Positions 1 through 64,000 of a stretch of DNA of 64,000 nt are shown here, piece by piece. The position numbers and the translations under genes are program-made. Location of the stretch: the NCBI GenBank assembly GCA_944383015.1, contig CALWOC010000001.1, forward strand, positions 489,976 through 553,975, written 5' to 3'. The stretch comes from an uncultured Clostridia bacterium. GTDB lineage: Bacteria > Bacillota > Clostridia > TANB77 > CAG-465. Numbering within the stretch: the stretch's first letter is position 1; the number at the start of each line of letters is the position of its first letter. The notes beneath the pieces were generated by a model. It ran no database searches. It was not told the DNA's origin and saw nothing but the letters and a program-made list of their open reading frames with translations.

Positions 1-17
1 TTAACTTGTGTATTCAT
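1..17 (-). CDS. Start of an unidentified gene running off the left edge
   Basis: An ATG at position 17 on the minus strand is preceded by AGGGAG with a 5-nt gap, so a gene begins here and leaves the window. Only five codons (Met-Asn-Thr-Gln-Val) are visible, so no function can be given. Confidence 0.5.
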
Positions 18-33
18 AACTTCTCCCTAAAAA

Positions 34-58
34 AAGAATAGCAGAAAGCTATTCTTTA
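34..58. terminator. Hairpin between the SLT gene and the gene at the left edge
   Basis: AAAGAATAGC and its complement enclose a 5-nt loop with A/T tracts on both sides. It follows the stop of the minus-strand lytic transglycosylase gene and is most likely its intrinsic terminator. Confidence 0.6.
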
Positions 59-69
59 ATTTTACTATT

Positions 70-1134
70 TTATATACTTCCTGTATTTATTAAATTCTCT
101 CTATGTGAAAGTATTTTATTACTATATGCTCTATCTATTATTCCTTGACTAAAGCATGAATTATAATATCCATTTTCTCCCATATTATATGAATTTAATG
201 CATACACAATCTGAGTTTGATAATCTGAAGTACGAGTAGTTGCTATACTCATATATGTACTTAGCATATATGCTCCAGCTGTCATATTATCATATGGATC
301 ATATAAATTTGTTATACCCAATTTTGAGCTTAAATTAGAAAAATTAGATATTCCGATTTGGCATAAACCTAAATACATTCCTCCATTGCTAGCATTAGGA
401 TTAAAACCACTTTCTGTATACATCAGTGCTATAAACATTGGATAATCTATGCCATATCTTTTACATAGATTATAAGCATATTGTTGATATTCAAGTGGTA
501 ATGAAATATTATATTGAGTAAATCCCCCATCAACAACATCTGTACTAATAGATGTTACAATATCACTTCTTGATACAGTAACCTTAGTTCCAACTTCTAC
601 AACTCTATTTTGTGCCTCCGCTAGTATCTCAGTTCCAATTTCATTTTTTTGAATTACTTTATCTTTTGTTGATTTTACTATATAACTTATAGATTTAGAT
701 CCTTCAACACCCTCTTGTATAACCTCAGTGTCACCTGAATCTCTTTCTTCATTATTTACTGTTTCTTCTTCAAATGGTATTGTTTCAATCTCTTCCTTAA
801 CACTAGCAATTATTGGAGCATATGATTCTCTAACACTATCAATATCAAAAGCTTCTTGCTCATTACTATATACTGTTAATGTCATGCCGTTTACTACTCT
901 TGATTTTTCTGATGGTTCTACTATAGCATTATCATTTAAGTATATACTATTTTGAAGTAGAAAAGCGTCTACTGAACTAGCTAATGTCTTAACAGATTTT
1001 ACATCACCATAATAATTAAATGTTATTGTCTTAAGTTGAGTTGTTATTGCAAGTAATCCAGCTGTAGCAAATATAAGAACTAGACTTACAACCGTAAGAA
1101 TCTTTCTAACTATAAATGCTTTATCTTCTTCCAC
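70..1134 (-). CDS. Membrane-anchored DUF348/G5/SLT lytic transglycosylase
   Basis: 354 residues. A short cytoplasmic N-terminus is followed by one membrane segment (about 10-30), a DUF348-like stretch (about 35-95), an acidic linker, a G5-like domain (about 145-190, ending RVVEVGTKV) and a C-terminal lysozyme-like SLT domain with the catalytic Glu in MYTESGF (about residue 241) followed by GLCQIG and the AYMLSTY/ALNSYN segments of soluble-lytic-transglycosylase folds. It should cleave peptidoglycan glycan strands outside the membrane. DUF348 plus G5 is the layout of YabE/Rpf-like wall remodelling proteins, here with SLT as catalytic unit. GTG start chosen because GGAGG lies 7 nt upstream. Own promoter at 1167-1195. 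Confidence 0.85.
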   Translation of the reverse strand: MEEDKAFIVRKILTVVSLVLIFATAGLLAITTQLKTITFNYYGDVKSVKTLASSVDAFLLQNSIYLNDNAIVEPSEKSRVVNGMTLTVYSNEQEAFDIDSVRESYAPIIASVKEEIETIPFEEETVNNEERDSGDTEVIQEGVEGSKSISYIVKSTKDKVIQKNEIGTEILAEAQNRVVEVGTKVTVSRSDIVTSISTDVVDGGFTQYNISLPLEYQQYAYNLCKRYGIDYPMFIALMYTESGFNPNASNGGMYLGLCQIGISNFSNLSSKLGITNLYDPYDNMTAGAYMLSTYMSIATTRTSDYQTQIVYALNSYNMGENGYYNSCFSQGIIDRAYSNKILSHRENLINTGSI

Positions 1135-1166
1135 AAAAATTCCTCCTAAGATTATTTAACAAGTCT

Positions 1167-1195
1167 ATTATACTATATAATATATTCTTTGTCAA
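1167..1195 (-). promoter_or_regulatory. Promoter of the SLT transglycosylase gene
   Basis: TTGACA (1190-1195) and TATAAT (1167-1172) on the minus strand are separated by exactly 17 bp, a consensus sigma-A promoter about 35 bp upstream of the GTG start. Confidence 0.8.
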
Positions 1196-1346
1196 ATTTA
1201 TTAGTACTTAGTTTAATAAACAACTAACTATAATTATTGTCTAAAAATGATTATTTTTTATCTTTTTTAGTAATATTTATTTATTGCAAATATTAATATT
1301 TAATGATAGAATATTATAAACACTAGAATAAAGGAGGTAATATTTT

Positions 1347-1895
1347 ATGTGGATTATAATAGTAATAGTCGTTATTGTTGCGATTTTACTTTTACTTGTT
1401 GGTTTATACAACAACTTAGTAACTCTAAAAATGAGAGTTAAAAATGCATGGGCACAAATAGATACTCAATTAAAAAGAAGATTTGATTTAATTCCTAATT
1501 TAATTGAGACTGTAAAAGGATATGCTACTCATGAGCAAGAAACATTAGAAAAAGTAGTTGATGCTAGAAATACATACGTTACAGCTTCTTCTGTAGAAGC
1601 TAAGGCAGATGCAAATAATCAATTAACAAATACATTAAAAAATTTATTTGCTCTAGCTGAATCTTATCCAGATTTAAAAGCAAATGAAAACTTTTTAGCA
1701 TTGCAAACTGAATTATCTGGAACTGAAGATAAAATTGCTTATTCAAGACAATTTTATAATGATACTGTTCAAATGTACAACACAGCAATCATGAAATTTC
1801 CAGCAAATCTATTTTCTGGAATGTTTGGATTTAAAGAAGAACCATTCTTTGAAATTAATGAAGCAGAAAAAGATCCTGTTAAAGTACAATTTTAG
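1347..1895 (+). CDS. lemA: LemA family protein
   Basis: 182 residues, the usual LemA length. One N-terminal membrane helix (about 2-22) is followed by the conserved LYNNLVTLKMRVKNAWAQID and RRFDLIPNLIETVKGYA blocks and a long helical bundle. LemA proteins sit in the membrane with helices on one side; their molecular role is unsettled, but they are recurrently coupled to HtpX-type proteases. Here the M48 protease gene starts 9 nt after the lemA stop, with its ribosome site overlapping the stop codon, so the pair is translationally coupled. Start supported by AAGGAGG upstream. Confidence 0.93.
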   Translation: MWIIIVIVVIVAILLLLVGLYNNLVTLKMRVKNAWAQIDTQLKRRFDLIPNLIETVKGYATHEQETLEKVVDARNTYVTASSVEAKADANNQLTNTLKNLFALAESYPDLKANENFLALQTELSGTEDKIAYSRQFYNDTVQMYNTAIMKFPANLFSGMFGFKEEPFFEINEAEKDPVKVQF

Positions 1896-1904
1896 GTGAT
1901 ACTT

Positions 1905-2795
1905 ATGATATTAAAAGCAGTAAGAGACAATAAAATACACACATATTTTATTATTTTAGGTTTCTTTTTAGTTATATCATTAATTATATATTTTATATGT
2001 TACTACTTAAATTTAGGAGTTTTTTCAGTTATAATAGCACTTGGTGTATCGATAGCTACATCAATAATTTCATATTATAACTGCGACAAAATGGTTTTGG
2101 CAATAAATGGTGCAAGACCTGCCACTGAGGAACAAGATAAATTATTATCTAGTGTACTCGATGGGCTATGCATTGCATCTGGTCTTCCAAGGCCGAAATT
2201 ATATGTAATAAATGATCCATCTCCTAATGCTTTTGCGACAGGAAGAAATCCAGAACATGCAGTAGTCTGTGTTACTACTGGTCTTCTTGAAATAATGGAT
2301 AAGTATGAACTAGAGGGTGTACTAGCACATGAATTATCTCATATAAAAAATTATGATATACTATTATCTACAATTGTTTCTGTATTTGTAGGATTTGTAG
2401 TAATTGTTTCAGATTTTACTTTAAGGTTTGGTTTTTTTGGAAAACGTTCAAATGATAATGATAGTAGAAGTTCATTAGATATTATATTATTTATTGTTGG
2501 ATTAATATTTCTAATTTTATCGCCATTATTTACTAAACTTATACAACTTGCAATCTCTAGAAAAAGAGAATATTTAGCAGATGCTACTGCAGTAGAGTTT
2601 ACTAGAAATCCAAACGGACTTATATCTGCACTAAAAAAATTACAAACAGATACCACTACAATGAAAAATGTTAGTAAAGCTACTGCTCATATGTATATTA
2701 ATGAGCCAGATAAAAAACAAAGAGAAAAAACGAATTTATTTTCTACGCATCCACCAATTTCAGAACGTATTGCAAGACTTGAACATATTAATTAG
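1905..2795 (+). CDS. htpX: M48 family membrane metalloprotease, HtpX-like
   Basis: 296 residues from the ATG at 1905, chosen over an in-frame GTG at 1896 because AGGTG lies 6 nt upstream of the ATG. Two membrane helices occupy about residues 15-55. The zinc site HELSH lies near residues 142-146, the third ligand is expected in the later REYLAD motif, and another pair of hydrophobic segments falls between. M48 HtpX proteases degrade damaged membrane proteins with the active site facing the cytoplasm. Second gene of the lemA-htpX operon; a hairpin terminator starts at its stop codon. Confidence 0.92.
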   Translation: MILKAVRDNKIHTYFIILGFFLVISLIIYFICYYLNLGVFSVIIALGVSIATSIISYYNCDKMVLAINGARPATEEQDKLLSSVLDGLCIASGLPRPKLYVINDPSPNAFATGRNPEHAVVCVTTGLLEIMDKYELEGVLAHELSHIKNYDILLSTIVSVFVGFVVIVSDFTLRFGFFGKRSNDNDSRSSLDIILFIVGLIFLILSPLFTKLIQLAISRKREYLADATAVEFTRNPNGLISALKKLQTDTTTMKNVSKATAHMYINEPDKKQREKTNLFSTHPPISERIARLEHIN

Positions 2796-2814
2796 TCTCT
2801 AAATTGAGACTAAT
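2791..2814 (+). terminator. Terminator of lemA-htpX
   Basis: ATTAGTCTC / GAGACTAAT stem with 6-nt loop, followed by a run of T. The stem overlaps the htpX stop codon. Confidence 0.85.
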
Positions 2815-2883
2815 TTTTTTATTTTTCTTTTAAATAAATGAATGATATGATATAATTCTTTTGGTATTAGGAGGATATATATT

Positions 2884-3342
2884 ATGAAAGAAAGAGGATT
2901 TGAAATTGCAAAAGGATACGAAAATAAAGGAATTAATCTTCCAGTAAGAAAAACAGCTCATTCTGCTGGATATGATGTAGAAGCTGCAGAAGATATTATT
3001 ATTCCAAAATATTATCCTGGAATAAAGCCAACTCTTATTCCTACTGGTCTTAAAGCTTACTGTAAAGAAAATGAATGTTTTTTGTTACTTAATCGCAGTA
3101 GCGGACCAAAAAAAGGTTTTTTAATGGCTAACAGTGTTGGACTAATAGATTCTGATTACTATGGTAACCCAGATAATGATGGTCATTTTTACTTTTCTTA
3201 CTTTAACTGCTCAGATCATGATATTGAAGTAAAAAAAGGTGATGTAATTGGTCAAGTTGTATTTTTAAATTATTTAACAGTAGATAACGATACTGCAACA
3301 GGAAAAAGAGTTGGTGGATTTGGTTCTACAGACAAAAAATAA
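2884..3342 (+). CDS. dut: dUTP diphosphatase (trimeric type)
   Basis: 152 residues. It should hydrolyse dUTP to dUMP and pyrophosphate, keeping uracil out of DNA and feeding dTMP synthesis. Visible dUTPase motifs in order: AGYDVEA (motif 1, with the metal-binding Asp), NRSSGPKKG (motif 2), GLIDSDYYGN (motif 3), KKGDVIGQVVF (motif 4) and RVGGFGST at the C-terminus (motif 5, P-loop-like). The insert YGNPDNDGHFYFSYFN after motif 3 resembles dUTPase-like proteins of Firmicutes and their phages. Single-gene unit: strong AGGAGG site, terminator directly downstream. Confidence 0.9.
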   Translation: MKERGFEIAKGYENKGINLPVRKTAHSAGYDVEAAEDIIIPKYYPGIKPTLIPTGLKAYCKENECFLLLNRSSGPKKGFLMANSVGLIDSDYYGNPDNDGHFYFSYFNCSDHDIEVKKGDVIGQVVFLNYLTVDNDTATGKRVGGFGSTDKK

Positions 3343-3346
3343 AATT

Positions 3347-3368
3347 AAAGCTATCAAATGATAGCTTT
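3347..3368 (+). terminator. Terminator of dut
   Basis: AAAGCTATC / GATAGCTTT hairpin followed by seven T, 5 bp after the dut stop codon. Confidence 0.85.
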
Positions 3369-3381
3369 TTTTGCTGATATC

Positions 3382-3410
3382 TTAACTTTTGATAATTTGT
3401 ATGTTATAAT
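3382..3410 (+). promoter_or_regulatory. Promoter of the gene at 3434
   Basis: TTAACT (3382-3387), 17 bp, TATAAT (3405-3410); the ribosome site AGGAG follows at 3421. Confidence 0.6.
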
Positions 3411-3433
3411 ATAGTCACTTAGGAGTGATAATT

Positions 3434-4012
3434 GTGCAAGATCTATACATATATGTAGCTAAAGATGTTGCTAGTGATTGCTTAAAATACGGAATAAAGT
3501 TATCTGAATTTGAAAATAGAGTTATTCAACTTAGTGATTCAAATAAAAGAGGAATTCAAGCTTTTCTTTCTCCTAAAGACTCGCCTTTATATTTAGACGA
3601 AAATTTTGAATGTCTTAGAGTAAAAACCAAAGGATTAACAGCAGTAGTTTTTAATAAAATTTGTGAAAATACTGATTTAATAGATAAATTTGTAACTGAT
3701 ATAGAAAAATATAAAATAGGAGACTATGAAATTCCCGAAGCTATTATTTGTTCATCTATACTTTCAGATAATCTATCACTATATAATAAAATAATTGATA
3801 AGCCTTTACTAGTACAAAATTCTAGAGAATTTTATTATGAAAAATGTATTAATGAAATAATAGAAACAGATATGTTTTCTAAATATGAATTATATCAAAC
3901 TCTATTAATACTTGGTGACCAAAAAGGAGTATTAAATGTTGAAAAACACAAAAATGTAAAAATATACACTGATCCTATTAGTAAAAAATCATATACAAAA
4001 AGAAGCAATTAA
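3434..4012 (+). CDS. Unrecognised cytoplasmic protein
   Basis: 192 residues from a GTG start. The AGGAG at 3421-3425 lies 8 nt before this GTG; an upstream in-frame GTG at 3425 overlaps the ribosome site and is rejected. No signal peptide or membrane segment is visible. The sequence looks mixed alpha/beta with a basic C-terminus (KSYTKRSN) that doubles as one arm of a terminator shared with the opposing gene. I do not recognise a family. It is transcribed alone and its neighbours (dut, HlyD-like) give no clear functional hint. Confidence 0.75.
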   Translation: MQDLYIYVAKDVASDCLKYGIKLSEFENRVIQLSDSNKRGIQAFLSPKDSPLYLDENFECLRVKTKGLTAVVFNKICENTDLIDKFVTDIEKYKIGDYEIPEAIICSSILSDNLSLYNKIIDKPLLVQNSREFYYEKCINEIIETDMFSKYELYQTLLILGDQKGVLNVEKHKNVKIYTDPISKKSYTKRSN

Positions 4013-4024
4013 AAATTGCTTCTT
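4000..4024. terminator. Bidirectional terminator
   Basis: AAGAAGCAATT / AATTGCTTCTT inverted repeat between convergent genes ending at 4012 (+) and 4023 (-), with T tracts on both strands. Confidence 0.8.
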
Positions 4025-5240
4025 ATTTTTCTTCTATAACTAGTTCATCATATAACTCTATTTTAAAAGTTGTATCCAAATTATATTTTTTATACTCAGA
4101 TTCTTCCACATTTTCCACTAAAGCAATACTATCACTTTGAGAAATAATTTTAACTGGAACTCTCACATAGTCTGCTCCATATACTAATAACACATAATCA
4201 TAGCCTTGTATTTCATCTTTATAAATTGCATTTAAAGGTACTGCTATTCCTGTCTCAGTATACCAAATAACTTCACATGATAACTTCCTATAATCTACAA
4301 GAGCATCTACTTCATTATCTATTTTAAACAAAGAATAATTACACTCTCCTTCTTTTATATTTTTTACAAGTGTAGCACTAATTACTAAATTTTCCAAATC
4401 AGATATTCTTATTTTATAATTTCGGCCAGCTTTTATATATTCATCATTTTCACCAGTTTGTGATTTTACTAAAAGATAAGTTTTAAAATTATCTACTATT
4501 TTTATTCCAAAATCATTATTGCTATTATTATCATATGCTGATATTAATTTATCAAAATCAGAATAGGAATAACTTTCTATATCATTAAAATCATATGTGT
4601 TTTCTAATAGATCAATCTTATATGTTACCACACCAGATATTGGTGTTAAAATCGTATTATCTGATGTTTTACTTAAATTTTCTAAGTTTTCTCTTTGTGA
4701 TAACAATTCTCTTATTGCAGAACTATCTGGAGAAGCGTTAGCAAGAACTGTAATTTTCTTATATGCTAGTTCATCAAGTTTCGTCTTATATTCCTGAATT
4801 TTCAAATATGAAGTTGTTCCCTGAACTTCATTTGAATAATCAAGAATTTTGTTTTCGATATTAATTAAATCAGCTGAATAAGTATCAGGCAAATCTTTAA
4901 CTAAAGTTTGTATTTGCTTATCTATTTCTGCTATTTGCCTTTGATATTCATCATAACTATCATTTTGATAAGTTGCAATCACTTCATTTTCTCTTGCTCT
5001 TCTTCCCTGTTCTACAATTGCTGTTATTGCTTGATTCTCATCATAATCTATTACTGTTTCATTTTTTATAACATACAAGTTAGTTTCAACTGAATGCTCA
5101 ATATCACCACTAACTACTGTATAAATCGTTTTTTGTTTAAGTTCAGATTTTGATAGATAAATAATCAAAAAAACTAATATAATTAGTAAAACTATAATAA
5201 TTCTAATATTTGATTTAAAAAAACCAATTACTTTTTCCAT
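4023..5240 (-). CDS. HlyD/RND-adaptor-like membrane fusion protein
   Basis: 405 residues. One N-terminal membrane helix (about 10-30) precedes an extracytoplasmic part with the expected order for membrane-fusion adaptors: a half-lipoyl segment (VVSGDIEHSVET ... IVEQGRRARENEVIATYQN), a helical hairpin (about 95-195, coiled-coil character), a second lipoyl half (LTPISGVVTYKID) and beta-barrel segments. In Gram-positives such proteins usually work with an ABC exporter, but no pump gene is adjacent. It is the last gene of a run behind mutL and miaA (14-bp gap to miaA). The operon position near DNA/RNA maintenance genes is common in Clostridia but functionally unexplained. Confidence 0.7.
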   Translation of the reverse strand: MEKVIGFFKSNIRIIIVLLIILVFLIIYLSKSELKQKTIYTVVSGDIEHSVETNLYVIKNETVIDYDENQAITAIVEQGRRARENEVIATYQNDSYDEYQRQIAEIDKQIQTLVKDLPDTYSADLINIENKILDYSNEVQGTTSYLKIQEYKTKLDELAYKKITVLANASPDSSAIRELLSQRENLENLSKTSDNTILTPISGVVTYKIDLLENTYDFNDIESYSYSDFDKLISAYDNNSNNDFGIKIVDNFKTYLLVKSQTGENDEYIKAGRNYKIRISDLENLVISATLVKNIKEGECNYSLFKIDNEVDALVDYRKLSCEVIWYTETGIAVPLNAIYKDEIQGYDYVLLVYGADYVRVPVKIISQSDSIALVENVEESEYKKYNLDTTFKIELYDELVIEEK

Positions 5241-5254
5241 AATATTCTCCTATA

Positions 5255-6181
5255 TTATAATTTTTTTAAAATTTCATCTACTAATTCATTTTTTTGCTTA
5301 CTTCCATCTAACTTTATACATTCAAGCTTATTATTAAACCACGTCATTTGCCTTTTTGCATAATGTCTTGTCTCTTTTTTTAAAGTATCTATAGCTTCAT
5401 CTAATGTAATTTTTCCTTCAAAATAAGGAAAAAATTCTTTATAGCCTATAGCTTGCATACAAGTATTATTATTTGGAAGCTTCATATCATATATTTTTTT
5501 TGCTTCGTCTAATATTCCATCTTTAAGCATCAAATCTACTCTAAGATTAATTCTATTATACAAATATTCTCTTTCTTGATTAATGCAAAATATTACAAAT
5601 TCATATTTTCCATTTTCCTTTTGTATTCTTTCTTCTTCTTCGAGCATATGAATAGATTTTAACTTAACATTTTTAGCCATTTCAATAGCTCTAATTACAC
5701 GCTTAACATTATTTTTATGAATTTTATTTGCAGTAATTGGATCTATTTTTTCAAGCATAGAATGTAAATAATTATTTCCTTTTTCTTTTGCTATATTTTC
5801 TAATTCATTTCTATACTCTAAATCTACAACTTCTTCATTAAAATTCATATTATATACTACTGCATTAATATAAAGCCCAGTTCCGCCTGCAATTATTACA
5901 TTTTTTCCTCTACTACGTATCTCTTCTATTTTATCATAACACATCTGCTTAAATTCAGCAACGCTAAAATTGTCATCTATATTACAAATATCTATCAAAT
6001 GATGTGGTATTCCTTGTGCCTCTTCTTTAGTAACTTTTGCAGTTCCAACATCAAGACCTTTATATATTTGCATAGAGTCTGCAGATATAATCTCTGCATC
6101 TATTTTTTTAGCAAGTTCAATTGCAAGACCTGTTTTGCCAGATGCTGTTGGTCCTACTATACAAATAATTTTATCCACCAT
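5255..6181 (-). CDS. miaA: tRNA dimethylallyltransferase
   Basis: 308 residues, normal for MiaA. It transfers a dimethylallyl group from DMAPP to N6 of A37 in tRNAs that read UNN codons. Motifs: P-loop GPTASGKTGLA at the N-terminus, DSMQIYKGLDVGTAK (substrate-tRNA recognition region), GIPHHLID, and IAGGTGLYINAV. The C-terminal part carries MQAIGYKEF and RQMTWFNNK, also typical of the family. It lies 9 bp downstream of mutL in the same direction, the usual mutS/mutL-miaA neighbourhood in Firmicutes. Confidence 0.96.
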   Translation of the reverse strand: MVDKIICIVGPTASGKTGLAIELAKKIDAEIISADSMQIYKGLDVGTAKVTKEEAQGIPHHLIDICNIDDNFSVAEFKQMCYDKIEEIRSRGKNVIIAGGTGLYINAVVYNMNFNEEVVDLEYRNELENIAKEKGNNYLHSMLEKIDPITANKIHKNNVKRVIRAIEMAKNVKLKSIHMLEEEERIQKENGKYEFVIFCINQEREYLYNRINLRVDLMLKDGILDEAKKIYDMKLPNNNTCMQAIGYKEFFPYFEGKITLDEAIDTLKKETRHYAKRQMTWFNNKLECIKLDGSKQKNELVDEILKKL

Positions 6182-6190
6182 TTTTCTCCT

Positions 6191-8104
6191 TTACTTTCTC
6201 ATAAATTTTCTTTCAATTTCATATCTTGTCATAGGTATAGCTGTAGGTCTTCCATGAGGACAAGTAAAAGGATTATCTAAACTAATCATATTATCTACTA
6301 ATCTTTTTTGTTCCTCGACATCAAGTTTCATTCCACCTTTTACAGCAGCTTTACAAGCAAGAGTAGCTAAAAATCTATGTTCTTTTTCCTGTCTTTCTGT
6401 TTTTTCTGTTGTTGAAAGTTCTGTTATTATATCTTTAAACATTGATTTATGATCTATATTATATCCAACATTTGGAACTCCAGAAATCTTATATGTATTT
6501 TCACCAAACTCTTCAAGAATAAATCCTGCATCCTCAAACATGCTAACATTTTCTCTTACTATATTCATTTCTTTTGTTGATAAACCTATTAAAAGAGGAA
6601 TAAGTAACATTTGAGTTTGCCTATCTTTTGCATAATATGCCTCTTTAATTTGTTCAAATAGATAGCGCTCATGCGCAGCATGCTGATCTACAAAATACAT
6701 TTTATCCTTCATCTGAATAATTATATATGTATCAAATAAATTTCCAATATATTTATATACATTATCTATTTTTTCTATCTGAGTATTCTCATAAGTCTCA
6801 ACGTTAAATTTAGCTTGTTCATAGTCACTTTGTGGCTCTTCACTTTTTTCTTCTACTTCTGTATTAATATCTCCAACTTTCTCATTTAAAGAATCTATCA
6901 AACTATTTATATTTACAGGTTCAATTTTAGGCTTATTATATAGTTTTTGAGTAGCAGTTTCAAAATTAAATTTTTTTTCTTCTTTTTCATCAGAAATAAC
7001 ACCATTATTAATTAAATCTTTCGAAATTTGCTTAATTTTATCCTCATTTTCATTAGAAACATTTTCCTGAACTTTTATTTCTTCCCTTGCAATTGTAAAA
7101 GGACTAGTATTTTTATTATCATTTTCTATTGCACTTCTTACAGCATGATATACAACATCAAAAATTTTACTTTCATCTGCAAATTTTACTTCAAGTTTTG
7201 CTGGATGAACATTTACATCAAGTTGAGATGGATTCATATATATATTACATACAATAAACGCATGCTTGCTTATCGCAAATTTTTCTTCACAAGCTCTATC
7301 GATTGCTGAAGATATCATTTTATCTTTTATATACCTATTATTAATAAATATAAATTGGTGAGTTCTTGTAGAACGAGATATTGAAGGCTTTCCAATCATT
7401 CCAAATACTTTCATATCACTAGTTTCATAATCTATTGGAAGTACTGCGCTATAGTATTCTTTCCCAAAGATATTATATATTGTATCATGTAAATTACCTG
7501 TACCTGATGTTTGTAAAATAGTCTTTCCATTATTTATAAACCTAAAACTTATATTTGGATATGCAAGTGCAATTCTTGTAACGACATCTTCAATATATCC
7601 AGCTTCTGTATAATCTTTCTTTAAAAATTTAAATCTTGCTGGAACATTATAAAAAACATCAAAAATTTCAATTGTTGTACCTGTTGTAAAAGGTACTTCT
7701 TGTTTAGATTTTACCTCTCCATTTTCTACTCTAACTTTAACTCCAATTTCTTCATTTTCGTTTTTAGTTGTTAATGTAATTTTAGATATTGCTGCAACAG
7801 AAGCAAGTGCTTCACCTCTAAATCCCATAGAAGTGATACTTTGTAAATCTTCTTCTTTTCGAATTTTACTTGTAGCATGTCTTTCAAAGGCTAGTTCGAT
7901 ATCATCAGATTTAAATCCTTTACCATTATCTATAATTTTTATATAGCTTATTCCACCTTTTCTTATTTCAACTGTTATTGAAGTTGCTTTTGCATCAATT
8001 GAATTTTCAACTAACTCCTTTACAATTGAAGCAGGTCTATCAACGACTTCACCAGCTGCTATTTTATTTATTGTTTGTTCATCTAATAATACAATATCTC
8101 CCAT
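6191..8104 (-). CDS. mutL: DNA mismatch repair protein MutL
   Basis: 637 residues. The N-terminal GHKL ATPase shows IAAGEVVDRPASIVKELVENSIDA, IDNGKGF and MGFRGEALASVAAIS; the C-terminal dimerisation domain contains the endonuclease-type motif DQHAAHERYLFEQ and CPHGRPT, so this is a MutH-independent, nicking MutL. It couples MutS mismatch recognition to strand incision and excision. A long low-complexity acidic linker (about 340-440) joins the two domains. It has its own promoter behind the mutS terminator and is followed closely by miaA. Confidence 0.97.
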   Translation of the reverse strand: MGDIVLLDEQTINKIAAGEVVDRPASIVKELVENSIDAKATSITVEIRKGGISYIKIIDNGKGFKSDDIELAFERHATSKIRKEEDLQSITSMGFRGEALASVAAISKITLTTKNENEEIGVKVRVENGEVKSKQEVPFTTGTTIEIFDVFYNVPARFKFLKKDYTEAGYIEDVVTRIALAYPNISFRFINNGKTILQTSGTGNLHDTIYNIFGKEYYSAVLPIDYETSDMKVFGMIGKPSISRSTRTHQFIFINNRYIKDKMISSAIDRACEEKFAISKHAFIVCNIYMNPSQLDVNVHPAKLEVKFADESKIFDVVYHAVRSAIENDNKNTSPFTIAREEIKVQENVSNENEDKIKQISKDLINNGVISDEKEEKKFNFETATQKLYNKPKIEPVNINSLIDSLNEKVGDINTEVEEKSEEPQSDYEQAKFNVETYENTQIEKIDNVYKYIGNLFDTYIIIQMKDKMYFVDQHAAHERYLFEQIKEAYYAKDRQTQMLLIPLLIGLSTKEMNIVRENVSMFEDAGFILEEFGENTYKISGVPNVGYNIDHKSMFKDIITELSTTEKTERQEKEHRFLATLACKAAVKGGMKLDVEEQKRLVDNMISLDNPFTCPHGRPTAIPMTRYEIERKFMRK

Positions 8105-8129
8105 ATTTATCTCCTTAATTTCTTCCTTT

Positions 8130-8158
8130 ATTATACTATTTTTTTGTATATTTTACAA
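8130..8158 (-). promoter_or_regulatory. Promoter of mutL-miaA-HlyD-like operon
   Basis: TTGTAA (8153-8158), 17 bp, TATAAT (8130-8135) on the minus strand, between the mutS terminator and the mutL ribosome site. Confidence 0.7.
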
Positions 8159-8167
8159 GATAGAAAA

Positions 8168-8186
8168 AAGCACATAAAATGTGCTT
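8168..8186 (-). terminator. Terminator of mutS
   Basis: AAGCACAT / ATGTGCTT hairpin with T-run on the minus strand, overlapping the mutS stop codon region. Confidence 0.8.
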
Positions 8187-10782
8187 AATCTAACTTTTCC
8201 TTTAATTTATACAATACCTCTAAAGCATCTTTTGGCGTAAGTTCATCTAAATCTATTTTTTCAAGCATTCCTGTTACTTCTGCCATTTTATAATTAAACA
8301 TATCTACTTGTACTTCCTCTGTTGTTATTTTCTTTCTCTTTTCATCAATTGTTTTCTTTGCCAAATCAACATTTTCTAAGTATTTTAATATTTCCTTAGC
8401 TCTAGAGATTACTGGTTTTTTTATACCTGCAAGTTTTGCAACATATATACCATATGATTCATCTGCTCCCCCAGCAACAATTTTTCTTAAAAATATTACT
8501 TCATCGCCTTTTTCTTTAACTTCAATAGAATAATTTTTAACTCCTTCTATCTTGCTTTCTAGTTCTATAAGCTCATGATAATGTGTTGCAAATAATGTCT
8601 TTGCTCCAACTTTATCTGTCATATATTCTACAGTAGACCACGCAATAGCTAAGCCATCATAAGTTGAAGTTCCTCTTCCAATTTCATCTAATATAACCAA
8701 GCTATTTTTTGTAGCATTTTCTAGTATATTAGATAATTCTTTCATCTCTACCATAAAAGTAGACTGTCCTGTAGCTAAATCATCTGATGCACCTATTCTT
8801 GTAAATATTCTATCAACAATAGAGATAGTGGCACTATCTGCTGGTACAAAAGAACCAAGTTGAGACATATATGTGATAATAGCTATTTGTCTCATATATG
8901 TAGATTTACCTGCCATATTAGGACCAGTTATAATTAAAAATCTATCTGTAGTATTATTTAAAAAAGCGTCATTTGGTATAAACTGTTCATTTTTTAACGC
9001 TTTCTCCACAACAGCATGTCTACCATTCTTCACATCTATTATTCCATCTTCTGTAATTTTAGGTTTAACATAACTGTTATTTATTGCAACAGTTGCAAAT
9101 GAACATAACACGTCAAGTATTGATATTATAGAAGCAGTTTTTTGAATTCGTATTACTTGTAATGCAACTTCCTCTCTAATCTTGCAAAACAAGTCATACT
9201 CTAAATCAATAAGCTTTTCTTTTGCTCCAAGTATCTTTTCCTCTATTTCTTTTAATTCCTCTGTAACATATCTTTCTGCTCCGGCAAGAGTTTGCTTACG
9301 TATATATCTATCTTCTGGAACTTGCGATTTATATGAGTTAGTAACCTCAATATAATATCCAAACACTCTATTATAGCCAATTCTTAACCATTTTCCCTTT
9401 ATTCCTGTTAATTCTTTTTCTTTTGCCTCAAGTTCCATCAACCACTCTTGCCCTTTAGTAGATGCATTTCTATAATCATCTACCTGCTTGCTAAATCCAT
9501 CTTTTATTATTCCGCCTTCTTTTATAGTTACACCTGCATCTTCTATTATAGCTTTATCTATTAAAGTATATACATCCTCAAGAGTATCAATAGAATTTAA
9601 AAACTCAGTAAAGTACTCGTCGTTTGTTTTTTCTACTATATTAGTAATTAATTTTTTTAATTCTGGTAATCTTTTTAAAGAGTTCTTTAATGATGTAAGT
9701 TCTCTTGCATTAACACTTCCACCTACTACTTTTGATATCAATCTTTCTATATCATATACTGTCTTTAACATATCTTGTAAATCATCTCTAAACATATTAT
9801 TATTTACAAGTACTTCTACAGCATTTTGTCTCTTTTCAATTTCTATTTTATTTAAAAGTGGTGACTCTAACCAATGTCTTAAAGCACGGCCTCCCATAGC
9901 AGTAACAGTTTCATCTAATACCCAAAGAAGACTACCTTTTTTAGTATGTTCTCTATTAGACTCTAATATTTCTAAATTTTTTCTTGTAGAAGAATCAAGT
10001 TGCATATATCTTTCTATATCATATTTAGTTATTGTATTAATTTGTTCAATAGAACTTTTTTGTGTCTCTTCTATATAATTAATAAGAAGAGTAGCAGCTT
10101 CATTTTCATATTTACTTAAAGTAATTTCTTGTTTTTCTAAAATATCTATTAAAAATTTACTTTTCTCACTATTATTATATGTACTTACATAAATATCAAA
10201 TAATCTATTAAACTCTTTAAAAAATAAGGAATTTTCCTTTGTAGAGTCAGATAAAATTATCTCAGAAGGAGCAATTCTAGAAATTTCATTTAATAATTTA
10301 GTAATTACATCTATACCATTTATACTTGATACAAAAAATTCTCCTGTAGATACATCACAAAAAGAAATGGCAGCTTCTTTTCTATCCATAAACACACTTG
10401 CTATATAATTATTTTTCTTTTCATCTAGCATTGTTAAGTCTGTAATTGTACCAGGTGTAACTATTTTTACTACGTCTCTTTTTACTATTCCTTTTGCATA
10501 TCTTGGATCTTCAAGTTGCTCACATATTGCAACTTTATATCCCTTTTCAATAAGTTTAGTTATATATGTATCTCTTGCATGATGTGGTATACCACACATT
10601 GGCGCTCTTTCTTCTAAGCCACAGTCTTTTCCTGTTAAAGTAAGCTCAAGCTCTTTACTTACAGTAATTGCATCATCAAAAAACATTTCGTAAAAATCGC
10701 CTAATCTATAAAACAAAATACAATCTTTATATTTTTCCTTTGTATCTAAATAATTTTGCATCATTGGCGTAACTTGTGCCAT
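8185..10782 (-). CDS. mutS: DNA mismatch repair protein MutS
   Basis: 865 residues. The N-terminal mismatch-recognition domain carries the Phe-x-Glu wedge in GDFYEMFFDDA; connector, lever and clamp regions follow, then the ABC-type ATPase with Walker A GPNMAGKST, the signature region STFMVEMKEL, Walker B LVILDEIGRGTSTYDG and FATHYHEL. It scans DNA for mismatches and small loops as a dimer and recruits MutL. Transcribed from its own promoter with the AGGGGG ribosome site; mutL follows after a terminator. Confidence 0.98.
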   Translation of the reverse strand: MAQVTPMMQNYLDTKEKYKDCILFYRLGDFYEMFFDDAITVSKELELTLTGKDCGLEERAPMCGIPHHARDTYITKLIEKGYKVAICEQLEDPRYAKGIVKRDVVKIVTPGTITDLTMLDEKKNNYIASVFMDRKEAAISFCDVSTGEFFVSSINGIDVITKLLNEISRIAPSEIILSDSTKENSLFFKEFNRLFDIYVSTYNNSEKSKFLIDILEKQEITLSKYENEAATLLINYIEETQKSSIEQINTITKYDIERYMQLDSSTRKNLEILESNREHTKKGSLLWVLDETVTAMGGRALRHWLESPLLNKIEIEKRQNAVEVLVNNNMFRDDLQDMLKTVYDIERLISKVVGGSVNARELTSLKNSLKRLPELKKLITNIVEKTNDEYFTEFLNSIDTLEDVYTLIDKAIIEDAGVTIKEGGIIKDGFSKQVDDYRNASTKGQEWLMELEAKEKELTGIKGKWLRIGYNRVFGYYIEVTNSYKSQVPEDRYIRKQTLAGAERYVTEELKEIEEKILGAKEKLIDLEYDLFCKIREEVALQVIRIQKTASIISILDVLCSFATVAINNSYVKPKITEDGIIDVKNGRHAVVEKALKNEQFIPNDAFLNNTTDRFLIITGPNMAGKSTYMRQIAIITYMSQLGSFVPADSATISIVDRIFTRIGASDDLATGQSTFMVEMKELSNILENATKNSLVILDEIGRGTSTYDGLAIAWSTVEYMTDKVGAKTLFATHYHELIELESKIEGVKNYSIEVKEKGDEVIFLRKIVAGGADESYGIYVAKLAGIKKPVISRAKEILKYLENVDLAKKTIDEKRKKITTEEVQVDMFNYKMAEVTGMLEKIDLDELTPKDALEVLYKLKEKLD

Positions 10783-10807
10783 TTTTCTGCCCCCTTAAAC
10801 AGAGTTT

Positions 10808-10836
10808 ATTATATCAAAAAATGTAAAAAAAAGCAA
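10808..10836 (-). promoter_or_regulatory. Promoter of mutS
   Basis: TTGCTT (10831-10836), 17 bp, TATAAT (10808-10813) on the minus strand. Confidence 0.65.
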
Positions 10837-10861
10837 TAAAACTATATTTTATACACCTTAT

Positions 10862-11347
10862 TTATACAATTATTTTCGTGATTATAACAGCAAGAATTAT
10901 TGCTGTTATATCTCCAATTAAGCCACAAATTATAGGTAATTTCATATCTTTTATTTTTACCTTACTAGACATTATTGATATAACATATAATGTTGTCTCA
11001 GTTGAAGCCATAATCAAAGATGCAAACAAGCCATTAAAGCTATCAGGACCATATTTATTAAATATATCTACAACTAAGCCTGTAGATGCTCCACCAGATA
11101 AAGGTTTCATTAGTATTAAAGGTAATATATCTCCTTGAATATTAAATAATTTAATATTATTTAATATTCCTGTATCATTAATCAAACCAGAAATAATTGT
11201 TATAGCAAATATGTATGGAAAAATATTATAAACTGTTTTTAAACCTATTTTTATTCCATCTATAAACAAATTATATATATTTATCTTTTCAATTAAAGCT
11301 GTAATTATAACAATTAATACAAAAGTAGGAATTATATAGCTACTCAT
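10862..11347 (-). CDS. spmB: Spore maturation protein B-like (nucleoside-recognition domain)
   Basis: 161 residues, mostly hydrophobic with about four membrane segments. It contains the Gate/nucleoside-recognition domain signature (LMKPLSGGASTGLVVDIFNKYGPDS ... MASTETTLYV) seen in SpmB. In Bacillus, SpmA and SpmB are needed for full dehydration of the spore core. Its start overlaps the end of the spmA gene by 8 nt, and the ribosome site GGAG lies inside spmA, so the two are translationally coupled. Related proteins also occur outside spore formers, but the cwlD and Spo0E-like genes in this window favour a spore role. Confidence 0.85.
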   Translation of the reverse strand: MSSYIIPTFVLIVIITALIEKINIYNLFIDGIKIGLKTVYNIFPYIFAITIISGLINDTGILNNIKLFNIQGDILPLILMKPLSGGASTGLVVDIFNKYGPDSFNGLFASLIMASTETTLYVISIMSSKVKIKDMKLPIICGLIGDITAIILAVIITKIIV

Positions 11348-11915
11348 TTTTTCTCCATAAAAGATTTACTGATATTAATGACACAATTAACGATACAAAA
11401 GATACTATTATAACTGGAAGTATTATTTTCTCAGGATTTTGTGAATTATATAAAGCTCTAAGAGAAATCATTGAAGTTGGTATTATCTGCATAGAAGCAG
11501 TATTTAAAGCAATAAATACCACCATAGACTTATTTAATCTTTCTTTATTTCTATTAGATTTTTGTAGTTCTTCTATTCCATTTAAACTATTAATTGTTGC
11601 AGCATTTCCTACACCTAATATATTTGAAGCAATATTTAGACTTATATATTCTTTACTTTTTTCTGAGATTTCATCCTTTTTAAATAGGAAAGAAAACACA
11701 TTATACATTTTTTTAGATAATTTAGATAAAGCACTAGTATTAGATAATATATTAAAAATTCCACTCCAAAATATTAACATACTAGCAATAACTACAACAT
11801 TTTCAATTGCATTTTTTGAACTATTTGTAATCGAATCTATTACTGTACTAGGTTCATTTGATATACAAGCAAATACGATACAAATTACAAATATTAAAGA
11901 CCAAATAATTGACAT
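11340..11915 (-). CDS. spmA: Spore maturation protein A-like
   Basis: 191 residues with hydrophobic segments at both ends and the Gate-domain core ILGVGNAATINSLNGIEELQ ... FIALNTASMQIIPTSMISLRA typical of SpmA. It is the partner of SpmB, encoded immediately downstream with an 8-nt overlap; both should sit in the membrane. AGGTG ribosome site 5 nt before the ATG. Confidence 0.87.
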   Translation of the reverse strand: MSIIWSLIFVICIVFACISNEPSTVIDSITNSSKNAIENVVVIASMLIFWSGIFNILSNTSALSKLSKKMYNVFSFLFKKDEISEKSKEYISLNIASNILGVGNAATINSLNGIEELQKSNRNKERLNKSMVVFIALNTASMQIIPTSMISLRALYNSQNPEKIILPVIIVSFVSLIVSLISVNLLWRKNE

Positions 11916-12017
11916 ATTTCACCTCATTAGATTATATGTTTTTATATTTTTTATATTCTATTTAAAAGCAATTGAAAAAATTATTATTTTTACTGTATAA
12001 TTTTATAAGGTGAAAAT

Positions 12018-12689
12018 ATGAAAAAAAATTTATTTTTTGATGTTGGAAGTACACTTTTATATCCGAAAACAAAAGAATGGTTTATTCCACCTAATTATAA
12101 AAAAATTCTTGGAGATATAGATACAAATTTATTCAAAGAAAATATAGATAAAAACAAATTTTTACTAGATGAAAGAAATATTAATACTGAAGAGCAAGAA
12201 TTTGAAATGTTTTCTAAATTTTACTATAATGTTCTAAAAGATTTTAATTATTCAAACATTACTACAGAAATAATACAAAATTTAGCATATGATTGTGTTT
12301 ACAATGATGATAAATTTGTATTTTATAAAGAAGTAAAAAGAGAACTTAAAAATTTATCTAAAGAGTATGACATGTATATTATATCCGATGCGTGGCCGTC
12401 TACATACAGAATACTAAAAAACTATGGTATATATAATTTATTTAAAAACGTATATATATCTTCTGATTTAGGATTTAAAAAATCTGATAAGATGTTATTT
12501 GAAATAGCTCTTGAAAACATATCTTTAAACGATATAAACTACTTTATAGATGATAGGTTTGAACTACTTAAAATATCCGAAAAATATGGATTTATACCAA
12601 TAATCATAGATAGAAATGATAACGAATTAACAAATTATATAGAAGTTAGAAATCTTACACAATTAAGACACTTATTAAAAATAATATAG
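12018..12689 (+). CDS. HAD-superfamily hydrolase
   Basis: 223 residues. Motif I is FFDVGSTLL at the N-terminus, motif II is around YIISDAWPS, the conserved Lys lies in SDLGFKKSDKMLFE, and motif IV is YFIDDRFE. This is the subfamily IA layout (phosphoglycolate phosphatase/dehalogenase-like) with a helical cap from about residue 20 to 95. The usual second Asp of motif I (DxDxT) is Gly here (DVGST), as in several HAD-IA branches, so phosphatase activity cannot be assumed. Substrate unknown. Transcribed alone; the promoter TTGAAA-18-TATAAT precedes it and a terminator follows. Confidence 0.82.
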   Translation: MKKNLFFDVGSTLLYPKTKEWFIPPNYKKILGDIDTNLFKENIDKNKFLLDERNINTEEQEFEMFSKFYYNVLKDFNYSNITTEIIQNLAYDCVYNDDKFVFYKEVKRELKNLSKEYDMYIISDAWPSTYRILKNYGIYNLFKNVYISSDLGFKKSDKMLFEIALENISLNDINYFIDDRFELLKISEKYGFIPIIIDRNDNELTNYIEVRNLTQLRHLLKII

Positions 12690-12713
12690 ATAGCAAAAAA
12701 TGCTATCTATATT
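12683..12713. terminator. Bidirectional terminator
   Basis: Twelve-bp stem AATATAGATAGC / GCTATCTATATT with 7-nt loop between the convergent HAD and GNAT genes. Confidence 0.8.
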
Positions 12714-13154
12714 TTAATCACTATAATCAAGCAGCTCATAAGTATATGCCACTTCAATTTTATTGTTGTTTTCTCTTTTTTTACTTTCAACTCCACCAGA
12801 GCTTTTTAAAAATTTTCTCATTTTTTCGTTTTTTTCATCACACCAAACAATCAAATTTCTATATCCTTTATCAAAAAGCTCTTTTTTTGTTTCAAAAAGT
12901 ACTTCCGAATTTATTACATCTTTATTTTTTATATTTCTTGTATAAATACCATATATCTCAGAATCATAGTCATCATCATCTATTTCATCTGTTCCAAAAA
13001 AAGATGCACTAATTATATCCTTATCTTCATTTTCATAAACATATAAATATCTAAGATCATTATTTATATATTTCATTATTTCCTCTTCAGTTAAATCAAT
13101 AGAAGGAATTCTTTTGATTTTTTCTATATCAGATATTTCTGCTTTTCTATACAT
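12714..13154 (-). CDS. GNAT-like acetyltransferase
   Basis: 146 residues. N-terminal MYRKAEISDIEKIKRI is a typical GNAT opening; the ELFDKGYRNLIVWCDEKNEKMRKFLKSSGG stretch matches the alpha3-beta4-beta5 region (residue stacking after the acetyl-CoA loop). The canonical R/Q-x-x-G-x-G/A loop is not clearly present, so acetyl-CoA binding is uncertain. Substrate unknown. Stand-alone gene with a GAGGTG site. Confidence 0.6.
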   Translation of the reverse strand: MYRKAEISDIEKIKRIPSIDLTEEEIMKYINNDLRYLYVYENEDKDIISASFFGTDEIDDDDYDSEIYGIYTRNIKNKDVINSEVLFETKKELFDKGYRNLIVWCDEKNEKMRKFLKSSGGVESKKRENNNKIEVAYTYELLDYSD

Positions 13155-13244
13155 CTATTACACCTCTTTAAATTTAATAATATTTTTCCTCAAAACACTA
13201 CATTTATATCTATATTACATTAATTTTAAAAAAAAATCAACATT

Positions 13245-14858
13245 CTATCTTTTCATATCATCATAATTTCCAAGATATGAATTAATCTTATTATTTTCGA
13301 TATTAAATACTCTTGTTGCAAGCTTATTGATAAAATATCTATCATGAGAAACAAAAAGAACAGTTCCTTTATAATCTTTTAAAGCTTCTTCTAATATTTC
13401 TCTTGTATCTATGTCAATATGATTTGTAGGCTCATCAAGTATTAAAAAATTTATATTTTTTAACATAAGTTTCATAAGTATAAGTCTTACTTTCTCTCCG
13501 CCAGACAACTTTCCAATTCTTTTAAATACATCCTCACTTCTAAATCCATACCTTGCAAGTCGCTTTCTTGCATCAGTCTCTGTAAGACCACTATCGTGAA
13601 TATAATATCTTAAAACTGTTTGTGTATCATCATCAAATGTAATGTTTTGTGGAATATAACCAATTTTTATTGATGTACCAATTCTTATTAGTCCAATATA
13701 TTCAGTATCTTTACCTAAAATCATATTAATTAAAGTCGATTTTCCTGCTCCATTGCTCCCAAGTAAAGCTGCTTTTTCTCCATATACAAGTAACATATCT
13801 GCATCTTTAAAAATAATCTTATTATTAAAGCTCTTATTTAATTTTTCTATTTTTACAACTTCTTTTCCTGATCTTATATCCATATTAAATTTTAAAGAAA
13901 TAGATTTCTTATCTATTTCTACTTTTTCAATGACGTCCATTTTTTCAAGTCTTTTTTCTATACTCTTAGCTCTTTTAAAAAACAATTCATTTTTAGCTAA
14001 TTCTCCAAATTTTCTAAGTTTTGCTATAGACTCTTTCATTTTTTCTATTTGCTTTTGCTGATTTTTATAATTTTCAAATTGTGCTAAAGTTCTTCTTTCA
14101 TCTTCTTCTAAAAAATATGAATAATTTCCATAATATACATTAGCTTTTCCATTTTCTAAAAGTACTGTCTTTGTTGCGACTTTATCTAAAAAATATCTGT
14201 CATGTGACACTATTAAAATACTACCCTTATACTTTAATATAAGCTCTTCTAAAAATTCTAATGAATCTATATCCAAATGATTTGTAGGTTCATCTAACAA
14301 TAATATATCTGGTTCTTTAAGTAAAAGTCTTGCTAAGTTTACCTTTGTCTTTTCTCCGCCACTTAAAAGATTATAGCTTTGATTTAAAACTTTATCTGAT
14401 ATATAAAATTTAGTACATATCTTATTAAATTTTTCTTGTACTTCATAACCACCATTAAGTGTATATTTTTCTTGAAGTCTACCATATTCATTTAAAATTT
14501 TTTCAAGTTTCTTTGCATCTTGCTCTATTGACATACTATTTTCTAATACAGACATTTTTTCTTCTAATCTAAAAATATCTTCAAAACTCTTGTATAAATA
14601 TTCTCTAACAGATATATCATCTTTCTCATTTTCATATATCTGATTTAATATTCCAATTTTAGCCTGATTTCTTATACTAATAGTTCCATCATCTATATTT
14701 TCTTGTTTTGATATTATTTTAAGAACAGTAGATTTTCCGCTCCCATTAGGTCCTACTAATGCTACTCTTTCTCCTGTTTTTACTTCTAAATTAAAACCAT
14801 CTAGAATATTTTTTAATCCATAATTTTTCTTAATATTATTTAATTCTATTTCTATCAT
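13245..14858 (-). CDS. ABC-F ATPase (ribosome-associated; possible antibiotic resistance)
   Basis: 537 residues with two ABC domains and no membrane segments. First domain: Walker A GPNGSGKST, signature LSGGEKTKVNLARLLL, Walker B ILLLDEPTNHLD. A linker of about 80 charged, coiled-coil residues follows, then GSNGAGKST, LSGGEKVRLILMK and FLILDEPTNHID. ABC-F proteins bind the ribosomal E site; some free antibiotic-stalled ribosomes (Vga/Lsa/Msr types), others act on ordinary stalls. A 24-codon leader ORF with competing hairpins lies upstream, an arrangement typical of drug-inducible ABC-F genes, so a resistance role is plausible but unproven. Confidence 0.88.
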   Translation of the reverse strand: MIEIELNNIKKNYGLKNILDGFNLEVKTGERVALVGPNGSGKSTVLKIISKQENIDDGTISIRNQAKIGILNQIYENEKDDISVREYLYKSFEDIFRLEEKMSVLENSMSIEQDAKKLEKILNEYGRLQEKYTLNGGYEVQEKFNKICTKFYISDKVLNQSYNLLSGGEKTKVNLARLLLKEPDILLLDEPTNHLDIDSLEFLEELILKYKGSILIVSHDRYFLDKVATKTVLLENGKANVYYGNYSYFLEEDERRTLAQFENYKNQQKQIEKMKESIAKLRKFGELAKNELFFKRAKSIEKRLEKMDVIEKVEIDKKSISLKFNMDIRSGKEVVKIEKLNKSFNNKIIFKDADMLLVYGEKAALLGSNGAGKSTLINMILGKDTEYIGLIRIGTSIKIGYIPQNITFDDDTQTVLRYYIHDSGLTETDARKRLARYGFRSEDVFKRIGKLSGGEKVRLILMKLMLKNINFLILDEPTNHIDIDTREILEEALKDYKGTVLFVSHDRYFINKLATRVFNIENNKINSYLGNYDDMKR

Positions 14859-14900
14859 ATTTTATATCTCCTTATTATTCATCTTAAAATTAATATAAAT

Positions 14901-14961
14901 AACGAGATATAATTGCCGCATTAACTATTACAACATCGGCATTTTATCTCGTTGTAATAGT
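14901..14961 (-). promoter_or_regulatory. Mutually exclusive hairpins (attenuator) upstream of the ABC-F gene
   Basis: In the minus-strand leader RNA an 11-bp perfect stem can form between 14951-14961 and 14924-14934. A competing stem pairs 14945-14953 with 14901-14909 (9 bp) and 14937-14941 with 14914-14918 (5 bp). They share bases 14951-14953 and the 3' arm of the first lies in the loop of the second. The 5' arms overlap the last codons and stop of the leader ORF, as expected for translation-coupled attenuation. The U-tract after the long stem is weak. Confidence 0.6.
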
Positions 14962-15018
14962 TTCACAGCCGTAAGCTCTCACCTTTACCTTACCAGCTAA
15001 AATTTCATTTTTATCCAT
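14944..15018 (-). CDS. Leader peptide ORF of the ABC-F gene
   Basis: 24 codons, ATG to TAA, with a perfect GGAGG 5 nt upstream and a consensus promoter 33 bp before the start. The peptide begins MDKNEILAGKVKV and ends RAYGCETITTR. Its stop codon lies 85 bp before the ABC-F start and its last codons lie in the 5' arms of two competing hairpins. I infer a regulatory stalling peptide rather than a functional protein. The start is supported by the ribosome site; the peptide itself matches nothing I can name. Confidence 0.7.
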   Translation of the reverse strand: MDKNEILAGKVKVRAYGCETITTR

Positions 15019-15050
15019 TTTTTCCTCCATTTTAATTAATTATGTATAAT

Positions 15051-15079
15051 ATTATATCAAAAAAGTATATATTTTTCAA
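15051..15079 (-). promoter_or_regulatory. Promoter of the leader peptide/ABC-F transcript
   Basis: TTGAAA (15074-15079), 17 bp, TATAAT (15051-15056) on the minus strand. This and the leader ORF fill the 350-bp gap between the ABC-F gene and the divergent DUF2207 gene. Confidence 0.8.
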
Positions 15080-15206
15080 CAAACAAAAAAATATAATATT
15101 ATAAAAATATTTTTAATATCTATTTTTACCAAAAATTATTTACAAAGATTTAAAGTTTATATATAATTTAAATATAATTTTATTGTTTTTGATAGGGAGA
15201 TTAAAA

Positions 15207-17363
15207 ATGAAATATATTAAATTTTTTTTAAGAAAAATAAAAAAACTAGTGCAATCATTATTACTTATTTTTCTTCCTTTTTTAATTGTCTTAATACCTG
15301 TAGGTATAATGGCTCTAATAGAGTTCTTTTCTAGTGGAGCAGAAGTTAATGGTATTAATGACTATTGTAATTTAACTGATATAAGTTATACAGCATTAGT
15401 ACAAGATAATGAAAATGCGAGTGTAGAAATTACAGAATATCTAACTTTTGATATTCATGCTTCGTCAACATCTAACATGTATAAAGAAGTATGGAGAGAG
15501 CTTCCAGAAGAATATGTTGATGGTCTAAAACTAACTTATGATGTAAAATCGGTATCTCAAATTTTAGATAACGGTCAAGAAATTTCATATGCTGAAACAT
15601 CTAAAATGTATTGGGATGATTCAGACTATACTCAAAGCTCAACAAAATATTGGCACCATAGTGATGGAGATGGAAAGTATCCAGATAATGACGAATCTTT
15701 ATTGATATATATTCCATGGACATATAGAGATAAATTAACTTTTAAAATTGTATATACAATGAATAATGCTGCTTTAAAATACAAAGATTGTTCTGAACTA
15801 TATTTAGCAATGTATTCAGGAGATGCTGTAACAAAATTAAATTCATATAAAGCACAAATTGTTGTACCAAATGAACTAATGCCATCATCATATTATACTT
15901 ATACTTTTGGTACTTCTAAAAGCAGATTACCATATACTGAATCTGATACATTAAACCCTGGATATCATACATTTTCAATTAATTTAGATAAATCTGATTT
16001 AAAATTTGATTATAATAATAGATATCTAGAATTTTGTTTACTTACATACGGAGATGATAAACATATATTTACTCAAAATGCACCTAATAATAGCTATTCA
16101 AATCAAAATGTTTTAGATGAATGTATTGAAGAAAATGAGTATTATGAAAATGAGAACAAAGCAAATAATAAGAAAAAAATTATTATTTTATCTTTCTCAA
16201 TAATTGCATCTATATTAGTTATTATTAAGTCAATAAAAACATATAAAAAAGAAAAAAACAAATACACTTTTTATAAACCAGATATTGATTTTGATTACTT
16301 TAGAGAAATTCCAAGTGATTTAGATCCAATTTTTGCATCAGAATTAGTCTTTATGAAAGATCCTCTAGACGAAAATAAAGAGAAAAAAGAGGAATATGCA
16401 GCAATTTTACTTAGTCTTGTTAGAAAAAAATATGTTAAATTAAGTAAATTAACTGAATCTACAGATTGGAATAAATATAATACATTAATAACTTTAGAAC
16501 CTATAAAAACAGAATCATCAGTACCAGAATATAGTGACTCTATAGATTATTCACCAGAACCAACTTATACTTCAATTAATGAAAATACTGGTGAAAAAGT
16601 AGAAGAACTTACAACTTCAGAAAGACTTTATTTAGAGTTATTAGAAAGATATGCAAAAGCTAATGGAAACCAAATTACATTAGAACAATTTCAAAAAAAT
16701 ATAAACTTAGACTATACTCATACCAACTCATTTGTAAAAGATATGGAAAAGAAACCAATCTTAGAAAATGGAGTAGCAAAAGGATATTTTCAAACTAAAG
16801 ATTATGATAAACCTAAGAAAGGACTTGAAAGTAAAGCTTCACTTAGCTTAACTATCGGCATATTATTATTAACCGTTATAAACTTAATATTTTATTATTC
16901 AAATCTAGGATTATGTTTTGGAGCTTTTACTATTTTAGGTATAGCATTTTTATGGAGATATTTTTATTTAACAGTAAAATCTAGTGATTTAATCCTACTT
17001 ACACAATACGGCGCTAATGAACAAGCAAAATGGTATGGACTATATAACTTCTTAAAAAGTGATACATTAATTAAAGAAAGAAACGTTCACGAATTACCAT
17101 TATGGGAAAAATACTTAATATATGCAACTGCTTTTGGAATTTCCGAAAAAGTTATTAAAGCTATAAAAATAAATGCTATAGAATTAAACGTTGATGAAAG
17201 TCCTATATTAAATCGTAGCTTTTATATACATTCAAGTAATTTTCATCATACATCAAGATCATTTGGTAGATCACTTCATACATATTCAAGAGGTGGAGGA
17301 TCTTTTGGACATGGATATGGAGGTGGCGGCCGTGGAGGCGGCGGTGGTGGCGGAGGTCACTAA
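15207..17363 (+). CDS. DUF2207 family membrane protein with Gly-rich tail
   Basis: 718 residues from the ATG at 15207, which follows AGGGAGA; the longer TTG-initiated frame at 15183 lacks a ribosome site. An N-terminal membrane helix is followed by an extracytoplasmic beta-rich DUF2207 domain (about 45-290), a second helix near 310-330, a cytoplasmic region, two adjacent helices (about 540-585), a further domain, and a C-terminal tail of His/Ser/Gly ending in a run of glycines. This is the standard DUF2207 plan. Function is unknown; similar proteins are abundant in low-GC Gram-positives. Single-gene transcript with a strong terminator. Confidence 0.85.
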   Translation: MKYIKFFLRKIKKLVQSLLLIFLPFLIVLIPVGIMALIEFFSSGAEVNGINDYCNLTDISYTALVQDNENASVEITEYLTFDIHASSTSNMYKEVWRELPEEYVDGLKLTYDVKSVSQILDNGQEISYAETSKMYWDDSDYTQSSTKYWHHSDGDGKYPDNDESLLIYIPWTYRDKLTFKIVYTMNNAALKYKDCSELYLAMYSGDAVTKLNSYKAQIVVPNELMPSSYYTYTFGTSKSRLPYTESDTLNPGYHTFSINLDKSDLKFDYNNRYLEFCLLTYGDDKHIFTQNAPNNSYSNQNVLDECIEENEYYENENKANNKKKIIILSFSIIASILVIIKSIKTYKKEKNKYTFYKPDIDFDYFREIPSDLDPIFASELVFMKDPLDENKEKKEEYAAILLSLVRKKYVKLSKLTESTDWNKYNTLITLEPIKTESSVPEYSDSIDYSPEPTYTSINENTGEKVEELTTSERLYLELLERYAKANGNQITLEQFQKNINLDYTHTNSFVKDMEKKPILENGVAKGYFQTKDYDKPKKGLESKASLSLTIGILLLTVINLIFYYSNLGLCFGAFTILGIAFLWRYFYLTVKSSDLILLTQYGANEQAKWYGLYNFLKSDTLIKERNVHELPLWEKYLIYATAFGISEKVIKAIKINAIELNVDESPILNRSFYIHSSNFHHTSRSFGRSLHTYSRGGGSFGHGYGGGGRGGGGGGGGH

Positions 17364-17389
17364 AAAAAAGAGCATATGCTCTTTTTTTT
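17363..17389. terminator. Bidirectional terminator
   Basis: AAAAAAAGAGCAT / ATGCTCTTTTTTT palindrome between the convergent DUF2207 and homospermidine-synthase-like genes. Confidence 0.8.
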
Positions 17390-18845
17390 ACTTTAAAATA
17401 TCTTTTAATTGTAAATTATCTATTTTTATACTAAGACTTTTTTCAATTTTTTCTTTTTTTATTGTCTTATAAATTGTTTTGGAGATATATTTTTCAGCAA
17501 AATTAATTATTTCATTATAATCTTTAATATCATCTGGAAAATATATTCCTCCTTTTTCTTTATTTTTTATCATCCAACAAGCAGCAGATAAGGCTGACAT
17601 AGCAACAGGTGTAATTGTAGGTGTTTGCCAAAAAGATGCCTTTTTATTCTTATATAAATAATTTTTCTTAATTCTATTTCCAACCCATACTGGATCAAAT
17701 TTACTTCCTAATAACAAGACCCCTACATATTCTGTACCTTTTCTTATATTTTCTTTATATATTATTTCATACGTTTCAGGATATTTAAACCCTCGTACAA
17801 TTGATATATTATCATCTTGTGGTTTATTTATATCTGGTTTTAAATAATCATTTACTTGTGCATTTTTTAGATACCTTACTGCAAAATCACATGGAGAATA
17901 TAAAAATACAACTGTAGGTCTATATATCACCCTATTATCCTCTTTTACCTCAAGAGCTTTTGCAATAGATACCGTTTCTTCGTGTGGTACCAAAAAGCCC
18001 TCAAATTTTCCTTTAGGATAATAAGTATTTCCAATTTTATTTATTGCAAGATCTTTAAATTCTAAGAATCCATTTTCCACATCTACTTTCTTGCAACTAT
18101 CTAAATAATCTATTTTTTCATTTGTTCCAATATTTGCTGTTGCTTCACTTAACATTTCAAAAAAAAATGAATCAACAGACCATGTACTATATAGCTTATT
18201 TTCATAATATTTATCTTTAACTTTTTGATAATCATTATCATTTACATGAATTTCTTTTAAATCAAGCAACTTTGCAAGTTCATTAAATTTACAATTTTCA
18301 ATAAGCTCATTATACATTTTATTGTGCTTAAATTGCTTTCTTACAATATATTCAAGTCCAGCTTTTACAAAATGAGATACAAGTCCGGGATTGTTTCCGT
18401 GATGAATCACAATTGGATATTTATTTACATTTTCTATATTTTTTAATTGTTCTCTTAGTTTTGACTTTTTCAAATTTTCTTCAAAAATATTATACCAATT
18501 ATCACTCCAATCAGTTTCACCGGTATTTAAATACATTATATTTTGTTTAGCACACCATTCAATAAAATCTTTAGTTCCAACACTATCTGCAAAATCTATT
18601 AGCAAATCCCCTTCACTTAAATATTTAGAAAATATTTTTTTAAAATTTTCTCTATTTATTTCAGCAACAATAAAATTTCCTATATTTCCACCCATTTCAA
18701 GAAAAAAACTATACTCCAATTTATCTCTAGAAATAACAAAATATTTTTTTCTATCAAAGCTTATTTCCTTTGATACTTTTTCAAAAAAACTTTTTCCAAC
18801 CGCCCCAAAACCAAACTGAACAATATTATTACTAAATTTAATCAT
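17388..18845 (-). CDS. hss: Homospermidine synthase-like NAD(P)-dependent enzyme
   Basis: 485 residues, close to bacterial homospermidine synthases. The N-terminal Rossmann segment is VQFGFGAVGKSFFEKV; further family blocks are HHGNNPGLVSHFVKAGL, STWSVDSFFFEML, FLVPHEETVSIAKALEV and VIYRPTVVFLYSPCDFAVRYL, which follow the order seen in the Blastochloris enzyme as I remember it. That enzyme uses NAD to join two diamines (putrescine, or spermidine as donor) into homospermidine with release of ammonia. It is the last gene of a four-gene run with an amide ligase of the glutathionylspermidine synthase family, consistent with polyamine chemistry. A saccharopine-dehydrogenase-like role on another amine is the main alternative. 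Confidence 0.8.
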   Translation of the reverse strand: MIKFSNNIVQFGFGAVGKSFFEKVSKEISFDRKKYFVISRDKLEYSFFLEMGGNIGNFIVAEINRENFKKIFSKYLSEGDLLIDFADSVGTKDFIEWCAKQNIMYLNTGETDWSDNWYNIFEENLKKSKLREQLKNIENVNKYPIVIHHGNNPGLVSHFVKAGLEYIVRKQFKHNKMYNELIENCKFNELAKLLDLKEIHVNDNDYQKVKDKYYENKLYSTWSVDSFFFEMLSEATANIGTNEKIDYLDSCKKVDVENGFLEFKDLAINKIGNTYYPKGKFEGFLVPHEETVSIAKALEVKEDNRVIYRPTVVFLYSPCDFAVRYLKNAQVNDYLKPDINKPQDDNISIVRGFKYPETYEIIYKENIRKGTEYVGVLLLGSKFDPVWVGNRIKKNYLYKNKKASFWQTPTITPVAMSALSAACWMIKNKEKGGIYFPDDIKDYNEIINFAEKYISKTIYKTIKKEKIEKSLSIKIDNLQLKDILK

Positions 18846-18847
18846 TC

Positions 18848-19510
18848 TTATAACTCCTCTTTTTCAAATCTCTCTATTAATGACTTAGATAATGTTATCT
18901 TTTGAGGAAATGTATAACTATCTGTCTCATATATTAAGATTCCTTCATTTTGATAGTTAATTAGAATCTTCTTTAAATCTTTTTGAATTTTATCTGTAAC
19001 AACTATTATTTTTGTTATATCATTTTTAATAAAATACTTAGCTGATGGTACATCTTGCTTATATATATCCCAACTATTATCAAAAATAGATTCATTTGAT
19101 CTATACCTATTTATTCTATAACTATCTAATAAAAATGCTGGATTTGCGTTATCATTTAAAAATATTGTTTTTAATTTTTCACCACCATTTATTAAACAAC
19201 TTTCTATTAAATAAGTATCTGTTGTTGCTCTTGCTCCTTGTTGTTCATCAGTCCCATTAAAAACAGGAATAGGTCTATAGCCAATACGTGCCAAAGCTAC
19301 TCCTAATTCTATACTTTCAATTCCAGGTAAGTCTATAAAAATTGCTGTATTTTTATCATACTCATTTATAAACATTACTTTTCTATCTTTCCAATTAGAA
19401 ATTGGTTTTCTATTATATATATCAATTGCAACAAATGGTACTGGTCTTACCCAATCAATCCATTTTGCTCCGTAAGGTGCATATATCTTAAATATATCTC
19501 TTCCATTCAT
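18848..19510 (-). CDS. Unrecognised protein of the polyamine-type operon
   Basis: 220 residues. The ATG at 19510 is chosen because AGGAG lies 7 nt upstream; an in-frame ATG 21 nt earlier sits inside the preceding gene without a site. No membrane segment or signal. The N-terminal half includes GIESIELGVALARIGYRPIP and VFNGTDEQQGARATTD; the C-terminal half alternates beta strands and helices (KIIVVTDKIQKDLKKIL). It could be a nucleotide- or sugar-like alpha/beta fold, but I cannot assign a family. It lies 10 bp after the ATP-grasp gene and 2 bp before the hss-like gene, so it very likely acts in the same pathway. Confidence 0.75.
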   Translation of the reverse strand: MNGRDIFKIYAPYGAKWIDWVRPVPFVAIDIYNRKPISNWKDRKVMFINEYDKNTAIFIDLPGIESIELGVALARIGYRPIPVFNGTDEQQGARATTDTYLIESCLINGGEKLKTIFLNDNANPAFLLDSYRINRYRSNESIFDNSWDIYKQDVPSAKYFIKNDITKIIVVTDKIQKDLKKILINYQNEGILIYETDSYTFPQKITLSKSLIERFEKEEL

Positions 19511-19520
19511 TTTATTTCTC

Positions 19521-20726
19521 CTACTTTTCAATCAAAACTGGAATATCTTCTGCATATGAATCAATTCTTGGATACTGACTCATTCTTGCATAATATCCGG
19601 CATGCTTTCCTTCTATTGTATAAGAACCTAAACAAATATGATATTTATTTCCGTCGTTAGTTATTATTGCTTTACTTTTAAAGTCTTTTTGCAACAAATA
19701 TTGTTGAGGATGTTTTTTAACATCCCTTAAAATCTTTTCATATTCATCTCCTTTACATGCTTCTTTAATTGAAATTCTCTCTCCAACTCTTCCATATACT
19801 GGCTTATATATATATCCTTCTTTTAATAATAATTTTTTTACTTCAAAAGTTTCTGGCAGTAGTTTTTTCCAAGTACTCATACTAATACCCGCTTTTTCTA
19901 AATCATTCCACACAAATGGAAATCTTTTACTTTGAGCATAAATACTAATAGGATGGTTACAAGATTTTGTTACAGTGTTAAAATATCCATCCCATCTACG
20001 TGGTTTCATCTGTATAAGCCATTCTAAAGGCGTAAACCTAAATATTAAATCTATACTTATTTGATTATTATCTAATATGCAGTATGCTTTTTTATCCTTA
20101 AAATTAATGTGATCTGCAGCACCATATATTATTCTATAGCCTTCCTTTTTTAACCTATCACCCATGTATTGCATAACTTGTCTGTCATCACTAAAGCACG
20201 TACAATGTACCATCATAATTGTTCCATTTTTATTTAATTTTTTATTTATCTCTTCAACCATCTTGTCTCCAAAAGAAGTAAAATCTAATTGAGGCAAATT
20301 AATAACATTTCTTGCTAAATTTGGCAACAAAGAACTCTCAGCAAATCCACCTGGACAATCACTATTAACTTCAGTAACTACCCAGTTATTATCTATACTC
20401 AAATGAAAGTCATATCTCATGAGTCTAATATTTTGTGTTTTATCATAATTTTGCATATTCGGTATTTGCTCTAAAACCTTTCTAGGAAGAGTTAAGTTTT
20501 TTGCAATTTTTATATTTTTATTTAAATACTCTTCTGCAAGTCTTGTTTCTTTATCTAACTTTTCTGTTAGAGAAATTATTTCTTCATTTTCTTTTTTTGT
20601 TAAAACCAAAACATATCTAGATAAAGTATTATTATCACAAAATTGAGGATCCCACTTATAACAATCAAACATAGCCTTAATTTTATAATCATAATATTTA
20701 TCTTCAGGAATCTTAATTAGTTTCAT
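19521..20726 (-). CDS. ATP-grasp amide ligase, glutathionylspermidine synthase family
   Basis: 401 residues, the length of stand-alone GSP_synth proteins (YgiC/YjfC type) that lack the amidase half of E. coli Gss. Motifs: LMRYDFHLSIDNNWVVTEVNSDCPGGFAES (ATP/Mg region), FRFTPLEWLIQM, YIYKPVYGRVGERIS (ATP-grasp Lys and Gly-rich loop), YLLQKDF, and a C-terminal GKHAGYYARMSQYPRID block with Arg. The family ligates a carboxylate to a polyamine amine with ATP. Clostridia generally lack glutathione, so the acyl donor here is probably a different acid or peptide. It shares one base with the upstream membrane-protein gene (TAATG). Confidence 0.85.
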   Translation of the reverse strand: MKLIKIPEDKYYDYKIKAMFDCYKWDPQFCDNNTLSRYVLVLTKKENEEIISLTEKLDKETRLAEEYLNKNIKIAKNLTLPRKVLEQIPNMQNYDKTQNIRLMRYDFHLSIDNNWVVTEVNSDCPGGFAESSLLPNLARNVINLPQLDFTSFGDKMVEEINKKLNKNGTIMMVHCTCFSDDRQVMQYMGDRLKKEGYRIIYGAADHINFKDKKAYCILDNNQISIDLIFRFTPLEWLIQMKPRRWDGYFNTVTKSCNHPISIYAQSKRFPFVWNDLEKAGISMSTWKKLLPETFEVKKLLLKEGYIYKPVYGRVGERISIKEACKGDEYEKILRDVKKHPQQYLLQKDFKSKAIITNDGNKYHICLGSYTIEGKHAGYYARMSQYPRIDSYAEDIPVLIEK

Positions 20727-20923
20727 TATTTCTCACTTTCTTTACTTATATAAATTATTGTTAATATTATTCCAATTAAATTAATACCTACAGATAAGCC
20801 TAATAACATTCCAGTTGTAAATTCACTAAAAGAGCCTACCTCTTCACCTGTAAAAAATATATATGCTAAGTATAATATATTACCTAATATTATTAATGAA
20901 AGTCCAAACTTTAAATTTTTCAT
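20726..20923 (-). CDS. Small two-helix membrane protein, first gene of the polyamine-type operon
   Basis: 65 residues from the ATG at 20923, preceded by GGGAG with an 8-nt gap; a longer frame from 20938 would place the start before the ribosome site. Two hydrophobic helices (about 5-25 and 37-60) with a short acidic loop (TGEEVGSFSEF) and a charged tail. Its stop overlaps the start of the ATP-grasp gene by one base, so coupling is tight. Small membrane proteins accompany glutathionylspermidine-synthase-family genes elsewhere, but I see no recognised domain here. Confidence 0.7.
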   Translation of the reverse strand: MKNLKFGLSLIILGNILYLAYIFFTGEEVGSFSEFTTGMLLGLSVGINLIGIILTIIYISKESEK

Positions 20924-20989
20924 AAATATCTCTCCCATCCTTATATATAAATTTATTATATTATATCAATAAAAATTATATAAAAAAAG

Positions 20990-21011
20990 ACATTGAATAA
21001 AAATTCAATGT
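20990..21011 (-). terminator. Terminator of tRNA-Arg(ACG)
   Basis: ACATTGAAT / ATTCAATGT hairpin plus a T-run on the minus strand, just beyond the CCA end. Confidence 0.8.
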
Positions 21012-21015
21012 TTTA

Positions 21016-21092
21016 TGGTGCACCAGGAGGAATTCGAATCCCCGACCTCTCGGTTCGTAGCCGAGTGCTCTATCCAGCTAAGCTACTGGTGC
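21016..21092 (-). tRNA. tRNA-Arg (anticodon ACG)
   Basis: 77 nt including encoded CCA. The acceptor stem GCACCAG/CTGGTGC, D-arm, anticodon stem CTCGG/CCGAG with loop CTACGAA, and T-arm GGATTCGAAT are all intact. Anticodon ACG reads CGN codons after A34 is deaminated to inosine. The deaminase gene tadA lies 42 bp upstream on the same strand. Confidence 0.97.
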
Positions 21093-21105
21093 AATAACAA
21101 TTAAT

Positions 21106-21134
21106 ATTATACACTAAAAACATGTAAAATTCAA
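21106..21134 (-). promoter_or_regulatory. Promoter of tRNA-Arg(ACG)
   Basis: TTGAAT (21129-21134), 17 bp, TATAAT (21106-21111) on the minus strand, 14 bp before the tRNA. It abuts the tadA stop codon, so the tRNA can be made apart from tadA. Confidence 0.75.
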
Positions 21135-21539
21135 CTATTTTCTTCTAAGCTTTTTAAAGAAGTCTTTTAAAATCTCTGAACATTCTTTATTTTCATTATA
21201 ATAAGTTAGACTATCGTCATATAAAACAATTTTATCATCTTTAGCACCATAATAAACCATATCCATTCTTGATTGCTTAATAGCCCCTATACACATATTG
21301 CATGGATATAATGTAACATACATAGTACATCCTTCTAATCTCCAATTATTTAATTTTTTACATGCCCTATGTATACAAATGATTTCTGCATGTGCTAAAA
21401 CATCTTGTTTCGTTTCCCTTAAATTATGTCCTCTTGCTATAATTTTATCACCTTTAACTATTACTGCTCCAACCGGAACTTCATCTTTTTTATATGCTTT
21501 TTTTGCTTCTTTTAAAGCTTCTTTCATATATTTATCCAC
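21135..21539 (-). CDS. tadA: tRNA(Arg) adenosine-34 deaminase
   Basis: 134 residues from a GTG at 21539, preceded by GGTG with a 6-nt gap. The open frame extends 25 codons further upstream but across the likely promoter, so I reject that start. Zinc/catalytic motifs: HAEIICI (His and proton-shuttle Glu) and PCNMCIGAI (two Cys). NLRETKQDVLAHAE and YYGAKDDKIVLYDD match the family. It deaminates A34 to inosine in tRNA-Arg(ACG), whose gene is directly downstream. Confidence 0.95.
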   Translation of the reverse strand: MDKYMKEALKEAKKAYKKDEVPVGAVIVKGDKIIARGHNLRETKQDVLAHAEIICIHRACKKLNNWRLEGCTMYVTLYPCNMCIGAIKQSRMDMVYYGAKDDKIVLYDDSLTYYNENKECSEILKDFFKKLRRK

Positions 21540-21594
21540 ATTATTCACCATATATATTATACTATAGTCTAAAAAGAAAATAAAGAAATCGCAC

Positions 21595-21622
21595 TTGAAA
21601 TTATATCTAAACATGGTATAAT
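21595..21622 (+). promoter_or_regulatory. Promoter of tRNA-Arg(CCT)
   Basis: TTGAAA (21595-21600), 16 bp, TATAAT (21617-21622); the mature tRNA begins 8 bp after the -10. A tadA -10 candidate (TATAAT, 21556-21561) lies on the opposite strand. Confidence 0.75.
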
Positions 21623-21630
21623 TATATTAT

Positions 21631-21706
21631 GCTTCTGTAGCTCAGTGGATAGAGCAGCGACCTCCTAAGTCGTTGGTCGGACGTTCGATTCGTCTCAGGA
21701 GCACCA
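21631..21706 (+). tRNA. tRNA-Arg (anticodon CCT)
   Basis: 76 nt including CCA. Acceptor stem GCTTCTG/CAGGAGC (one G-T), anticodon stem GCGAC/GTCGT with loop CTCCTAA, T-loop GTTCGATTC. Reads AGG. It is divergent from tadA and from the other tRNA-Arg. Confidence 0.96.
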
Positions 21707-21712
21707 TAAAAG

Positions 21713-21734
21713 AATCAATCATTTTTGATTGATT
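21713..21734 (+). terminator. Terminator of tRNA-Arg(CCT)
   Basis: AATCAATCA / TGATTGATT stem, 4-nt loop, followed by T-run, 7 bp after the tRNA. Confidence 0.85.
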
Positions 21735-21801
21735 TTTTTATTTTTAACATAACTATACTTTTTATGCTATAATAATATTATTAAAGTTGGTGATAAAAAC
21801 T

Positions 21802-22410
21802 ATGAAAATAATTAGAGAATCATCAGAAGATGAAATGATATTAGAATTTTTAAAAGGAGAGCTTTCCTCAAAAAGATTTAGTCAAAATCTTTTAAATATA
21901 TTAACTGAGTTAAATATAAATAAAGATATAATAACAAAAGGAGATATCAACTCAAAAGAGCAAAATATAATTAGGAAACAAATAATATATAAATTTAGAG
22001 GCTACCCTAATAAGGAACTATTTAATAACTTTCCAAAAATAGAAAGTTGGAAACTTGTTGAATTTGATACAAATGACTTAGATAATATATACTATATAAA
22101 CTATGATTACTGGAATAATTTATCAAATAATACGTCAAAGCCAAAAGATGCAGCCAAAAATATAATAGCGGGAATTGAAATATATGATGTTTCTAACAAG
22201 CCATATCTTAATGGATTAAATTTTTTAAAGTATAACTTATTTCCACCAATAATTTTAATTACTTGTAATAATAAAAAATATCTTGTTATCGAGGGTCATT
22301 CTAGAGTAACTATATATGGGCTAAATCCTCAAAAATTTAATAAGACACTAGGTTTTATTGGAATTTGCTCTAAAGAAGAAATGAAAAAATATGACAATAG
22401 AATGTGTTGA
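21802..22410 (+). CDS. Unrecognised protein with a ParB/Srx-like motif
   Basis: 202 residues from the ATG at 21802, with GGTGA 8 nt upstream; TTG/GTG codons before it overlap that site. The C-terminal part has PPIILITCNNKKYLVIEGHSRVTIYGL, which resembles the E-G-H-x-R pocket of the ParB N-terminal/sulfiredoxin-like fold. The N-terminal half is helical and lysine-rich. No other domain is recognisable, and a nucleotide-binding or nuclease role is only a suggestion. Single-gene unit ending in a strong terminator. Confidence 0.6.
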   Translation: MKIIRESSEDEMILEFLKGELSSKRFSQNLLNILTELNINKDIITKGDINSKEQNIIRKQIIYKFRGYPNKELFNNFPKIESWKLVEFDTNDLDNIYYINYDYWNNLSNNTSKPKDAAKNIIAGIEIYDVSNKPYLNGLNFLKYNLFPPIILITCNNKKYLVIEGHSRVTIYGLNPQKFNKTLGFIGICSKEEMKKYDNRMC

Positions 22411-22414
22411 TATA

Positions 22415-22446
22415 AAAGAACTTACAAATAAATTTGTAAGTTCTTT
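22415..22446. terminator. Bidirectional terminator
   Basis: Fourteen-bp stem AAAGAACTTACAAA / TTTGTAAGTTCTTT between convergent genes. Confidence 0.85.
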
Positions 22447-22450
22447 ATTA

Positions 22451-22666
22451 TTATTTTTTTCTTTTCATCATAATTATTCCAAATATAAAAAATAATAAAC
22501 TTGGTATAATAAACTCTATTGTTCTAACAATTACTGTAGAATAGAAAGGAAAAGACGTTTCAGTTGGATTATAATTTATATAGTCTAATATCAAAATAAA
22601 CACATAAATAAATAATAAGAGAATAGAAATTACATATAATATTTTATATAGATTTATTTTTTTCAT
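22451..22666 (-). CDS. Small membrane protein (71 residues)
   Basis: The ATG at 22666 is chosen because GGAGGTGAG lies 7 nt upstream, inside the end of the preceding gene, giving a 23-nt overlap. Two hydrophobic helices (about 6-30 and 42-66) separated by a polar loop (NYNPTETSFPF), basic tail KRKK. No recognised family. Translationally coupled to the 296-residue membrane protein, so probably a partner subunit. Confidence 0.6.
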   Translation of the reverse strand: MKKINLYKILYVISILLLFIYVFILILDYINYNPTETSFPFYSTVIVRTIEFIIPSLLFFIFGIIMMKRKK

Positions 22667-23534
22667 TTTTATTCTCACCTCCATTTTTTATTTGCTCTAG
22701 ATTTTCCTCACAAATATTAATTAAAATATAAAAAATCAAAATAAATATACTTAATCCAATAATAAATAAACCATTATTTATATTTAAATTAAATTTAATT
22801 GCAAAATAAATTATTATACATATAAAAGCTAAAAATAAAATATTTAAAATAATATATTTGCCTAAAATAGATTTATATTTACTCTTTATCTCAGGTTTTA
22901 AATCTCTAATCTTAACTGTAACATCATAATACTTTTTATTATTAATAACCTCCTCATAATTATTAATAAAAAGATATGGTTCAATTTCTTTTTTATACCA
23001 CTGAACATATAAGTACCAATGCTTTGAATAAGTTTTTCTTCCTATAAAAGCATGTATTAACAATAAAGATATTGGTATTACAAACATAAATAGCGTAGAT
23101 ACTCCTATTTCTTTTCCTTCATCTTGTTCATGAGCAATGCTAATTACATTATTATCGTCATCTAAATATATACGTATAATCTCACCATTTTCAAAACTAC
23201 TGTCCAAAGTATAGTCATTTAAATTAAACTCATACTTATTACTACTATCAGTATACCAAAAAGTATCCTCGTATAAAGAAATATGTCCTGATACTTCTTT
23301 TGTTGCACCAATAGGGAAATCTTTAGAATTAGCTATATTATCTATTTTTTTTAAATTATAAATACAAAGTGGTATCATAACAAAAAAGATAATTAATAAA
23401 GTAATTATAACAGATAATATGTACGCATTTTTAGCTTTTTTTCCTTCTTTTGAAGGATGTTTTTTTATATATTTTAAAATTCTAGCTTGTTCTTCTAAAT
23501 TAATGGTCGTACTTAATGCTAAAGCTTTATTCAT
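22644..23534 (-). CDS. Multi-pass membrane protein, unrecognised
   Basis: 296 residues. A cytoplasmic N-terminus (ALALSTTINLEEQARILKYIKKHP) precedes a helix at about 38-58, then an extracytoplasmic beta-type segment with GEIIRIYLDDDNNV, a helix at about 147-167, a cytoplasmic portion with conserved-looking KHWYLYVQWYKKEIEP, and two helices at about 228-275. The middle segment recalls DUF3592-type proteins but without a confident match. GGAGG ribosome site. It forms a two-gene unit with the 71-residue membrane protein. Confidence 0.6.
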   Translation of the reverse strand: MNKALALSTTINLEEQARILKYIKKHPSKEGKKAKNAYILSVIITLLIIFFVMIPLCIYNLKKIDNIANSKDFPIGATKEVSGHISLYEDTFWYTDSSNKYEFNLNDYTLDSSFENGEIIRIYLDDDNNVISIAHEQDEGKEIGVSTLFMFVIPISLLLIHAFIGRKTYSKHWYLYVQWYKKEIEPYLFINNYEEVINNKKYYDVTVKIRDLKPEIKSKYKSILGKYIILNILFLAFICIIIYFAIKFNLNINNGLFIIGLSIFILIFYILINICEENLEQIKNGGENKNEKNKSI

Positions 23535-23602
23535 ATAATACCTCCAACATATACTTTTATTATACCAATTATTACTGTTTTATTCTATAATTATGCTTAA
23601 AA

Positions 23603-23631
23603 AAGACTATTTGAAAACAAATAGCCTTTTT
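23603..23631. terminator. Terminator between activase and membrane protein genes
   Basis: GACTATTTG / CAAATAGCC hairpin flanked by A and T tracts; serves the activase gene upstream on the minus strand. Confidence 0.7.
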
Positions 23632-23635
23632 AGTA

Positions 23636-26600
23636 TTATTTTTTTATTTTCATTTTTTTGTTACTAACAGTATATTTTTTTACGATTTCTTTTCTTTTTA
23701 AATTATCTTTTGCAACTGTTATTAATAATTTTATTCTATTTATTTGATTTGTTTGGCTTGCCCCCGGATCATAATCAATTGGCGAAATATTAGCTTCTGG
23801 GAATTTCTTTCTAATAGTCTTAATTACACCTTTGCCAACAACGTGATTTGGAAGACAAGCAAAAGGTTGAACACATACTATATTTGGAATATCATTTTCA
23901 ATAAATTCAATCATCTCTGCTGTTAAAAACCATCCTTCTCCTGTTTGATTTCCAATAGATAAAATATCTTGAACTTTTTCTTCTAAATGCCAAATATCAC
24001 AAGGTGGTAAATATCCTTTTTTAGATTTTTGTAGTGCTAATTTTGCATCCTTTTCAAATTCATCCATAAATTTTATTGCAACTTTACTAATCTTTGCAAT
24101 AAATTTATCTTTCTTTAAAAGTTTACTTGTTGTAACTGCATGAGTTCCCATATATTTAACAAATCCCATAAAGTCAGGCATTACAACTTCAGCACCTTCA
24201 CTTTCTAAAACATTAATCACATAATTATTTCCAAAAGGATGATACTTAATTAAAATCTCACCAACAACTCCAACTCTTGGCTTTTTTACATTTTTATTTA
24301 TTTGAATGTTTTCAAAATCATCAACCATCTGGTAAATACCAGCTTTAAAGTCTTTGTTTGTTCCATTTTTTATTATATCTTTAGCTTTATCTAGCCATTT
24401 ATTATATACCTTTTCTGTCTCACCCTTTTTTACTTCATATGCTCTATTTTTAAGTAGCATTTTTTGAAGTAAATCTCCATATACAATTCCTTTTAACAAT
24501 TTAATAGCAAGTGGTAATGTTATTTTAAATCCACTGGCCTTTTCCATTCCTTTAACATTAAATGAAATAATAGGTATATTTGGATAACCAGCATCTTTTA
24601 ATGCCTTTCGTATAAATCCTATATAATTTGTTGCTCTACATCCACCACCTGTTTGTGACATTATTAATGCAGTTTTATTCAAATCATACTCTCCACTTTC
24701 TAAAGCTTCAATCATTTGACCTGTTGTTATTATTGATGGATAACATGCGTCATTATTGACATATTTTAAACCAGTTTCAATTGTATGCTCAGTACAATCT
24801 CTTAATAACTTAACATTGTATCCCTCTGCTTCCAGTCCAGGTAATAGAAGTTCAAAATGTATTGGTGCCATTTGTGGAACAAGAATTGTATAACCATTTT
24901 CTTTCATTTCTTTAGTAAATTTTACTTTATCTATTTCATATTCTCCAAGTTTTTCATCATACTTTAACTCATTATCTTTACCTTGATTATTCTGCATCCT
25001 CTTATTCATACTTGCGAGCAAAGATCTAATACGAATTCTTACAGCCCCAAGATTATTTATCTCATCTATTTTAATTAAAGTATACATATTGTTATAACTT
25101 GTTAAAATTTCCTCAACTTCATCAGTTGTTACAGCATCAACTCCACAACCAAATGAATTAAGTTGTATCATTTCTAAGAAATCATTTCTGCCCACATACT
25201 CTGCTGCTGCATAAAGTCTTGAATGATAAACCCACTGATCGACAACCCTAATAGGACGTCTTACCTCAGCCTTATCTGAAACACTATCTTCAGATAAAAC
25301 GCAAAGGCCAAGACTTGTGATTAATGTATCTATACCATGATTTATTTCTGGATCAACATGATAAGGTCGTCCAGCAAGAACAATTCCTCTTAAATTATTT
25401 TCCTTTATATAATCTATTATTTCTTGTCCCTTTTTATGAACATCATCCCTAAATTTTTGATATTCTTTTTCTGCTTCTTTAGCAGCTTTTAATACTTCAC
25501 TTTTCTTAAAATTATATTCTTTAAATTCAGGTAAATCCATAACTGCTTCTGTAAGTGGTTTTGCTTCAAATGGTAAGAATGGATTTATATATTTTATATT
25601 TTTTAATTCTTCTACATTATTGCGAATAACTTCTGAATATGATGCAACAATAGGACAATTATATTTATTATCTGCCTCATCAAATTCTTTCCTAGAATAT
25701 GAAATGCAAGGATAAAATATAGTTTTAATGCCACTATCTATTAAACTCATAATATGTCCATGAGCAAGTTTTGCAGGGTAACAAACCGATTCAGAAGGCA
25801 TAGATTCCATTCCTTTTTCATACGTTTTTCTATTACTCTTTTCAGATATTATTACTCTAAATCCAAGATTTGTAAAAAAAGTAAACCAAAATGGATAATC
25901 TTCATACATATTTAATACTCTAGGTATACCTATTGTTCCTCTAGGAGCTTTATCTTCATCTAAAGGCTTATACGAAAACAATCTCTCATTTTTATACTTA
26001 TACATATTAGGTAAATCTTTTGTAGTATCAGTGTTCCCTTCACCCTTTTCACATCTGTTTCCTGAAACAAATCTTTTTCCATTTCCAAATCTATTAATTG
26101 TAAGTCTACAATTATTCTCACATTTTCCACATCTTGCATGCGTAATTTTTATATCTAAATTATCTATCTGCTCTGGTGTAAGCATTGTTGATTTATAATA
26201 ATCATCTTCGTTGGCAATAAACTGCTCTTTTGCAAGAAGAGCAACCCCATAGGCACCCATAAGTCCTGCAATATCTGGTCTTATAACGTTTCTTCCAGTG
26301 ACTTTTTCAAAGCTTCTTAACACAGCATCATTATAAAAAGTACCACCTTGAACAACAATATTTTTTCCAAGTTTCCTTACATCACGTATCTTCATAACCT
26401 TCTGAATTGCATTTTTTACTACAGAATAAGATAATCCACTTGATATATCTCCAACAGACGCCCCTTCTTTTTGAGCTTGTTTAATTCTTGAATTCATAAA
26501 TACAGTACATCTTGAACCCAGATCTACTGGAGCTTTTGAATGTATAGCTTCTTCTACAAATTCTTCAATACTAACTCCTAAGCTTTTAGCAAAAGTTTCT

Positions 26601-27958
26601 ATAAAAGAACCACAACCAGAAGAACATGCCTCGTTTAGCATTATATTATCTATTGCCTCATTTTTAAGTCTAATATACTTCATGTCTTGACCGCCAATAT
26701 CTATTATACTATTTACCTTAGGCATAAACTCTTTTGCTGCTGTATAATGCGCTATTGTCTCTATTTCACTCAAATCAATATTTAACGCTGCTTGAATAAG
26801 TTTTTCTCCATAACCTGTAACACCAGCAAACCTTAATGTAGCACCTTCTGGTATGTTTTTATATAATTCCTTTATCATAGAAATAACACTTGATAAAGGA
26901 TTACCATTATTACTTCCATATAAAGAATATAATAATGCTCCATTCATATCTATTGCGACTAATTTTGTAGTTGTAGAACCGGCATCAATTCCAATAAATA
27001 TATCACCCTTGTAATTTTTTAAATCTCCTCTTTTTACTTTATCCTTATCATGTCGTTCTTTAAATTCTTTATAGTCGTCTTCACTTTCAAATAGAGGTGG
27101 TAATGGTTTTGTCTCAACATATTTAGCATCCTTAAAATTTTCTAATTTTTTTACTAAATCTCTATAACTAATTTCATTTGTATCTAAAGATGCAAGAGCT
27201 GCTCCTTTTGCAACAAGTAAATGGGCATCTTCTGGTACTATAATTTCTTCATCTTTTAATTTTAAAGTCTCAATAAATCTATTTCTTAATTCTGGCAAAT
27301 AATTTAAAGGTCCACCAAGAAAAGCGACTTTTCCCTTTATTGGTCTACCACACGCAAGTCCGCTAATTGTCTGATTAACAACAGCTTGAAATATAGATGT
27401 AGCAATATCTTCTTTTCTTGCACCTTCATTTATTAATGGTTGAACATCAGTTTTGGCAAACACACCACATCTTGAAGCTATAGGATATATAACCTCATGC
27501 CCCTTAGATAGTTCATTAAGTCCAGCTGTATCTGTATTAAGCAGTGATGCCATTTGATCAAGAAATGCACCTGTGCCTCCCGCGCAAGTCCCATTCATTC
27601 TTTGTTCTATAAATTTATCAAAATAAATTATTTTTGCATCTTCTCCACCTAATTCTATAACAACATCAGTCTGTGGTATGTATTTTTCAACAGCTCTTTT
27701 ACAAGATATTACTTCTTGTATAAATTGAATGCCTAATATTTTCGAAATTTCCAACGCACCAGAGCCAGTAAGAGCAATGGTATATAAAGTATTAGGAAAA
27801 TCTTTTATTAATTTTTTTAATACATCATATATAGTATTTTTAGTATCTGAATGGTGTCTTGTATAATTTGTGTATACTTCTTCTAATTTATCATTCATTA
27901 CAACGATTTTTACAGTAGTTGAACCAACATCTAGTCCAACATGCAATATCTTTTTCAT
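23636..27958 (-). CDS. Fused 2-hydroxyacyl-CoA dehydratase activase-type protein
   Basis: 1440 residues from the ATG at 27958 with GAGGTG upstream; the frame extends another 29 codons but across the promoter. Two BadF/BcrA-type ATPase domains in tandem: GLDVGSTTVKIV with GGEDAKII and GTCAGGTGAFLDQ, then FIGIDAGSTTTKLV (near residue 320) with IGGQDMKYI and ACSSGCGSFIE, the Cys-rich loop that ligands the bridging [4Fe-4S] cluster. A DUF2229 region with CGKCENNC and an HgdB-like C-terminal part follow. Such giant proteins are common in Clostridia. They probably perform ATP-driven low-potential electron transfer to a double-cubane-cluster-like centre; the substrate is unknown. No hgdA/B-type partner gene is adjacent. 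Confidence 0.88.
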   Translation of the reverse strand: MKKILHVGLDVGSTTVKIVVMNDKLEEVYTNYTRHHSDTKNTIYDVLKKLIKDFPNTLYTIALTGSGALEISKILGIQFIQEVISCKRAVEKYIPQTDVVIELGGEDAKIIYFDKFIEQRMNGTCAGGTGAFLDQMASLLNTDTAGLNELSKGHEVIYPIASRCGVFAKTDVQPLINEGARKEDIATSIFQAVVNQTISGLACGRPIKGKVAFLGGPLNYLPELRNRFIETLKLKDEEIIVPEDAHLLVAKGAALASLDTNEISYRDLVKKLENFKDAKYVETKPLPPLFESEDDYKEFKERHDKDKVKRGDLKNYKGDIFIGIDAGSTTTKLVAIDMNGALLYSLYGSNNGNPLSSVISMIKELYKNIPEGATLRFAGVTGYGEKLIQAALNIDLSEIETIAHYTAAKEFMPKVNSIIDIGGQDMKYIRLKNEAIDNIMLNEACSSGCGSFIETFAKSLGVSIEEFVEEAIHSKAPVDLGSRCTVFMNSRIKQAQKEGASVGDISSGLSYSVVKNAIQKVMKIRDVRKLGKNIVVQGGTFYNDAVLRSFEKVTGRNVIRPDIAGLMGAYGVALLAKEQFIANEDDYYKSTMLTPEQIDNLDIKITHARCGKCENNCRLTINRFGNGKRFVSGNRCEKGEGNTDTTKDLPNMYKYKNERLFSYKPLDEDKAPRGTIGIPRVLNMYEDYPFWFTFFTNLGFRVIISEKSNRKTYEKGMESMPSESVCYPAKLAHGHIMSLIDSGIKTIFYPCISYSRKEFDEADNKYNCPIVASYSEVIRNNVEELKNIKYINPFLPFEAKPLTEAVMDLPEFKEYNFKKSEVLKAAKEAEKEYQKFRDDVHKKGQEIIDYIKENNLRGIVLAGRPYHVDPEINHGIDTLITSLGLCVLSEDSVSDKAEVRRPIRVVDQWVYHSRLYAAAEYVGRNDFLEMIQLNSFGCGVDAVTTDEVEEILTSYNNMYTLIKIDEINNLGAVRIRIRSLLASMNKRMQNNQGKDNELKYDEKLGEYEIDKVKFTKEMKENGYTILVPQMAPIHFELLLPGLEAEGYNVKLLRDCTEHTIETGLKYVNNDACYPSIITTGQMIEALESGEYDLNKTALIMSQTGGGCRATNYIGFIRKALKDAGYPNIPIISFNVKGMEKASGFKITLPLAIKLLKGIVYGDLLQKMLLKNRAYEVKKGETEKVYNKWLDKAKDIIKNGTNKDFKAGIYQMVDDFENIQINKNVKKPRVGVVGEILIKYHPFGNNYVINVLESEGAEVVMPDFMGFVKYMGTHAVTTSKLLKKDKFIAKISKVAIKFMDEFEKDAKLALQKSKKGYLPPCDIWHLEEKVQDILSIGNQTGEGWFLTAEMIEFIENDIPNIVCVQPFACLPNHVVGKGVIKTIRKKFPEANISPIDYDPGASQTNQINRIKLLITVAKDNLKRKEIVKKYTVSNKKMKIKK

Positions 27959-27987
27959 ATTATGTTCCACCTCATTTTTATCTATTT

Positions 27988-28027
27988 TTCGACATATATA
28001 TGATATCACAAAGTAGGAAAAAGTCAA
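27988..28027 (-). promoter_or_regulatory. Activase promoter with a Spo0A-box heptamer near +1
   Basis: TTGACT (28022-28027), 16 bp, TATCAT (28000-28005) on the minus strand. A perfect Spo0A-box heptamer TGTCGAA (27988-27994) lies just downstream of the -10, around the expected transcription start. A single heptamer may be chance. Confidence 0.45.
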
Positions 28028-28139
28028 TAAACATAACTTTGGCAATTGTCATAAAACGTTGTATTATCACATATTTTATGTTATAATCTTTTTGCTATAA
28101 TATAGTAATTTTTTAAATAATTTTAAAAGAGGTGATATT

Positions 28140-28811
28140 ATGAATAAAAATGAAAATATTCTTAAATTTTATTTGATGGCAACATCATTAAAAAATAAGA
28201 TACGTCAAGGATCAATATATTGGAATGTTACGGCACCAAGAAGAGAAAGTATAGCAGAACATGTATATGATACTTGTATGCTTGCAATAGCTATTCACTC
28301 AGAATATCAAGTAAATATTAATATTAAAAAAGTAGTAATGATGCTTATAATACATGAACTAGAAGAGATAATAATTGGAGACATTACTCCTTTTGATAAA
28401 GTTACTCCTAAACAAAAAGAAGAAATGGGAAGGAAAGCTGTTGAAGAAATTTTATCATGCTTAATATTAAAAGACGAATATATTTCTCTTACTGATGAAT
28501 TTAATAGCCAAAAAACAAAAGAATCAAAGTTTGCATATCTATGTGATAAACTTGACTTCGATTTACAAATGAAACTATATACTGATCAAGGATATATAAA
28601 ACTAGATGAAAACAACTCATCACCAGTGTTTAAAAATTCGACCATTCAGGAAATGATTAAAAACGGCGTTAAGAGTCCAAACGAAATTTTTTATCAATAT
28701 GATAAAAATAAATATGCCGATTATCCAAATTTTAATCAGCTATTAGATTATGCATACAGTATAAATCTAGCAAATCTATTACAAGAATATTTATATAAGG
28801 AGTTTGATTAA
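28140..28811 (+). CDS. HD-domain hydrolase, YfbR/HD_3-like
   Basis: 223 residues. The metal-site order fits HD_3: IAEHVYDT (first His, about residue 41), MLIIHELEEIIIGDITPFD (about 70-86) and YLCDKLDFD (Asp about 136). The family removes phosphates from (deoxy)nucleotides, as 5'-deoxynucleotidase YfbR does. The signature HD pair reads HE here (His72-Glu73), which may change metal binding. GAGGTGAT site before the ATG; promoter-like TATAAT upstream. Downstream is a ClpP-like protease gene in the same direction after 105 bp. Confidence 0.8.
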   Translation: MNKNENILKFYLMATSLKNKIRQGSIYWNVTAPRRESIAEHVYDTCMLAIAIHSEYQVNINIKKVVMMLIIHELEEIIIGDITPFDKVTPKQKEEMGRKAVEEILSCLILKDEYISLTDEFNSQKTKESKFAYLCDKLDFDLQMKLYTDQGYIKLDENNSSPVFKNSTIQEMIKNGVKSPNEIFYQYDKNKYADYPNFNQLLDYAYSINLANLLQEYLYKEFD

Positions 28812-28915
28812 TTCAAGCTCTTTATTATATTGCTAAAATATAACTTTAATGATATAATTCACATAGCATCAATGATAAAGCTTCCAATATTAATATGTTT
28901 AGGAGGGATGTACAA

Positions 28916-29503
28916 ATGATAAAAATTAAAATTTGGGGAGATATCACTAGTAAAACATCAAATATTGTTGAAAGTGCAGTTTCATCTTTAATAGATGAAC
29001 AAGAACCCATTATAGTTATATTAAATTCTAATGGCGGAACATTAAATGATGCAGTAGTAATATGTAATTTATTAAAAAATCTACCAAATCCTTTAATAAC
29101 TGTAGCAATGGGAAATTGTATAAGCGCTGCAACTTTAATTTTTAATTGTGGTAAAAAACGGTATATAACTAAAGATACAGAATATATGCTTCATCAGCCA
29201 TTTTTACTAGTGTCTGATACAATAAATCTTTATAAAATAAAAAAATATCAAAAAGATTTATCTAAGTCTTTATCAATTTTTAAAAAATATTATCACAATG
29301 TAAATATTCCAAAGGAAAAATTAGACTTAGCTTTTAAATATGGAGAAGATTTAATTCTAAATTATACTGAATGTATAAAATATAACATTGCAACTAATAT
29401 ATTTAAAAATTGGAGTGATTTATTCAAAAATGAACATATTAGCATTAACGATGAAAAAATACTACTATTTGAAATTTCAGATATATTAATCAAAGAAGAA
29501 TAA
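28916..29503 (+). CDS. ClpP-like serine protease
   Basis: 195 residues from the ATG at 28916 (AGGAGGG 8 nt upstream; a frame-extended ATG at 28895 precedes that site and is rejected). The catalytic Ser is in GNCISAATLIF (about 70), His in EYMLHQPF (about 93), Asp in GEDLILNYTE (about 145), so the triad is complete. It is a divergent ClpP/translocation-enhancing-type peptidase, not the housekeeping ClpP: the usual MAASMG is replaced and no ClpX partner is nearby. Resembles the ClpP-like maturation proteases of mobile or accessory regions. A membrane anchor is absent, so cytosolic. Confidence 0.8.
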   Translation: MIKIKIWGDITSKTSNIVESAVSSLIDEQEPIIVILNSNGGTLNDAVVICNLLKNLPNPLITVAMGNCISAATLIFNCGKKRYITKDTEYMLHQPFLLVSDTINLYKIKKYQKDLSKSLSIFKKYYHNVNIPKEKLDLAFKYGEDLILNYTECIKYNIATNIFKNWSDLFKNEHISINDEKILLFEISDILIKEE

Positions 29504-29516
29504 TAATTCTTCTTTT
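29493..29516. terminator. Bidirectional terminator
   Basis: AAAGAAGAATA / AATTCTTCTTT inverted repeat with T-run between the convergent ClpP-like and amidase genes. Confidence 0.7.
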
Positions 29517-29517
29517 T

Positions 29518-30225
29518 TTATTTAAAAAAATCTTGTATACCAATAAATATTCCCCATGCTAATTTATCCTGATACTCATCTTCTTGCAACTTTTTTGCCT
29601 CATCCTCATTAGATAAAAATCCACATTCAACTGTAACTGTTGTATTTTCAACATTATCCATAATATATATTCCCTTTAATGGTAATGGAACTCTATTATT
29701 AGGAGTAGAAATTGAATTATTAAGTCCTTCTTGTATACATGTGGCAAGTTTTAAGCTTTCTTCATTATCACTTTGATAAAATGTTTGCCAACCACTATAA
29801 ATACTTTCAGGATATTTATTTAGATGTATTGAAATAAATACATCTACATCTTCCTGATTTCCAATTGCAACTCTATTTTTTATATCACTCACTTTCATCT
29901 GTTTTATTGTATTTGAATCTGCTGAATAAATTCCATTTTCATCACTTCTTGTTAAATATACAATTCCACCACTTTGCTCTATTAAAGCTTGTAGTTTAAG
30001 AGCTATTTTTAAATTTATTGCTTCTTCTGTCGTTCCATATAACCCTACTGCACCTTCATCCGGTTTACCATGTCCTGCATCTATAACAATAACATGTGAT
30101 GTTACTGCGGTTGAATTTGTCATAATACTTTCATTTTCATCTTTCAATTTTAAAATTCCTGCAACTATAAATGAATACACTAAAAAAATACAAAACACAA
30201 AAAAACATATAATTCTTTTTTTCAA
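29518..30225 (-). CDS. cwlD: N-acetylmuramoyl-L-alanine amidase, CwlD-type
   Basis: 235 residues from a TTG start at 30225: AGGTGG lies 5 nt upstream, whereas the in-frame GTG at 30234 overlaps that site. N-terminal membrane helix/signal anchor (about 5-25), then an Amidase_3 domain: VIVIDAGHGKPDEGAVG, zinc Glu in TTEEAINLK, FISIHLN and VECGFLSN with the catalytic Glu. Block order and length match CwlD, which with PdaA makes muramic lactam in the spore cortex. This supports a spore-forming host. Single gene. Confidence 0.88.
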   Translation of the reverse strand: MKKRIICFFVFCIFLVYSFIVAGILKLKDENESIMTNSTAVTSHVIVIDAGHGKPDEGAVGLYGTTEEAINLKIALKLQALIEQSGGIVYLTRSDENGIYSADSNTIKQMKVSDIKNRVAIGNQEDVDVFISIHLNKYPESIYSGWQTFYQSDNEESLKLATCIQEGLNNSISTPNNRVPLPLKGIYIMDNVENTTVTVECGFLSNEDEAKKLQEDEYQDKLAWGIFIGIQDFFK

Positions 30226-30307
30226 TTTTTCCACCTATTACATATTTATGATAACAAGCAGAAAAAATTCAATTGTTAAATAAATATTATAATTCTATAA
30301 GCCTATA

Positions 30308-30341
30308 AAAAACCAGATTATATTTTTATAATCTAGTTTTT
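30308..30341 (-). terminator. Terminator of the sigma/anti-sigma operon
   Basis: ACTAGATTATA / TATAATCTGGT stem on the minus strand with T-run. Confidence 0.75.
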
Positions 30342-30344
30342 TTC

Positions 30345-30575
30345 TTACATTTTTGAATTAAAAACACTTATAAAACTTTCTACTTCGTCTGTTAATCTTA
30401 GTTGTATAATAAAAAACAAAACAGTCAAAATAGTTAACACAATTATCCCTATCACTATAAATTTAAAAAATACAACTCTTTTTTTAAATTCTGAATAATT
30501 AACACTAAACATACCTTGTGGTACTTCTATTTTTTTATACTTTTCTTCAAGAATTTTTTCTATATCTTCTGACAT
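30345..30575 (-). CDS. Small membrane protein, probable anti-sigma factor
   Basis: 76 residues from the ATG at 30575 (AGGA 8 nt upstream, inside the sigma gene; 1 nt after the sigma stop codon). An N-terminal cytoplasmic segment of about 35 charged residues (EDIEKILEEKYKKIEVPQGMF) is followed by one membrane helix (about 38-60) and a short outside tail. The SxDIEKxLxEKYxKIEVP opening and the coupled position directly behind an ECF sigma gene are the basis for calling it an anti-sigma factor; no zinc-binding HxxxCxxC motif is present. Confidence 0.65.
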   Translation of the reverse strand: MSEDIEKILEEKYKKIEVPQGMFSVNYSEFKKRVVFFKFIVIGIIVLTILTVLFFIIQLRLTDEVESFISVFNSKM

Positions 30576-30576
30576 A

Positions 30577-31098
30577 TTATTTATCCTCATATCTGTTTCT
30601 TATTTTTTCTTTGATTCTACATATCCTCATTCTTAAAGTGCCTTCTCTAATATTTAATATCTGACTCATTTCAGTAATACTAAAATCTTGTGAATATCTC
30701 ATAGTAATAATTGTTTTTTCTTCTTCATTTAAAAAGTCAATCATTTCAAAAAAATTTTGTTCGCCTTCTAACTTAAGATATTCATTTTCTTTGTCTGGTA
30801 AAGTATTTACAATAGAATCTTCAAAACTCAAAACAGACTCTTTCTTTTGTCTTATTATATCGTTACAATTATTAATTAATATTCTGATTATCCAAGGCTT
30901 AAAACAAGTTACTCTCTTTAAATACCATAAACTCTTATATATATCAAATAATGTCTCTTGTATTGCATCTTCAACATCTGCTTCATTTTTTAGTCTAACT
31001 ACTGCTATGGAATACATTTCAGTTTTATATTCGCGAACAATGTTCTCGAATGCCTCAATGTCTCCATTTTTAGCCAAATTTATAATATTCTCTTCCAT
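30577..31098 (-). CDS. ECF-type RNA polymerase sigma factor
   Basis: 173 residues. Region 2: NGDIEAFENIVREYKTEMYSIAVVRLKNEADVEDAIQETLFDIYKSL with the RVTCFKPWIIRILINNCNDIIRQ extension; region 4: LNEEEKTIITMRYSQDFSITEMSQILNIREGTLRMRICRIKEKIR, a clear helix-turn-helix. No region 3 or 1, hence ECF. It should direct RNA polymerase to a stress or envelope regulon and is probably held by the membrane protein encoded next. A terminator separates it from the exported-protein gene upstream. Confidence 0.92.
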   Translation of the reverse strand: MEENIINLAKNGDIEAFENIVREYKTEMYSIAVVRLKNEADVEDAIQETLFDIYKSLWYLKRVTCFKPWIIRILINNCNDIIRQKKESVLSFEDSIVNTLPDKENEYLKLEGEQNFFEMIDFLNEEEKTIITMRYSQDFSITEMSQILNIREGTLRMRICRIKEKIRNRYEDK

Positions 31099-31129
31099 AA
31101 TCTTCCTCTTTTACCTTATTATATCATAA

Positions 31130-31162
31130 AAAAGGGACTTAGTACATCCACTAAATCCCACA
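31130..31162 (-). terminator. Terminator of the exported-protein gene
   Basis: GGGATTTAGT / ACTAAGTCCC imperfect stem on the minus strand followed by TTTTTT, 15 bp after the stop at 31178. Confidence 0.75.
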
Positions 31163-31177
31163 CAACAAAAACTTATT

Positions 31178-31915
31178 CTACTCTTCGCTATTATTAATAT
31201 ATGTATTAATATAATTTTGCAATGATTCAAATTCACCTGTTTTATTATTCATAACTTGTAATGTATCAATACTATAGTTTTGCACACCTAATCTATTTGC
31301 ATAATTTACATTAAGCTTTCTTAGTCCCATATCAAGTCCAATTATCTCATATTTATCATTATTTTCCTTTAAATAAATTAAGTATGTATAACCTTCTTCT
31401 ATTTCGATGTCATCTGAGATTACAATATTAATATATGTATTATCTAAATCAATATCTACTCCTGCTTGTTGTCGTAAATATGCACGTTTTAAGTTTGCAT
31501 TAACTGGTTGAGTATCTTCCCATTCAGCCATGTTCATTACTCCACCATTTTTAATATACTCTACTACTTGTCCTTGTTGTAAATCTCCCTGTAAAGTTTG
31601 ATTTATTAATAATTTTCCTGTTGTAGCACCAAATAGTCCAGTTTCCGGATCACTATCATCTAATGATATTACAGATGCTATTACAATATCATCTGCATCC
31701 TCTCCTAGTCCTTCTGGTGTGTAAGCTTCTTCAAGGCACAAGTCTACGCTACAGTCTTGCATATTGTCAATCATATCTTGAGTGATATATGAAGTAACTT
31801 CATACTCTCTCGTTAGATCTATTTTTGTTTTACCAAAATTAGATACTCCGTAAACGACAAAAGCTCCCAGACCTAATGCGATAAACAAAAATATAAGCAT
31901 AGTTTTTCTTTTCAT
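31178..31915 (-). CDS. Unrecognised membrane-anchored exported protein
   Basis: 245 residues from the ATG at 31915 (AGGGGGA upstream; a 22-codon longer frame has no ribosome site). A basic N-terminus and one hydrophobic helix (about 5-27) act as signal or anchor, then a soluble acidic domain with TSYITQDMIDNMQD, two nearby Cys (CSVDLCLEE), IVIASVISLDDSD and beta-rich segments ending EGYTYLIYLKENNDKYEIIGL. The pattern resembles clostridial extracytoplasmic proteins with an OB-like beta domain. It lies upstream of the ECF sigma gene, so it could be part of that regulon. Confidence 0.6.
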   Translation of the reverse strand: MKRKTMLIFLFIALGLGAFVVYGVSNFGKTKIDLTREYEVTSYITQDMIDNMQDCSVDLCLEEAYTPEGLGEDADDIVIASVISLDDSDPETGLFGATTGKLLINQTLQGDLQQGQVVEYIKNGGVMNMAEWEDTQPVNANLKRAYLRQQAGVDIDLDNTYINIVISDDIEIEEGYTYLIYLKENNDKYEIIGLDMGLRKLNVNYANRLGVQNYSIDTLQVMNNKTGEFESLQNYINTYINNSEE

Positions 31916-32031
31916 AACAGAATTCCCCCTATATAGTTGTACAACATTTAAGCTACATAATTTAGTTCGTTGAATTTGCATCTATTATATAGACGGAAAT
32001 TTTGCTCATTTTGTCACATAAAATTGAAAAA

Positions 32032-32061
32032 AACTTAAAAATTATTAAAATTTTTAAGTTT
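32032..32061 (-). terminator. Terminator of the NUDIX operon
   Basis: AACTTAAAAATT / AATTTTTAAGTT stem with 5-nt loop and T-run on the minus strand, 16 bp after the NUDIX stop codon. Confidence 0.75.
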
Positions 32062-32076
32062 TTCTTTAAATTTATA

Positions 32077-32559
32077 CTATTTTTTATCATAAATAATAAA
32101 ATGCTTAAGTTCTTTTTTAGTATTTTTTAAAATATCTTTTTTTAAAAAATCTGGTTTAAAATTATCTAAGCTATCTATATTAAACCATTTAAAATCCAAT
32201 TTAACCTTTTCATTTTTATCATCTTCTATTACTATATAATCTTTTGGAATAATTCTATCTTTTGTTTTAAGTAAATAATAAAATCCAAGCTCGTGAAAAT
32301 GTCCTAAACTGCCATCAAAAAAATTCTCTGTTACATATAATAATTTTTCTACATTAATATCTATTCCAGTCTCTTCATAAAACTCTCTTTTAATTGCCTC
32401 TTCTGTATTTTCCATTATCTCAACATGTCCACCTGGCAAACAATAAAATCCATTATTGTTAATCTGAACAGTTAAAATCTTATTATCTACTATTAAAATT
32501 CCAGATACTCTATACTTAAATTTACTATTACCAAATGAAAATTTAATATCTTCTTTCAA
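32077..32559 (-). CDS. NUDIX hydrolase
   Basis: 160 residues from a TTG start with AGGAG 8 nt upstream. The complete Nudix box G-x5-E-x7-R-E-x2-E-E-x-G-I spans residues 43-66 (GGHVEIMENTEEAIKREF... EETGI). Flanking segments FKYRVSGILIVDNKILTVQ and GFYYLL match MutT-like proteins. It hydrolyses a nucleoside-diphosphate-linked compound with Mg; the substrate is open. It follows the radical SAM gene by 14 bp and the nucleotidyltransferase beyond it, which suggests a shared, possibly nucleotide-related pathway. Confidence 0.88.
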   Translation of the reverse strand: MKEDIKFSFGNSKFKYRVSGILIVDNKILTVQINNNGFYCLPGGHVEIMENTEEAIKREFYEETGIDINVEKLLYVTENFFDGSLGHFHELGFYYLLKTKDRIIPKDYIVIEDDKNEKVKLDFKWFNIDSLDNFKPDFLKKDILKNTKKELKHFIIYDKK

Positions 32560-32573
32560 AATTAAATCTCCTT

Positions 32574-33467
32574 TTATATTAAACTAGTATCAACATATCT
32601 TGCTGGCTGTACATTAAAGTTTACTGGTTGTGATAGTGCTTTAATAATATTATCTCTAATATTACCCTTTCTAAAATCTATATCATTTTCTTCTGATTGA
32701 ATACATTGCTTTAAAGTACCACAACTAGTAACTCTAAGATGCATTTTTTTACAAACATCACATTCTCTTATTCTACAATGAGAATGAAAAAATGTAACTG
32801 CTGTAAAATCACCATCCATTCCATGCCATTCTTTAAATTGTTCATCATATTTTGGTTTTAAATTAAAATCTGATAAGATTTTTTCTTTCATTTCTAAATA
32901 ATCTTTTCCTGTGCTTTCTGCAACTTCATTTTTTACTTCTTCAAGTATTTTAATTCTAATCTTATTGTCATATGCCCATTTTACTAATTTATATAAATTA
33001 TCATAATCACCATTAAATACTGTTGAAATGGTAACATTTACTCCTGAGTTTTTTACCCTTAATGTGTTTTCTAAAGCTTGCTTTGAACTTATCCCAACAG
33101 GTGATTGTTTAGAAATAGGTGCATCATAATAATCTAATCCAACAACTACTCTATATATCCACCCTTTTTCAATCATATACATAAGTTTATCTATTTCAAT
33201 AATATTAGTATTAATTCCTACTTTTAAATGATATTTTTCTGCAAGCATTTGACAAATATCAAAAATTTCTTTATGAATAAGAGGCTCTCCACCTGTAAGT
33301 CTTACTTGTTCTAAGCCTAAATCATATGAATTTTGTATAAGACTTTCAATATCATCTTTACTCAATTGATTTATTACTTTATTTCCTTCATTATGACAAT
33401 ATACACATTTCATATTACATCCTGAAGTTATTGAAATTCTATATTCATTTTTTGGTAATTGTAACAT
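32574..33467 (-). CDS. MoaA-like radical SAM protein
   Basis: 297 residues. The SAM-cluster motif CNMKCVYC (Cys17, 21, 24) is followed by LTGGEPL and the barrel strands. The C-terminal region has CRIRECDVCKKMHLRVTSCGTLKQCI, which recalls the second [4Fe-4S] site and R-L-T-x-x-G-x-L-x-x-C-L of MoaA. No other molybdopterin gene is in the window, and the protein is shorter than MoaA (about 330), so I do not call it moaA. The substrate is unknown; context with a nucleotidyltransferase and NUDIX protein points to nucleotide-derived or tRNA/antibiotic-type chemistry. Confidence 0.82.
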   Translation of the reverse strand: MLQLPKNEYRISITSGCNMKCVYCHNEGNKVINQLSKDDIESLIQNSYDLGLEQVRLTGGEPLIHKEIFDICQMLAEKYHLKVGINTNIIEIDKLMYMIEKGWIYRVVVGLDYYDAPISKQSPVGISSKQALENTLRVKNSGVNVTISTVFNGDYDNLYKLVKWAYDNKIRIKILEEVKNEVAESTGKDYLEMKEKILSDFNLKPKYDEQFKEWHGMDGDFTAVTFFHSHCRIRECDVCKKMHLRVTSCGTLKQCIQSEENDIDFRKGNIRDNIIKALSQPVNFNVQPARYVDTSLI

Positions 33468-33495
33468 TTTTATTTCCTCACTTTCAATATTATAT

Positions 33496-34272
33496 CTAAT
33501 ATCTTTTTTTACCTAAATCTATTCTTAAGTCATTAAAATCAATATTGCTATATCCTCTCATTGCATATCTCCAAAGCTCATTTATTCTTTTTACTTTTTC
33601 TTCTTTTGACGTACCTTCTTCTATAGCTTTAAAAAATAAATCAATAAATTCCCTTTCTGGAATTTTCTTATGCTGAGCTTTTTGTATTTTTTCATTTGTA
33701 TATAACTTATATATTTTAGTTTGTGATAAGTTTGAAAATCCCTTAAGCTTATGATAAAAATCTCTTATCCTCTCTATTGTTAAAAAATAGAAATTTTCAA
33801 AATATGGATCATTTTGAACTCTAAGCTCTTCTGTTGCAAGTACTGCTTTCCTTATAGAAGCAATTTGATAAATAGCTTCATGTCTTGTATATCCCGGCAA
33901 AGCTCTTGAATACTTTTCTTTTATATAATCTATTAATTCCTTTACCTTACCATTTCTATCAAAGATTACCTCACCATATCCAATCATAGATAAGAGGGAA
34001 TCTTCACACTTCATATAATCCGAATTTGCTCTTTCATATATTTTAGATACGGTTCTTTCAAAATATTCTACTTGAATTCCATTTACCGTTTTAAATCCTT
34101 TTATCTGATTTGCATCAGAGTCGTCATCAAATAGTACCATTATATCAATATCTGAAAATTCATTATAGGTTCCAGTATGAAAGCTTCCGTAAAATACAAT
34201 ACCTTCGACGTCTTCATTTTTTAAATAATTCATCTCATCAATAAACTTATTTAAAGCATCTCTATAATTCAT
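33496..34272 (-). CDS. Nucleotidyltransferase (Pol-beta/KNT type)
   Basis: 258 residues from the ATG at 34272 (GGAGTG just upstream; 11 further codons in frame lack a site). The catalytic signature FYGSFHTGTYNEFSDIDIMVLF (G-S-x9-D-x-D) lies near residues 30-50 and a third acidic residue probably in GIQVEYFE. A helical C-terminal domain follows. Family members transfer NMP groups to antibiotics, proteins or metabolites; with a third Asp/Glu uncertain, activity is not guaranteed. First gene of a three-gene operon with the MoaA-like and NUDIX proteins. Confidence 0.8.
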   Translation of the reverse strand: MNYRDALNKFIDEMNYLKNEDVEGIVFYGSFHTGTYNEFSDIDIMVLFDDDSDANQIKGFKTVNGIQVEYFERTVSKIYERANSDYMKCEDSLLSMIGYGEVIFDRNGKVKELIDYIKEKYSRALPGYTRHEAIYQIASIRKAVLATEELRVQNDPYFENFYFLTIERIRDFYHKLKGFSNLSQTKIYKLYTNEKIQKAQHKKIPEREFIDLFFKAIEEGTSKEEKVKRINELWRYAMRGYSNIDFNDLRIDLGKKRY

Positions 34273-34297
34273 ATTTTCACTCCGTACTAAACAAAAA

Positions 34298-34335
34298 AAA
34301 TCCAATAGAAAAATTATTTTATTTCTACTGGATTT
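34298..34335 (-). promoter_or_regulatory. Terminator-like hairpin at the 5' end of the nucleotidyltransferase operon
   Basis: On the minus strand AAATCCAGTAGAAA pairs with TTTCTATTGGATTT and is followed by eight T. It begins about at the predicted start of transcription from the promoter at 34337-34365 and ends 26 nt before the gene start. It could terminate the upstream ylbF transcript, but it must also be transcribed by this operon, so it may act as an attenuator. Confidence 0.65.
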
Positions 34336-34336
34336 A

Positions 34337-34365
34337 ATTATAACATAAATTTCTAATTTTTACAA
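34337..34365 (-). promoter_or_regulatory. Promoter of nucleotidyltransferase-radical SAM-NUDIX operon
   Basis: TTGTAA (34360-34365), 17 bp, TATAAT (34337-34342) on the minus strand. Confidence 0.7.
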
Positions 34366-34407
34366 TAGTATTTGACGATTATTTTACATAAATTATTTTC
34401 ATAAAAA

Positions 34408-34563
34408 CTAAATATCTATAATAATTCTTTTATGTACTATCTTCATATTTTTAGTCTCTCTTTGCTTTAAATCATCAGGAGCATCATTAACATTTCCTGA
34501 ATACAATACTTTTCCATCTTCCAAAATATCTACTTCATAATTTCTAACATCTTTAACCCACAT
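34408..34563 (-). CDS. Small cytoplasmic protein (51 residues)
   Basis: ATG to TAG, 51 codons, with AGGAG 6 nt upstream of the start. The sequence opens MWVKDVRNYEVDILEDGKVLYSG (read as MWVKDVRNYE then VDILEDGKVL), with a DGKVLYSG beta-turn, an acidic helix (DAPDDLKQRE) and a basic, Ile-rich end. It starts 9 bp after the ylbF stop codon in the same direction and is likely co-transcribed with it. I do not recognise the family; the clean ribosome site and spacing support a real gene. Confidence 0.7.
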   Translation of the reverse strand: MWVKDVRNYEVDILEDGKVLYSGNVNDAPDDLKQRETKNMKIVHKRIIIDI

Positions 34564-34572
34564 ATACTACTC

Positions 34573-34911
34573 CTAAAATTTAACTAGCTCTTCTATTGCT
34601 TCTCCCATTGATTTTTGTAAATCTGCTAAAATTATATTTATCTTCATTTCACATTCTAGTATTTTTCTACAGTCTTCATTTTGTATAACTATTGAATAAA
34701 GATTTTCCATTTCTTCCTTTTTTTCTTTAGTTACATCTTGTCCATTTAAAAAAGCAATTTGTACTTCATTTTGTTTATCTTTAAAATCTTTTAGCATATT
34801 ATATATCTCTGTATTAGATTTTAGACTCTCCTTTAATCTTTTATATTCTATGTATTCATCTGTCTGTTTAAAAGATGAAACCAGATTATTAATATTGTCA
34901 TAAAAATTCAT
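34573..34911 (-). CDS. ylbF: YlbF/YmcA family protein
   Basis: 112 residues, all-helical, the size of the Com_YlbF family. Typical features are SFKQTDEYIEYKRLKESLKSN and MLKDFKDKQNEVQIAFLNGQDV, followed by a conserved amphipathic C-terminal helix. In Bacillus the YlbF-YmcA-YaaT complex promotes RNase Y-dependent mRNA maturation and Spo0A phosphorylation; clostridial homologues are less studied. It lies just downstream of the CpaE/VirB4-type operon, separated by 62 bp containing a possible TATAAT, and upstream of the 51-residue gene. Confidence 0.85.
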   Translation of the reverse strand: MNFYDNINNLVSSFKQTDEYIEYKRLKESLKSNTEIYNMLKDFKDKQNEVQIAFLNGQDVTKEKKEEMENLYSIVIQNEDCRKILECEMKINIILADLQKSMGEAIEELVKF

Positions 34912-34973
34912 AAAATCACCTGTCCTTTTGGACTATATTATATAACAATTTTGATTAATTTTAAATAACAATA

Positions 34974-35666
34974 CTAAATTTTCTCTAAATTTTTACAGAT
35001 ATCAAATTGAGTCTGCGTAAGCTTTCCCTTTTTCCTTGAAACTAACTCAGTTACATTTTGTATTATAGAATTTTCACTAATGCAATTATTATCAAAAGAA
35101 ACTTTCTTTTTAAGCTTATTAAGTTTTCCTGCAATATCTTTTATATCCTTTAAATCAAATTTATCATAAGCATCATACCAATCATTACATATCTCTTTAA
35201 AATTATCTACTTTATCTAAACATTTAGTAATACCATTATATAGTTTTGACTTAAAGTCTTTGCTTGAGATAAATCCTTTCAAGCTTTCAAAGAAATCTTC
35301 AATATAATTATAAAATATGTTACCATACTTTTTAGCATTTTCTACTATTCCTACTCCAATATTAATAGAAGTAGTAAGTCCACCTTTAAAAGCTGTTTCT
35401 ACCATTTTATCTATCTGAGTTAAATTATCTTTTTTTATTCCGATTACACTAAGTCCTTCATTTATACTACTACTTACTGCAACCTTAATTATATTTAAAA
35501 AATCTCTTTCTTTAAGAGCTTCTTTTACATCACTTAATATCTCCTTAATATGCTCATTAACAGGCATTGATTTAATGATATAATTAGCTCCTTTTTCTAT
35601 TACCTTTGATATTATATTAGATACTTCTGTTTTATTTTTTTCTATTTCTATATTCTCATTATTCAT
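34974..35666 (-). CDS. Unrecognised helical protein of the VirB4/CpaE-like operon
   Basis: 230 residues, predominantly amphipathic helices, with a small-residue stretch AFKGGLTTSINIGVGIVENAKKYGN that could form a membrane-associated or packing helix. C-terminus basic (SRKKGKLTQTQFDICKNLEKI). No signal peptide or clear transmembrane segment and no recognised family. It overlaps the CpaE-like gene by 8 nt and has its own AGGAGG, so it is the last gene of this operon and probably works with the two ATPases. Confidence 0.7.
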   Translation of the reverse strand: MNNENIEIEKNKTEVSNIISKVIEKGANYIIKSMPVNEHIKEILSDVKEALKERDFLNIIKVAVSSSINEGLSVIGIKKDNLTQIDKMVETAFKGGLTTSINIGVGIVENAKKYGNIFYNYIEDFFESLKGFISSKDFKSKLYNGITKCLDKVDNFKEICNDWYDAYDKFDLKDIKDIAGKLNKLKKKVSFDNNCISENSIIQNVTELVSRKKGKLTQTQFDICKNLEKI

Positions 35667-36798
35667 AATTATCCTCCTTATATTTTAAAATATTATCTAT
35701 CAATTTACATTTTAATTTAAATAACTTATTAATATTTAATTTTTTTAATATATATTTTAAATTATATCTTAAATATTTTTCACTAAATTTATTGTTATAA
35801 CTTAAAATAATACTAAATTTAACATTCCCATTTATATTAAGATTTTTATCCCTTGCTATAGTTTGAATCTTATTTTTAAAAAAAGATTTATTACAGATTA
35901 TATATGAATACAATAATAACTCTTTTTCTATATATATAGTATCAAGTAAATATTCCTTAAAAGATTTTTTTGAAGGTTCTATAATGTGAAGTAAATTATA
36001 ATTATTTTGCTTTGCTATACTATATATTTTATTTATCATAAATGTAGATGTATCTACAATAACATAGTCATAATATAATTGTAGACTGTTTATTATATTT
36101 GTAATCGTATTAGAACTTGGTATGGGAATTGGCTTAGAATTTAATATATACTTTAAATTTTGATATTTACTATCACAAGTTTCATAATTTTTGATATCTT
36201 TTAATGTTTTATTTTCTAAATCACTTATATAATCTATAAGTGAATAGTTTTTATTTAAATTTAAGTATGTATCTAAAGTTGGTGTTACAAAATTCATATC
36301 AATTACAACAACTTTTTTATTTTTATCTTTAGCTATTATATTTGATATCAAAAGTGAAACTATTGTCTTTCCTACACACCTACTACCAGTAACACATATA
36401 ACTTTATTATTTTTTATTGGTATTGTAGAACTTTTATATACAACAATTTGAGGGTTTTCTATTAAATCAACGAGAGTGTCTAAATTAAGCTTAATTCCCT
36501 CTATTATACTAAACACTTCTTTTGAGAATAAAAATTCTTTTAAATCCTGTTCTAGTTTTTTTACTAATACTATAATCTGTATATCTTTAATTTGTTTTTT
36601 TAAATCGACAATTAAATCTTTAAATTCAATTTTTCCTTTTATATCTTCTTTTATTATCAATATACATTTTTCATTATTTGAAATTAAGTTATATATTATT
36701 TCTGTAGATTCTGCTAAATAAATATTATAAGTATCACTATACTTTATAGTAATTCTTTCTTCTAATACCCTATTATTTATTGCCAATATCATTCTCAT
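35659..36798 (-). CDS. CpaE/TadZ-like ATPase with receiver-like N-domain
   Basis: 379 residues. The N-terminal 115 residues look like a degenerate response-regulator fold (CILIIKEDI, QIIVLVKKL), followed by a MinD/ParA-type ATPase with P-loop GSRCVGKT (138-145), KKVVVIDMNF (switch I region) and YDYVIVDTSTF (Walker B region near 235). The signature first Lys of the deviant Walker A (KGGxGKT) is absent here, so ATP-driven dimerisation may differ. CpaE/TadZ proteins position Tad-type pilus secretion machines. No Tad pilin, prepilin peptidase or TadB/C gene is nearby; instead the partner is a VirB4-type ATPase, with whose gene it overlaps by 26 nt. Confidence 0.75.
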   Translation of the reverse strand: MRMILAINNRVLEERITIKYSDTYNIYLAESTEIIYNLISNNEKCILIIKEDIKGKIEFKDLIVDLKKQIKDIQIIVLVKKLEQDLKEFLFSKEVFSIIEGIKLNLDTLVDLIENPQIVVYKSSTIPIKNNKVICVTGSRCVGKTIVSLLISNIIAKDKNKKVVVIDMNFVTPTLDTYLNLNKNYSLIDYISDLENKTLKDIKNYETCDSKYQNLKYILNSKPIPIPSSNTITNIINSLQLYYDYVIVDTSTFMINKIYSIAKQNNYNLLHIIEPSKKSFKEYLLDTIYIEKELLLYSYIICNKSFFKNKIQTIARDKNLNINGNVKFSIILSYNNKFSEKYLRYNLKYILKKLNINKLFKLKCKLIDNILKYKEDNYE

Positions 36799-38437
36799 TT
36801 ACAATACCTCTTTCAAACTCATTAGGTGTTATTTTTAGCTTTACATTATTTTTATCTATAAGTAATAATGTCTCAGTTTTTTTAAGTGATAAAATACTAT
36901 TATAGTCCACGCTTAAATTGTCACTAATTTTTTTAACTTCAGAATAACTTGATTTAAAAAGGAATTTAAAATTTGAATTGTTTAAAATTGTATTTGCATA
37001 TATTCCATTTTTATATCTATAAAAATCTGTTATTTCTTGTGTTATTGTTACAATTGAAGCATTTCTTTTTCTTATTGTCTTATATACATTAAAAATCACT
37101 TCTAAAGTCTTTTCCTCGTATGCAAATTTCCAAAGCTCATCAATATATATAATAGTTTTTGTATCATAAATAGATGTCATTATATAGTTAAAAATCATAG
37201 ATACTAAAAAGGAATTATTTACTATCTCAGACATATTTAAAACATATAATTTATTATCTTTTTTTATATTTGTTTTTTTTGAAAAAAATTTTAATTCATT
37301 TTGTATTAGTTTAATTAGTATTTCTCTTTGTTCTGTATCATCTAAATAATTTACTAAATCTTTAAGTGTTGGAAAACTATCGCTTGATTTAATTTCAAAT
37401 TCTAAATAAATATTTTCATCTTCTAACTTTGCTACTGACATAATATCATTTGATATATTAAAACTACTATATAATTCATGTAGTTTTTGTCTAAAATACT
37501 TCATATCTATTTCATGAAATCCATTTATAAAGAAGAGTACCTTTTCTATTTTTTTATCTAAAAAGCTATCTTGCTTTATATCATTATTAGTTATTTCAAG
37601 TATATTTATATAAGTATCATAAAATAAAGAAGTTCCAAAAAGTCTATTACATAAATTTAAATACTCTCCTTCAATATCTAAGATAATTTGTTTTCGATTT
37701 AAAAAGAAATTTCTAATAATAAATAGCTTAGTAAAATATGATTTTCCAGAGCCACTGCTTCCAAAAATACAAATATTTGCATTTTCATATTTAGGGCTAA
37801 AAATGTCTAGCATACAGATCTTATTTTCATTTGTATACCCAATTAATACTCCATCTTGATCTATAAAATTAGTAGTATAAAAAGGAAAAATATTTGCAAG
37901 TGCATCAGTAGTTATATAAATATCATTTAATAATTCTATATTTTTTAATGTTAATGGTAAATTTGATAGATAAAATTCTAAGTGTCTAAAATTTGTTATT
38001 TCTACACTTATTCCTTTTGAAAAAAATTTTGCTTTAATTGAAAAAATATTTTTTAATAATTGATTAAAATCATAAGAATAAAAAGTAAATAATAATGATA
38101 TTAAATATATTTCTTGGTTTTCAACTTGTATCTTTTTTCTTAAATTTGAAGATTCATCTTTTGTAATACTTAGTACATCTATATTTCTTTGATTTTTATT
38201 TACTGTACTTATCTCACTACTTACAACACCAATATTATATGTCAAACTATTTAATACTTTTATTGGATCTTGCTTACTAATATATATTGAAAAATCATAA
38301 TTTAAATTTTGAGGAATTTCTTTTATAATATCTAGAAAAAATATTGTACTCGGAAGAAACTTTACACTTAATGAAATAATATACTTTTCGTTTAATTTAA
38401 TATACCTAAAATTAGTGTTATCTATTATAGTTGGCAA
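36773..38437 (-). CDS. VirB4/TraC-type ATPase, C-terminal polypeptide of a split protein
   Basis: 554 residues as given from TTG at 38437. Motifs: Walker A GSSGSGKS (226-233) after a NANICIFG strand, LDIEGEYLNL, Walker B TIIYIDELWKF (about 428-438) and SIVTITQEITDFY. The order and the N-terminal alpha/beta region match TraC/VirB4 ATPases that energise type IV secretion. The usual N-terminal domain is encoded by the preceding gene, in the -1 frame. The TTG has no ribosome site. GAGGT lies 6 nt before an in-frame ATA at 38455 that overlaps the upstream stop as ATAG, so initiation may be at this rare codon. Function without other secretion genes is unclear. Confidence 0.8.
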   Translation of the reverse strand: MPTIIDNTNFRYIKLNEKYIISLSVKFLPSTIFFLDIIKEIPQNLNYDFSIYISKQDPIKVLNSLTYNIGVVSSEISTVNKNQRNIDVLSITKDESSNLRKKIQVENQEIYLISLLFTFYSYDFNQLLKNIFSIKAKFFSKGISVEITNFRHLEFYLSNLPLTLKNIELLNDIYITTDALANIFPFYTTNFIDQDGVLIGYTNENKICMLDIFSPKYENANICIFGSSGSGKSYFTKLFIIRNFFLNRKQIILDIEGEYLNLCNRLFGTSLFYDTYINILEITNNDIKQDSFLDKKIEKVLFFINGFHEIDMKYFRQKLHELYSSFNISNDIMSVAKLEDENIYLEFEIKSSDSFPTLKDLVNYLDDTEQREILIKLIQNELKFFSKKTNIKKDNKLYVLNMSEIVNNSFLVSMIFNYIMTSIYDTKTIIYIDELWKFAYEEKTLEVIFNVYKTIRKRNASIVTITQEITDFYRYKNGIYANTILNNSNFKFLFKSSYSEVKKISDNLSVDYNSILSLKKTETLLLIDKNNVKLKITPNEFERGIVNENDIGNK

Positions 38438-38451
38438 AAAGTTATCGCTTT

Positions 38452-38997
38452 CTATATTAAGACCTCTTTATTTAAGTTTTCATATAAAACAGTGCTAATA
38501 CTCTTCTTTGTTTTAAGTCTTTTTGTATTGCAACCAACATAATCTAATTTTTTTATAACACTATCTAACTGCGTAATATCAAAACTAGTTTCCCTATTTA
38601 TTGAAATTATAATATAGTATTTAGTTGTATATATCATTTCTTCTTCTAAATTTTTACTTATATTGCTTAAGTATTCATTCATTAATGAAATATAATTTTG
38701 ACTCGAATTTTTAGTTATAACTTTAGCTAAATTATTTATATAGCTTTCTACATTGATTTTTTTGTTTGAAATATAAATTTGAAAATCATAATTTAATTCA
38801 CGAAGAAATTCATTATATAGATTTAAAATATTAGATTGAACATCCATTGAGAAATTTAAAAATGTAACAGGCTCTATTTCATATATGTATACTTTTTTTA
38901 CTACATCTTTATCCTTTAATAAAATATAGTTATCTGTTACATCAATAAAATTAAATAAATTATTCATACTTTCGTATTTGATATTGCATCCCTCCAT
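38452..38997 (-). CDS. VirB4/TraC N-terminal domain protein
   Basis: 181 residues counted from the ATG at 38997. The segment VYIYEIEPVTFLNFSMDVQSNILNLYNEFLRELNYDFQIYISNKK resembles the N-terminal domain of TraC-like ATPases in clostridial conjugative elements, where it is fused to the ATPase. Here a TAG ends it 17 nt before the next usable TTG. The start is uncertain: the only ribosome site, GGAGGG (38990-38995), lies inside the frame, 7 nt before an ATC at 38982; the next ATG is at 38967, while the ATG at 38997 would be almost leaderless. First gene of the operon. Confidence 0.7.
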   Translation of the reverse strand: MEGCNIKYESMNNLFNFIDVTDNYILLKDKDVVKKVYIYEIEPVTFLNFSMDVQSNILNLYNEFLRELNYDFQIYISNKKINVESYINNLAKVITKNSSQNYISLMNEYLSNISKNLEEEMIYTTKYYIIISINRETSFDITQLDSVIKKLDYVGCNTKRLKTKKSISTVLYENLNKEVLI

Positions 38998-39009
38998 TTC
39001 ACATATATT

Positions 39010-39038
39010 CTTATACCACTAGTACTTTAATACGTCAA
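39010..39038 (-). promoter_or_regulatory. Promoter of the VirB4/CpaE-like operon
   Basis: TTGACG (39033-39038), 17 bp, TATAAG (39010-39015) on the minus strand. The 17-bp operator at 39058 begins 19 bp upstream of this -35. Confidence 0.75.
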
Positions 39039-39057
39039 CATATTTTTCCATTTTTTT

Positions 39058-39074
39058 CGTCGCAACTTTCGACA
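39058..39074. promoter_or_regulatory. Operator copy 1 (Spo0A-box-like)
   Basis: CGTCGCAACTTTCGACA on the plus strand; on the minus strand it contains TGTCGAA, the Spo0A-box heptamer, followed by a degenerate second half TTGCGACG. It lies in the divergent region between the VirB4 operon and the small-gene cluster, 19 bp from the minus -35 and about 30 bp before the TATAAT of the plus-strand cluster. An identical motif (one centre mismatch) is at 40227. Confidence 0.65.
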
Positions 39075-39103
39075 GTAATAATCACAAACTTTATTTTAGT
39101 GCA

Positions 39104-39109
39104 TATAAT
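39104..39109 (+). promoter_or_regulatory. -10 element of the small-gene cluster
   Basis: TATAAT with no recognisable -35. The operator copy 1 occupies roughly -42 to -58, a position used by Spo0A at promoters it activates. Confidence 0.45.
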
Positions 39110-39132
39110 TAAACTATATAGGAGATGATATT

Positions 39133-39291
39133 ATGAATGAAAATAATGAATTAAATCAAAAACTTATGGGAATACTTGGATCTTTAGATAAAGATAAAAT
39201 AGAGCAAGTTACAAAAATGGTTCAAAATATGTCTAGTGATGATCTAAATAATATTGCTAAAATGTTTGGTATCAATAACAAAAAGAAATAG
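39133..39291 (+). CDS. Small helical protein (52 residues)
   Basis: ATG to TAG with GGAG 8 nt upstream. Two amphipathic helices: NQKLMGILGSLDKDKIEQV and a second with MVQNMSSDDLNNIAKMF, ending in a lysine tail. No membrane segment. Followed 2 nt later by the next gene, so translation is coupled. The family is not named to my knowledge; similar small helical ORFs accompany the next two genes in other Clostridia as I recall, but that needs a search. Confidence 0.7.
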   Translation: MNENNELNQKLMGILGSLDKDKIEQVTKMVQNMSSDDLNNIAKMFGINNKKK

Positions 39292-39293
39292 CT

Positions 39294-39677
39294 ATGAACG
39301 AAGAAAATAAGGATGCACTAAATAATCTAATACATAGCATCCAAGAAAAAATGGGAAATAATGTAGAAAATAGTGATGAAGCTTCACCAAACATTTCATC
39401 ACTATTAAACACATTAAATTCTAGCAATAATTCATCACAAGAAAACGAAAAAAAGCAAGAAGACACTAATAATTTCTTCAATTCAATTGATCCAAGTATA
39501 TTTTTAAAAATACAACAAATAATGGGAGCATTAAATAGTAGTAGTCCTCAAAAAGATTTACTAATATCTTTAAAACCATTCTTAAGAAAATCAAGACAAG
39601 ATAAAATGGGAGACTATTTAACAATCCTAAGTGTGATATCTGTTTTAGAATCATTTAAAAACAAAGGTAGTGATTAG
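39294..39677 (+). CDS. Small Ser/Asn-rich protein of the operator-flanked cluster
   Basis: 127 residues. The N-terminal 70 residues are polar and repetitive in Asn/Ser (SSLLNTLNSSNNSSQENEKK), probably disordered. The C-terminal part is a conserved-looking helical segment with DPSIFLKIQQIMGAL, LLISLKPFLRKSRQDKM and YLTILSVISVLESF. No ribosome site is obvious; its ATG is 2 nt after the previous stop, consistent with coupling. Function unknown; the Spo0A-like operator upstream points to a sporulation-stage role. Confidence 0.7.
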   Translation: MNEENKDALNNLIHSIQEKMGNNVENSDEASPNISSLLNTLNSSNNSSQENEKKQEDTNNFFNSIDPSIFLKIQQIMGALNSSSPQKDLLISLKPFLRKSRQDKMGDYLTILSVISVLESFKNKGSD

Positions 39678-39678
39678 T

Positions 39679-40032
39679 ATGTTTTTTAATAATTATTATC
39701 CATATTATAATAATCATAACTTTCATAGAAATTATTATAATAATTATATGCAAAATTTTAATAATGTCGATAGTCAAAAAAAAGATACTGAATCGGAAAA
39801 TACCGATACAATACCTTTTAAACCCTTTGAGTCAAACCAAACTTCTAATACAAGTCAAGATAGAAGTAACAAATTTAATTTGTTTGGTTTCTCTTTTGAA
39901 ATTGATGATTTAATTCTCATTGGACTAATCATATTATTATTCTTAGAATCAGATAAAAATTATGCTTTAATAATAATACTTGGTTTAATCCTATTAAATG
40001 TGAACTTAGGAGATATCCTTAAGCTCTTTTAA
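39679..40032 (+). CDS. Small Asn/Tyr-rich membrane-tail protein
   Basis: 117 residues from the ATG at 39679, one base after the previous stop codon. The N-terminus is rich in Asn, Tyr, Phe and His (FNNYYPYYNNHNFHRNYYNN), reminiscent of coat-type proteins; a polar middle follows, and the C-terminus has two short hydrophobic helices (DDLILIGLIILLFLES and YALIIILGLILLNV). The 3' end overlaps the opposing Spo0E-like gene by 27 nt. I know this domain combination only as an unnamed clostridial type. Confidence 0.65.
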   Translation: MFFNNYYPYYNNHNFHRNYYNNYMQNFNNVDSQKKDTESENTDTIPFKPFESNQTSNTSQDRSNKFNLFGFSFEIDDLILIGLIILLFLESDKNYALIIILGLILLNVNLGDILKLF

Positions 40033-40155
40033 ATAATACTCCGCAAGTAAAATATCAATCTCCTTACTTGTTTTTAATATTTGAGAATATTTACAACCTG
40101 TTTCAATTTCTTTATCTAGTTTTCGCTTTAAATTTTCAATTTCTTCTAATATCAT
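40006..40155 (-). CDS. Spo0E-like sporulation regulatory protein
   Basis: 49 residues, ATG with AGGAG 6 nt upstream. The sequence forms a helical hairpin: ILEEIENLKRKLDKEIETG, then KTSKEIDILLAEYYLKEL, whose S-x-E-x-D-x-L-L-x-x-Y-Y fits the Spo0E/Aspartyl-phosphatase signature (SQxLDxLIxxYY), including the Asp. Such proteins dephosphorylate Spo0A~P and restrain sporulation. A consensus promoter and an operator with a Spo0A-box heptamer lie upstream, suggesting feedback. Too short for standard ORF cut-offs but well supported. Confidence 0.82.
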   Translation of the reverse strand: MILEEIENLKRKLDKEIETGCKYSQILKTSKEIDILLAEYYLKELKDIS

Positions 40156-40178
40156 GCAAAACTCCTCTTTTTTTAGTA

Positions 40179-40207
40179 TTTATATCATTAGTTCTTTGAT
40201 AAGTCAA
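40179..40207 (-). promoter_or_regulatory. Promoter of the Spo0E-like gene
   Basis: TTGACT (40202-40207), 17 bp, TATAAA (40179-40184) on the minus strand. The operator at 40227 begins 19 bp upstream of the -35, the same spacing as at the VirB4 operon. Confidence 0.78.
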
Positions 40208-40226
40208 TAATTTTAAGCTTATAATC

Positions 40227-40243
40227 CGTCGCAAGTTTCGACA
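40227..40243. promoter_or_regulatory. Operator copy 2 (Spo0A-box-like)
   Basis: CGTCGCAAGTTTCGACA, differing from copy 1 at 39058 only in the central base. The minus strand carries TGTCGAA. It lies upstream of the Spo0E-like gene and 76 bp after the end of the M16 gene at 40319 (which is transcribed toward it). Confidence 0.65.
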
Positions 40244-40318
40244 AGTAAAATAATAATAAACTATAAGAATATTTTATGTTTATAATTAAAAAATATGAGT
40301 ATTATACATAATATTTAC

Positions 40319-41608
40319 TTATTTTGATATTATTTTTGATGATACTCTATTTACTTCGTTTAATTTATTTAAAAATTCTTTTATATCATTTTCATTTATA
40401 TTTTTAAGAATCTCCATATCTGCATATACATTTGTATCATCTAGTATTGAGTCTATAACTCTTCTATAACTTACATTTAAATTATCTGATGAAAGAATAG
40501 CTTCTCCAATTTTTTTACGCTTTATTACTTCAAATAGTTCTTTATCTATTGGAGTATTTTTTATTTGATTAATATATTCTAAAATATCTTTTTCTATTCC
40601 TTCTATATCTGTTGAAGTTGTTGATATTATAACATGTGAGAATGTATCACTTCCCTCATATTGCATATCTATAAAACCGTTTATTTTACCACTATTATAT
40701 TCTTTTTCAAAGAAATCTGATTGTTTTGAAAAATACATGTCTGAAATTATACTTACTATTATTTCATTTCTTACTATTTCTTCATTTTTAGCAAGATCTA
40801 ACTTGTATCCTATACAAAGTTGTGGTAAATATATTTCCATTTTCTGTATAATTTCTTTTTGAGCAATTTCTTTTGGCTCTTCTTCAGAAAATTTTTCAAT
40901 CTTTGCATTAGTATCTACTTTATTTTCATACTTTTTTATATTCTCTTCAATTACATCAATTGTTTTATCAACCTCAACATCTCCAACAACTAAGAAAAAC
41001 ATATTCTGTGGACTATAGAAAGTATTATAGCAAGTGTAAAGTAGTTCTTTTGTTATATGTGATATTGACTCTATTGTACCTGCAATATCTATTCTAACGG
41101 GATTTTTTTGATACATAGCTCTTAATGCATTAAAGTACACCATAAAAGTAGGATCATCATCATACATACTAATTTCTTGACCAATAATTCCTTGCTCTTT
41201 TTGAACATTTTCATCTGTAAAATATGGCTCTTTAATTAACTTTACTAGCATTGCTATAGATTCTTCAAACTTTTCAGAAGTCTCAAAAAAATATACAGTC
41301 TGATCAAAAGAAGTATAGGCATTAGAAGAAACGCCCATTTTAGAAAATAAATCTAAAGCATTTGCCCCTTCTTTTTCAAATAATTTATGCTCTAAAAAGT
41401 GAGCTATACCATCTGGAACTTTAATACGTTTTCCTGTTGTAATATCCACAAAATCATTTACAACAGAGCCATACTTTGTACCAAACATACCAATCTTTTT
41501 TCCAAAGCCTTTTTTTTGACATATATATACTTTAAGTCCATTATCTAATGTTGTACAAAAAGTACTCTCACCTAGCTCTTGCGATACTTCTAAACTCATT
41601 TTACGCAT
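40319..41608 (-). CDS. ymfH: M16 family peptidase, active subunit (YmfH-like)
   Basis: 429 residues. The inverted zinc motif HxxEH is present as AHFLEHKLFE (about residue 70), with the distal Glu expected in EQGIIGQEISMYDD. This is the catalytic half of a two-protein M16B peptidase like Bacillus YmfF-YmfH. The start at 41608 has GGAGG 8 nt upstream and overlaps the YmfF-like gene by 8 nt, so the pair is coupled. Cytosolic, substrate unknown; in Bacillus and streptococci such pairs process small peptides. Confidence 0.9.
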   Translation of the reverse strand: MRKMSLEVSQELGESTFCTTLDNGLKVYICQKKGFGKKIGMFGTKYGSVVNDFVDITTGKRIKVPDGIAHFLEHKLFEKEGANALDLFSKMGVSSNAYTSFDQTVYFFETSEKFEESIAMLVKLIKEPYFTDENVQKEQGIIGQEISMYDDDPTFMVYFNALRAMYQKNPVRIDIAGTIESISHITKELLYTCYNTFYSPQNMFFLVVGDVEVDKTIDVIEENIKKYENKVDTNAKIEKFSEEEPKEIAQKEIIQKMEIYLPQLCIGYKLDLAKNEEIVRNEIIVSIISDMYFSKQSDFFEKEYNSGKINGFIDMQYEGSDTFSHVIISTTSTDIEGIEKDILEYINQIKNTPIDKELFEVIKRKKIGEAILSSDNLNVSYRRVIDSILDDTNVYADMEILKNINENDIKEFLNKLNEVNRVSSKIISK

Positions 41609-42845
41609 TATCTATACCTCCTAAAACAAAGATTTTTTCAATACTAACAAGTTTTGCAACTCTTATTACATCTTCTAATGTAACTTTGCTCATTTTATCT
41701 CTCATATCTTCTACGGTAATATTTGCATCTTTAAAAGCAATAATATTTGCAAATTTCATCTTTGCCATTGCAACTTTTGAGTCTTTCCATTCAAGTAAAT
41801 CTGCCATTAAACTATCTTTTGCACTCTTAAATTCATCACTAGTAATATCTCCATTTTTTATTGCTTCTATCTGCTCTTTTATAACTTCTACAGCTTTATT
41901 ATAATTTTCTTTATTTATTCCAGCAAAAATCACAATTATATCTTTAAATCTATAATACCTAGATCTAACTGTATATGCTAAAGACTCTTTTTCTCTAACA
42001 TTTTGAAATAATTTTGAAGACGGAGTAGTTCCAAGTATTGCATTATACAGATTTAACGCATAAAAATCTTCTATTGAAGCGTTATTTATCCTTAGACCTA
42101 AAGATAGAACACTTTGTGTTGTATCTTGGTATTCGCTAACTTCTTCTATAGTGCTACTTTTTGGTTTTGTAGTATTATATATTAAGTCTGTAATTTCTTT
42201 TGAAGAAAAATCACACTCACCAAACACTTGTTTAAACTTCTCTTCTATATTCTCATATCCTTCTAAATTACCTGATATTATAACTGTTGTACAAGATTTA
42301 ATTAATTCATTATATGCTTTTTTTAATATAGCTTTATTCACATTTTCTACAACTTCTTTTTGTCCATACAAAAATACTCCAAAAGGTTCATCCTTACATA
42401 AAAGTTCTTCTGCCCTTTGTACACCATATTTTAACTTTTCATCTTTTCTTTCATTTATTCTTTCTAAAATAAAACTCTTTTCTCTTTCTATATTCTCATT
42501 TGTCCAATCTGATGGATTATATATCATTTCTTTTAAAAACTTTAGGATATTATCTAATAGCTCCTCTTTATTTGGTAAAAAAGCTCTATTAATATATTCT
42601 ATTTTAAATTCTAAATTATATAGATCACCATATTTTTCAACATTAACATCATATGAAGCTCCATATAACGAATTTAAATACTTTTCTATTTCTTTTTGTG
42701 ATTGATATTTTTTTGAACTTTTTGCCATTAATGCACCAAGAACAGCATTGTTTGAAAATATGCTTTTATCATTTACTTCCATAGTAAAATTATATGAAAT
42801 AAAAATACTTTTGAATTTGTTATTGTTAATCTTATATATTCTCAT
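41601..42845 (-). CDS. ymfF: M16 family peptidase-like, inactive partner (YmfF-like)
   Basis: 414 residues with the two-domain M16 fold pattern (NNAVLGALMAKSSKKYQSQKEIEKYLNSLYGASYDVNVEKYGD near the N-terminus; GLRINNASIEDFYALNLYNAILG and LAYTVRSRYY in the C-terminal domain). The HxxEH zinc motif is absent, so it should serve as the non-catalytic half of the peptidase encoded immediately downstream. The R-x-Y substrate-binding pair appears as RSRYY. Confidence 0.9.
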   Translation of the reverse strand: MRIYKINNNKFKSIFISYNFTMEVNDKSIFSNNAVLGALMAKSSKKYQSQKEIEKYLNSLYGASYDVNVEKYGDLYNLEFKIEYINRAFLPNKEELLDNILKFLKEMIYNPSDWTNENIEREKSFILERINERKDEKLKYGVQRAEELLCKDEPFGVFLYGQKEVVENVNKAILKKAYNELIKSCTTVIISGNLEGYENIEEKFKQVFGECDFSSKEITDLIYNTTKPKSSTIEEVSEYQDTTQSVLSLGLRINNASIEDFYALNLYNAILGTTPSSKLFQNVREKESLAYTVRSRYYRFKDIIVIFAGINKENYNKAVEVIKEQIEAIKNGDITSDEFKSAKDSLMADLLEWKDSKVAMAKMKFANIIAFKDANITVEDMRDKMSKVTLEDVIRVAKLVSIEKIFVLGGIDNA

Positions 42846-42870
42846 TTTAACCTCTCTTTCTCATATAAAT

Positions 42871-42892
42871 GAGCCAAGATTTAACTTGGCTC
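42871..42892 (-). terminator. Hairpin after yqeY
   Basis: GAGCCAAG / CTTGGCTC stem with 6-nt loop directly after the yqeY stop codon; the T-tract is weak, so read-through into the M16 pair is possible. Confidence 0.6.
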
Positions 42893-42896
42893 TATC

Positions 42897-43340
42897 TTAC
42901 ATATTAGCAAGTCTTTCTTTAACTATATCACTTACTAATTTACCATCTGCTTTTCCAGCAGTTTTTGGTCTTAAAATTGACATTACTTTACCCATATCTC
43001 TTGGAGAAGCTGCTCCTGATTCTTTTACAGCATCTTCTACCATTTTTCTTATTTCTTCTTCTGTAAGTTGTTCAGGTAAATATTTAGATAATATTTCTAT
43101 TTCTTTTTTTAGATTTTCAGCTATATCTTCTCTTCCTGCATCTTCATATTCTTTAACTGATTCTTTTCTCTTTTTTACTTCTTTTGCTACAATTGCACAG
43201 ATCTCATCATCATTTAATGTTTTTTGAGAATCCTTTTCTACTTGAAGTATAGCTGCTCTAAGCATAGTAATAGTATCTTTTCTTAATGTTTCCTTATTTT
43301 TCATAGCCTCTTTTAAATCTTGTAATAGCTCTTCTTTCAT
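42897..43340 (-). CDS. yqeY: GatB/YqeY domain protein
   Basis: 147 residues, the normal YqeY size. The sequence runs MKEELLQDLKEAMKNKETLRKDTITMLRAAILQVE, then KEVKKRKESVKEYEDAGREDI, YLPEQLTEEEI and the C-terminal GASSPRDMGKVM-type block (here SGAASPRDMGKVMSILRPKTAGKADGKLVSDIVKERL). The C-terminal domain equals the tRNA-binding tail of GatB. YqeY probably assists tRNA or amidotransferase function; exact role unknown. Confidence 0.93.
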   Translation of the reverse strand: MKEELLQDLKEAMKNKETLRKDTITMLRAAILQVEKDSQKTLNDDEICAIVAKEVKKRKESVKEYEDAGREDIAENLKKEIEILSKYLPEQLTEEEIRKMVEDAVKESGAASPRDMGKVMSILRPKTAGKADGKLVSDIVKERLANM

Positions 43341-43380
43341 TATATATTATCTCCCTTCTTTATATATTATATGAAATAAT

Positions 43381-44454
43381 TTAAGTATTATTTGCTTTAA
43401 ATTTGTTGTTTATTGTCTCATCAACTTTTAAATCTCTAGACTTAATCATACTAGCAATCCAAAGCGAAATAAATATTGTAGACATACCTACTAAAAGTCC
43501 AAGTTTCCACAAATCTTGTGTAATTAATGATACAGCTATAATACAAAGTGTGCTTGTAACAGTATATAATATTAAAACAGCCTGTCGTTGTGTAAATCTC
43601 GCTTTAATTAATCTGTGATGAACATGTCCACCATCAGGAGCGAAAAGTGGTCTTCTTTTTACTGCTCTTCTAACCATTGCAAATATTGTATCAAAAATTG
43701 GTACACCAAGTATTAATACTGGTGATAAATACTCAACTGCTGTATATCCTCTTGAAAAGCCAAGAATTGTAACTGTTGCCATAGTAAATCCTAAAAAATT
43801 TGAACTACAATCTCCCATAAATGTTTTTGCAGGATTAAAATTATATGGTAAAAATCCAACTCCTGCGCCAACAATTGCAGCAGTAATTACTATTGCCTCT
43901 AAGCTTGCAGATGTAGATATAAATAACATTAAAAGTGACAGTGCAGATATAGATGTAATTCCCGCTGCAAGTCCATCAAGACCATCAATTAAATTCATTG
44001 CATTTTGTACAGTAATAATCCATAAAAACGTAACTGGAAGTGAAAAATATCCTAAATCTAAACTTCCTATATTTTCAATTCTAATACCAAAAAAATATAC
44101 AACTAAAATAGAAGCCAGTTCAAATACAAACTTATACTTTGCTCTTAATGTAAATATATCATCTATTATTCCCATAATAAATATTAAAAATGCACCAATC
44201 AAATATCCCCAAAATTGTGTATTAAATGCTATAGATGGTATATCTTTTGTAAGTAAATAATACACAAGAAGTGCAACCATAGATGAAGTAAATATAGCTA
44301 TACCTCCACACCTTGGCATAGGTTTTGAATGTACTCTTCTACTATCTTTTGGAACATCAACAAGACCATGCTTTTTACACATAGATATTACAAAAGGTGT
44401 TAAAACTAAACAAAGAACAAAAGCTATAACAGTTATACTATAAACTATCGCCAT
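43381..44454 (-). CDS. Undecaprenyl-phosphate sugar-1-phosphate transferase (TagO/WecA type)
   Basis: 357 residues with about ten or eleven membrane helices. Catalytic and substrate motifs: MGIIDDIF (Asp pair), NAMNLIDGLDGLAAG, KTFMGDCSSNFLGF (usually FMGDTGS) and APDGGHVHHRL on a cytoplasmic loop. It transfers GlcNAc-1-P or a related sugar to undecaprenyl phosphate, starting teichoic acid or other wall polymers. It overlaps rpiB by 17 nt and is the last gene of the LMW-phosphatase/rpiB operon. The fine specificity cannot be read from sequence. Confidence 0.9.
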   Translation of the reverse strand: MAIVYSITVIAFVLCLVLTPFVISMCKKHGLVDVPKDSRRVHSKPMPRCGGIAIFTSSMVALLVYYLLTKDIPSIAFNTQFWGYLIGAFLIFIMGIIDDIFTLRAKYKFVFELASILVVYFFGIRIENIGSLDLGYFSLPVTFLWIITVQNAMNLIDGLDGLAAGITSISALSLLMLFISTSASLEAIVITAAIVGAGVGFLPYNFNPAKTFMGDCSSNFLGFTMATVTILGFSRGYTAVEYLSPVLILGVPIFDTIFAMVRRAVKRRPLFAPDGGHVHHRLIKARFTQRQAVLILYTVTSTLCIIAVSLITQDLWKLGLLVGMSTIFISLWIASMIKSRDLKVDETINNKFKANNT

Positions 44455-44905
44455 ATTCTACACCATCCTTTTGTGACATCTCTATCTTTGTAATTTTATC
44501 TACTCTTCTTTGATGTCTTCCTCCAGCAAATTCTGTATTTATAAATTCATCTATTAGTTCAAATACATTTTTTATTTCTAATCTTGAACCCAAACACAAT
44601 ACATTTGCATCATTATCTTGCCTAGTCATCTTTGCCATATATTTATCTGTACAAACAGCAGCTCGTATTCCATTTATTTTATTACATGCTATAGATATTC
44701 CTATACCAGTTCCGCATATTGCAATTCCTAAGCAATTATATTTTTTAACATTACTACAGACAATATATGCTATATCTGGATAATCATCTCCTGATTGATC
44801 TTTAAAATTAGTAACATCCTTAACAGCAATTTCTTTTTCTACTAAATATGAAACTATTTTCTTTTTAAGTTCTATACCTGTATGGTCTGAACCAATTATT
44901 ATCAT
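44438..44905 (-). CDS. rpiB: Ribose-5-phosphate isomerase B
   Basis: 155 residues. N-terminal IIGSDHTGIELKKKI with the Asp-His pair, YPDIA, the catalytic Cys region IAICGTGIGISIACNKINGIRAA and the DNDANVLCLGSR block, all typical of RpiB. It interconverts ribose-5-P and ribulose-5-P; some members take allose- or galactose-6-P. Located 13 bp after the phosphatase gene, as in Bacillus ywlE-ywlF. Confidence 0.94.
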   Translation of the reverse strand: MIIIGSDHTGIELKKKIVSYLVEKEIAVKDVTNFKDQSGDDYPDIAYIVCSNVKKYNCLGIAICGTGIGISIACNKINGIRAAVCTDKYMAKMTRQDNDANVLCLGSRLEIKNVFELIDEFINTEFAGGRHQRRVDKITKIEMSQKDGVEYGDSL

Positions 44906-44918
44906 ATATTCACTTCCT

Positions 44919-45377
44919 TTATATAATCTCTAGAAGTTTATCCACACATTCAACTATTTCTTTAGCACATGCACTATAAATTCTTATGTCATATCCCCAA
45001 GGATCATCTATATCAACATTTTCTATTTCATTACCAAATACATATTCCTTTAGTGTGAAAACTTTTCCATTCATCTTTGGAAAATATGCTAAGAAATTAT
45101 ATTTATGTTGTTCTGTCATACACAAAATCAAATCATAATTTTCAACATCTATATCAAACATATTTGTAGCTTTATGTAACGTTAAATCTACATCATAATT
45201 TTTCATAACAGAAATAGCATTATTAGTAGATCTTTCTCCTGTTACTGCAGATGTTCCACAAGAAGAAACAAAAATCTCTTTTTCCTTTTTTAAATCATAA
45301 ATTTTTTTCTGACAATAATGATGCGCCATAGCACTTCTACAAATATTTCCTGTGCACACAAACATAATACCTTTCAT
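44919..45377 (-). CDS. Low-molecular-weight protein (arginine) phosphatase
   Basis: 152 residues from the ATG at 45377 (GGAGG 8 nt upstream; an in-frame TTG 5 codons earlier overlaps the site). P-loop FVCTGNICRSAMA (C-x5-R) at the N-terminus and the general-acid Asp in DIDDPWG (about residue 123). In Bacillus the homologue YwlE next to rpiB is a protein-arginine phosphatase; YwlE uses a Thr in the P-loop (C-T-G-N-T), but Ile is present here, which may favour tyrosine or other phosphates. First gene of a three-gene operon. Confidence 0.85.
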   Translation of the reverse strand: MKGIMFVCTGNICRSAMAHHYCQKKIYDLKKEKEIFVSSCGTSAVTGERSTNNAISVMKNYDVDLTLHKATNMFDIDVENYDLILCMTEQHKYNFLAYFPKMNGKVFTLKEYVFGNEIENVDIDDPWGYDIRIYSACAKEIVECVDKLLEII

Positions 45378-45407
45378 AGTATTTTCCTCCAAAATTCAAT
45401 CAAAATA

Positions 45408-45436
45408 ATATTATCACATTTAACTTTTAAAGTCAA
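45408..45436 (-). promoter_or_regulatory. Promoter of the LMW-phosphatase/rpiB operon
   Basis: TTGACT (45431-45436), 17 bp, TAATAT (45408-45413) on the minus strand. Confidence 0.65.
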
Positions 45437-45525
45437 TGTTAGAGCTACTTTAAGAGTAAGTTAATAAAGTATTTATAATTATTATTTTTTAATATTAAAA
45501 AATTATAATAAAAATAAAAAAAAAG

Positions 45526-45556
45526 ATGATTTACATCTCATAAATCATCTTTTATC
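45526..45556 (-). terminator. Terminator of nadK
   Basis: AAAGATGATTT / AAATCATCTTT stem overlapping the stop codon, with A/T tracts on both sides. Confidence 0.75.
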
Positions 45557-46335
45557 ATTTTTTCAAGCATATTTTTGCTGTAGCTTTTATCATTGTATTT
45601 TAGTTTAAATATATTATCACATCCAATTTGAACTTTTATATATTCAATATCTTTTAAATCTAAGCTTATATTTTGCCCATCTATTATCACTTCTACATCA
45701 TTAACATCAGATAACAACTTAAAGCTAAAACCATCTCCTATTAAAGAATTTTGAATATAATCTTTTGTTTTGCTATTTTGAATTGGTGCAAATAAAGTTG
45801 CACATAACACATTTACTCCTTCACATATAACTGGTCCTCCTAAGCTTTTGTTATATGCAGTTGAACCATATGGAGTAGCAAATACTATTCCTGAAGATAA
45901 TATTGTTTCTTTAAACTCTCTACAATCAGTAAGTTCAAACTTAATTTTATGATAATGCTTACCAGATATCTGTAATTCATTAATTGCATTATCTTTTTTT
46001 ACACTACCATCTCTTAAATAATATGAAATTGTAGCAAGTGTAATTTTATTAGAACTAAATTCATTGTTTTGTGATAAAAAGCGTATCAAACTATCCACTT
46101 CGCTTAATAATATATCTTGAAGATATCCTAAATTTCCACAATTTATTCCAACATATAGTGGAAATTTATCATACTTTAAATTTCTTATTTCTCTTAAAAA
46201 TGTACCATCTCCACCTAGTACAAAAACAATGTCTGGTTTTGAACTTACAACATTAAAACCGTTTTCTATTAATTTTTGCTTAATCACTCTTGAATCAACT
46301 CTATTTCTACTATTACAGACAATCTTAATATCCAT
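45538..46335 (-). CDS. nadK: NAD kinase
   Basis: 265 residues from the ATG at 46335 (AGGAGGTG 6 nt upstream; a GTG 3 codons before lies within the site). Motifs: FVLGGDGTFLRE (GGDG active site), GINCGNLGYL, NELQI, and ATPYGSTAYNKSLGGPVI. It phosphorylates NAD to NADP. The N-terminal region is shorter than usual (about 35 residues before GGDG), as in other clostridial members. Single-gene unit. Confidence 0.95.
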   Translation of the reverse strand: MDIKIVCNSRNRVDSRVIKQKLIENGFNVVSSKPDIVFVLGGDGTFLREIRNLKYDKFPLYVGINCGNLGYLQDILLSEVDSLIRFLSQNNEFSSNKITLATISYYLRDGSVKKDNAINELQISGKHYHKIKFELTDCREFKETILSSGIVFATPYGSTAYNKSLGGPVICEGVNVLCATLFAPIQNSKTKDYIQNSLIGDGFSFKLLSDVNDVEVIIDGQNISLDLKDIEYIKVQIGCDNIFKLKYNDKSYSKNMLEKMIKDDL

Positions 46336-46476
46336 GTGCTGCACCTCCTTAATATTAATTAATAGATTTATAACTTATTTTCATGAAAATTTTATCACAG
46401 TTTTATCAAGAATTCAATGTTGATTATTTTAATTTAATGTGATAGTATAAACTTAAACTTATAGGAGGCGAATACT

Positions 46477-47022
46477 ATGTTAGATAATATAAAAAAATAT
46501 GAGAAAACATCTATTGCAACAGCTATATTACTAATTATATTTTCTTTATTTTTAATATTTAAGCCACAAGCTTCATTAAACTTTATGGTAATTGTAATAG
46601 GAGCATTTCTTGCACTAGTTGGAATAATTCATATAGTTTCATATTTTACTTCAAACAAAGAATTTAGAGCTATTAGTACTGAACTAATTGAAGGAACTTT
46701 ATATACAGTAATAGGAATATTCTTAATATTTAAACCAGCAATACTAAATGAATTCTTAGGAATTATAATAGGAGCATGGCTAATAATACAATTTATTATA
46801 AAATTCCAATTTGCTTTTAATTTAAAATCACTTGCTTTGCCAGTATGGTCATTAATGCTAATAAGCTCATTATTACATTTGATACTAGGAATATTAATGA
46901 TTTTTAATCCTTTTGGTAGCATAATTGCAATTACAACACTTGCTGGTATTATTTTACTAGTGACCGAAGTTGGTAATATAATAGAATCATTTTACTTACT
47001 ATTTAAATCTGAAAAAAAGTAA
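46477..47022 (+). CDS. DUF308/HdeD-like membrane protein
   Basis: 181 residues with six membrane helices arranged as repeated pairs of the type IFSLFLIFKPQASLNFMVIVIGAFLALVGIIHIV; the pattern FLIFKPxxxNxFLGIIIGAWLI recurs, as in HdeD/DUF308. HdeD is linked to acid stress in E. coli, but the function in Firmicutes is unknown. Strong GGAGG site; terminator downstream. Confidence 0.85.
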   Translation: MLDNIKKYEKTSIATAILLIIFSLFLIFKPQASLNFMVIVIGAFLALVGIIHIVSYFTSNKEFRAISTELIEGTLYTVIGIFLIFKPAILNEFLGIIIGAWLIIQFIIKFQFAFNLKSLALPVWSLMLISSLLHLILGILMIFNPFGSIIAITTLAGIILLVTEVGNIIESFYLLFKSEKK

Positions 47023-47036
47023 CAAAATTTTAAAGT

Positions 47037-47068
47037 GAACCCAAAAAGTGTCTAAGCTTTTTGGGTTC
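47037..47068. terminator. Terminator of the DUF308 gene
   Basis: Twelve-bp perfect stem GAACCCAAAAAG / CTTTTTGGGTTC with 8-nt loop, followed by a T-rich tract; convergent with the next gene. Confidence 0.88.
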
Positions 47069-47081
47069 AGTTCATTTTTTG

Positions 47082-47729
47082 TCACTTTTTATTTAATATA
47101 AATTTTATATCCTCTGCAGCAAGGTCAATATTTCTCATTCCATTTCCTATTGGATAAAAAACACTATAAACTGGATAGTCTTTATTATTAATGCTTATTT
47201 TAAATTTCTGCTTTCTTACACTTTTTACACAAATCTTCTGATTAAGAAAAATACTACTTACTTGATTTCCAAACACAATTATTTTTTTAGGATTTATTAT
47301 CTCAATTTCTTTGTATAATAAATCTAAATACTCCTTTAAGACTCTATCTGGCAAAGGTCTTGCATCTATTTGTGTACACTTGCCTAAATTAGTTATAAAA
47401 ATTTTCTTATTTTCTATTTCATTATATACTTCATCTGCAAAGTCTTCTGTCCACTCAGTACTTTTTTTAGACTGTATAGTATTAAATAAATCATCCTCTA
47501 AAAGTCCCACCTTATAAAATAATTTCCAAATATTTTTTGTACCTATCCAAGGAGACCTTCTGCCTTTCCACTCCATTGTCGATGCTATATTTTTACCAGT
47601 TGGATTCATAAAAACAAAACATACATCCGGATTATTTTCACAACCACCATTATATATAGAAGATAATGTTGGTTCACCATATTCAAGCTGAAGTTTATCA
47701 TAATATTTATTTAAGTCTTTTATTTTCAT
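47082..47729 (-). CDS. Uracil-DNA glycosylase superfamily protein
   Basis: 215 residues. The motif-1 region is FVFMNPTGKNIAS, followed by RSPWIGTKNIWKLF, a central ITNLGKCTQ (strand and helix with Asn), IIVFGNQVSSIFLN and motif 2 around VFYPIGNGMRNIDLAAEDI. This is the UDG superfamily fold with an odd motif 2 (usually H-P-S/H-P-T), so activity on uracil in DNA is uncertain. Probably nucleic-acid repair. Confidence 0.75.
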   Translation of the reverse strand: MKIKDLNKYYDKLQLEYGEPTLSSIYNGGCENNPDVCFVFMNPTGKNIASTMEWKGRRSPWIGTKNIWKLFYKVGLLEDDLFNTIQSKKSTEWTEDFADEVYNEIENKKIFITNLGKCTQIDARPLPDRVLKEYLDLLYKEIEIINPKKIIVFGNQVSSIFLNQKICVKSVRKQKFKISINNKDYPVYSVFYPIGNGMRNIDLAAEDIKFILNKK

Positions 47730-47746
47730 ACTTTATATTTCCTTTC

Positions 47747-47932
47747 TTATATAGATAAATTACTACCTAAAAATATAACAACCAATAATAAAAAAATCAA
47801 CACACTTAAAAGTGCAGATATAATAATAGATATAAACACTTTCAACACAGTAAGTTTTTTATTCTTATATAATATTAATATTTGGAAAATTAAAATAATA
47901 AAAAAGCTTACCATACTTATTATAATATACAT
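47747..47932 (-). CDS. Small two-helix membrane protein (61 residues)
   Basis: Almost wholly hydrophobic: helices about 2-23 and 30-57 separated by YKNKKLTVLK. AGGAG lies 10 nt before the ATG, slightly long. It is between UDG and a GNAT gene in the same direction. No family recognised; short hydrophobic frames can be spurious, hence moderate confidence. Confidence 0.5.
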   Translation of the reverse strand: MYIIISMVSFFIILIFQILILYKNKKLTVLKVFISIIISALLSVLIFLLLVVIFLGSNLSI

Positions 47933-47945
47933 CTTAAATTTACTC

Positions 47946-48194
47946 CTATTTATCTAAAATCTTTCTAGCATAAGAACATTCAGCAATTATTTTTTTATTA
48001 TTTTCTTTTGCATTTTTAATTACACACTCAACAAGTTTTCTTGCAATTCCCTGTCCTTGATATTTACTATTTACACCTGTGTGTATTATGTTCCATGTTC
48101 CATTATTATCTATAAAATCACATTCGCCAATTTCTTTATTATCATCATATACTACTGCTCTTTTCTTTTCTATTTCAAATAAAATTTTAATCAT
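47946..48194 (-). CDS. YjdJ/CG-type GNAT N-acetyltransferase (short)
   Basis: 82 residues, the short GNAT type. Visible: ERKKxAVVYDDNKEIGECDF opening (here EKKRAVVYDDNKEIGECDF), THTGVNSKYQGQGIARKLVECVI with the acetyl-CoA loop Q-G-Q-G-I-A, then NKKIIAECSYARKIL. The conserved Cys/Ala-Arg segment before the end is typical. Substrate unknown. AGGAG 8 nt upstream. Confidence 0.85.
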   Translation of the reverse strand: MIKILFEIEKKRAVVYDDNKEIGECDFIDNNGTWNIIHTGVNSKYQGQGIARKLVECVIKNAKENNKKIIAECSYARKILDK

Positions 48195-48207
48195 AAATTT
48201 TTCTCCT

Positions 48208-48687
48208 TTAAATTAACTCTTTTATATATCTAACATCACATGCAAAATGCTCAGTTACAACAAGTGGCTTTTTTATTCTAACAAATCCATTCTTTTCATA
48301 AAATCTCTGAGCTTGTACCATATTATCTAGAGTCTCTAAATAGCATTTATTATAATAGTTTTTAGCATATTCTAAAGCAGTATCAATTAATTTTTGAGCT
48401 ATACCTGTCCCTCTTACTTTAGGAATACAATACATTTTTTGTAGCTCACAAACTCCATCTACTCCCAGATTACCAATTCCTACTCCACCAACTATTTTTC
48501 CATCTGAATCTTGTGCTATCCAATATTTATCTTTATCTGAATTATATATCTCTGAAAATCTACCAAGATTTGGATCTGTCCATGCTGTACCATCATGATT
48601 TGCTTCAAATTCAACCAAACAATCTCTAATAATTTTCTCTATTTCTTTATCATCATCTTTTTCTATTTCTCTAATAAGAAATTCCAT
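48208..48687 (-). CDS. GNAT family N-acetyltransferase
   Basis: 159 residues from the ATG at 48687 (GAGG 5 nt upstream; 6 extra codons in frame lack a site). N-terminal FLIREIEKDDDKEIEKII, GKIVGGVGIGNLG, the acetyl-CoA-binding block MYCIPKVRGTGIAQKLIDTAL with R-G-T-G-I-A, and C-terminal LETLDNMVQAQRFYEKNGF. A typical small-molecule or protein acetyltransferase; the substrate is open. Confidence 0.92.
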   Translation of the reverse strand: MEFLIREIEKDDDKEIEKIIRDCLVEFEANHDGTAWTDPNLGRFSEIYNSDKDKYWIAQDSDGKIVGGVGIGNLGVDGVCELQKMYCIPKVRGTGIAQKLIDTALEYAKNYYNKCYLETLDNMVQAQRFYEKNGFVRIKKPLVVTEHFACDVRYIKELI

Positions 48688-48705
48688 TTTTACCTCACAT
48701 ATCAC

Positions 48706-49413
48706 TTAAGTTAAATCTACAACTTCATCTGCTAAGATACTAGTATCAATTACATATTTCTTTTTATTTTTCATATCAATATAAACAGGTAAAGTATCAA
48801 TGTTTTTTTGCTCTATAGCTAAAGTTGGATCAAACCATAAATTTCCACTTTTAAAAATATATTTTTTTCCATCTATTTCATTATCCCACTGACAAATAAT
48901 AACATAAGGATGTCTGCCATTAACAGTATATCTAGTGTTATTACAAACATCTATAATCTTTGCAAACACTTTATCTCCATAAGACATTAGTTTTTTTTCT
49001 AAAGCTTTTCTTCTTCCTTTAATAATTATTCCAACTCCACCTATAACTAGAAAAATTGATCCTATTCCTGGAAAAATTAAAAATACTAAATCTATTGACT
49101 TTACACCAATATTTAGTGGATTATTTACATCATAATATATTTCTATTTCCTTACCTTCATAAAAGCTTGATGAATATCCTTTTAATTTTGATTCATATAC
49201 GTTACCGTCTACCGTATATTCAACATAAACCTCTTGTTCAATATTACCATTTGAGTTTCTATAACCACCAATTTCTGTTATTTTACCAGTTGTCTCAATT
49301 TTATCATTATAATTAAATACATTTATACATATAATTATTCCTATTATAGTAAAAACCAAACCACAAACAAAGAATATAACCCAAATTAAATTTTCTACTT
49401 TATCTCTCTTCAT
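48706..49413 (-). CDS. DUF3592 membrane protein
   Basis: 235 residues from the ATG at 49413. Two membrane helices (about 8-32 and 105-128) enclose an outside beta domain with TTGKITEIGGYRNSNG, VYVEYTVDGNVYESKL and GKEIEIYYDVNNPLNI, the DUF3592 pattern. A C-terminal cytoplasmic or second beta domain repeats the theme (KIIDVCNNTRYTVNG). The start is uncertain: AGAGG lies 15 nt before this ATG and 3 nt before a GTG at 49425. Function unknown. Confidence 0.75.
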   Translation of the reverse strand: MKRDKVENLIWVIFFVCGLVFTIIGIIICINVFNYNDKIETTGKITEIGGYRNSNGNIEQEVYVEYTVDGNVYESKLKGYSSSFYEGKEIEIYYDVNNPLNIGVKSIDLVFLIFPGIGSIFLVIGGVGIIIKGRRKALEKKLMSYGDKVFAKIIDVCNNTRYTVNGRHPYVIICQWDNEIDGKKYIFKSGNLWFDPTLAIEQKNIDTLPVYIDMKNKKKYVIDTSILADEVVDLT

Positions 49414-49503
49414 TACATAAAACACTTTCCTCTCATAAAATCACACTATTATATTATCATATAAAAATATTTTAAACAATAAAAAATTAGAGCCCTTTAT
49501 GCT

Positions 49504-49981
49504 CTAATCAATTTCTAAGAAATTATTCTTAAACCAATTCTTGGTTTTAGACTTTGAAACACCAATATTATATAAAATGTGTAAATACAATAAATAAGTA
49601 TTACTAAATATTTCTTCAACTGGAGAATACTCAGAAAATATTATCTCTCTAAGTTTAAAAAAAGATTTATCTCCAAACATCTTATATATGAAAAATATAT
49701 CTTCTTTTATGTCATCAGAAATCTCTTTTCCATATTTTAGCTGATTTTGATTTAAAATAATATCTTCATACTTTCCAAACTTGTCATCTAACACATCTAA
49801 ATATATTCCGACTCATATCTATTTTAAAATCTTCTACAAATAATTTGTCTTCATCGTATATACTCATATAATATCCTTCAAGCAGATATAACAGACAAGT
49901 TAAATGAGCTGTATTTATGTTTTTTAATCGGTCTTGAAATAGACCTACCATATAATATGAAATTAAAATGATATCATTCAT
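49504..49981 (-). pseudogene. Panacea/DUF4065-like protein, split by a frameshift near 49785-49795
   Basis: The first frame (from 49981, GGAGGAG site) gives 65 residues with AHLTCLLYLLEGYYMSIYDEDKLF, like the K-L-x-K-L-L-Y-F-x-Q-G start of DUF4065. After the TGA at 49784 the shifted frame continues from a GTG at 49794 without a ribosome site, 96 residues, with ISDDIKEDIFFIYKMFGDKSFFKLREIIFSEYSPVEEIF, the C-terminal DUF4065 pattern. Together they give the expected length of about 160 residues. Panacea proteins are antitoxin or phage-related domains. A degraded gene, or two coupled peptides, or an assembly error. Confidence 0.6.
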
Positions 49982-50072
49982 AATAACTCCTCCTTTAACT
50001 ATAATTAAATTAAAGTTTACGTATAAATGCTAAATCATTATAACATAAAATTACAATAAAAAAAAGAAGATT

Positions 50073-50696
50073 TTAAATCTTCTCAATTTTACCCAAAAAG
50101 TTATTTCTTGAAATAGTACTTTCAGAAAAAACTTTAGAAATAAAATATGTTACAAAATTTAACATTCCTTTTTTCAAATTCATTGCTATAGTTAAATTAT
50201 CACTACATTCGATTTTATCTTTTAAGTCCTTTTCTACTTTTAAGCGATATGAAAGCTTAGTATCAACACAAAATATTTCGCCTTTTTCTTCAAATTGATA
50301 ATTAGAAAATACTTTTTTTCTAAGTTCACAAACGCTTACTGTATCTTCGACATCAAAAGTTAAATATGAATTTAAAAAAATAAAATTTTTCTTTGAGTAA
50401 TCAACTTCATCTTTCACAAGTACAAGTATTAAGTTTAGTACTTCTTTTATATTGTCTGAATTTTTGAAGCAATGTACTTCCAATTTTGCATTTTCATATT
50501 TTGGATAAAATACCTTTATGTAAAAATCTTTAAAAAAATATTTTACCGAATATTTCTCTTTTGCAAACTTGTACCGTATTTGATTTTCTCTAAATTTTGT
50601 CGCTATTTGTTTTGCAACACCATAAGCCACTCCTTTTCTTATTGAAAGACATAATTCTAGTCTCTCCTTTCTCTTTTTGACATTAGTCTGTTCCAT
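50073..50696 (-). CDS. Unrecognised protein (207 residues)
   Basis: Lys/Phe-rich, soluble. Opens with ERLELCLSIRKGVAYGVAKQIATKFRENQIRYKF, contains a beta-type central section (FFKDFYIKVFYPKYENAKLEVHCF) and ends LKKGMLNFVTYFISKVFSES. No family recognised. Preceded by a consensus promoter, an 18-bp palindrome near +1, and a T-rich leader; AGGAG lies about 10 nt before the ATG. Composition and lack of recognisable domains suggest an accessory gene. Confidence 0.65.
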   Translation of the reverse strand: MEQTNVKKRKERLELCLSIRKGVAYGVAKQIATKFRENQIRYKFAKEKYSVKYFFKDFYIKVFYPKYENAKLEVHCFKNSDNIKEVLNLILVLVKDEVDYSKKNFIFLNSYLTFDVEDTVSVCELRKKVFSNYQFEEKGEIFCVDTKLSYRLKVEKDLKDKIECSDNLTIAMNLKKGMLNFVTYFISKVFSESTISRNNFLGKIEKI

Positions 50697-50736
50697 TTTT
50701 TCTTTTTCTCCTCTCTAAAAAAATGAACCCCCTAAA

Positions 50737-50754
50737 GTGATAAATATAAATCAC
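50737..50754. promoter_or_regulatory. Palindromic operator candidate
   Basis: GTGATAAATATAAATCAC, symmetric in 14 of 18 positions, starting about 6 bp downstream of the TATAAT of the 50696 promoter, where a bound repressor would block initiation. Confidence 0.5.
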
Positions 50755-50760
50755 AATAAT

Positions 50761-50789
50761 ATTATACCATTTATCAGGTTTTATGTCAA
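50761..50789 (-). promoter_or_regulatory. Promoter of the gene at 50696
   Basis: TTGACA (50784-50789), 17 bp, TATAAT (50761-50766): full consensus on the minus strand. Confidence 0.82.
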
Positions 50790-50814
50790 CAAAGTGCAAA
50801 AAAAAGAAAAGGAA

Positions 50815-51468
50815 TTATTTTCTTATTCCTTTTACTATATCATTATTGAAGACTATAATATTATTGACAATCTCATAATATATTTCAGACATCCCTACAT
50901 TTTCAATATTACCACAAAAAGCATCAAACAAAATAAAATTCTTGTATGTTTCAATATCATAATTTACATCTAAAGTATATTTTGTATATTTACTTGGTAG
51001 TAGTCTATCAAAATATTCTATAAATTCATTATCTTCTTCATATTTTACAGATATATTATTATACTTTTGTAAATTTTTAACAAAAAAGCCACACCTTACT
51101 TCTAACGATTTAGGTAATTTATCTTCAGTAAAATTATCTAATGCTAGTTTTATTTGAAATAAAATTCCAGCTATGTAAAAGAAGCACTGTCTCTGTTTTA
51201 TAGGTAGTTTTTGAAATATTAAATCCACTGATACTTTAATATTATCTAGTTCCGATTTTTTCTTTGTCTCAATCATCTTATATTCAAGTACTATTCCTTT
51301 ACAATTTTTACTTACACTTGATAAAAAATCAATTACCTTATTTTGATTAGAACATTGTGTAAAAAAACTATACTTTATGCATATCCGCTTATCTACACCT
51401 AGCATTAATTTTTCGTTTGGTCCTTCAATAAACTTTTCAAATTCACTTTGTACATTGTTATTTAACAT
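50815..51468 (-). CDS. Unrecognised protein (217 residues)
   Basis: Soluble, helix-rich. Segments: EFEKFIEGPNEKLMLGVDKRI, a Cys-containing block FTQCSNQNKVIDFLSSVSKNCKG, QRQCFFYIAGILFQIKLAL, and a C-terminal TLDVNYDIETYKNFILFDAFCG. GGAGGG precedes the ATG. No family recognised. Its transcript begins with a terminator-like hairpin (51499-51521) behind a perfect promoter, which suggests attenuation. Confidence 0.65.
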   Translation of the reverse strand: MLNNNVQSEFEKFIEGPNEKLMLGVDKRICIKYSFFTQCSNQNKVIDFLSSVSKNCKGIVLEYKMIETKKKSELDNIKVSVDLIFQKLPIKQRQCFFYIAGILFQIKLALDNFTEDKLPKSLEVRCGFFVKNLQKYNNISVKYEEDNEFIEYFDRLLPSKYTKYTLDVNYDIETYKNFILFDAFCGNIENVGMSEIYYEIVNNIIVFNNDIVKGIRK

Positions 51469-51498
51469 ACGTACCCTCCTCTTTCTTTAATTAAAAAA

Positions 51499-51521
51499 AC
51501 GTAAAAACAAATATTTTTACG
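51499..51521 (-). promoter_or_regulatory. Terminator-like hairpin at the 5' end of the 51468 transcript
   Basis: On the minus strand CGTAAAAAT / TTTTTACGT stem followed by seven T. It starts within a few bases of the predicted transcription start and precedes the ribosome site; it may also end the SDR transcript. Confidence 0.6.
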
Positions 51522-51527
51522 CTTTTA

Positions 51528-51556
51528 ATTATACCATTATAACCATATTATGTCAA
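51528..51556 (-). promoter_or_regulatory. Promoter of the gene at 51468
   Basis: TTGACA (51551-51556), 17 bp, TATAAT (51528-51533): full consensus on the minus strand. Confidence 0.82.
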
Positions 51557-51565
51557 ATAATTTTA

Positions 51566-52312
51566 TTATTCTCTTTTCTTTTGAGTCCTATAAACAACTT
51601 TGCTTGCAATATTTGTTGGTGCTATTTTACCTAAAAATCTCAAAACTTTAATACTTGCTCCTGGTGTTATATCTGTCTTACCTTTTAACATTTTACTTAC
51701 TGTATATCTTGCAACATAGTCACTAGATAATGATTTTAAATCAAATTTTACATTTGCTACTTTATTAAAATTTGTTCTAACTGGTCCAGGATTTAAAGTT
51801 CCAACTCTAACTTTACTATTATTTTTCTTTAATTCTTCATTTATTGATTCAGATAAAATATATACATAGTGTTTAGAAGAATAATATGCTGCCATAAGTG
51901 GTCCTGGTAAATGCCCTGCTATAGATGAAACATTTAATATATAGCCACTATCTTTTTCAACCATTCTTTTTAAGAAAAGCTTAGTTAATACATGTACAGC
52001 TGTAACATTTGTATTAATCAATTGTACTTCCTTATCTAAATCAGTATTAATAAATTTACCAAAAACACCAAATCCAGCATTATTAACTAATATATCTATG
52101 TCTTTTACCATTTCATATAATTTTTTGCAATTATCTACTATACTTATGTCCATTGGAATTATCTTAACATTTGTGTCTATTTCATTTGCAACCTCTTTTA
52201 GTTTTTCCTCATTTCTTGCAACAAGGATTACATCATATCCCTTTTTAGATAGCTCTTTTGCTATATCTCTTCCTATACCCGAAGATGCACCTGTTATTAA
52301 AGCTTTTGCCAT
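51566..52312 (-). CDS. Short-chain dehydrogenase/reductase
   Basis: 248 residues. Classical SDR: nucleotide-binding TGASSGIGRDIA at the N-terminus, NNAG at about 86-89, catalytic Ser in NVSSIAG and the Y-x-x-x-K pair in AAYYSSKHYV, then NPGPVRTNF. The YDVILVARNEEKL segment with Arg suggests NADP preference. Close to the uncharacterised YqjQ/DltE-like group that acts on lipids or ketones; substrate unknown. AGGAGG site. Confidence 0.93.
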   Translation of the reverse strand: MAKALITGASSGIGRDIAKELSKKGYDVILVARNEEKLKEVANEIDTNVKIIPMDISIVDNCKKLYEMVKDIDILVNNAGFGVFGKFINTDLDKEVQLINTNVTAVHVLTKLFLKRMVEKDSGYILNVSSIAGHLPGPLMAAYYSSKHYVYILSESINEELKKNNSKVRVGTLNPGPVRTNFNKVANVKFDLKSLSSDYVARYTVSKMLKGKTDITPGASIKVLRFLGKIAPTNIASKVVYRTQKKRE

Positions 52313-52366
52313 TTTATACCTCCTATCATGATAATAATACCAAGAAAAGAATAAAATAACAAGAAT

Positions 52367-52789
52367 TTATATATTTCTTAACAAAATTCTATCTACTTGC
52401 TCATATAAATCTTTTACTTTTTTATGATTTTCTTCTTTATATATTAAATCTAATACATCATTTATTTCATTATTTTTTACAAGCTCTAATGCACAAATTC
52501 TAATAAAAAAAAGCTTTAAAATACCCAAATTAGTATTTATTTCCTTTGAAGTACTTTCAACATATTTATCTATTTTATCTTCAACTCTTTCTTGAAAAGA
52601 ATAATATTTTAATTTATGTAGCTTAGTATAATATTTACTTTCTAAGTCTTCATATGTCTTTTTCTTATAGTTTAAATTATTTTCTTCTACTATAGCACCA
52701 TCAATTAAAACTATATCTTTTAAAATATCTCTTGTTTTTTCTGAATCAATTTCTTTTATTTTTTTGTAAATTTCTTCTGTTTGTTCCAT
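52367..52789 (-). CDS. Unrecognised helical protein, paralogue of the next gene
   Basis: 140 residues, highly charged, mainly alpha-helical with coiled-coil character. The opening MEQTEEIYKKIKEIDSE ... DILKDIVLIDGAIVEENN ... YEDLESKYYTKLHKL parallels the 154-residue product of the adjacent gene (E-x-I-Y, D-V/I-L-K-D-I, I-D-x-A-I, K-Y-x-x-x-L). No recognised domain. AGGAGG site; 8 bp from the upstream gene, so one operon. Confidence 0.65.
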   Translation of the reverse strand: MEQTEEIYKKIKEIDSEKTRDILKDIVLIDGAIVEENNLNYKKKTYEDLESKYYTKLHKLKYYSFQERVEDKIDKYVESTSKEINTNLGILKLFFIRICALELVKNNEINDVLDLIYKEENHKKVKDLYEQVDRILLRNI

Positions 52790-52797
52790 AATACCTC

Positions 52798-53262
52798 CTA
52801 TATACTATTCCTAAGGCAAGACAATATATCCTCATCTATATCCTCCAATCTACTATTTAAAGTGTTGATATCTGCTATTTCGTCACTTAATGTATATCTT
52901 TTCATATATGAATCAATTCCTTCAACAATATTTTCCTCAGCTAACTTTTTTACACACATATATCCACTACATCTTATTATCCACCTTCTAAGCATAATTA
53001 AATTATTTCTAACTAGAGATTCTTCAGATAAATTAATCTTTAAATTACTATTTGAAGAAATCTCCATTGCTTTGCCAAATCCAATTCTATCTAAATCGTA
53101 AATATATTTATCTACCATTTTTCCATATACATTTGTTTTATATAAAACATCTGAACTTAGAATTGCAAAGTCTATAATATTTATATCTTTTAGTACATCT
53201 GTCATGTAATACTCTAATTTTGTTTTTAAAATCAAATCATATATACTTTCAATATTTTCCAT
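52798..53262 (-). CDS. Unrecognised helical protein, paralogue of the preceding gene
   Basis: 154 residues. Opens MENIESIYDLILKTKLEYY, then DVLKDINIIDFAILSSDVLYK, VDKYIYDLDRIGFGKAMEI, matching the 140-residue neighbour over about 60 residues. The C-terminal part (MLRRWIIRCSGYMCVKKLAEENIVEGI) is basic and includes two Cys. Soluble, helical; family unknown. First gene of the pair, own promoter at 53285-53312. Confidence 0.65.
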   Translation of the reverse strand: MENIESIYDLILKTKLEYYMTDVLKDINIIDFAILSSDVLYKTNVYGKMVDKYIYDLDRIGFGKAMEISSNSNLKINLSEESLVRNNLIMLRRWIIRCSGYMCVKKLAEENIVEGIDSYMKRYTLSDEIADINTLNSRLEDIDEDILSCLRNSI

Positions 53263-53284
53263 AGTATACCTCCATATGACTCAA

Positions 53285-53312
53285 ATTATACGCTTAATAC
53301 TTGTACTTTCAA
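53285..53312 (-). promoter_or_regulatory. Promoter of the paralogous pair
   Basis: TTGAAA (53307-53312), 16 bp, TATAAT (53285-53290) on the minus strand. Confidence 0.65.
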
Positions 53313-53410
53313 TATAATAGACAAAAGTTGTAAAAAGAAGACATTTTAGTCTTTTATACAAAAAAATCAAAGTAAATTTGTTGAAAATACTGTTTTATTT
53401 TGCAAAGCTG

Positions 53411-53439
53411 TTGACTTTTAAGAAAAACTATAGTAATAT
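53411..53439 (+). promoter_or_regulatory. Promoter of the AgrC-like kinase gene
   Basis: TTGACT (53411-53416), 17 bp, TAATAT (53434-53439), 33 bp before the ATG. Confidence 0.65.
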
Positions 53440-53472
53440 TTCACCGTTGCTAAAAAAAGGAAGTGATTAAAA

Positions 53473-54777
53473 ATGAGTGTTGCAATTACACTTACAAAGA
53501 TATTTATTAACTCATCTGTTCTATTTATCTTTGTAACTAAATTAGCAGAAACATACAATGAAAAACCAATTGAAAAAGAACAAAAAGAAAAAATACTTTC
53601 ACTAATTATATTATTGTCGTTCATGACTGGTTTTTGTGTCGATAAATTTGGTATTACGGTATATATACTAAATATCTTAGGTTTATTCTTAATTAATAAA
53701 TTTATTCTAAAACAAACATGGAATTATACATTAATAAACGTTATATTTTCATGTTCTATTACATCTTTAAGTAAAATGTTGGTTTTATTAATAGGAAAAG
53801 TATTTAATTCAATTCCAACATCAGGCTTTCTTAGTTTAATTGAATTTTTTGTCAAATCTGATCTAATTACAGTAATTTTCAATTTATTATTTACTTTTAT
53901 TATTTTAAAATATGCTATTAATTATATTACTAATCTTAAGCTATTTATAGATAAATTAAATTACAAAGATTTAATATTATTTTCTTGCTTATCTTTAACA
54001 ATAATTGTTCCTGTAACATATGGTTTATATTTTAACACTGTTAATCTAAAAATATACATGGCAATTATATTAATAGATCTAATTATTGTATTAACTAAAT
54101 ATACGCAATATTATATTGATTCACAAGATGAACTAAAGCAAGAAAAAACTTATAATACGACACTGTCTAACTTAGTAGATAGTTTAAGAGTAGTAAAACA
54201 TGATTATAATAATATTCTTCAAACTATAAATGGATATATAGTAACAAAAGAATATAAAGGCTTAGAAGAACATTTCAAACAGTTATATAAAGAATCAAAT
54301 TGTATAGCTACAACTGAATCGGTTAATCCTAGTGTTATTAATCAACCAGCTGTATATGCAATTGTTGGTTCTAAATATAATACAGCGATGACAAAAAATA
54401 TTAAATTTGATGTTGATGTAGAAACAAACATAAAAGAAATAAACTTTAATTTTACTGATTTATCGAGAATATTAGGAATTTTATTGGATAATGCAATTGA
54501 AGCAACTGAACAAGCTGATACTAAAGAAATGTCAATTTCATTTAGTTATAATAAGAGAAAACAAGCAGATATGATAGAAATCAAAAACCATATTAAATCT
54601 AATACAAAAATAGACTTGAATAAGATTTTTGATAAAGGTGTATCTAGTAAGAAAATCAAATCTGGACTTGGCTTATGGGAAGTAAAAAATATTATATCAA
54701 AAAAACATAATTCACAAATTTATGCAAACATAGAAAATAATACATTTTCTCAAACAATAGTAATTGAAAAATCATAA
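53473..54777 (+). CDS. AgrC-like GHKL sensor histidine kinase
   Basis: 434 residues. About six membrane helices fill residues 1-210, followed by a dimerisation helix with the phospho-acceptor motif VVKHDYNNILQ (His about 243) and a GHKL ATPase: ILLDNAIEA (N box, about 337) and GLGLWEVKNII (G box). This is the AgrC/ComD architecture of kinases that sense peptides. No LytTR response regulator, AgrB or AgrD-like gene is adjacent, so it is an orphan kinase here. GGAAGTGA site. Confidence 0.87.
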   Translation: MSVAITLTKIFINSSVLFIFVTKLAETYNEKPIEKEQKEKILSLIILLSFMTGFCVDKFGITVYILNILGLFLINKFILKQTWNYTLINVIFSCSITSLSKMLVLLIGKVFNSIPTSGFLSLIEFFVKSDLITVIFNLLFTFIILKYAINYITNLKLFIDKLNYKDLILFSCLSLTIIVPVTYGLYFNTVNLKIYMAIILIDLIIVLTKYTQYYIDSQDELKQEKTYNTTLSNLVDSLRVVKHDYNNILQTINGYIVTKEYKGLEEHFKQLYKESNCIATTESVNPSVINQPAVYAIVGSKYNTAMTKNIKFDVDVETNIKEINFNFTDLSRILGILLDNAIEATEQADTKEMSISFSYNKRKQADMIEIKNHIKSNTKIDLNKIFDKGVSSKKIKSGLGLWEVKNIISKKHNSQIYANIENNTFSQTIVIEKS

Positions 54778-54780
54778 AAA

Positions 54781-54804
54781 AATGTCTAGAAAATTCTAGA
54801 CATT
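54781..54804. terminator. Terminator of the AgrC-like gene
   Basis: AATGTCTAGAA / TTCTAGACATT perfect 11-bp stem, followed by six T. Confidence 0.85.
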
Positions 54805-54836
54805 TTTTCATATAATTTAATATTTTGCTTAATAAA

Positions 54837-55563
54837 TTATGGATTTTTATTTTGTGATATTAAAAAATGAAATTTAATATATTGAGTATAATAAAAATAT
54901 AATGTATTATTTATTTCATCTAATATATTTTGAAGATTAACTACTATATTTTCAACACTCACTTTAAAACTAGAAAAAATAATGTCTTTTTCTGGCCTTA
55001 TACAAAATGTCGTTGTCACATTTCTTTTACCAATGATCTCAAATTTTCTATATTCATCCTTTGCTGTATTTCTTCTAGAATATTCCTTTTTTATCATATC
55101 TATTAATAAACATTCATCAATATCTAAATATTTTTCAGTCAAATATTCAACATCAATATTAAATTTTACATCATCAATTTTTTCTTTTACTTTTTTCATT
55201 ATTTTCTCTAAATAAATATTATACCTCGATAAATCTTTACTATAATCCGATATAGTATTTAATTCTAAGTAAAATTCAATGTGAGAATTATTATTAGGAA
55301 AAATACTTATATTTATATCTTTATCTCTTATTAATATTCTCTTTTTCCCTATATCCCATCCTTTACTTAATAATATAGATTCATTTTCATTAATGTATTT
55401 TTTAAAAATCTTTACTATATTTTTTGAACCTATCCATAATCTTATTCCTATAGTATCATTTTTTCCGAGTAATATACTTTAAAGCTTTTTCCTTTGCTAT
55501 AATCTCCTCATACTCCTTACAAGCATTATTAATTTTAGTTTTTGTTATGCAATAATTTGCCAT
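54837..55563 (-). pseudogene. Unrecognised gene (about 241 codons) disrupted by a 1-nt frameshift in a homopolymer
   Basis: An ATG at 55563 with AAGGAGG 7 nt upstream opens a 35-codon frame (MANYCITKTKINN...) that ends at TGA 55456-55458 right after six A (55459-55464 read on the minus strand). Skipping one base there enters a frame that stays open to 54837, giving about 241 residues: NDTIGIRLWIGSKNIVKIF, ILIRDKDINISIFPNNNSHIEFYLEL, then the lysine-rich KKVKEKIDDVKFNID part. An ATG-started 120-codon frame from 55199 would be an internal fragment. No family recognised. Real decay, slippage or a base-calling error are all possible. Confidence 0.65.
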
Positions 55564-55658
55564 AATAAAACGACCTCCTTATTAAAATTAGTTTATTTTA
55601 TTAAATTCGTGTATTATTATAGCATATATTTTACATAAAATAAATAGCGGTACAATAA

Positions 55659-55682
55659 AAAATAGGAAATTATTCCTATTTT
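55659..55682 (-). terminator. Terminator of purB
   Basis: AATAGGAA / TTCCTATT hairpin with a T-run on the minus strand at the purB stop codon. Confidence 0.75.
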
Positions 55683-57033
55683 AAAACATATAGTCAACAA
55701 GTTTGGATGATAGCCCTGTATAATCTTTTGGACTAAGATTTAATAATATATTTTTATCTTCTATGTTAATATCAAGATTTAATATAAATTCTTTTATTTC
55801 ATCTAAAGTGATTATCTTTCCCCTAGTAAATTCTTTTAGTTTTTCATATGCATCATTAAATCCATTTTTCCTTAATACTGTCTGTATAGCTTCTGCAAGT
55901 ACTTCTGGGTTATTTTCTATATCCTTATTTAATACAAAAATATTAACTTCCATTTTAGAAAAAGCAATAATTGTTTGCTTCATACTTATTAAACTATGAG
56001 ATAGCATAACTCCAATGTTTCTCAAGTTTGAAGAATCACTTAAATCTCTTTGCATCCTAGACACTTGAAGATTATTTGTAAAGTTATCTACTATAGCATT
56101 TGCCATATGAATATTTCCCATAGAGTTCTCATGATTTATTGGATTTACTTTATGTGGCATTACTGATGACCCTGTTTCAGTTTTTATTGTCTTTTGCTTA
56201 AAATAATTCATAGAAATATACATCCACATATCTAAATTAAAATCTAATGTTATATTATTAAATAATTTAATATAACTAAAGAGCTCACAAATTATATCAT
56301 GAGATTCTATTTGTGTTACAAGAGGATTATACTCAAATCCTAAAGACTCTACAAAGTTTTTAGTAAATTGTATCCAATCTATATTATACGCAATACAATG
56401 TGCACTATAATTTCCTACAGCTCCACTAAATTTTCCCTTTAGCTTTATATTTTTTATCTTATTTAAAATATTATTCCACCTATATACAAACACAGCTAAC
56501 TCTTTTCCAACCGTTGTAGTTGTAGCCACTTGTCCATGAGTATGAGCAAGCATTGGAACTTCCCTTAATTGCTTTGCCTTATTTGAAACATCTAATATAA
56601 GTTCTTCCATACACTTAATTATTACATTACTCATACAATCTCTTATCATAAGGTTATATGCTAAGTTATTTATATCTTCTGATGTACAAGCAAAGTGTAC
56701 AAAGCTTGAATATTTATTAAATTCTGTTTTACTAATTTTCTCTCTTATATAATATTCAATTGCTTTTACATCATGATTTGTTGTCTTTTCTATTTCCTTT
56801 ACTCTCTTACATTCATCTAAATTAAATTCTTCTACAATTTCATTAAGTTTCTCTAAAGAACCGTTGTAATTAATTATTTTTTCATCTTTTAATAAGTACT
56901 TAAACCATTCTAATTCAACAATTATTCTATATTTTATATATGCATATTCACTAAAATATTTTGAAATATCACAAGTTATATTTTTATATCTACCATCAAT
57001 TGGCGATATGTTTAAAAGTGTATCTATTTCCAT
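55681..57033 (-). CDS. purB: Adenylosuccinate lyase (E. coli type)
   Basis: 450 residues from the second of two adjacent ATG codons (AGGAG 7 nt upstream of it). The N-terminal LLNISPIDGRYKN and the family signature SSVMPHKVNPINHENSMGN (about 285-305), plus MLAHTHGQVA and SFVHFACTSEDINNLAYNL, place it with the E. coli-type PurB rather than the shorter Bacillus type. It releases fumarate from SAICAR and adenylosuccinate. It follows purA by 8 bp, so the last two steps to AMP are co-transcribed. Confidence 0.95.
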   Translation of the reverse strand: MEIDTLLNISPIDGRYKNITCDISKYFSEYAYIKYRIIVELEWFKYLLKDEKIINYNGSLEKLNEIVEEFNLDECKRVKEIEKTTNHDVKAIEYYIREKISKTEFNKYSSFVHFACTSEDINNLAYNLMIRDCMSNVIIKCMEELILDVSNKAKQLREVPMLAHTHGQVATTTTVGKELAVFVYRWNNILNKIKNIKLKGKFSGAVGNYSAHCIAYNIDWIQFTKNFVESLGFEYNPLVTQIESHDIICELFSYIKLFNNITLDFNLDMWMYISMNYFKQKTIKTETGSSVMPHKVNPINHENSMGNIHMANAIVDNFTNNLQVSRMQRDLSDSSNLRNIGVMLSHSLISMKQTIIAFSKMEVNIFVLNKDIENNPEVLAEAIQTVLRKNGFNDAYEKLKEFTRGKIITLDEIKEFILNLDINIEDKNILLNLSPKDYTGLSSKLVDYMF

Positions 57034-57043
57034 CATTATTCTC

Positions 57044-58478
<1,435 letters not shown>

Positions 58479-58506
58479 ATTATCACCTACTATTTTTCAC
58501 ACCAAA

Positions 58507-58535
58507 AGTATATAGTATTTTTTTCTTTTTGTCAA
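58507..58535 (-). promoter_or_regulatory. Promoter of the purA-purB transcript
   Basis: TTGACA (58530-58535), 17 bp, TATACT (58507-58512) on the minus strand, giving a leader of about 190 nt before purA. Confidence 0.78.
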
Positions 58536-58543
58536 GAAAAAAA

Positions 58544-59401
58544 TCAATCTACTCTTTTTAAAGTTATAACACTTATTTCTGGTGTATTAAAAACTCTAAT
58601 TGGTACAGTTGAGTTACCAATGCCTCTACTTATTATCATAACTTTATCTCCTCTTTTTTTCATTCCTGCACCATAAGTTGTAAAATACCAATTTTTCCAT
58701 GGAGTTGCAAAACCTAAGCCAAATAATCTAATACCTCCTCCATGAACATGACCTGAAAACGTTAAATCAAAGCCCATTTTTACGTAAGATTTAAAATATA
58801 ATGGATCATGCATAAGCAAAATGTTAAACTTATTATTGTCTAACTTTCCAACTAGCCTTTCATATCCATCTTTATATTCGTTAATTACTTCATTTGTTAA
58901 TGTTTTTCTTGAATGCTCTTTACTTGAATTAAATCTTAAACCATAAAGTTCTATTTCATCATCGTTTATTACTAAACTTGTTCTTTCATTGTCTAATACA
59001 ACAATACCTAATTTTTCTAATTCTTTTCTAAAATTAGCAATTCCTGACTCACCTAAAGCAAGTTCATGATTTCCAAGACAAAAATATATTGGTCTTGAAT
59101 TAATTCTTTTAAAAAATTCAAGTGCTGGTTTTATATCTCTATTTTGTCTTATAATAAAATCCCCAGTTGCTACAATGATATCCGCCTTTTGTCTATTTAT
59201 TAATTTAATTAATTTATCATTATCCTTCCCATAAGTAGTACAATGCCAATCAGATAAATGCAATATTTTAAATTCATCAAAACTTCTTGGTATTTTTTTA
59301 TTTTTAACTTTATACTTACTTACAAATACCATTTTATAATCTATATAATATACTATAAAAATAAATAATAGTATTAATAACAATATAATAATATATTCCA
59401 T
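58544..59401 (-). CDS. Membrane-anchored metallophosphoesterase
   Basis: 285 residues from the ATG at 59401 (GGAGG upstream; the longer frame lacks a site). One N-terminal helix, then the calcineurin-like domain: LHLSDWHCTTYG (Asp-x-His), ATGDFI, CLGNHEL (Asn-His), LMHDPLYF, and SGHVHGGGIRLFG. YkuE/YaeI-type proteins of this form act on envelope lipids or nucleotides. It lies just upstream of the purA promoter in the same direction; its 3' end abuts that promoter. Confidence 0.9.
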   Translation of the reverse strand: MEYIIILLLILLFIFIVYYIDYKMVFVSKYKVKNKKIPRSFDEFKILHLSDWHCTTYGKDNDKLIKLINRQKADIIVATGDFIIRQNRDIKPALEFFKRINSRPIYFCLGNHELALGESGIANFRKELEKLGIVVLDNERTSLVINDDEIELYGLRFNSSKEHSRKTLTNEVINEYKDGYERLVGKLDNNKFNILLMHDPLYFKSYVKMGFDLTFSGHVHGGGIRLFGLGFATPWKNWYFTTYGAGMKKRGDKVMIISRGIGNSTVPIRVFNTPEISVITLKRVD

Positions 59402-59506
59402 TATTCCTCCAATAAATATATTGTGATAATAACATATATCAATAATTTTTTCAATTACTGTATATATTAAATAAATAAACAAACAATAATATTAGGTGAT
59501 TAAAAA

Positions 59507-59932
59507 ATGAAGGATACAGATATTTTAAAAGAAATAAATAAAGCATCCAAATATGGAATAAATGGTATTAATTTAACATTACAAAAAGCTATAGACAGTA
59601 ATTTTAAAAATGTACTATATGCTCAAAAAGATGAATATGAAAATATTTATAACAGAAGTAAAGATTTGCTAATAGAGAAAAATCAAAGCTCTGAAGATCT
59701 AGATTCACTTGAAAAAGCAATATCATGGATGTCAATACAAATGTCTACTCTTACAAATGCATCTAATTCAAAACTTGCAGAAATACTAATTCAGGGAAAT
59801 GATATGGGAATAATAAAAGGTCAAAAATTATTAAACAGTCCCATGCCAAAAGATTCTTCAACACAGAATTTAATTAAAGACTTTATTACTTTACAACAAG
59901 AAAATATAGAAGGATTAAAAAAATATTTATAA
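59507..59932 (+). CDS. Conserved-type helical protein, ferritin-like fold likely
   Basis: 141 residues, all-helical, soluble. Features: DILKEINKASKYGINGINLTLQKAID, NVLYAQKDEYENIYNRSKDLL, a SWMSIQMSTLTNASNSKLAEILIQGNDMGIIKG stretch and a final helix. This resembles a clostridial family with a four-helix bundle; metal ligands are not obvious, so no iron role is claimed. AGGTG site before the ATG, terminator directly after the stop. Confidence 0.7.
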   Translation: MKDTDILKEINKASKYGINGINLTLQKAIDSNFKNVLYAQKDEYENIYNRSKDLLIEKNQSSEDLDSLEKAISWMSIQMSTLTNASNSKLAEILIQGNDMGIIKGQKLLNSPMPKDSSTQNLIKDFITLQQENIEGLKKYL

Positions 59933-59936
59933 CAAC

Positions 59937-59967
59937 AAACAGGTGTAAAAATTGTTTACACCTGTTT
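59937..59967. terminator. Bidirectional terminator
   Basis: AAACAGGTGTAAA / TTTACACCTGTTT 13-bp stem between convergent genes. Confidence 0.88.
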
Positions 59968-60363
59968 CTATTGCATTAGACTTTTAAAATAAGTTTGGTC
60001 TTCTAAAATTTTTGTTAATATATCTGACTCTTCTTTAGTTGGTATATCTTGACCAATTCTAAAGTTTGTAACATCTTCACATGTACAACCTAGTACATCT
60101 GCTAATTTTTCGTCTGTTACATCATACATATTATATATTTCATTTATCTGTTTAACTGTAATAATCCCCTCAGCTTTTCTATATGCTTTATCTTTACTCT
60201 GTAAATTCATATGAGGATCTTCTTCAAGTAAACTATCGCACTCTGGACAATATCCTCTAAAAGCTCTATATTTATATTTCTTATCATTTGTGTAAAACTC
60301 AGAATTAAATGTCTCCATTACTGGTTCAACTTCCATTTTACACTTATTACAATACATCTTCAT
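59968..60363 (-). CDS. MqsA/YgiT-like zinc finger plus HTH protein
   Basis: 131 residues. N-terminal Zn ribbon with two Cys pairs: CNKC (5, 8) and CPEC (39, 42). C-terminal XRE-like helix-turn-helix after IITVKQINEIYNMYDVTDEKLADVLGC. The plan matches MqsA-type antitoxins/regulators, but no MqsR toxin or other toxin gene is adjacent. Probably a DNA-binding autoregulator. GGGAGG site 7 nt before the ATG; own promoter. Confidence 0.78.
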   Translation of the reverse strand: MKMYCNKCKMEVEPVMETFNSEFYTNDKKYKYRAFRGYCPECDSLLEEDPHMNLQSKDKAYRKAEGIITVKQINEIYNMYDVTDEKLADVLGCTCEDVTNFRIGQDIPTKEESDILTKILEDQTYFKSLMQ

Positions 60364-60395
60364 ATAACATCCTCCCTTTTTTATTTTAGTATTAC

Positions 60396-60424
60396 ATTAT
60401 ACATTCATTTTGTATTAGTTACAA
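60396..60424 (-). promoter_or_regulatory. Promoter of the Zn-finger/HTH gene
   Basis: TTGTAA (60419-60424), 17 bp, TATAAT (60396-60401) on the minus strand. Confidence 0.68.
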
Positions 60425-60451
60425 GTATATATTAAATTTTGTACAAAAAAA

Positions 60452-60482
60452 TAACTAGTCTGTAACATTCACAAACTAGTTA
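60452..60482 (-). terminator. Terminator of tex
   Basis: AACTAGT / ACTAGTT stem on the minus strand followed by T-run, 10 bp after the tex stop codon. Confidence 0.75.
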
Positions 60483-60491
60483 AAATTTAAT

Positions 60492-62654
60492 TTATGCAAT
60501 TTCCTCTGGTGGAATTAAGCTTAAGTTTACCTTTTTTCTTTCAAGATCAATCTTATCTACATAACATGTAACAATATCTCCAACATTTACTACTTCCATA
60601 GGATGTTTAATGTATTCATTTGTAAGCTTAGAAATATGAATAAGGCCATCATCATGTAATCCAATATCAATAAAAGCACCAAAATCTACAACATTTCTAA
60701 CTGTTCCTTCAAGTCTCATTCCAATTCTTAAGTCTTCTATATTTAGTATATTACTTTTTAGAAGTGGCTTTATAAAATCGTCTCTAAAATCTCTATTTGG
60801 CTGTTTAAGACATTTTATAATGTCTTCTAATGTAAATTTATCTATATTATTTTCTAAAGAATATTTTTCCAAATTTAATTCGTCTAATTTTTTATTTAAT
60901 TCTTCACTACCTATAGTCTCTAGAGGCATATCAATATCTGAAAATAACTTTAATGTTTTTTCATAGCTTTCTGGATGTATAGGTGTTTTATCCAATAAGT
61001 TTTTTCCATCAATTATACGCATAAATCCTATTGATTGTTCATATGCTTTAGCTGTTAACACCTTATTTTTAATTAATTCTTCTCTTGAATTTATTTTACC
61101 ATTTGTGTCTCTATATTTAAGTATTTTATCTATATTAGTTTTAGTTATACCTGATACATATTTTAAAATTGAAGGACTTGCTGTATTTATATTTACTCCA
61201 ACTAGATTTACTGATTTTTCAACAATAAAATCAAGTGATTCATTAAGTTTTTTTTGATTTACATCATGCTGATACTGGCCTACACCTATACTTTTGGGAT
61301 CAATTTTTACAAGTTCACTTAAAGGATCTTGCAATCTTCTTCCAATACTTATTGCACTTCTTTCTTCAACATGCAAATCCGGAAATTCAGATATAGCAAG
61401 CTTAGAAGCAGAATATACAGAAGCACCTGCTTCACTTACAATTATATATTCAACTTTTTTTCTTTTATATTCACTACAAACTTCGGATACAAGTTTTTCA
61501 CTTTCTCTTGATGCAGTACCATTTCCTACAGCAATAACATCTATATTGTAGGTATCAATAAGATTTTTAATTATTTTTTTTGATTCTTCCCATTTATTTT
61601 GTGGATCATGTGGATAAATCTTACTAATATTTAGTACTTTTGAAGTTCTATCTATAACTGCAAGCTTACATCCAGTTCTAAAAGCGGGATCAAAACCAAG
61701 TATTACTTTATCTTTTATTGGTGGTGTAAGTAATAACTTTTCCAAATTTTTACCAAATACATCTATTGCTCCTTCTTCTGCCTCTTCTTTTAGCTTGCCT
61801 CTAATTTCTCTTTCAATTGAAGGAAATATTAACCTTTTATATGAATCATATATTGCATCTTTTACTATATCTACAACTGGACTTACTTCATTTTTTATAA
61901 TCTTCTTTTCTAAAAAGCTAATAATATGTTCTAGATTAACATCTATAGATACATTAAGTACATTTTCCTTTTCTCCTCTGTTGATGGCAAGTATTCTATA
62001 CTCTTTTGCATTTCTTATCTTTTCACTGTAGTCATAATACATTCTATATACTTGTCCCTCATCTTTAGCATTCTTTTTAATTTTAGAATTAATAGTACCA
62101 AAATTATATATATTATTCCTTATATATTTTCTATAACTTGCATTATCTGAAATCCACTCAGAAATAATATATTTTGCACCAGTAATCGCATCATCAGCAC
62201 TCTTTACTTTCTCATTAATATATTTTTCTGCAATTTTCTTAATATCTATTTTATCTGGAAAAGACATTATAATTTTAGCTAAAGGTTCAAGTCCATTTGC
62301 AATAGCTTCTGTTGCTTTTGTTTTCTTTTTTTCTTTATATGGTCTATACAAATCTTCAACTTCAATAAGTTTTGTACACTTCATTATCTCTTCTTTTAAA
62401 ATATCTGTAAGCATTCCCTTTTCATTTATGAGTCTTATTACATCTTCTTTTCTTTTTAAAAGATTTACTTGATATTCATATACCTCATTTATGCTTCTTA
62501 TTTGTTCTTCATCAAGTGCTCCTGTTGCCTCTTTTCTATAACGGGCAATAAAAGGTACTGTATTTCCTTCTTCTAGTAATTTTAATGTATTTTCTACTTG
62601 CTTTTCTTTTACATTTAATTCAATAGCTATTTGTGTAATAATTTCTTTATTCAT
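60492..62654 (-). CDS. tex: Tex-type RNA-binding transcription accessory protein
   Basis: 720 residues. Layout: N-terminal helical region with LEEGNTVPFIARYRKEATGALDEEQIR and DLYRPYKEKKKTKATEA, a YqgF-like domain with VILGFDPAFRTGCKLAVID, a helix-hairpin-helix segment (GVNINTASPSILKYVSGI) and a C-terminal S1 RNA-binding domain (RLEGTVRNVVDFGAFIDIGLHDDGLIHISKL). Tex binds nucleic acid and affects transcription in several bacteria. AGGAG before the ATG; divergent from the following gene. Confidence 0.96.
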   Translation of the reverse strand: MNKEIITQIAIELNVKEKQVENTLKLLEEGNTVPFIARYRKEATGALDEEQIRSINEVYEYQVNLLKRKEDVIRLINEKGMLTDILKEEIMKCTKLIEVEDLYRPYKEKKKTKATEAIANGLEPLAKIIMSFPDKIDIKKIAEKYINEKVKSADDAITGAKYIISEWISDNASYRKYIRNNIYNFGTINSKIKKNAKDEGQVYRMYYDYSEKIRNAKEYRILAINRGEKENVLNVSIDVNLEHIISFLEKKIIKNEVSPVVDIVKDAIYDSYKRLIFPSIEREIRGKLKEEAEEGAIDVFGKNLEKLLLTPPIKDKVILGFDPAFRTGCKLAVIDRTSKVLNISKIYPHDPQNKWEESKKIIKNLIDTYNIDVIAVGNGTASRESEKLVSEVCSEYKRKKVEYIIVSEAGASVYSASKLAISEFPDLHVEERSAISIGRRLQDPLSELVKIDPKSIGVGQYQHDVNQKKLNESLDFIVEKSVNLVGVNINTASPSILKYVSGITKTNIDKILKYRDTNGKINSREELIKNKVLTAKAYEQSIGFMRIIDGKNLLDKTPIHPESYEKTLKLFSDIDMPLETIGSEELNKKLDELNLEKYSLENNIDKFTLEDIIKCLKQPNRDFRDDFIKPLLKSNILNIEDLRIGMRLEGTVRNVVDFGAFIDIGLHDDGLIHISKLTNEYIKHPMEVVNVGDIVTCYVDKIDLERKKVNLSLIPPEEIA

Positions 62655-62730
62655 TGTTTTTTCTCCTTAAAATATTAACAACAAGTATTATATCATAAAT
62701 TTGGTAAAATATATTAAGTTACAACATTTA

Positions 62731-62759
62731 TTGACAATAATATAATATCTTAATATAAT
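62731..62759 (+). promoter_or_regulatory. Promoter of the gene at the right edge
   Basis: TTGACA (62731-62736), 17 bp, TATAAT (62754-62759), full consensus. Confidence 0.82.
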
Positions 62760-62789
62760 TAGTATGAAGAAAAAAGAGGTGAAAAAATC

Positions 62790-64000
62790 TTGGGATATGT
62801 TGATAGATTCATAAAAAAAATATCTTTAGAAAATACCAAATATAAAGAAAAGAAAACTCTTCTACCAAATCTTAGACCTGGTGACATTATCTGGGCAAAA
62901 AGATATTCAAAAGAAGAAGTTCGAGAAAATATTGATTTAGAACATCAAGAAAGCCCTTTTATAGTTATATACAAAAATGAATTAAATATATCATATTGTT
63001 TAGAATGTAGCTCAAAAGAAGAAACAAAACAACCAAACATAATAAAATTTGAAAAGAAAGACTATCCTCACATACTATATAAAGATACATATGTAAAACT
63101 AAAATCAGATATTGAGCTTACAAGTTATAGATATATAAGAAAAATGGGGAGTTTAACAGTTAGTGATTTTAACATACTAAAAAAGAACTTATTTTTGCTA
63201 ATGACAGATGAAGAAAATGCTAAATTATTTAGTTTTACAAAAAGTAAATTAAACTTCTTTTTAGATAGTGGTGATCTTATACTAAAAGATAGTGCTCGTT
63301 ACTTAGTAGGCTATAGAGAAGGAGAAACTCTTTTTGCATATAGAGTTATAAAAGATGAATTTAATTCAGATATAACAATAAATAGTATTCCATTTAAAAT
63401 ACGTTATGATAAAAAGATAAAAATTAGTGCCACTGACACTTATATGCTTTTAGGTATATATCATAAATACAAATCATACTTTAAAAAACAAAAATTTATT
63501 GGTTATCATTTAGCTGATATTGGTGACTTAATACAAGTAAATAATAATTATTATCTTGTATATGGAAAATACAAAGAATATCTAGTTGTTATTCGAGTAT
63601 ACAAAGATATAAAAGGCCTAACAATAAAAACATATGACATTAGTATTAATAATACAAACTATAAAACTGGATATAATTTTTTCCTTCTATCATCTGAATA
63701 TGAATACAATATAATATCAAATATTTTAGAATTTGAAATATGTGAATATACAAATAGACTTAAAGGCTTAAATATTACTCCTAATTTAAGCACTGAAAAT
63801 ATTATTGAAACAAATAATTTATCTAATACTACTTTAAGTACATTACAAAAAGAAATACTAAATCAGTTAAAAGAAATGAACTTTAGCTTTGAAGAAATTA
63901 CTAGAATTATGATTGAACTAAAGGGAATAAAAGAACAACTCAAATTTAGAGAATATTTAATAAAAAACTATGATGAAAAAGATAAAGAAATAGTTAAAAA
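62790..64000 (+). CDS. Partial unrecognised protein with PemK-like N-terminus, runs off the right edge
   Basis: At least 403 codons from a TTG start, GAGGTG 8 nt upstream, no stop before the window end. The N-terminal part reads LRPGDIIWAKRYSKEEV ... HQESPFIVIYKNELNI, similar in style to the PemK/MazF-like beta-barrel (R-P-G-D-I-x-x-A and H-P-F-I/V). The middle holds a LFSFTKSKLNFFLDSGDLIL segment and two possible repeats of a beta-rich unit (GDLILKDSARYLVGYREGE, GDLIQVNNNYYLVYGKYKE). C-terminal visible part is helical and Glu/Lys-rich. No family can be named. Confidence 0.7.
   Translation, partial: MGYVDRFIKKISLENTKYKEKKTLLPNLRPGDIIWAKRYSKEEVRENIDLEHQESPFIVIYKNELNISYCLECSSKEETKQPNIIKFEKKDYPHILYKDTYVKLKSDIELTSYRYIRKMGSLTVSDFNILKKNLFLLMTDEENAKLFSFTKSKLNFFLDSGDLILKDSARYLVGYREGETLFAYRVIKDEFNSDITINSIPFKIRYDKKIKISATDTYMLLGIYHKYKSYFKKQKFIGYHLADIGDLIQVNNNYYLVYGKYKEYLVVIRVYKDIKGLTIKTYDISINNTNYKTGYNFFLLSSEYEYNIISNILEFEICEYTNRLKGLNITPNLSTENIIETNNLSNTTLSTLQKEILNQLKEMNFSFEEITRIMIELKGIKEQLKFREYLIKNYDEKDKEIVK

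Follow-up and report, generated by a model that had tools for sequence, protein, structure and literature searches.

A probable domesticated, relaxase-less chromosomal type IV secretion system with Tad-type ATPases in an order of Clostridia

What is a VirB4-type ATPase doing in one operon with a CpaE/TadZ-like ATPase, on the chromosome of an uncultured Clostridia bacterium? The question arises from a locus within a stretch of 64,000 nucleotides (the window). A first-pass annotation had described a minus-strand operon at 38997-34974, three small genes divergent from it, and two near-identical operators bounding the locus; the open reading frames of the operon, the three small genes on the plus strand and both operators were all confirmed. 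A Spo0E-like gene behind operator 2 had been overlooked. The features of the locus are as follows.

34974-35666, minus strand: all-helical protein, 230 aa (AlphaFold model, pLDDT 92)
35659-36798, minus strand: CpaE/TadZ-like protein with a receiver domain (residues ~1-117) and a ParA/MinD-type ATPase domain (~128-358), from an AlphaFold model and fold search
36773-38437, minus strand: VB4C, VirB4/TraC-type ATPase, 554 aa, Walker A and B intact (NCBIfam VirB4_plasma, 5.8e-42, below the model's curated cut-off)
38452-38997, minus strand: VB4N, 181 aa, the N-terminal domain of VirB4 encoded as a protein of its own (VirB4_plasma, 4.1e-6, model positions 101-270, likewise below the cut-off)
39059-39073: operator 1, GTCGCAACTTTCGAC; 20 bp beyond it on the minus strand comes TTGACG-17-TATAAG, ahead of the VirB4 operon
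39133-39291, plus strand: s52, small gene, 52 aa, nearly invariant among the closest congeners
39294-39677, plus strand: s127, small Asn-rich gene with a conserved C-terminal KPFLRKSRQ motif
39670-40032, plus strand: s120, small gene with an Asn/Tyr-rich N-terminus and a C-terminal hydrophobic membrane hairpin
40006-40155, minus strand: small Spo0E-like protein of 49 aa (Pfam PF09388 at 2.4e-6, which exceeds the gathering cut-off)
40228-40242: operator 2, GTCGCAAGTTTCGAC; 20 bp beyond it on the minus strand comes TTGACT-17-TATAAA, ahead of the Spo0E-like gene

All locus genes tested show purifying selection in comparison with two congeners (dN/dS 0.00-0.29), including VB4N (0.09-0.17) and the helical protein (0.03-0.04), which is among the most tightly constrained in the operon. 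Values for dnaD were discarded, since misplaced coordinates in the other genomes gave internal stops. Among the small genes, s52 was found in the window's family only and s127 is present in all five genera fetched from that family. The annotation of VB4C as a VirB4 ATPase with intact Walker motifs is borne out by the profile match, by Pfam (TraG P-loop, 2.4e-14), by a match to the solved VirB4 structure 4ag5 (2.7e-16) and by 21 orthologues in which the Walker A and B residues are invariant. The CpaE/TadZ-like protein shows a weak match to solved structures by sequence search, and its identity was settled by a fold search on its AlphaFold model (pLDDT 80): 3fkq aligns to both domains over residues 1-355 (Z 18.1, interdomain rmsd 13.4), and Spo0F aligns to the receiver part (Z 15.5). 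The model thus predicts the fusion of a receiver domain to a ParA/MinD-type ATPase that is looked for in a Tad pilus. The helical protein is predicted to be all-helical, as first described, and has no meaningful fold relative in the PDB (best match E 0.59).

A strong VB4C orthologue is found in 52 of 57 relatives, and the split of VirB4 into N and C proteins is maintained across the order. Divergence of VirB4 follows that of GyrA closely (Mantel r 0.94 over 58 loci, with 0 of 2000 permutations as high), which is not the patchy horizontal inheritance of an integrative conjugative element (ICE). In a tree of VirB4 from this order and from mobile-element-like loci in other Clostridia, 35 chromosomal VirB4 form one clade (SH-aLRT 99), and the mobile-element-like VirB4 are their sister group. 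In one family the VirB4 operon sits between gyrB and gyrA, adjoining dnaA. A survey of genome neighborhoods found the split VirB4 paired with the TadZ/CpaE-like ATPase in most families of the order; the idea that this pair is common in other orders was rejected, as the one case (locus L203 in genome G337) is not repeated in 21 genomes of that order. A plasmid search recovered distant conjugative VirB4 only (at most ~25% identity among the matches listed), and in a scan of genome contigs the matches were uncultured Clostridia MAGs only.

The first-pass annotation also stated that no mating-pore gene is present. This holds for the locus but not for the genome, in which a VirB2-like pilin, VirB6 and PrgI/VirB3 are encoded ahead of dnaD-dnaI, ~51 kb from the VirB4 locus. 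Against the order's own profiles the window genome's copies score 7e-27 (pilin), 8.3e-37 (VirB6) and 5e-17 (PrgI-like); in Pfam the pilin lies just below the curated cut-offs (TrbC 1.3e-5, T4SS_pilin 5.3e-5), and family members of VirB6 and PrgI are also below theirs (TrbL 4e-4, PrgI 0.026). The genome therefore carries a VirB4-family ATPase, its VirB6 and VirB3/PrgI partners and a VirB2-type pilin, parts by which a type IV secretion system (T4SS) is recognized. The VirB2/VirB3/VirB6 cluster is a recurrent feature of the order. It frequently includes a VirD4 ATPase (TrwB match 7.2e-13), present in 33 of 54 relatives; a profile search found no VirD4 coupling ATPase in the window genome. VirB8- and VirB1-type genes were not recognized in the neighborhoods of the clusters, a divergent VirB8 being hard to detect. 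Four congeners with the VirB4 locus (G004, G010, G013 and G026) lack a clear VirB6 match, and the VirB6/VirD4 cluster occurs without a VirB4 orthologue in three genomes (G045, G053 and G054); the genomes of the order are mostly MAG-like and fragmented. The two clusters are not linked in the window genome; that they encode one machine we infer from co-occurrence and shared ancestry.

Further parts occur in relatives. In sister genera the VirB4 operon additionally encodes a TadB-like (T2SSF) protein and an ATPase of the VirB11/TadA type. Losses of VirD4, TadA and TadB have left the window's sub-clade with VirB2, VirB3, VirB4, VirB6, the TadZ-like protein and the helical protein. The TadA ATPase and TadB/TadC platform by which a Tad system is recognized are both missing from the window operon, no T2SSE ATPase above cut-off is found in the window's whole genome, and PilB/PilT are absent from the sub-clade. 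VirB4 is therefore the sole recognized transport motor there. The earlier view that VirB4 and CpaE act alone is not supported, given the VirB2/VirB3/VirB6 genes 51 kb away and the VirD4, TadA/VirB11-type ATPase and TadB-like protein added in relatives.

Could the locus be an ICE in decay? The sister position of mobile-element-like VirB4 and the stepwise loss of VirD4, TadA and TadB would fit such a remnant; against it are the order-wide vertical inheritance, the low dN/dS, the placement between gyrB and gyrA and the conserved operators, so that we regard this as highly improbable, and a recent remnant is rejected by purifying selection and vertical descent. No relaxase was recognized near either cluster in the neighborhoods examined, a survey made without a relaxase profile; two other loci with relaxases lie elsewhere in the window genome, separate from the clusters. 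With the DNA-transfer enzyme apparently lost and the chromosomal machine kept order-wide, the conjugation apparatus, now retired, probably serves a task of these gut Clostridia's own. We consider it likely that the locus is one half of a relaxase-less, domesticated chromosomal T4SS combined with Tad-type ATPases and vertically kept in this order.

As a tentative alternative, the machine may secrete effectors or toxins: VirD4 would recruit proteins for delivery to the milieu or to neighboring cells, and VirB4 with a VirB2/VirB3/VirB6 channel would move them, in simplified form in the window's sub-clade. The presence of VirD4 beside the T4SS cluster in 33 of the 54 genomes, where no relaxase accompanies it, is consistent with this; however, the genes adjoining the clusters include no candidate effector, and the window's sub-clade, being without VirD4, would need another substrate-loading route. 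DNA uptake in the manner of the Helicobacter ComB T4SS is less probable still. ComEC is present in 54/54 genomes, but it is widespread anyway (10/14 control genomes); the sub-clade has VirB2, VirB3, VirB4 and VirB6 and is without VirD4, a VirB11/TadA-type ATPase and PilB/PilT, and ComB likewise is without VirD4 and VirB11 (PMC12857230). Most of the order, however, retains VirD4, an export receptor, and the clusters have no competence genes as neighbors.

The operators bear on the suggestion that the module is used during sporulation. The pattern RTCGCAANTTTCGAC has exactly two matches in the 1.65 Mb genome, both at the VirB4/CpaE-like locus, and a reversed control pattern has none. Of 28 genomes in the genus, 14 (the window's included) have the same operator pair on one contig, ~1.2-1.5 kb apart, and the Spo0A-box core TGTCGAA lies within the operators at 21 of 23 sites. 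The VirB4 operon and the Spo0E-like gene are probably switched jointly by a single regulator that acts at both operators; the Spo0E-like neighbor and the TGTCGAA core, both read from sequence, hint at Spo0A as a candidate. The operator as a general Spo0A box was rejected, its genome-wide occurrence being limited to this locus. A sporulation apparatus, that is, a forespore-mother cell transporter or polarity module under Spo0A, would agree with the shared operator and its core motif, with the SpmA/SpmB-like genes (Pfam Gate) that adjoin the operon at loci L048 and L050, and with the Spo0A_C matches a few kb off in one genus (g3). We nevertheless find it unlikely: the operator is unique to the locus, unlike a regulon-wide Spo0A box, and was not found ahead of the VirB4 operon in other families, where the operon is kept among dnaA, gyrB and gyrA; the sporulation neighbors also vary between genera. 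Nearly all genomes of the order look sporeforming, and with sporulation genes almost everywhere in it (Spo0A in 52/54 genomes, SpoIVA in 51/54), co-occurrence is uninformative. Replacement of the SpoIIIA channel by the VirB4 machine was a further idea that we rejected, because SpoIIIAE is kept in 47/54. In the window genome SpoIIIAE is missing beside an N-masked stretch that starts inside a SpoIIIAA-like open reading frame. Of the proposed sporulation nanomachine, the conserved module holds up, with sporulation an unlikely use of it.

A domesticated T4SS, the reading we favor, would have arisen when the ancestor of the order took the system from an ICE and fixed it on the chromosome. The locus would be its motor and positioning half: VirB4, anchored by VirB3 and VirB6, may extract the VirB2-like pilin or assemble it into a short pilus or channel, and the TadZ-like protein may set the machine at the cell pole or another site. 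The ancestral machine may additionally have exported substrates passed on by VirD4; that of the window's sub-clade would most simply be a builder of a pilus or channel, for contact or secretion and not for conjugation. A bolder version, to which we give little credence, is that this hybrid of a T4SS core and Tad-type motors is a core organelle of the order, encoded beside replication-origin genes and tied to the Spo0A/Spo0E switch in the window's genus, a conjugation pilus having thereby taken on a new task, in the cell cycle or between cells, at entry into sporulation. According to a 2025 review, Gram-positive T4SSs universally lack VirB11, and VirB2 pilins are known among them in Patescibacteria only (PMC12857230). 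This Bacillota order contrasts with that picture: most of its genomes encode a VirB2-like pilin and many a VirB11/TadA-type ATPase, with no relaxase recognized near the clusters. Its system would be a second case of a domesticated monoderm T4SS, apparently separate from the first, and its natural series of losses (VirD4, TadA/TadB) lets one ask which task needs which parts.

Compared with known systems, the order's VirB4 belongs to the same ATPase family as that of conjugative elements in Clostridia (the CD1110 and Mbov_0397 families of NCBIfam), and the split N/C pair also occurs in some element-like loci (L187, L192, L193, L195 and L196); however, it scores far below both cut-offs (130 against 325 and 143 against 590 bits, respectively) and forms a separate, vertically inherited clade with no relaxase recognized beside it. 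The two-domain architecture of TadZ recalls the Tad pilus, as do the TadB-like and TadA-type genes that relatives have in their operons, whereas the Clostridia locus is coupled to VirB4, has lost TadA/TadB in the window's sub-clade, and shows no recognized Flp prepilin, prepilin peptidase or RcpC-like gene in the neighborhoods examined. Helicobacter ComB and Bordetella Ptl are also T4SSs without VirD4 (PMC12857230), but they are Gram-negative systems, and the Clostridia machine is without outer-membrane parts. The nearest published case is the T4SS of Patescibacteria (CPR), which is chromosomal and relaxase-less, has a VirB4 related to those of T4SSs on monoderm mobile elements together with VirB2-like pilins, VirB3, VirB6 and VirD4, and sometimes adjoins dnaA/dnaN (PMC12102498). 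The Clostridia system resembles it in being relaxase-less and chromosomal and in having VirB2, VirB3, VirB4, VirB6 and, in most of the order, VirD4, with a VirB4 likewise related to that of mobile elements; it differs in its phylum, in its split VirB4, in the loss of VirD4 from one sub-clade, in the placement of its operon with gyrB-gyrA in one family, and in the addition of TadZ-, TadA- and TadB-type proteins and a novel helical protein.

The open reading frames placed by the first-pass annotation in the VirB4 operon (38997-34974, minus strand) were borne out by an ORF check of the window:

Minus strand, VirB4 N-domain, 181 aa
Minus strand, VirB4/TraC ATPase, 554 aa
Minus strand, CpaE-like protein, 379 aa
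Minus strand, helical protein, 230 aa

The VirB4 identity is supported by NCBIfam and Pfam matches and by the solved structure 4ag5, and the Walker A, Walker B and arginine residues are invariant in 21 orthologues. A structure model of the CpaE-like protein, folded together with its own orthologues (pLDDT 80), was used in a fold search, in which residues 1-117 are predicted to form a receiver fold (Spo0F, Z 15.5) and residues 128-358 a ParA/MinD fold. The entry 3fkq, titled NtrC-like two-domain protein and which we take to be Eubacterium rectale TadZ, aligns to both domains over 312 residues (Z 18.1), although the interdomain rmsd is large. The helical protein was modelled with high confidence, and a PDB search with its fold gave no match.

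Most genomes compared are MAG-like. Strong VirB4 orthologues were found in 52 of 57 relatives from five families; the matches in G035, G040, G045, G053 and G054 are weak and at paralogue level only. Among the neighbourhoods surveyed (38 genomes and 80 further contigs), the split VirB4, CpaE-like and helical genes co-travel in most, and in family f2 the split VirB4 stands alone, with a PrgI-like gene ahead of it. One family has the operon between gyrB and gyrA, downstream of dnaA-dnaN-recF; in the window's family it is relocated, flanked by YlbF at one end and by the Spo0E-like and M16 peptidase genes at the opposite end. The M16 pair (window 40319-42845, YfmH/YfmF type, with YfmH passing its NCBIfam cut-off) adjoins the locus in most members of this family.

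VirB4 distances track GyrA distances (r = 0.94, 58 loci, 0/2000 permutations), and all 35 of 35 chromosomal VirB4 proteins form one clade (SH-aLRT 99). Its neighbour in the tree is the VirB4 of mobile-element-like loci in other Clostridia, labelled ICE from their neighbourhoods, most without individual annotation; several of them also have the N/C split. Two separate relaxase-bearing T4SS loci lie on contig C2 of the window's genome:

94500-113500 (L206), ICE-like, own split VirB4 and MobA-type relaxase
171000-190000 (L207), ICE-like, own split VirB4 and MobA-type relaxase

The MobA-type relaxase matches Pfam at 1e-35. Nearly all genomes of the order have a second VirB4-like protein (~650-690 aa), and loci carrying it (L208, L209) resemble a conjugative element despite its striking spread. 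In another Clostridia order, an unsplit VirB4 (837 aa) lies beside a CpaE-like protein (L203 of genome G337, 328-4204), a pairing not found in 21 further genomes of that order.

A second cluster, beside dnaD-dnaI and adjoining gyrA in many genomes, encodes VirD4 (TrwB 7.2e-13), a VirB2-like pilin, VirB6 and PrgI/VirB3, the VirB2 and VirB6 matches falling under curated Pfam cut-offs. In the window's genome it lies at G000:C1:476362-477813, ~51 kb from the VirB4 operon, in the order VirB2-VirB6-PrgI-dnaD-dnaI, without VirD4. The earlier statement that no mating-pore gene is present thus holds at the locus but not in the genome. Because of their shared origin and co-occurrence, we infer that both unlinked clusters make up one machine. 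Every tested gene of both has dN/dS of 0.00-0.29, and in the neighbourhoods examined no relaxase was recognised at either locus and VirB8 and VirB1 were not found. VirD4 is present in 33 of 54 relatives; in a phyletic pattern compiled by hand from separate searches, VirD4, TadA and the pilus ATPase PilB are all missing from the window's sub-clade.

The operon of sister genera has two further genes, placed between those for the CpaE-like and helical proteins: one for a TadA/VirB11-type ATPase (Pfam T2SSE 3.4e-23; NCBIfam VirB11 1.2e-38, TadA 7.6e-33) and one for a TadB-like T2SSF protein. Family f3 has neither, and in some of its members (L049, L062) the Walker motif of the CpaE-like protein is gone, which suggests that this protein needs TadA/TadB for its role as an ATPase.

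The first-pass annotation had overlooked a Spo0E-like gene between the operators:

39059-39073, operator upstream of the VirB4 operon
40006-40155, minus strand, Spo0E-like protein, 49 aa
40228-40242, operator upstream of the Spo0E-like gene

The 15-bp operator has exactly two copies in this genome, and the same pair lies on one contig in 14 of 28 genomes of the genus. At 21 of 23 sites in 14 genomes, a near-consensus sigma-A type promoter (17-bp spacer) follows exactly 20 bp on. A common activator acting at both operators would be the natural reading. The TGTCGAA core is reminiscent of a Spo0A box; the full operator is confined to the locus, which leaves Spo0A as no more than a candidate regulator. 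Genome G021 has 15 copies of an operator-like sequence, most of them ATCGCAAATTTCGAC and several at contig ends, which suggests a repeat element carrying the operator. In genus g3 (L044, L046), only a few kb separate Spo0A_C matches from the VirB4 operon, and a YabG-like protein (likeness judged by eye only) is encoded in between. The sporulation role first proposed for the locus is possible but not favoured, because gene content marks nearly the whole order as sporeforming, the genomes have the SpoIIIA channel (SpoIIIAE in 47 of 54), and the family with most loci keeps the operon among replication genes.

The common denominator is VirB2, VirB3, VirB4 and VirB6 with a TadZ-like protein and the helical partner. 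Elsewhere these four VirB proteins build the conjugative pilus and inner-membrane channel. The TadZ-like protein would position the machine, and the ancestral form, with VirD4, could have loaded substrates. Where VirD4 is missing, as in the window's genome, the simplest task left would be to build a pilus or a channel. ComB-like DNA uptake is a fair rival, because ComEC is universal in the order (54/54 genomes) and the window's sub-clade, like ComB, lacks VirD4 and VirB11-type ATPases (PMC12857230).

A literature search, with subscription journals outside its coverage, found no description of this system. Among published systems the Patescibacteria T4SS comes closest; it is likewise relaxase-less and chromosomal with VirB2-like pilins, and sometimes lies beside dnaA (PMC12102498), as the present operon lies near dnaA in one family. 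According to a 2025 review, Gram-positive T4SSs universally lack VirB11 and, Patescibacteria excepted, VirB2 (PMC12857230). Neither statement fits the present system, which in addition has TadZ and a TadB-like protein.
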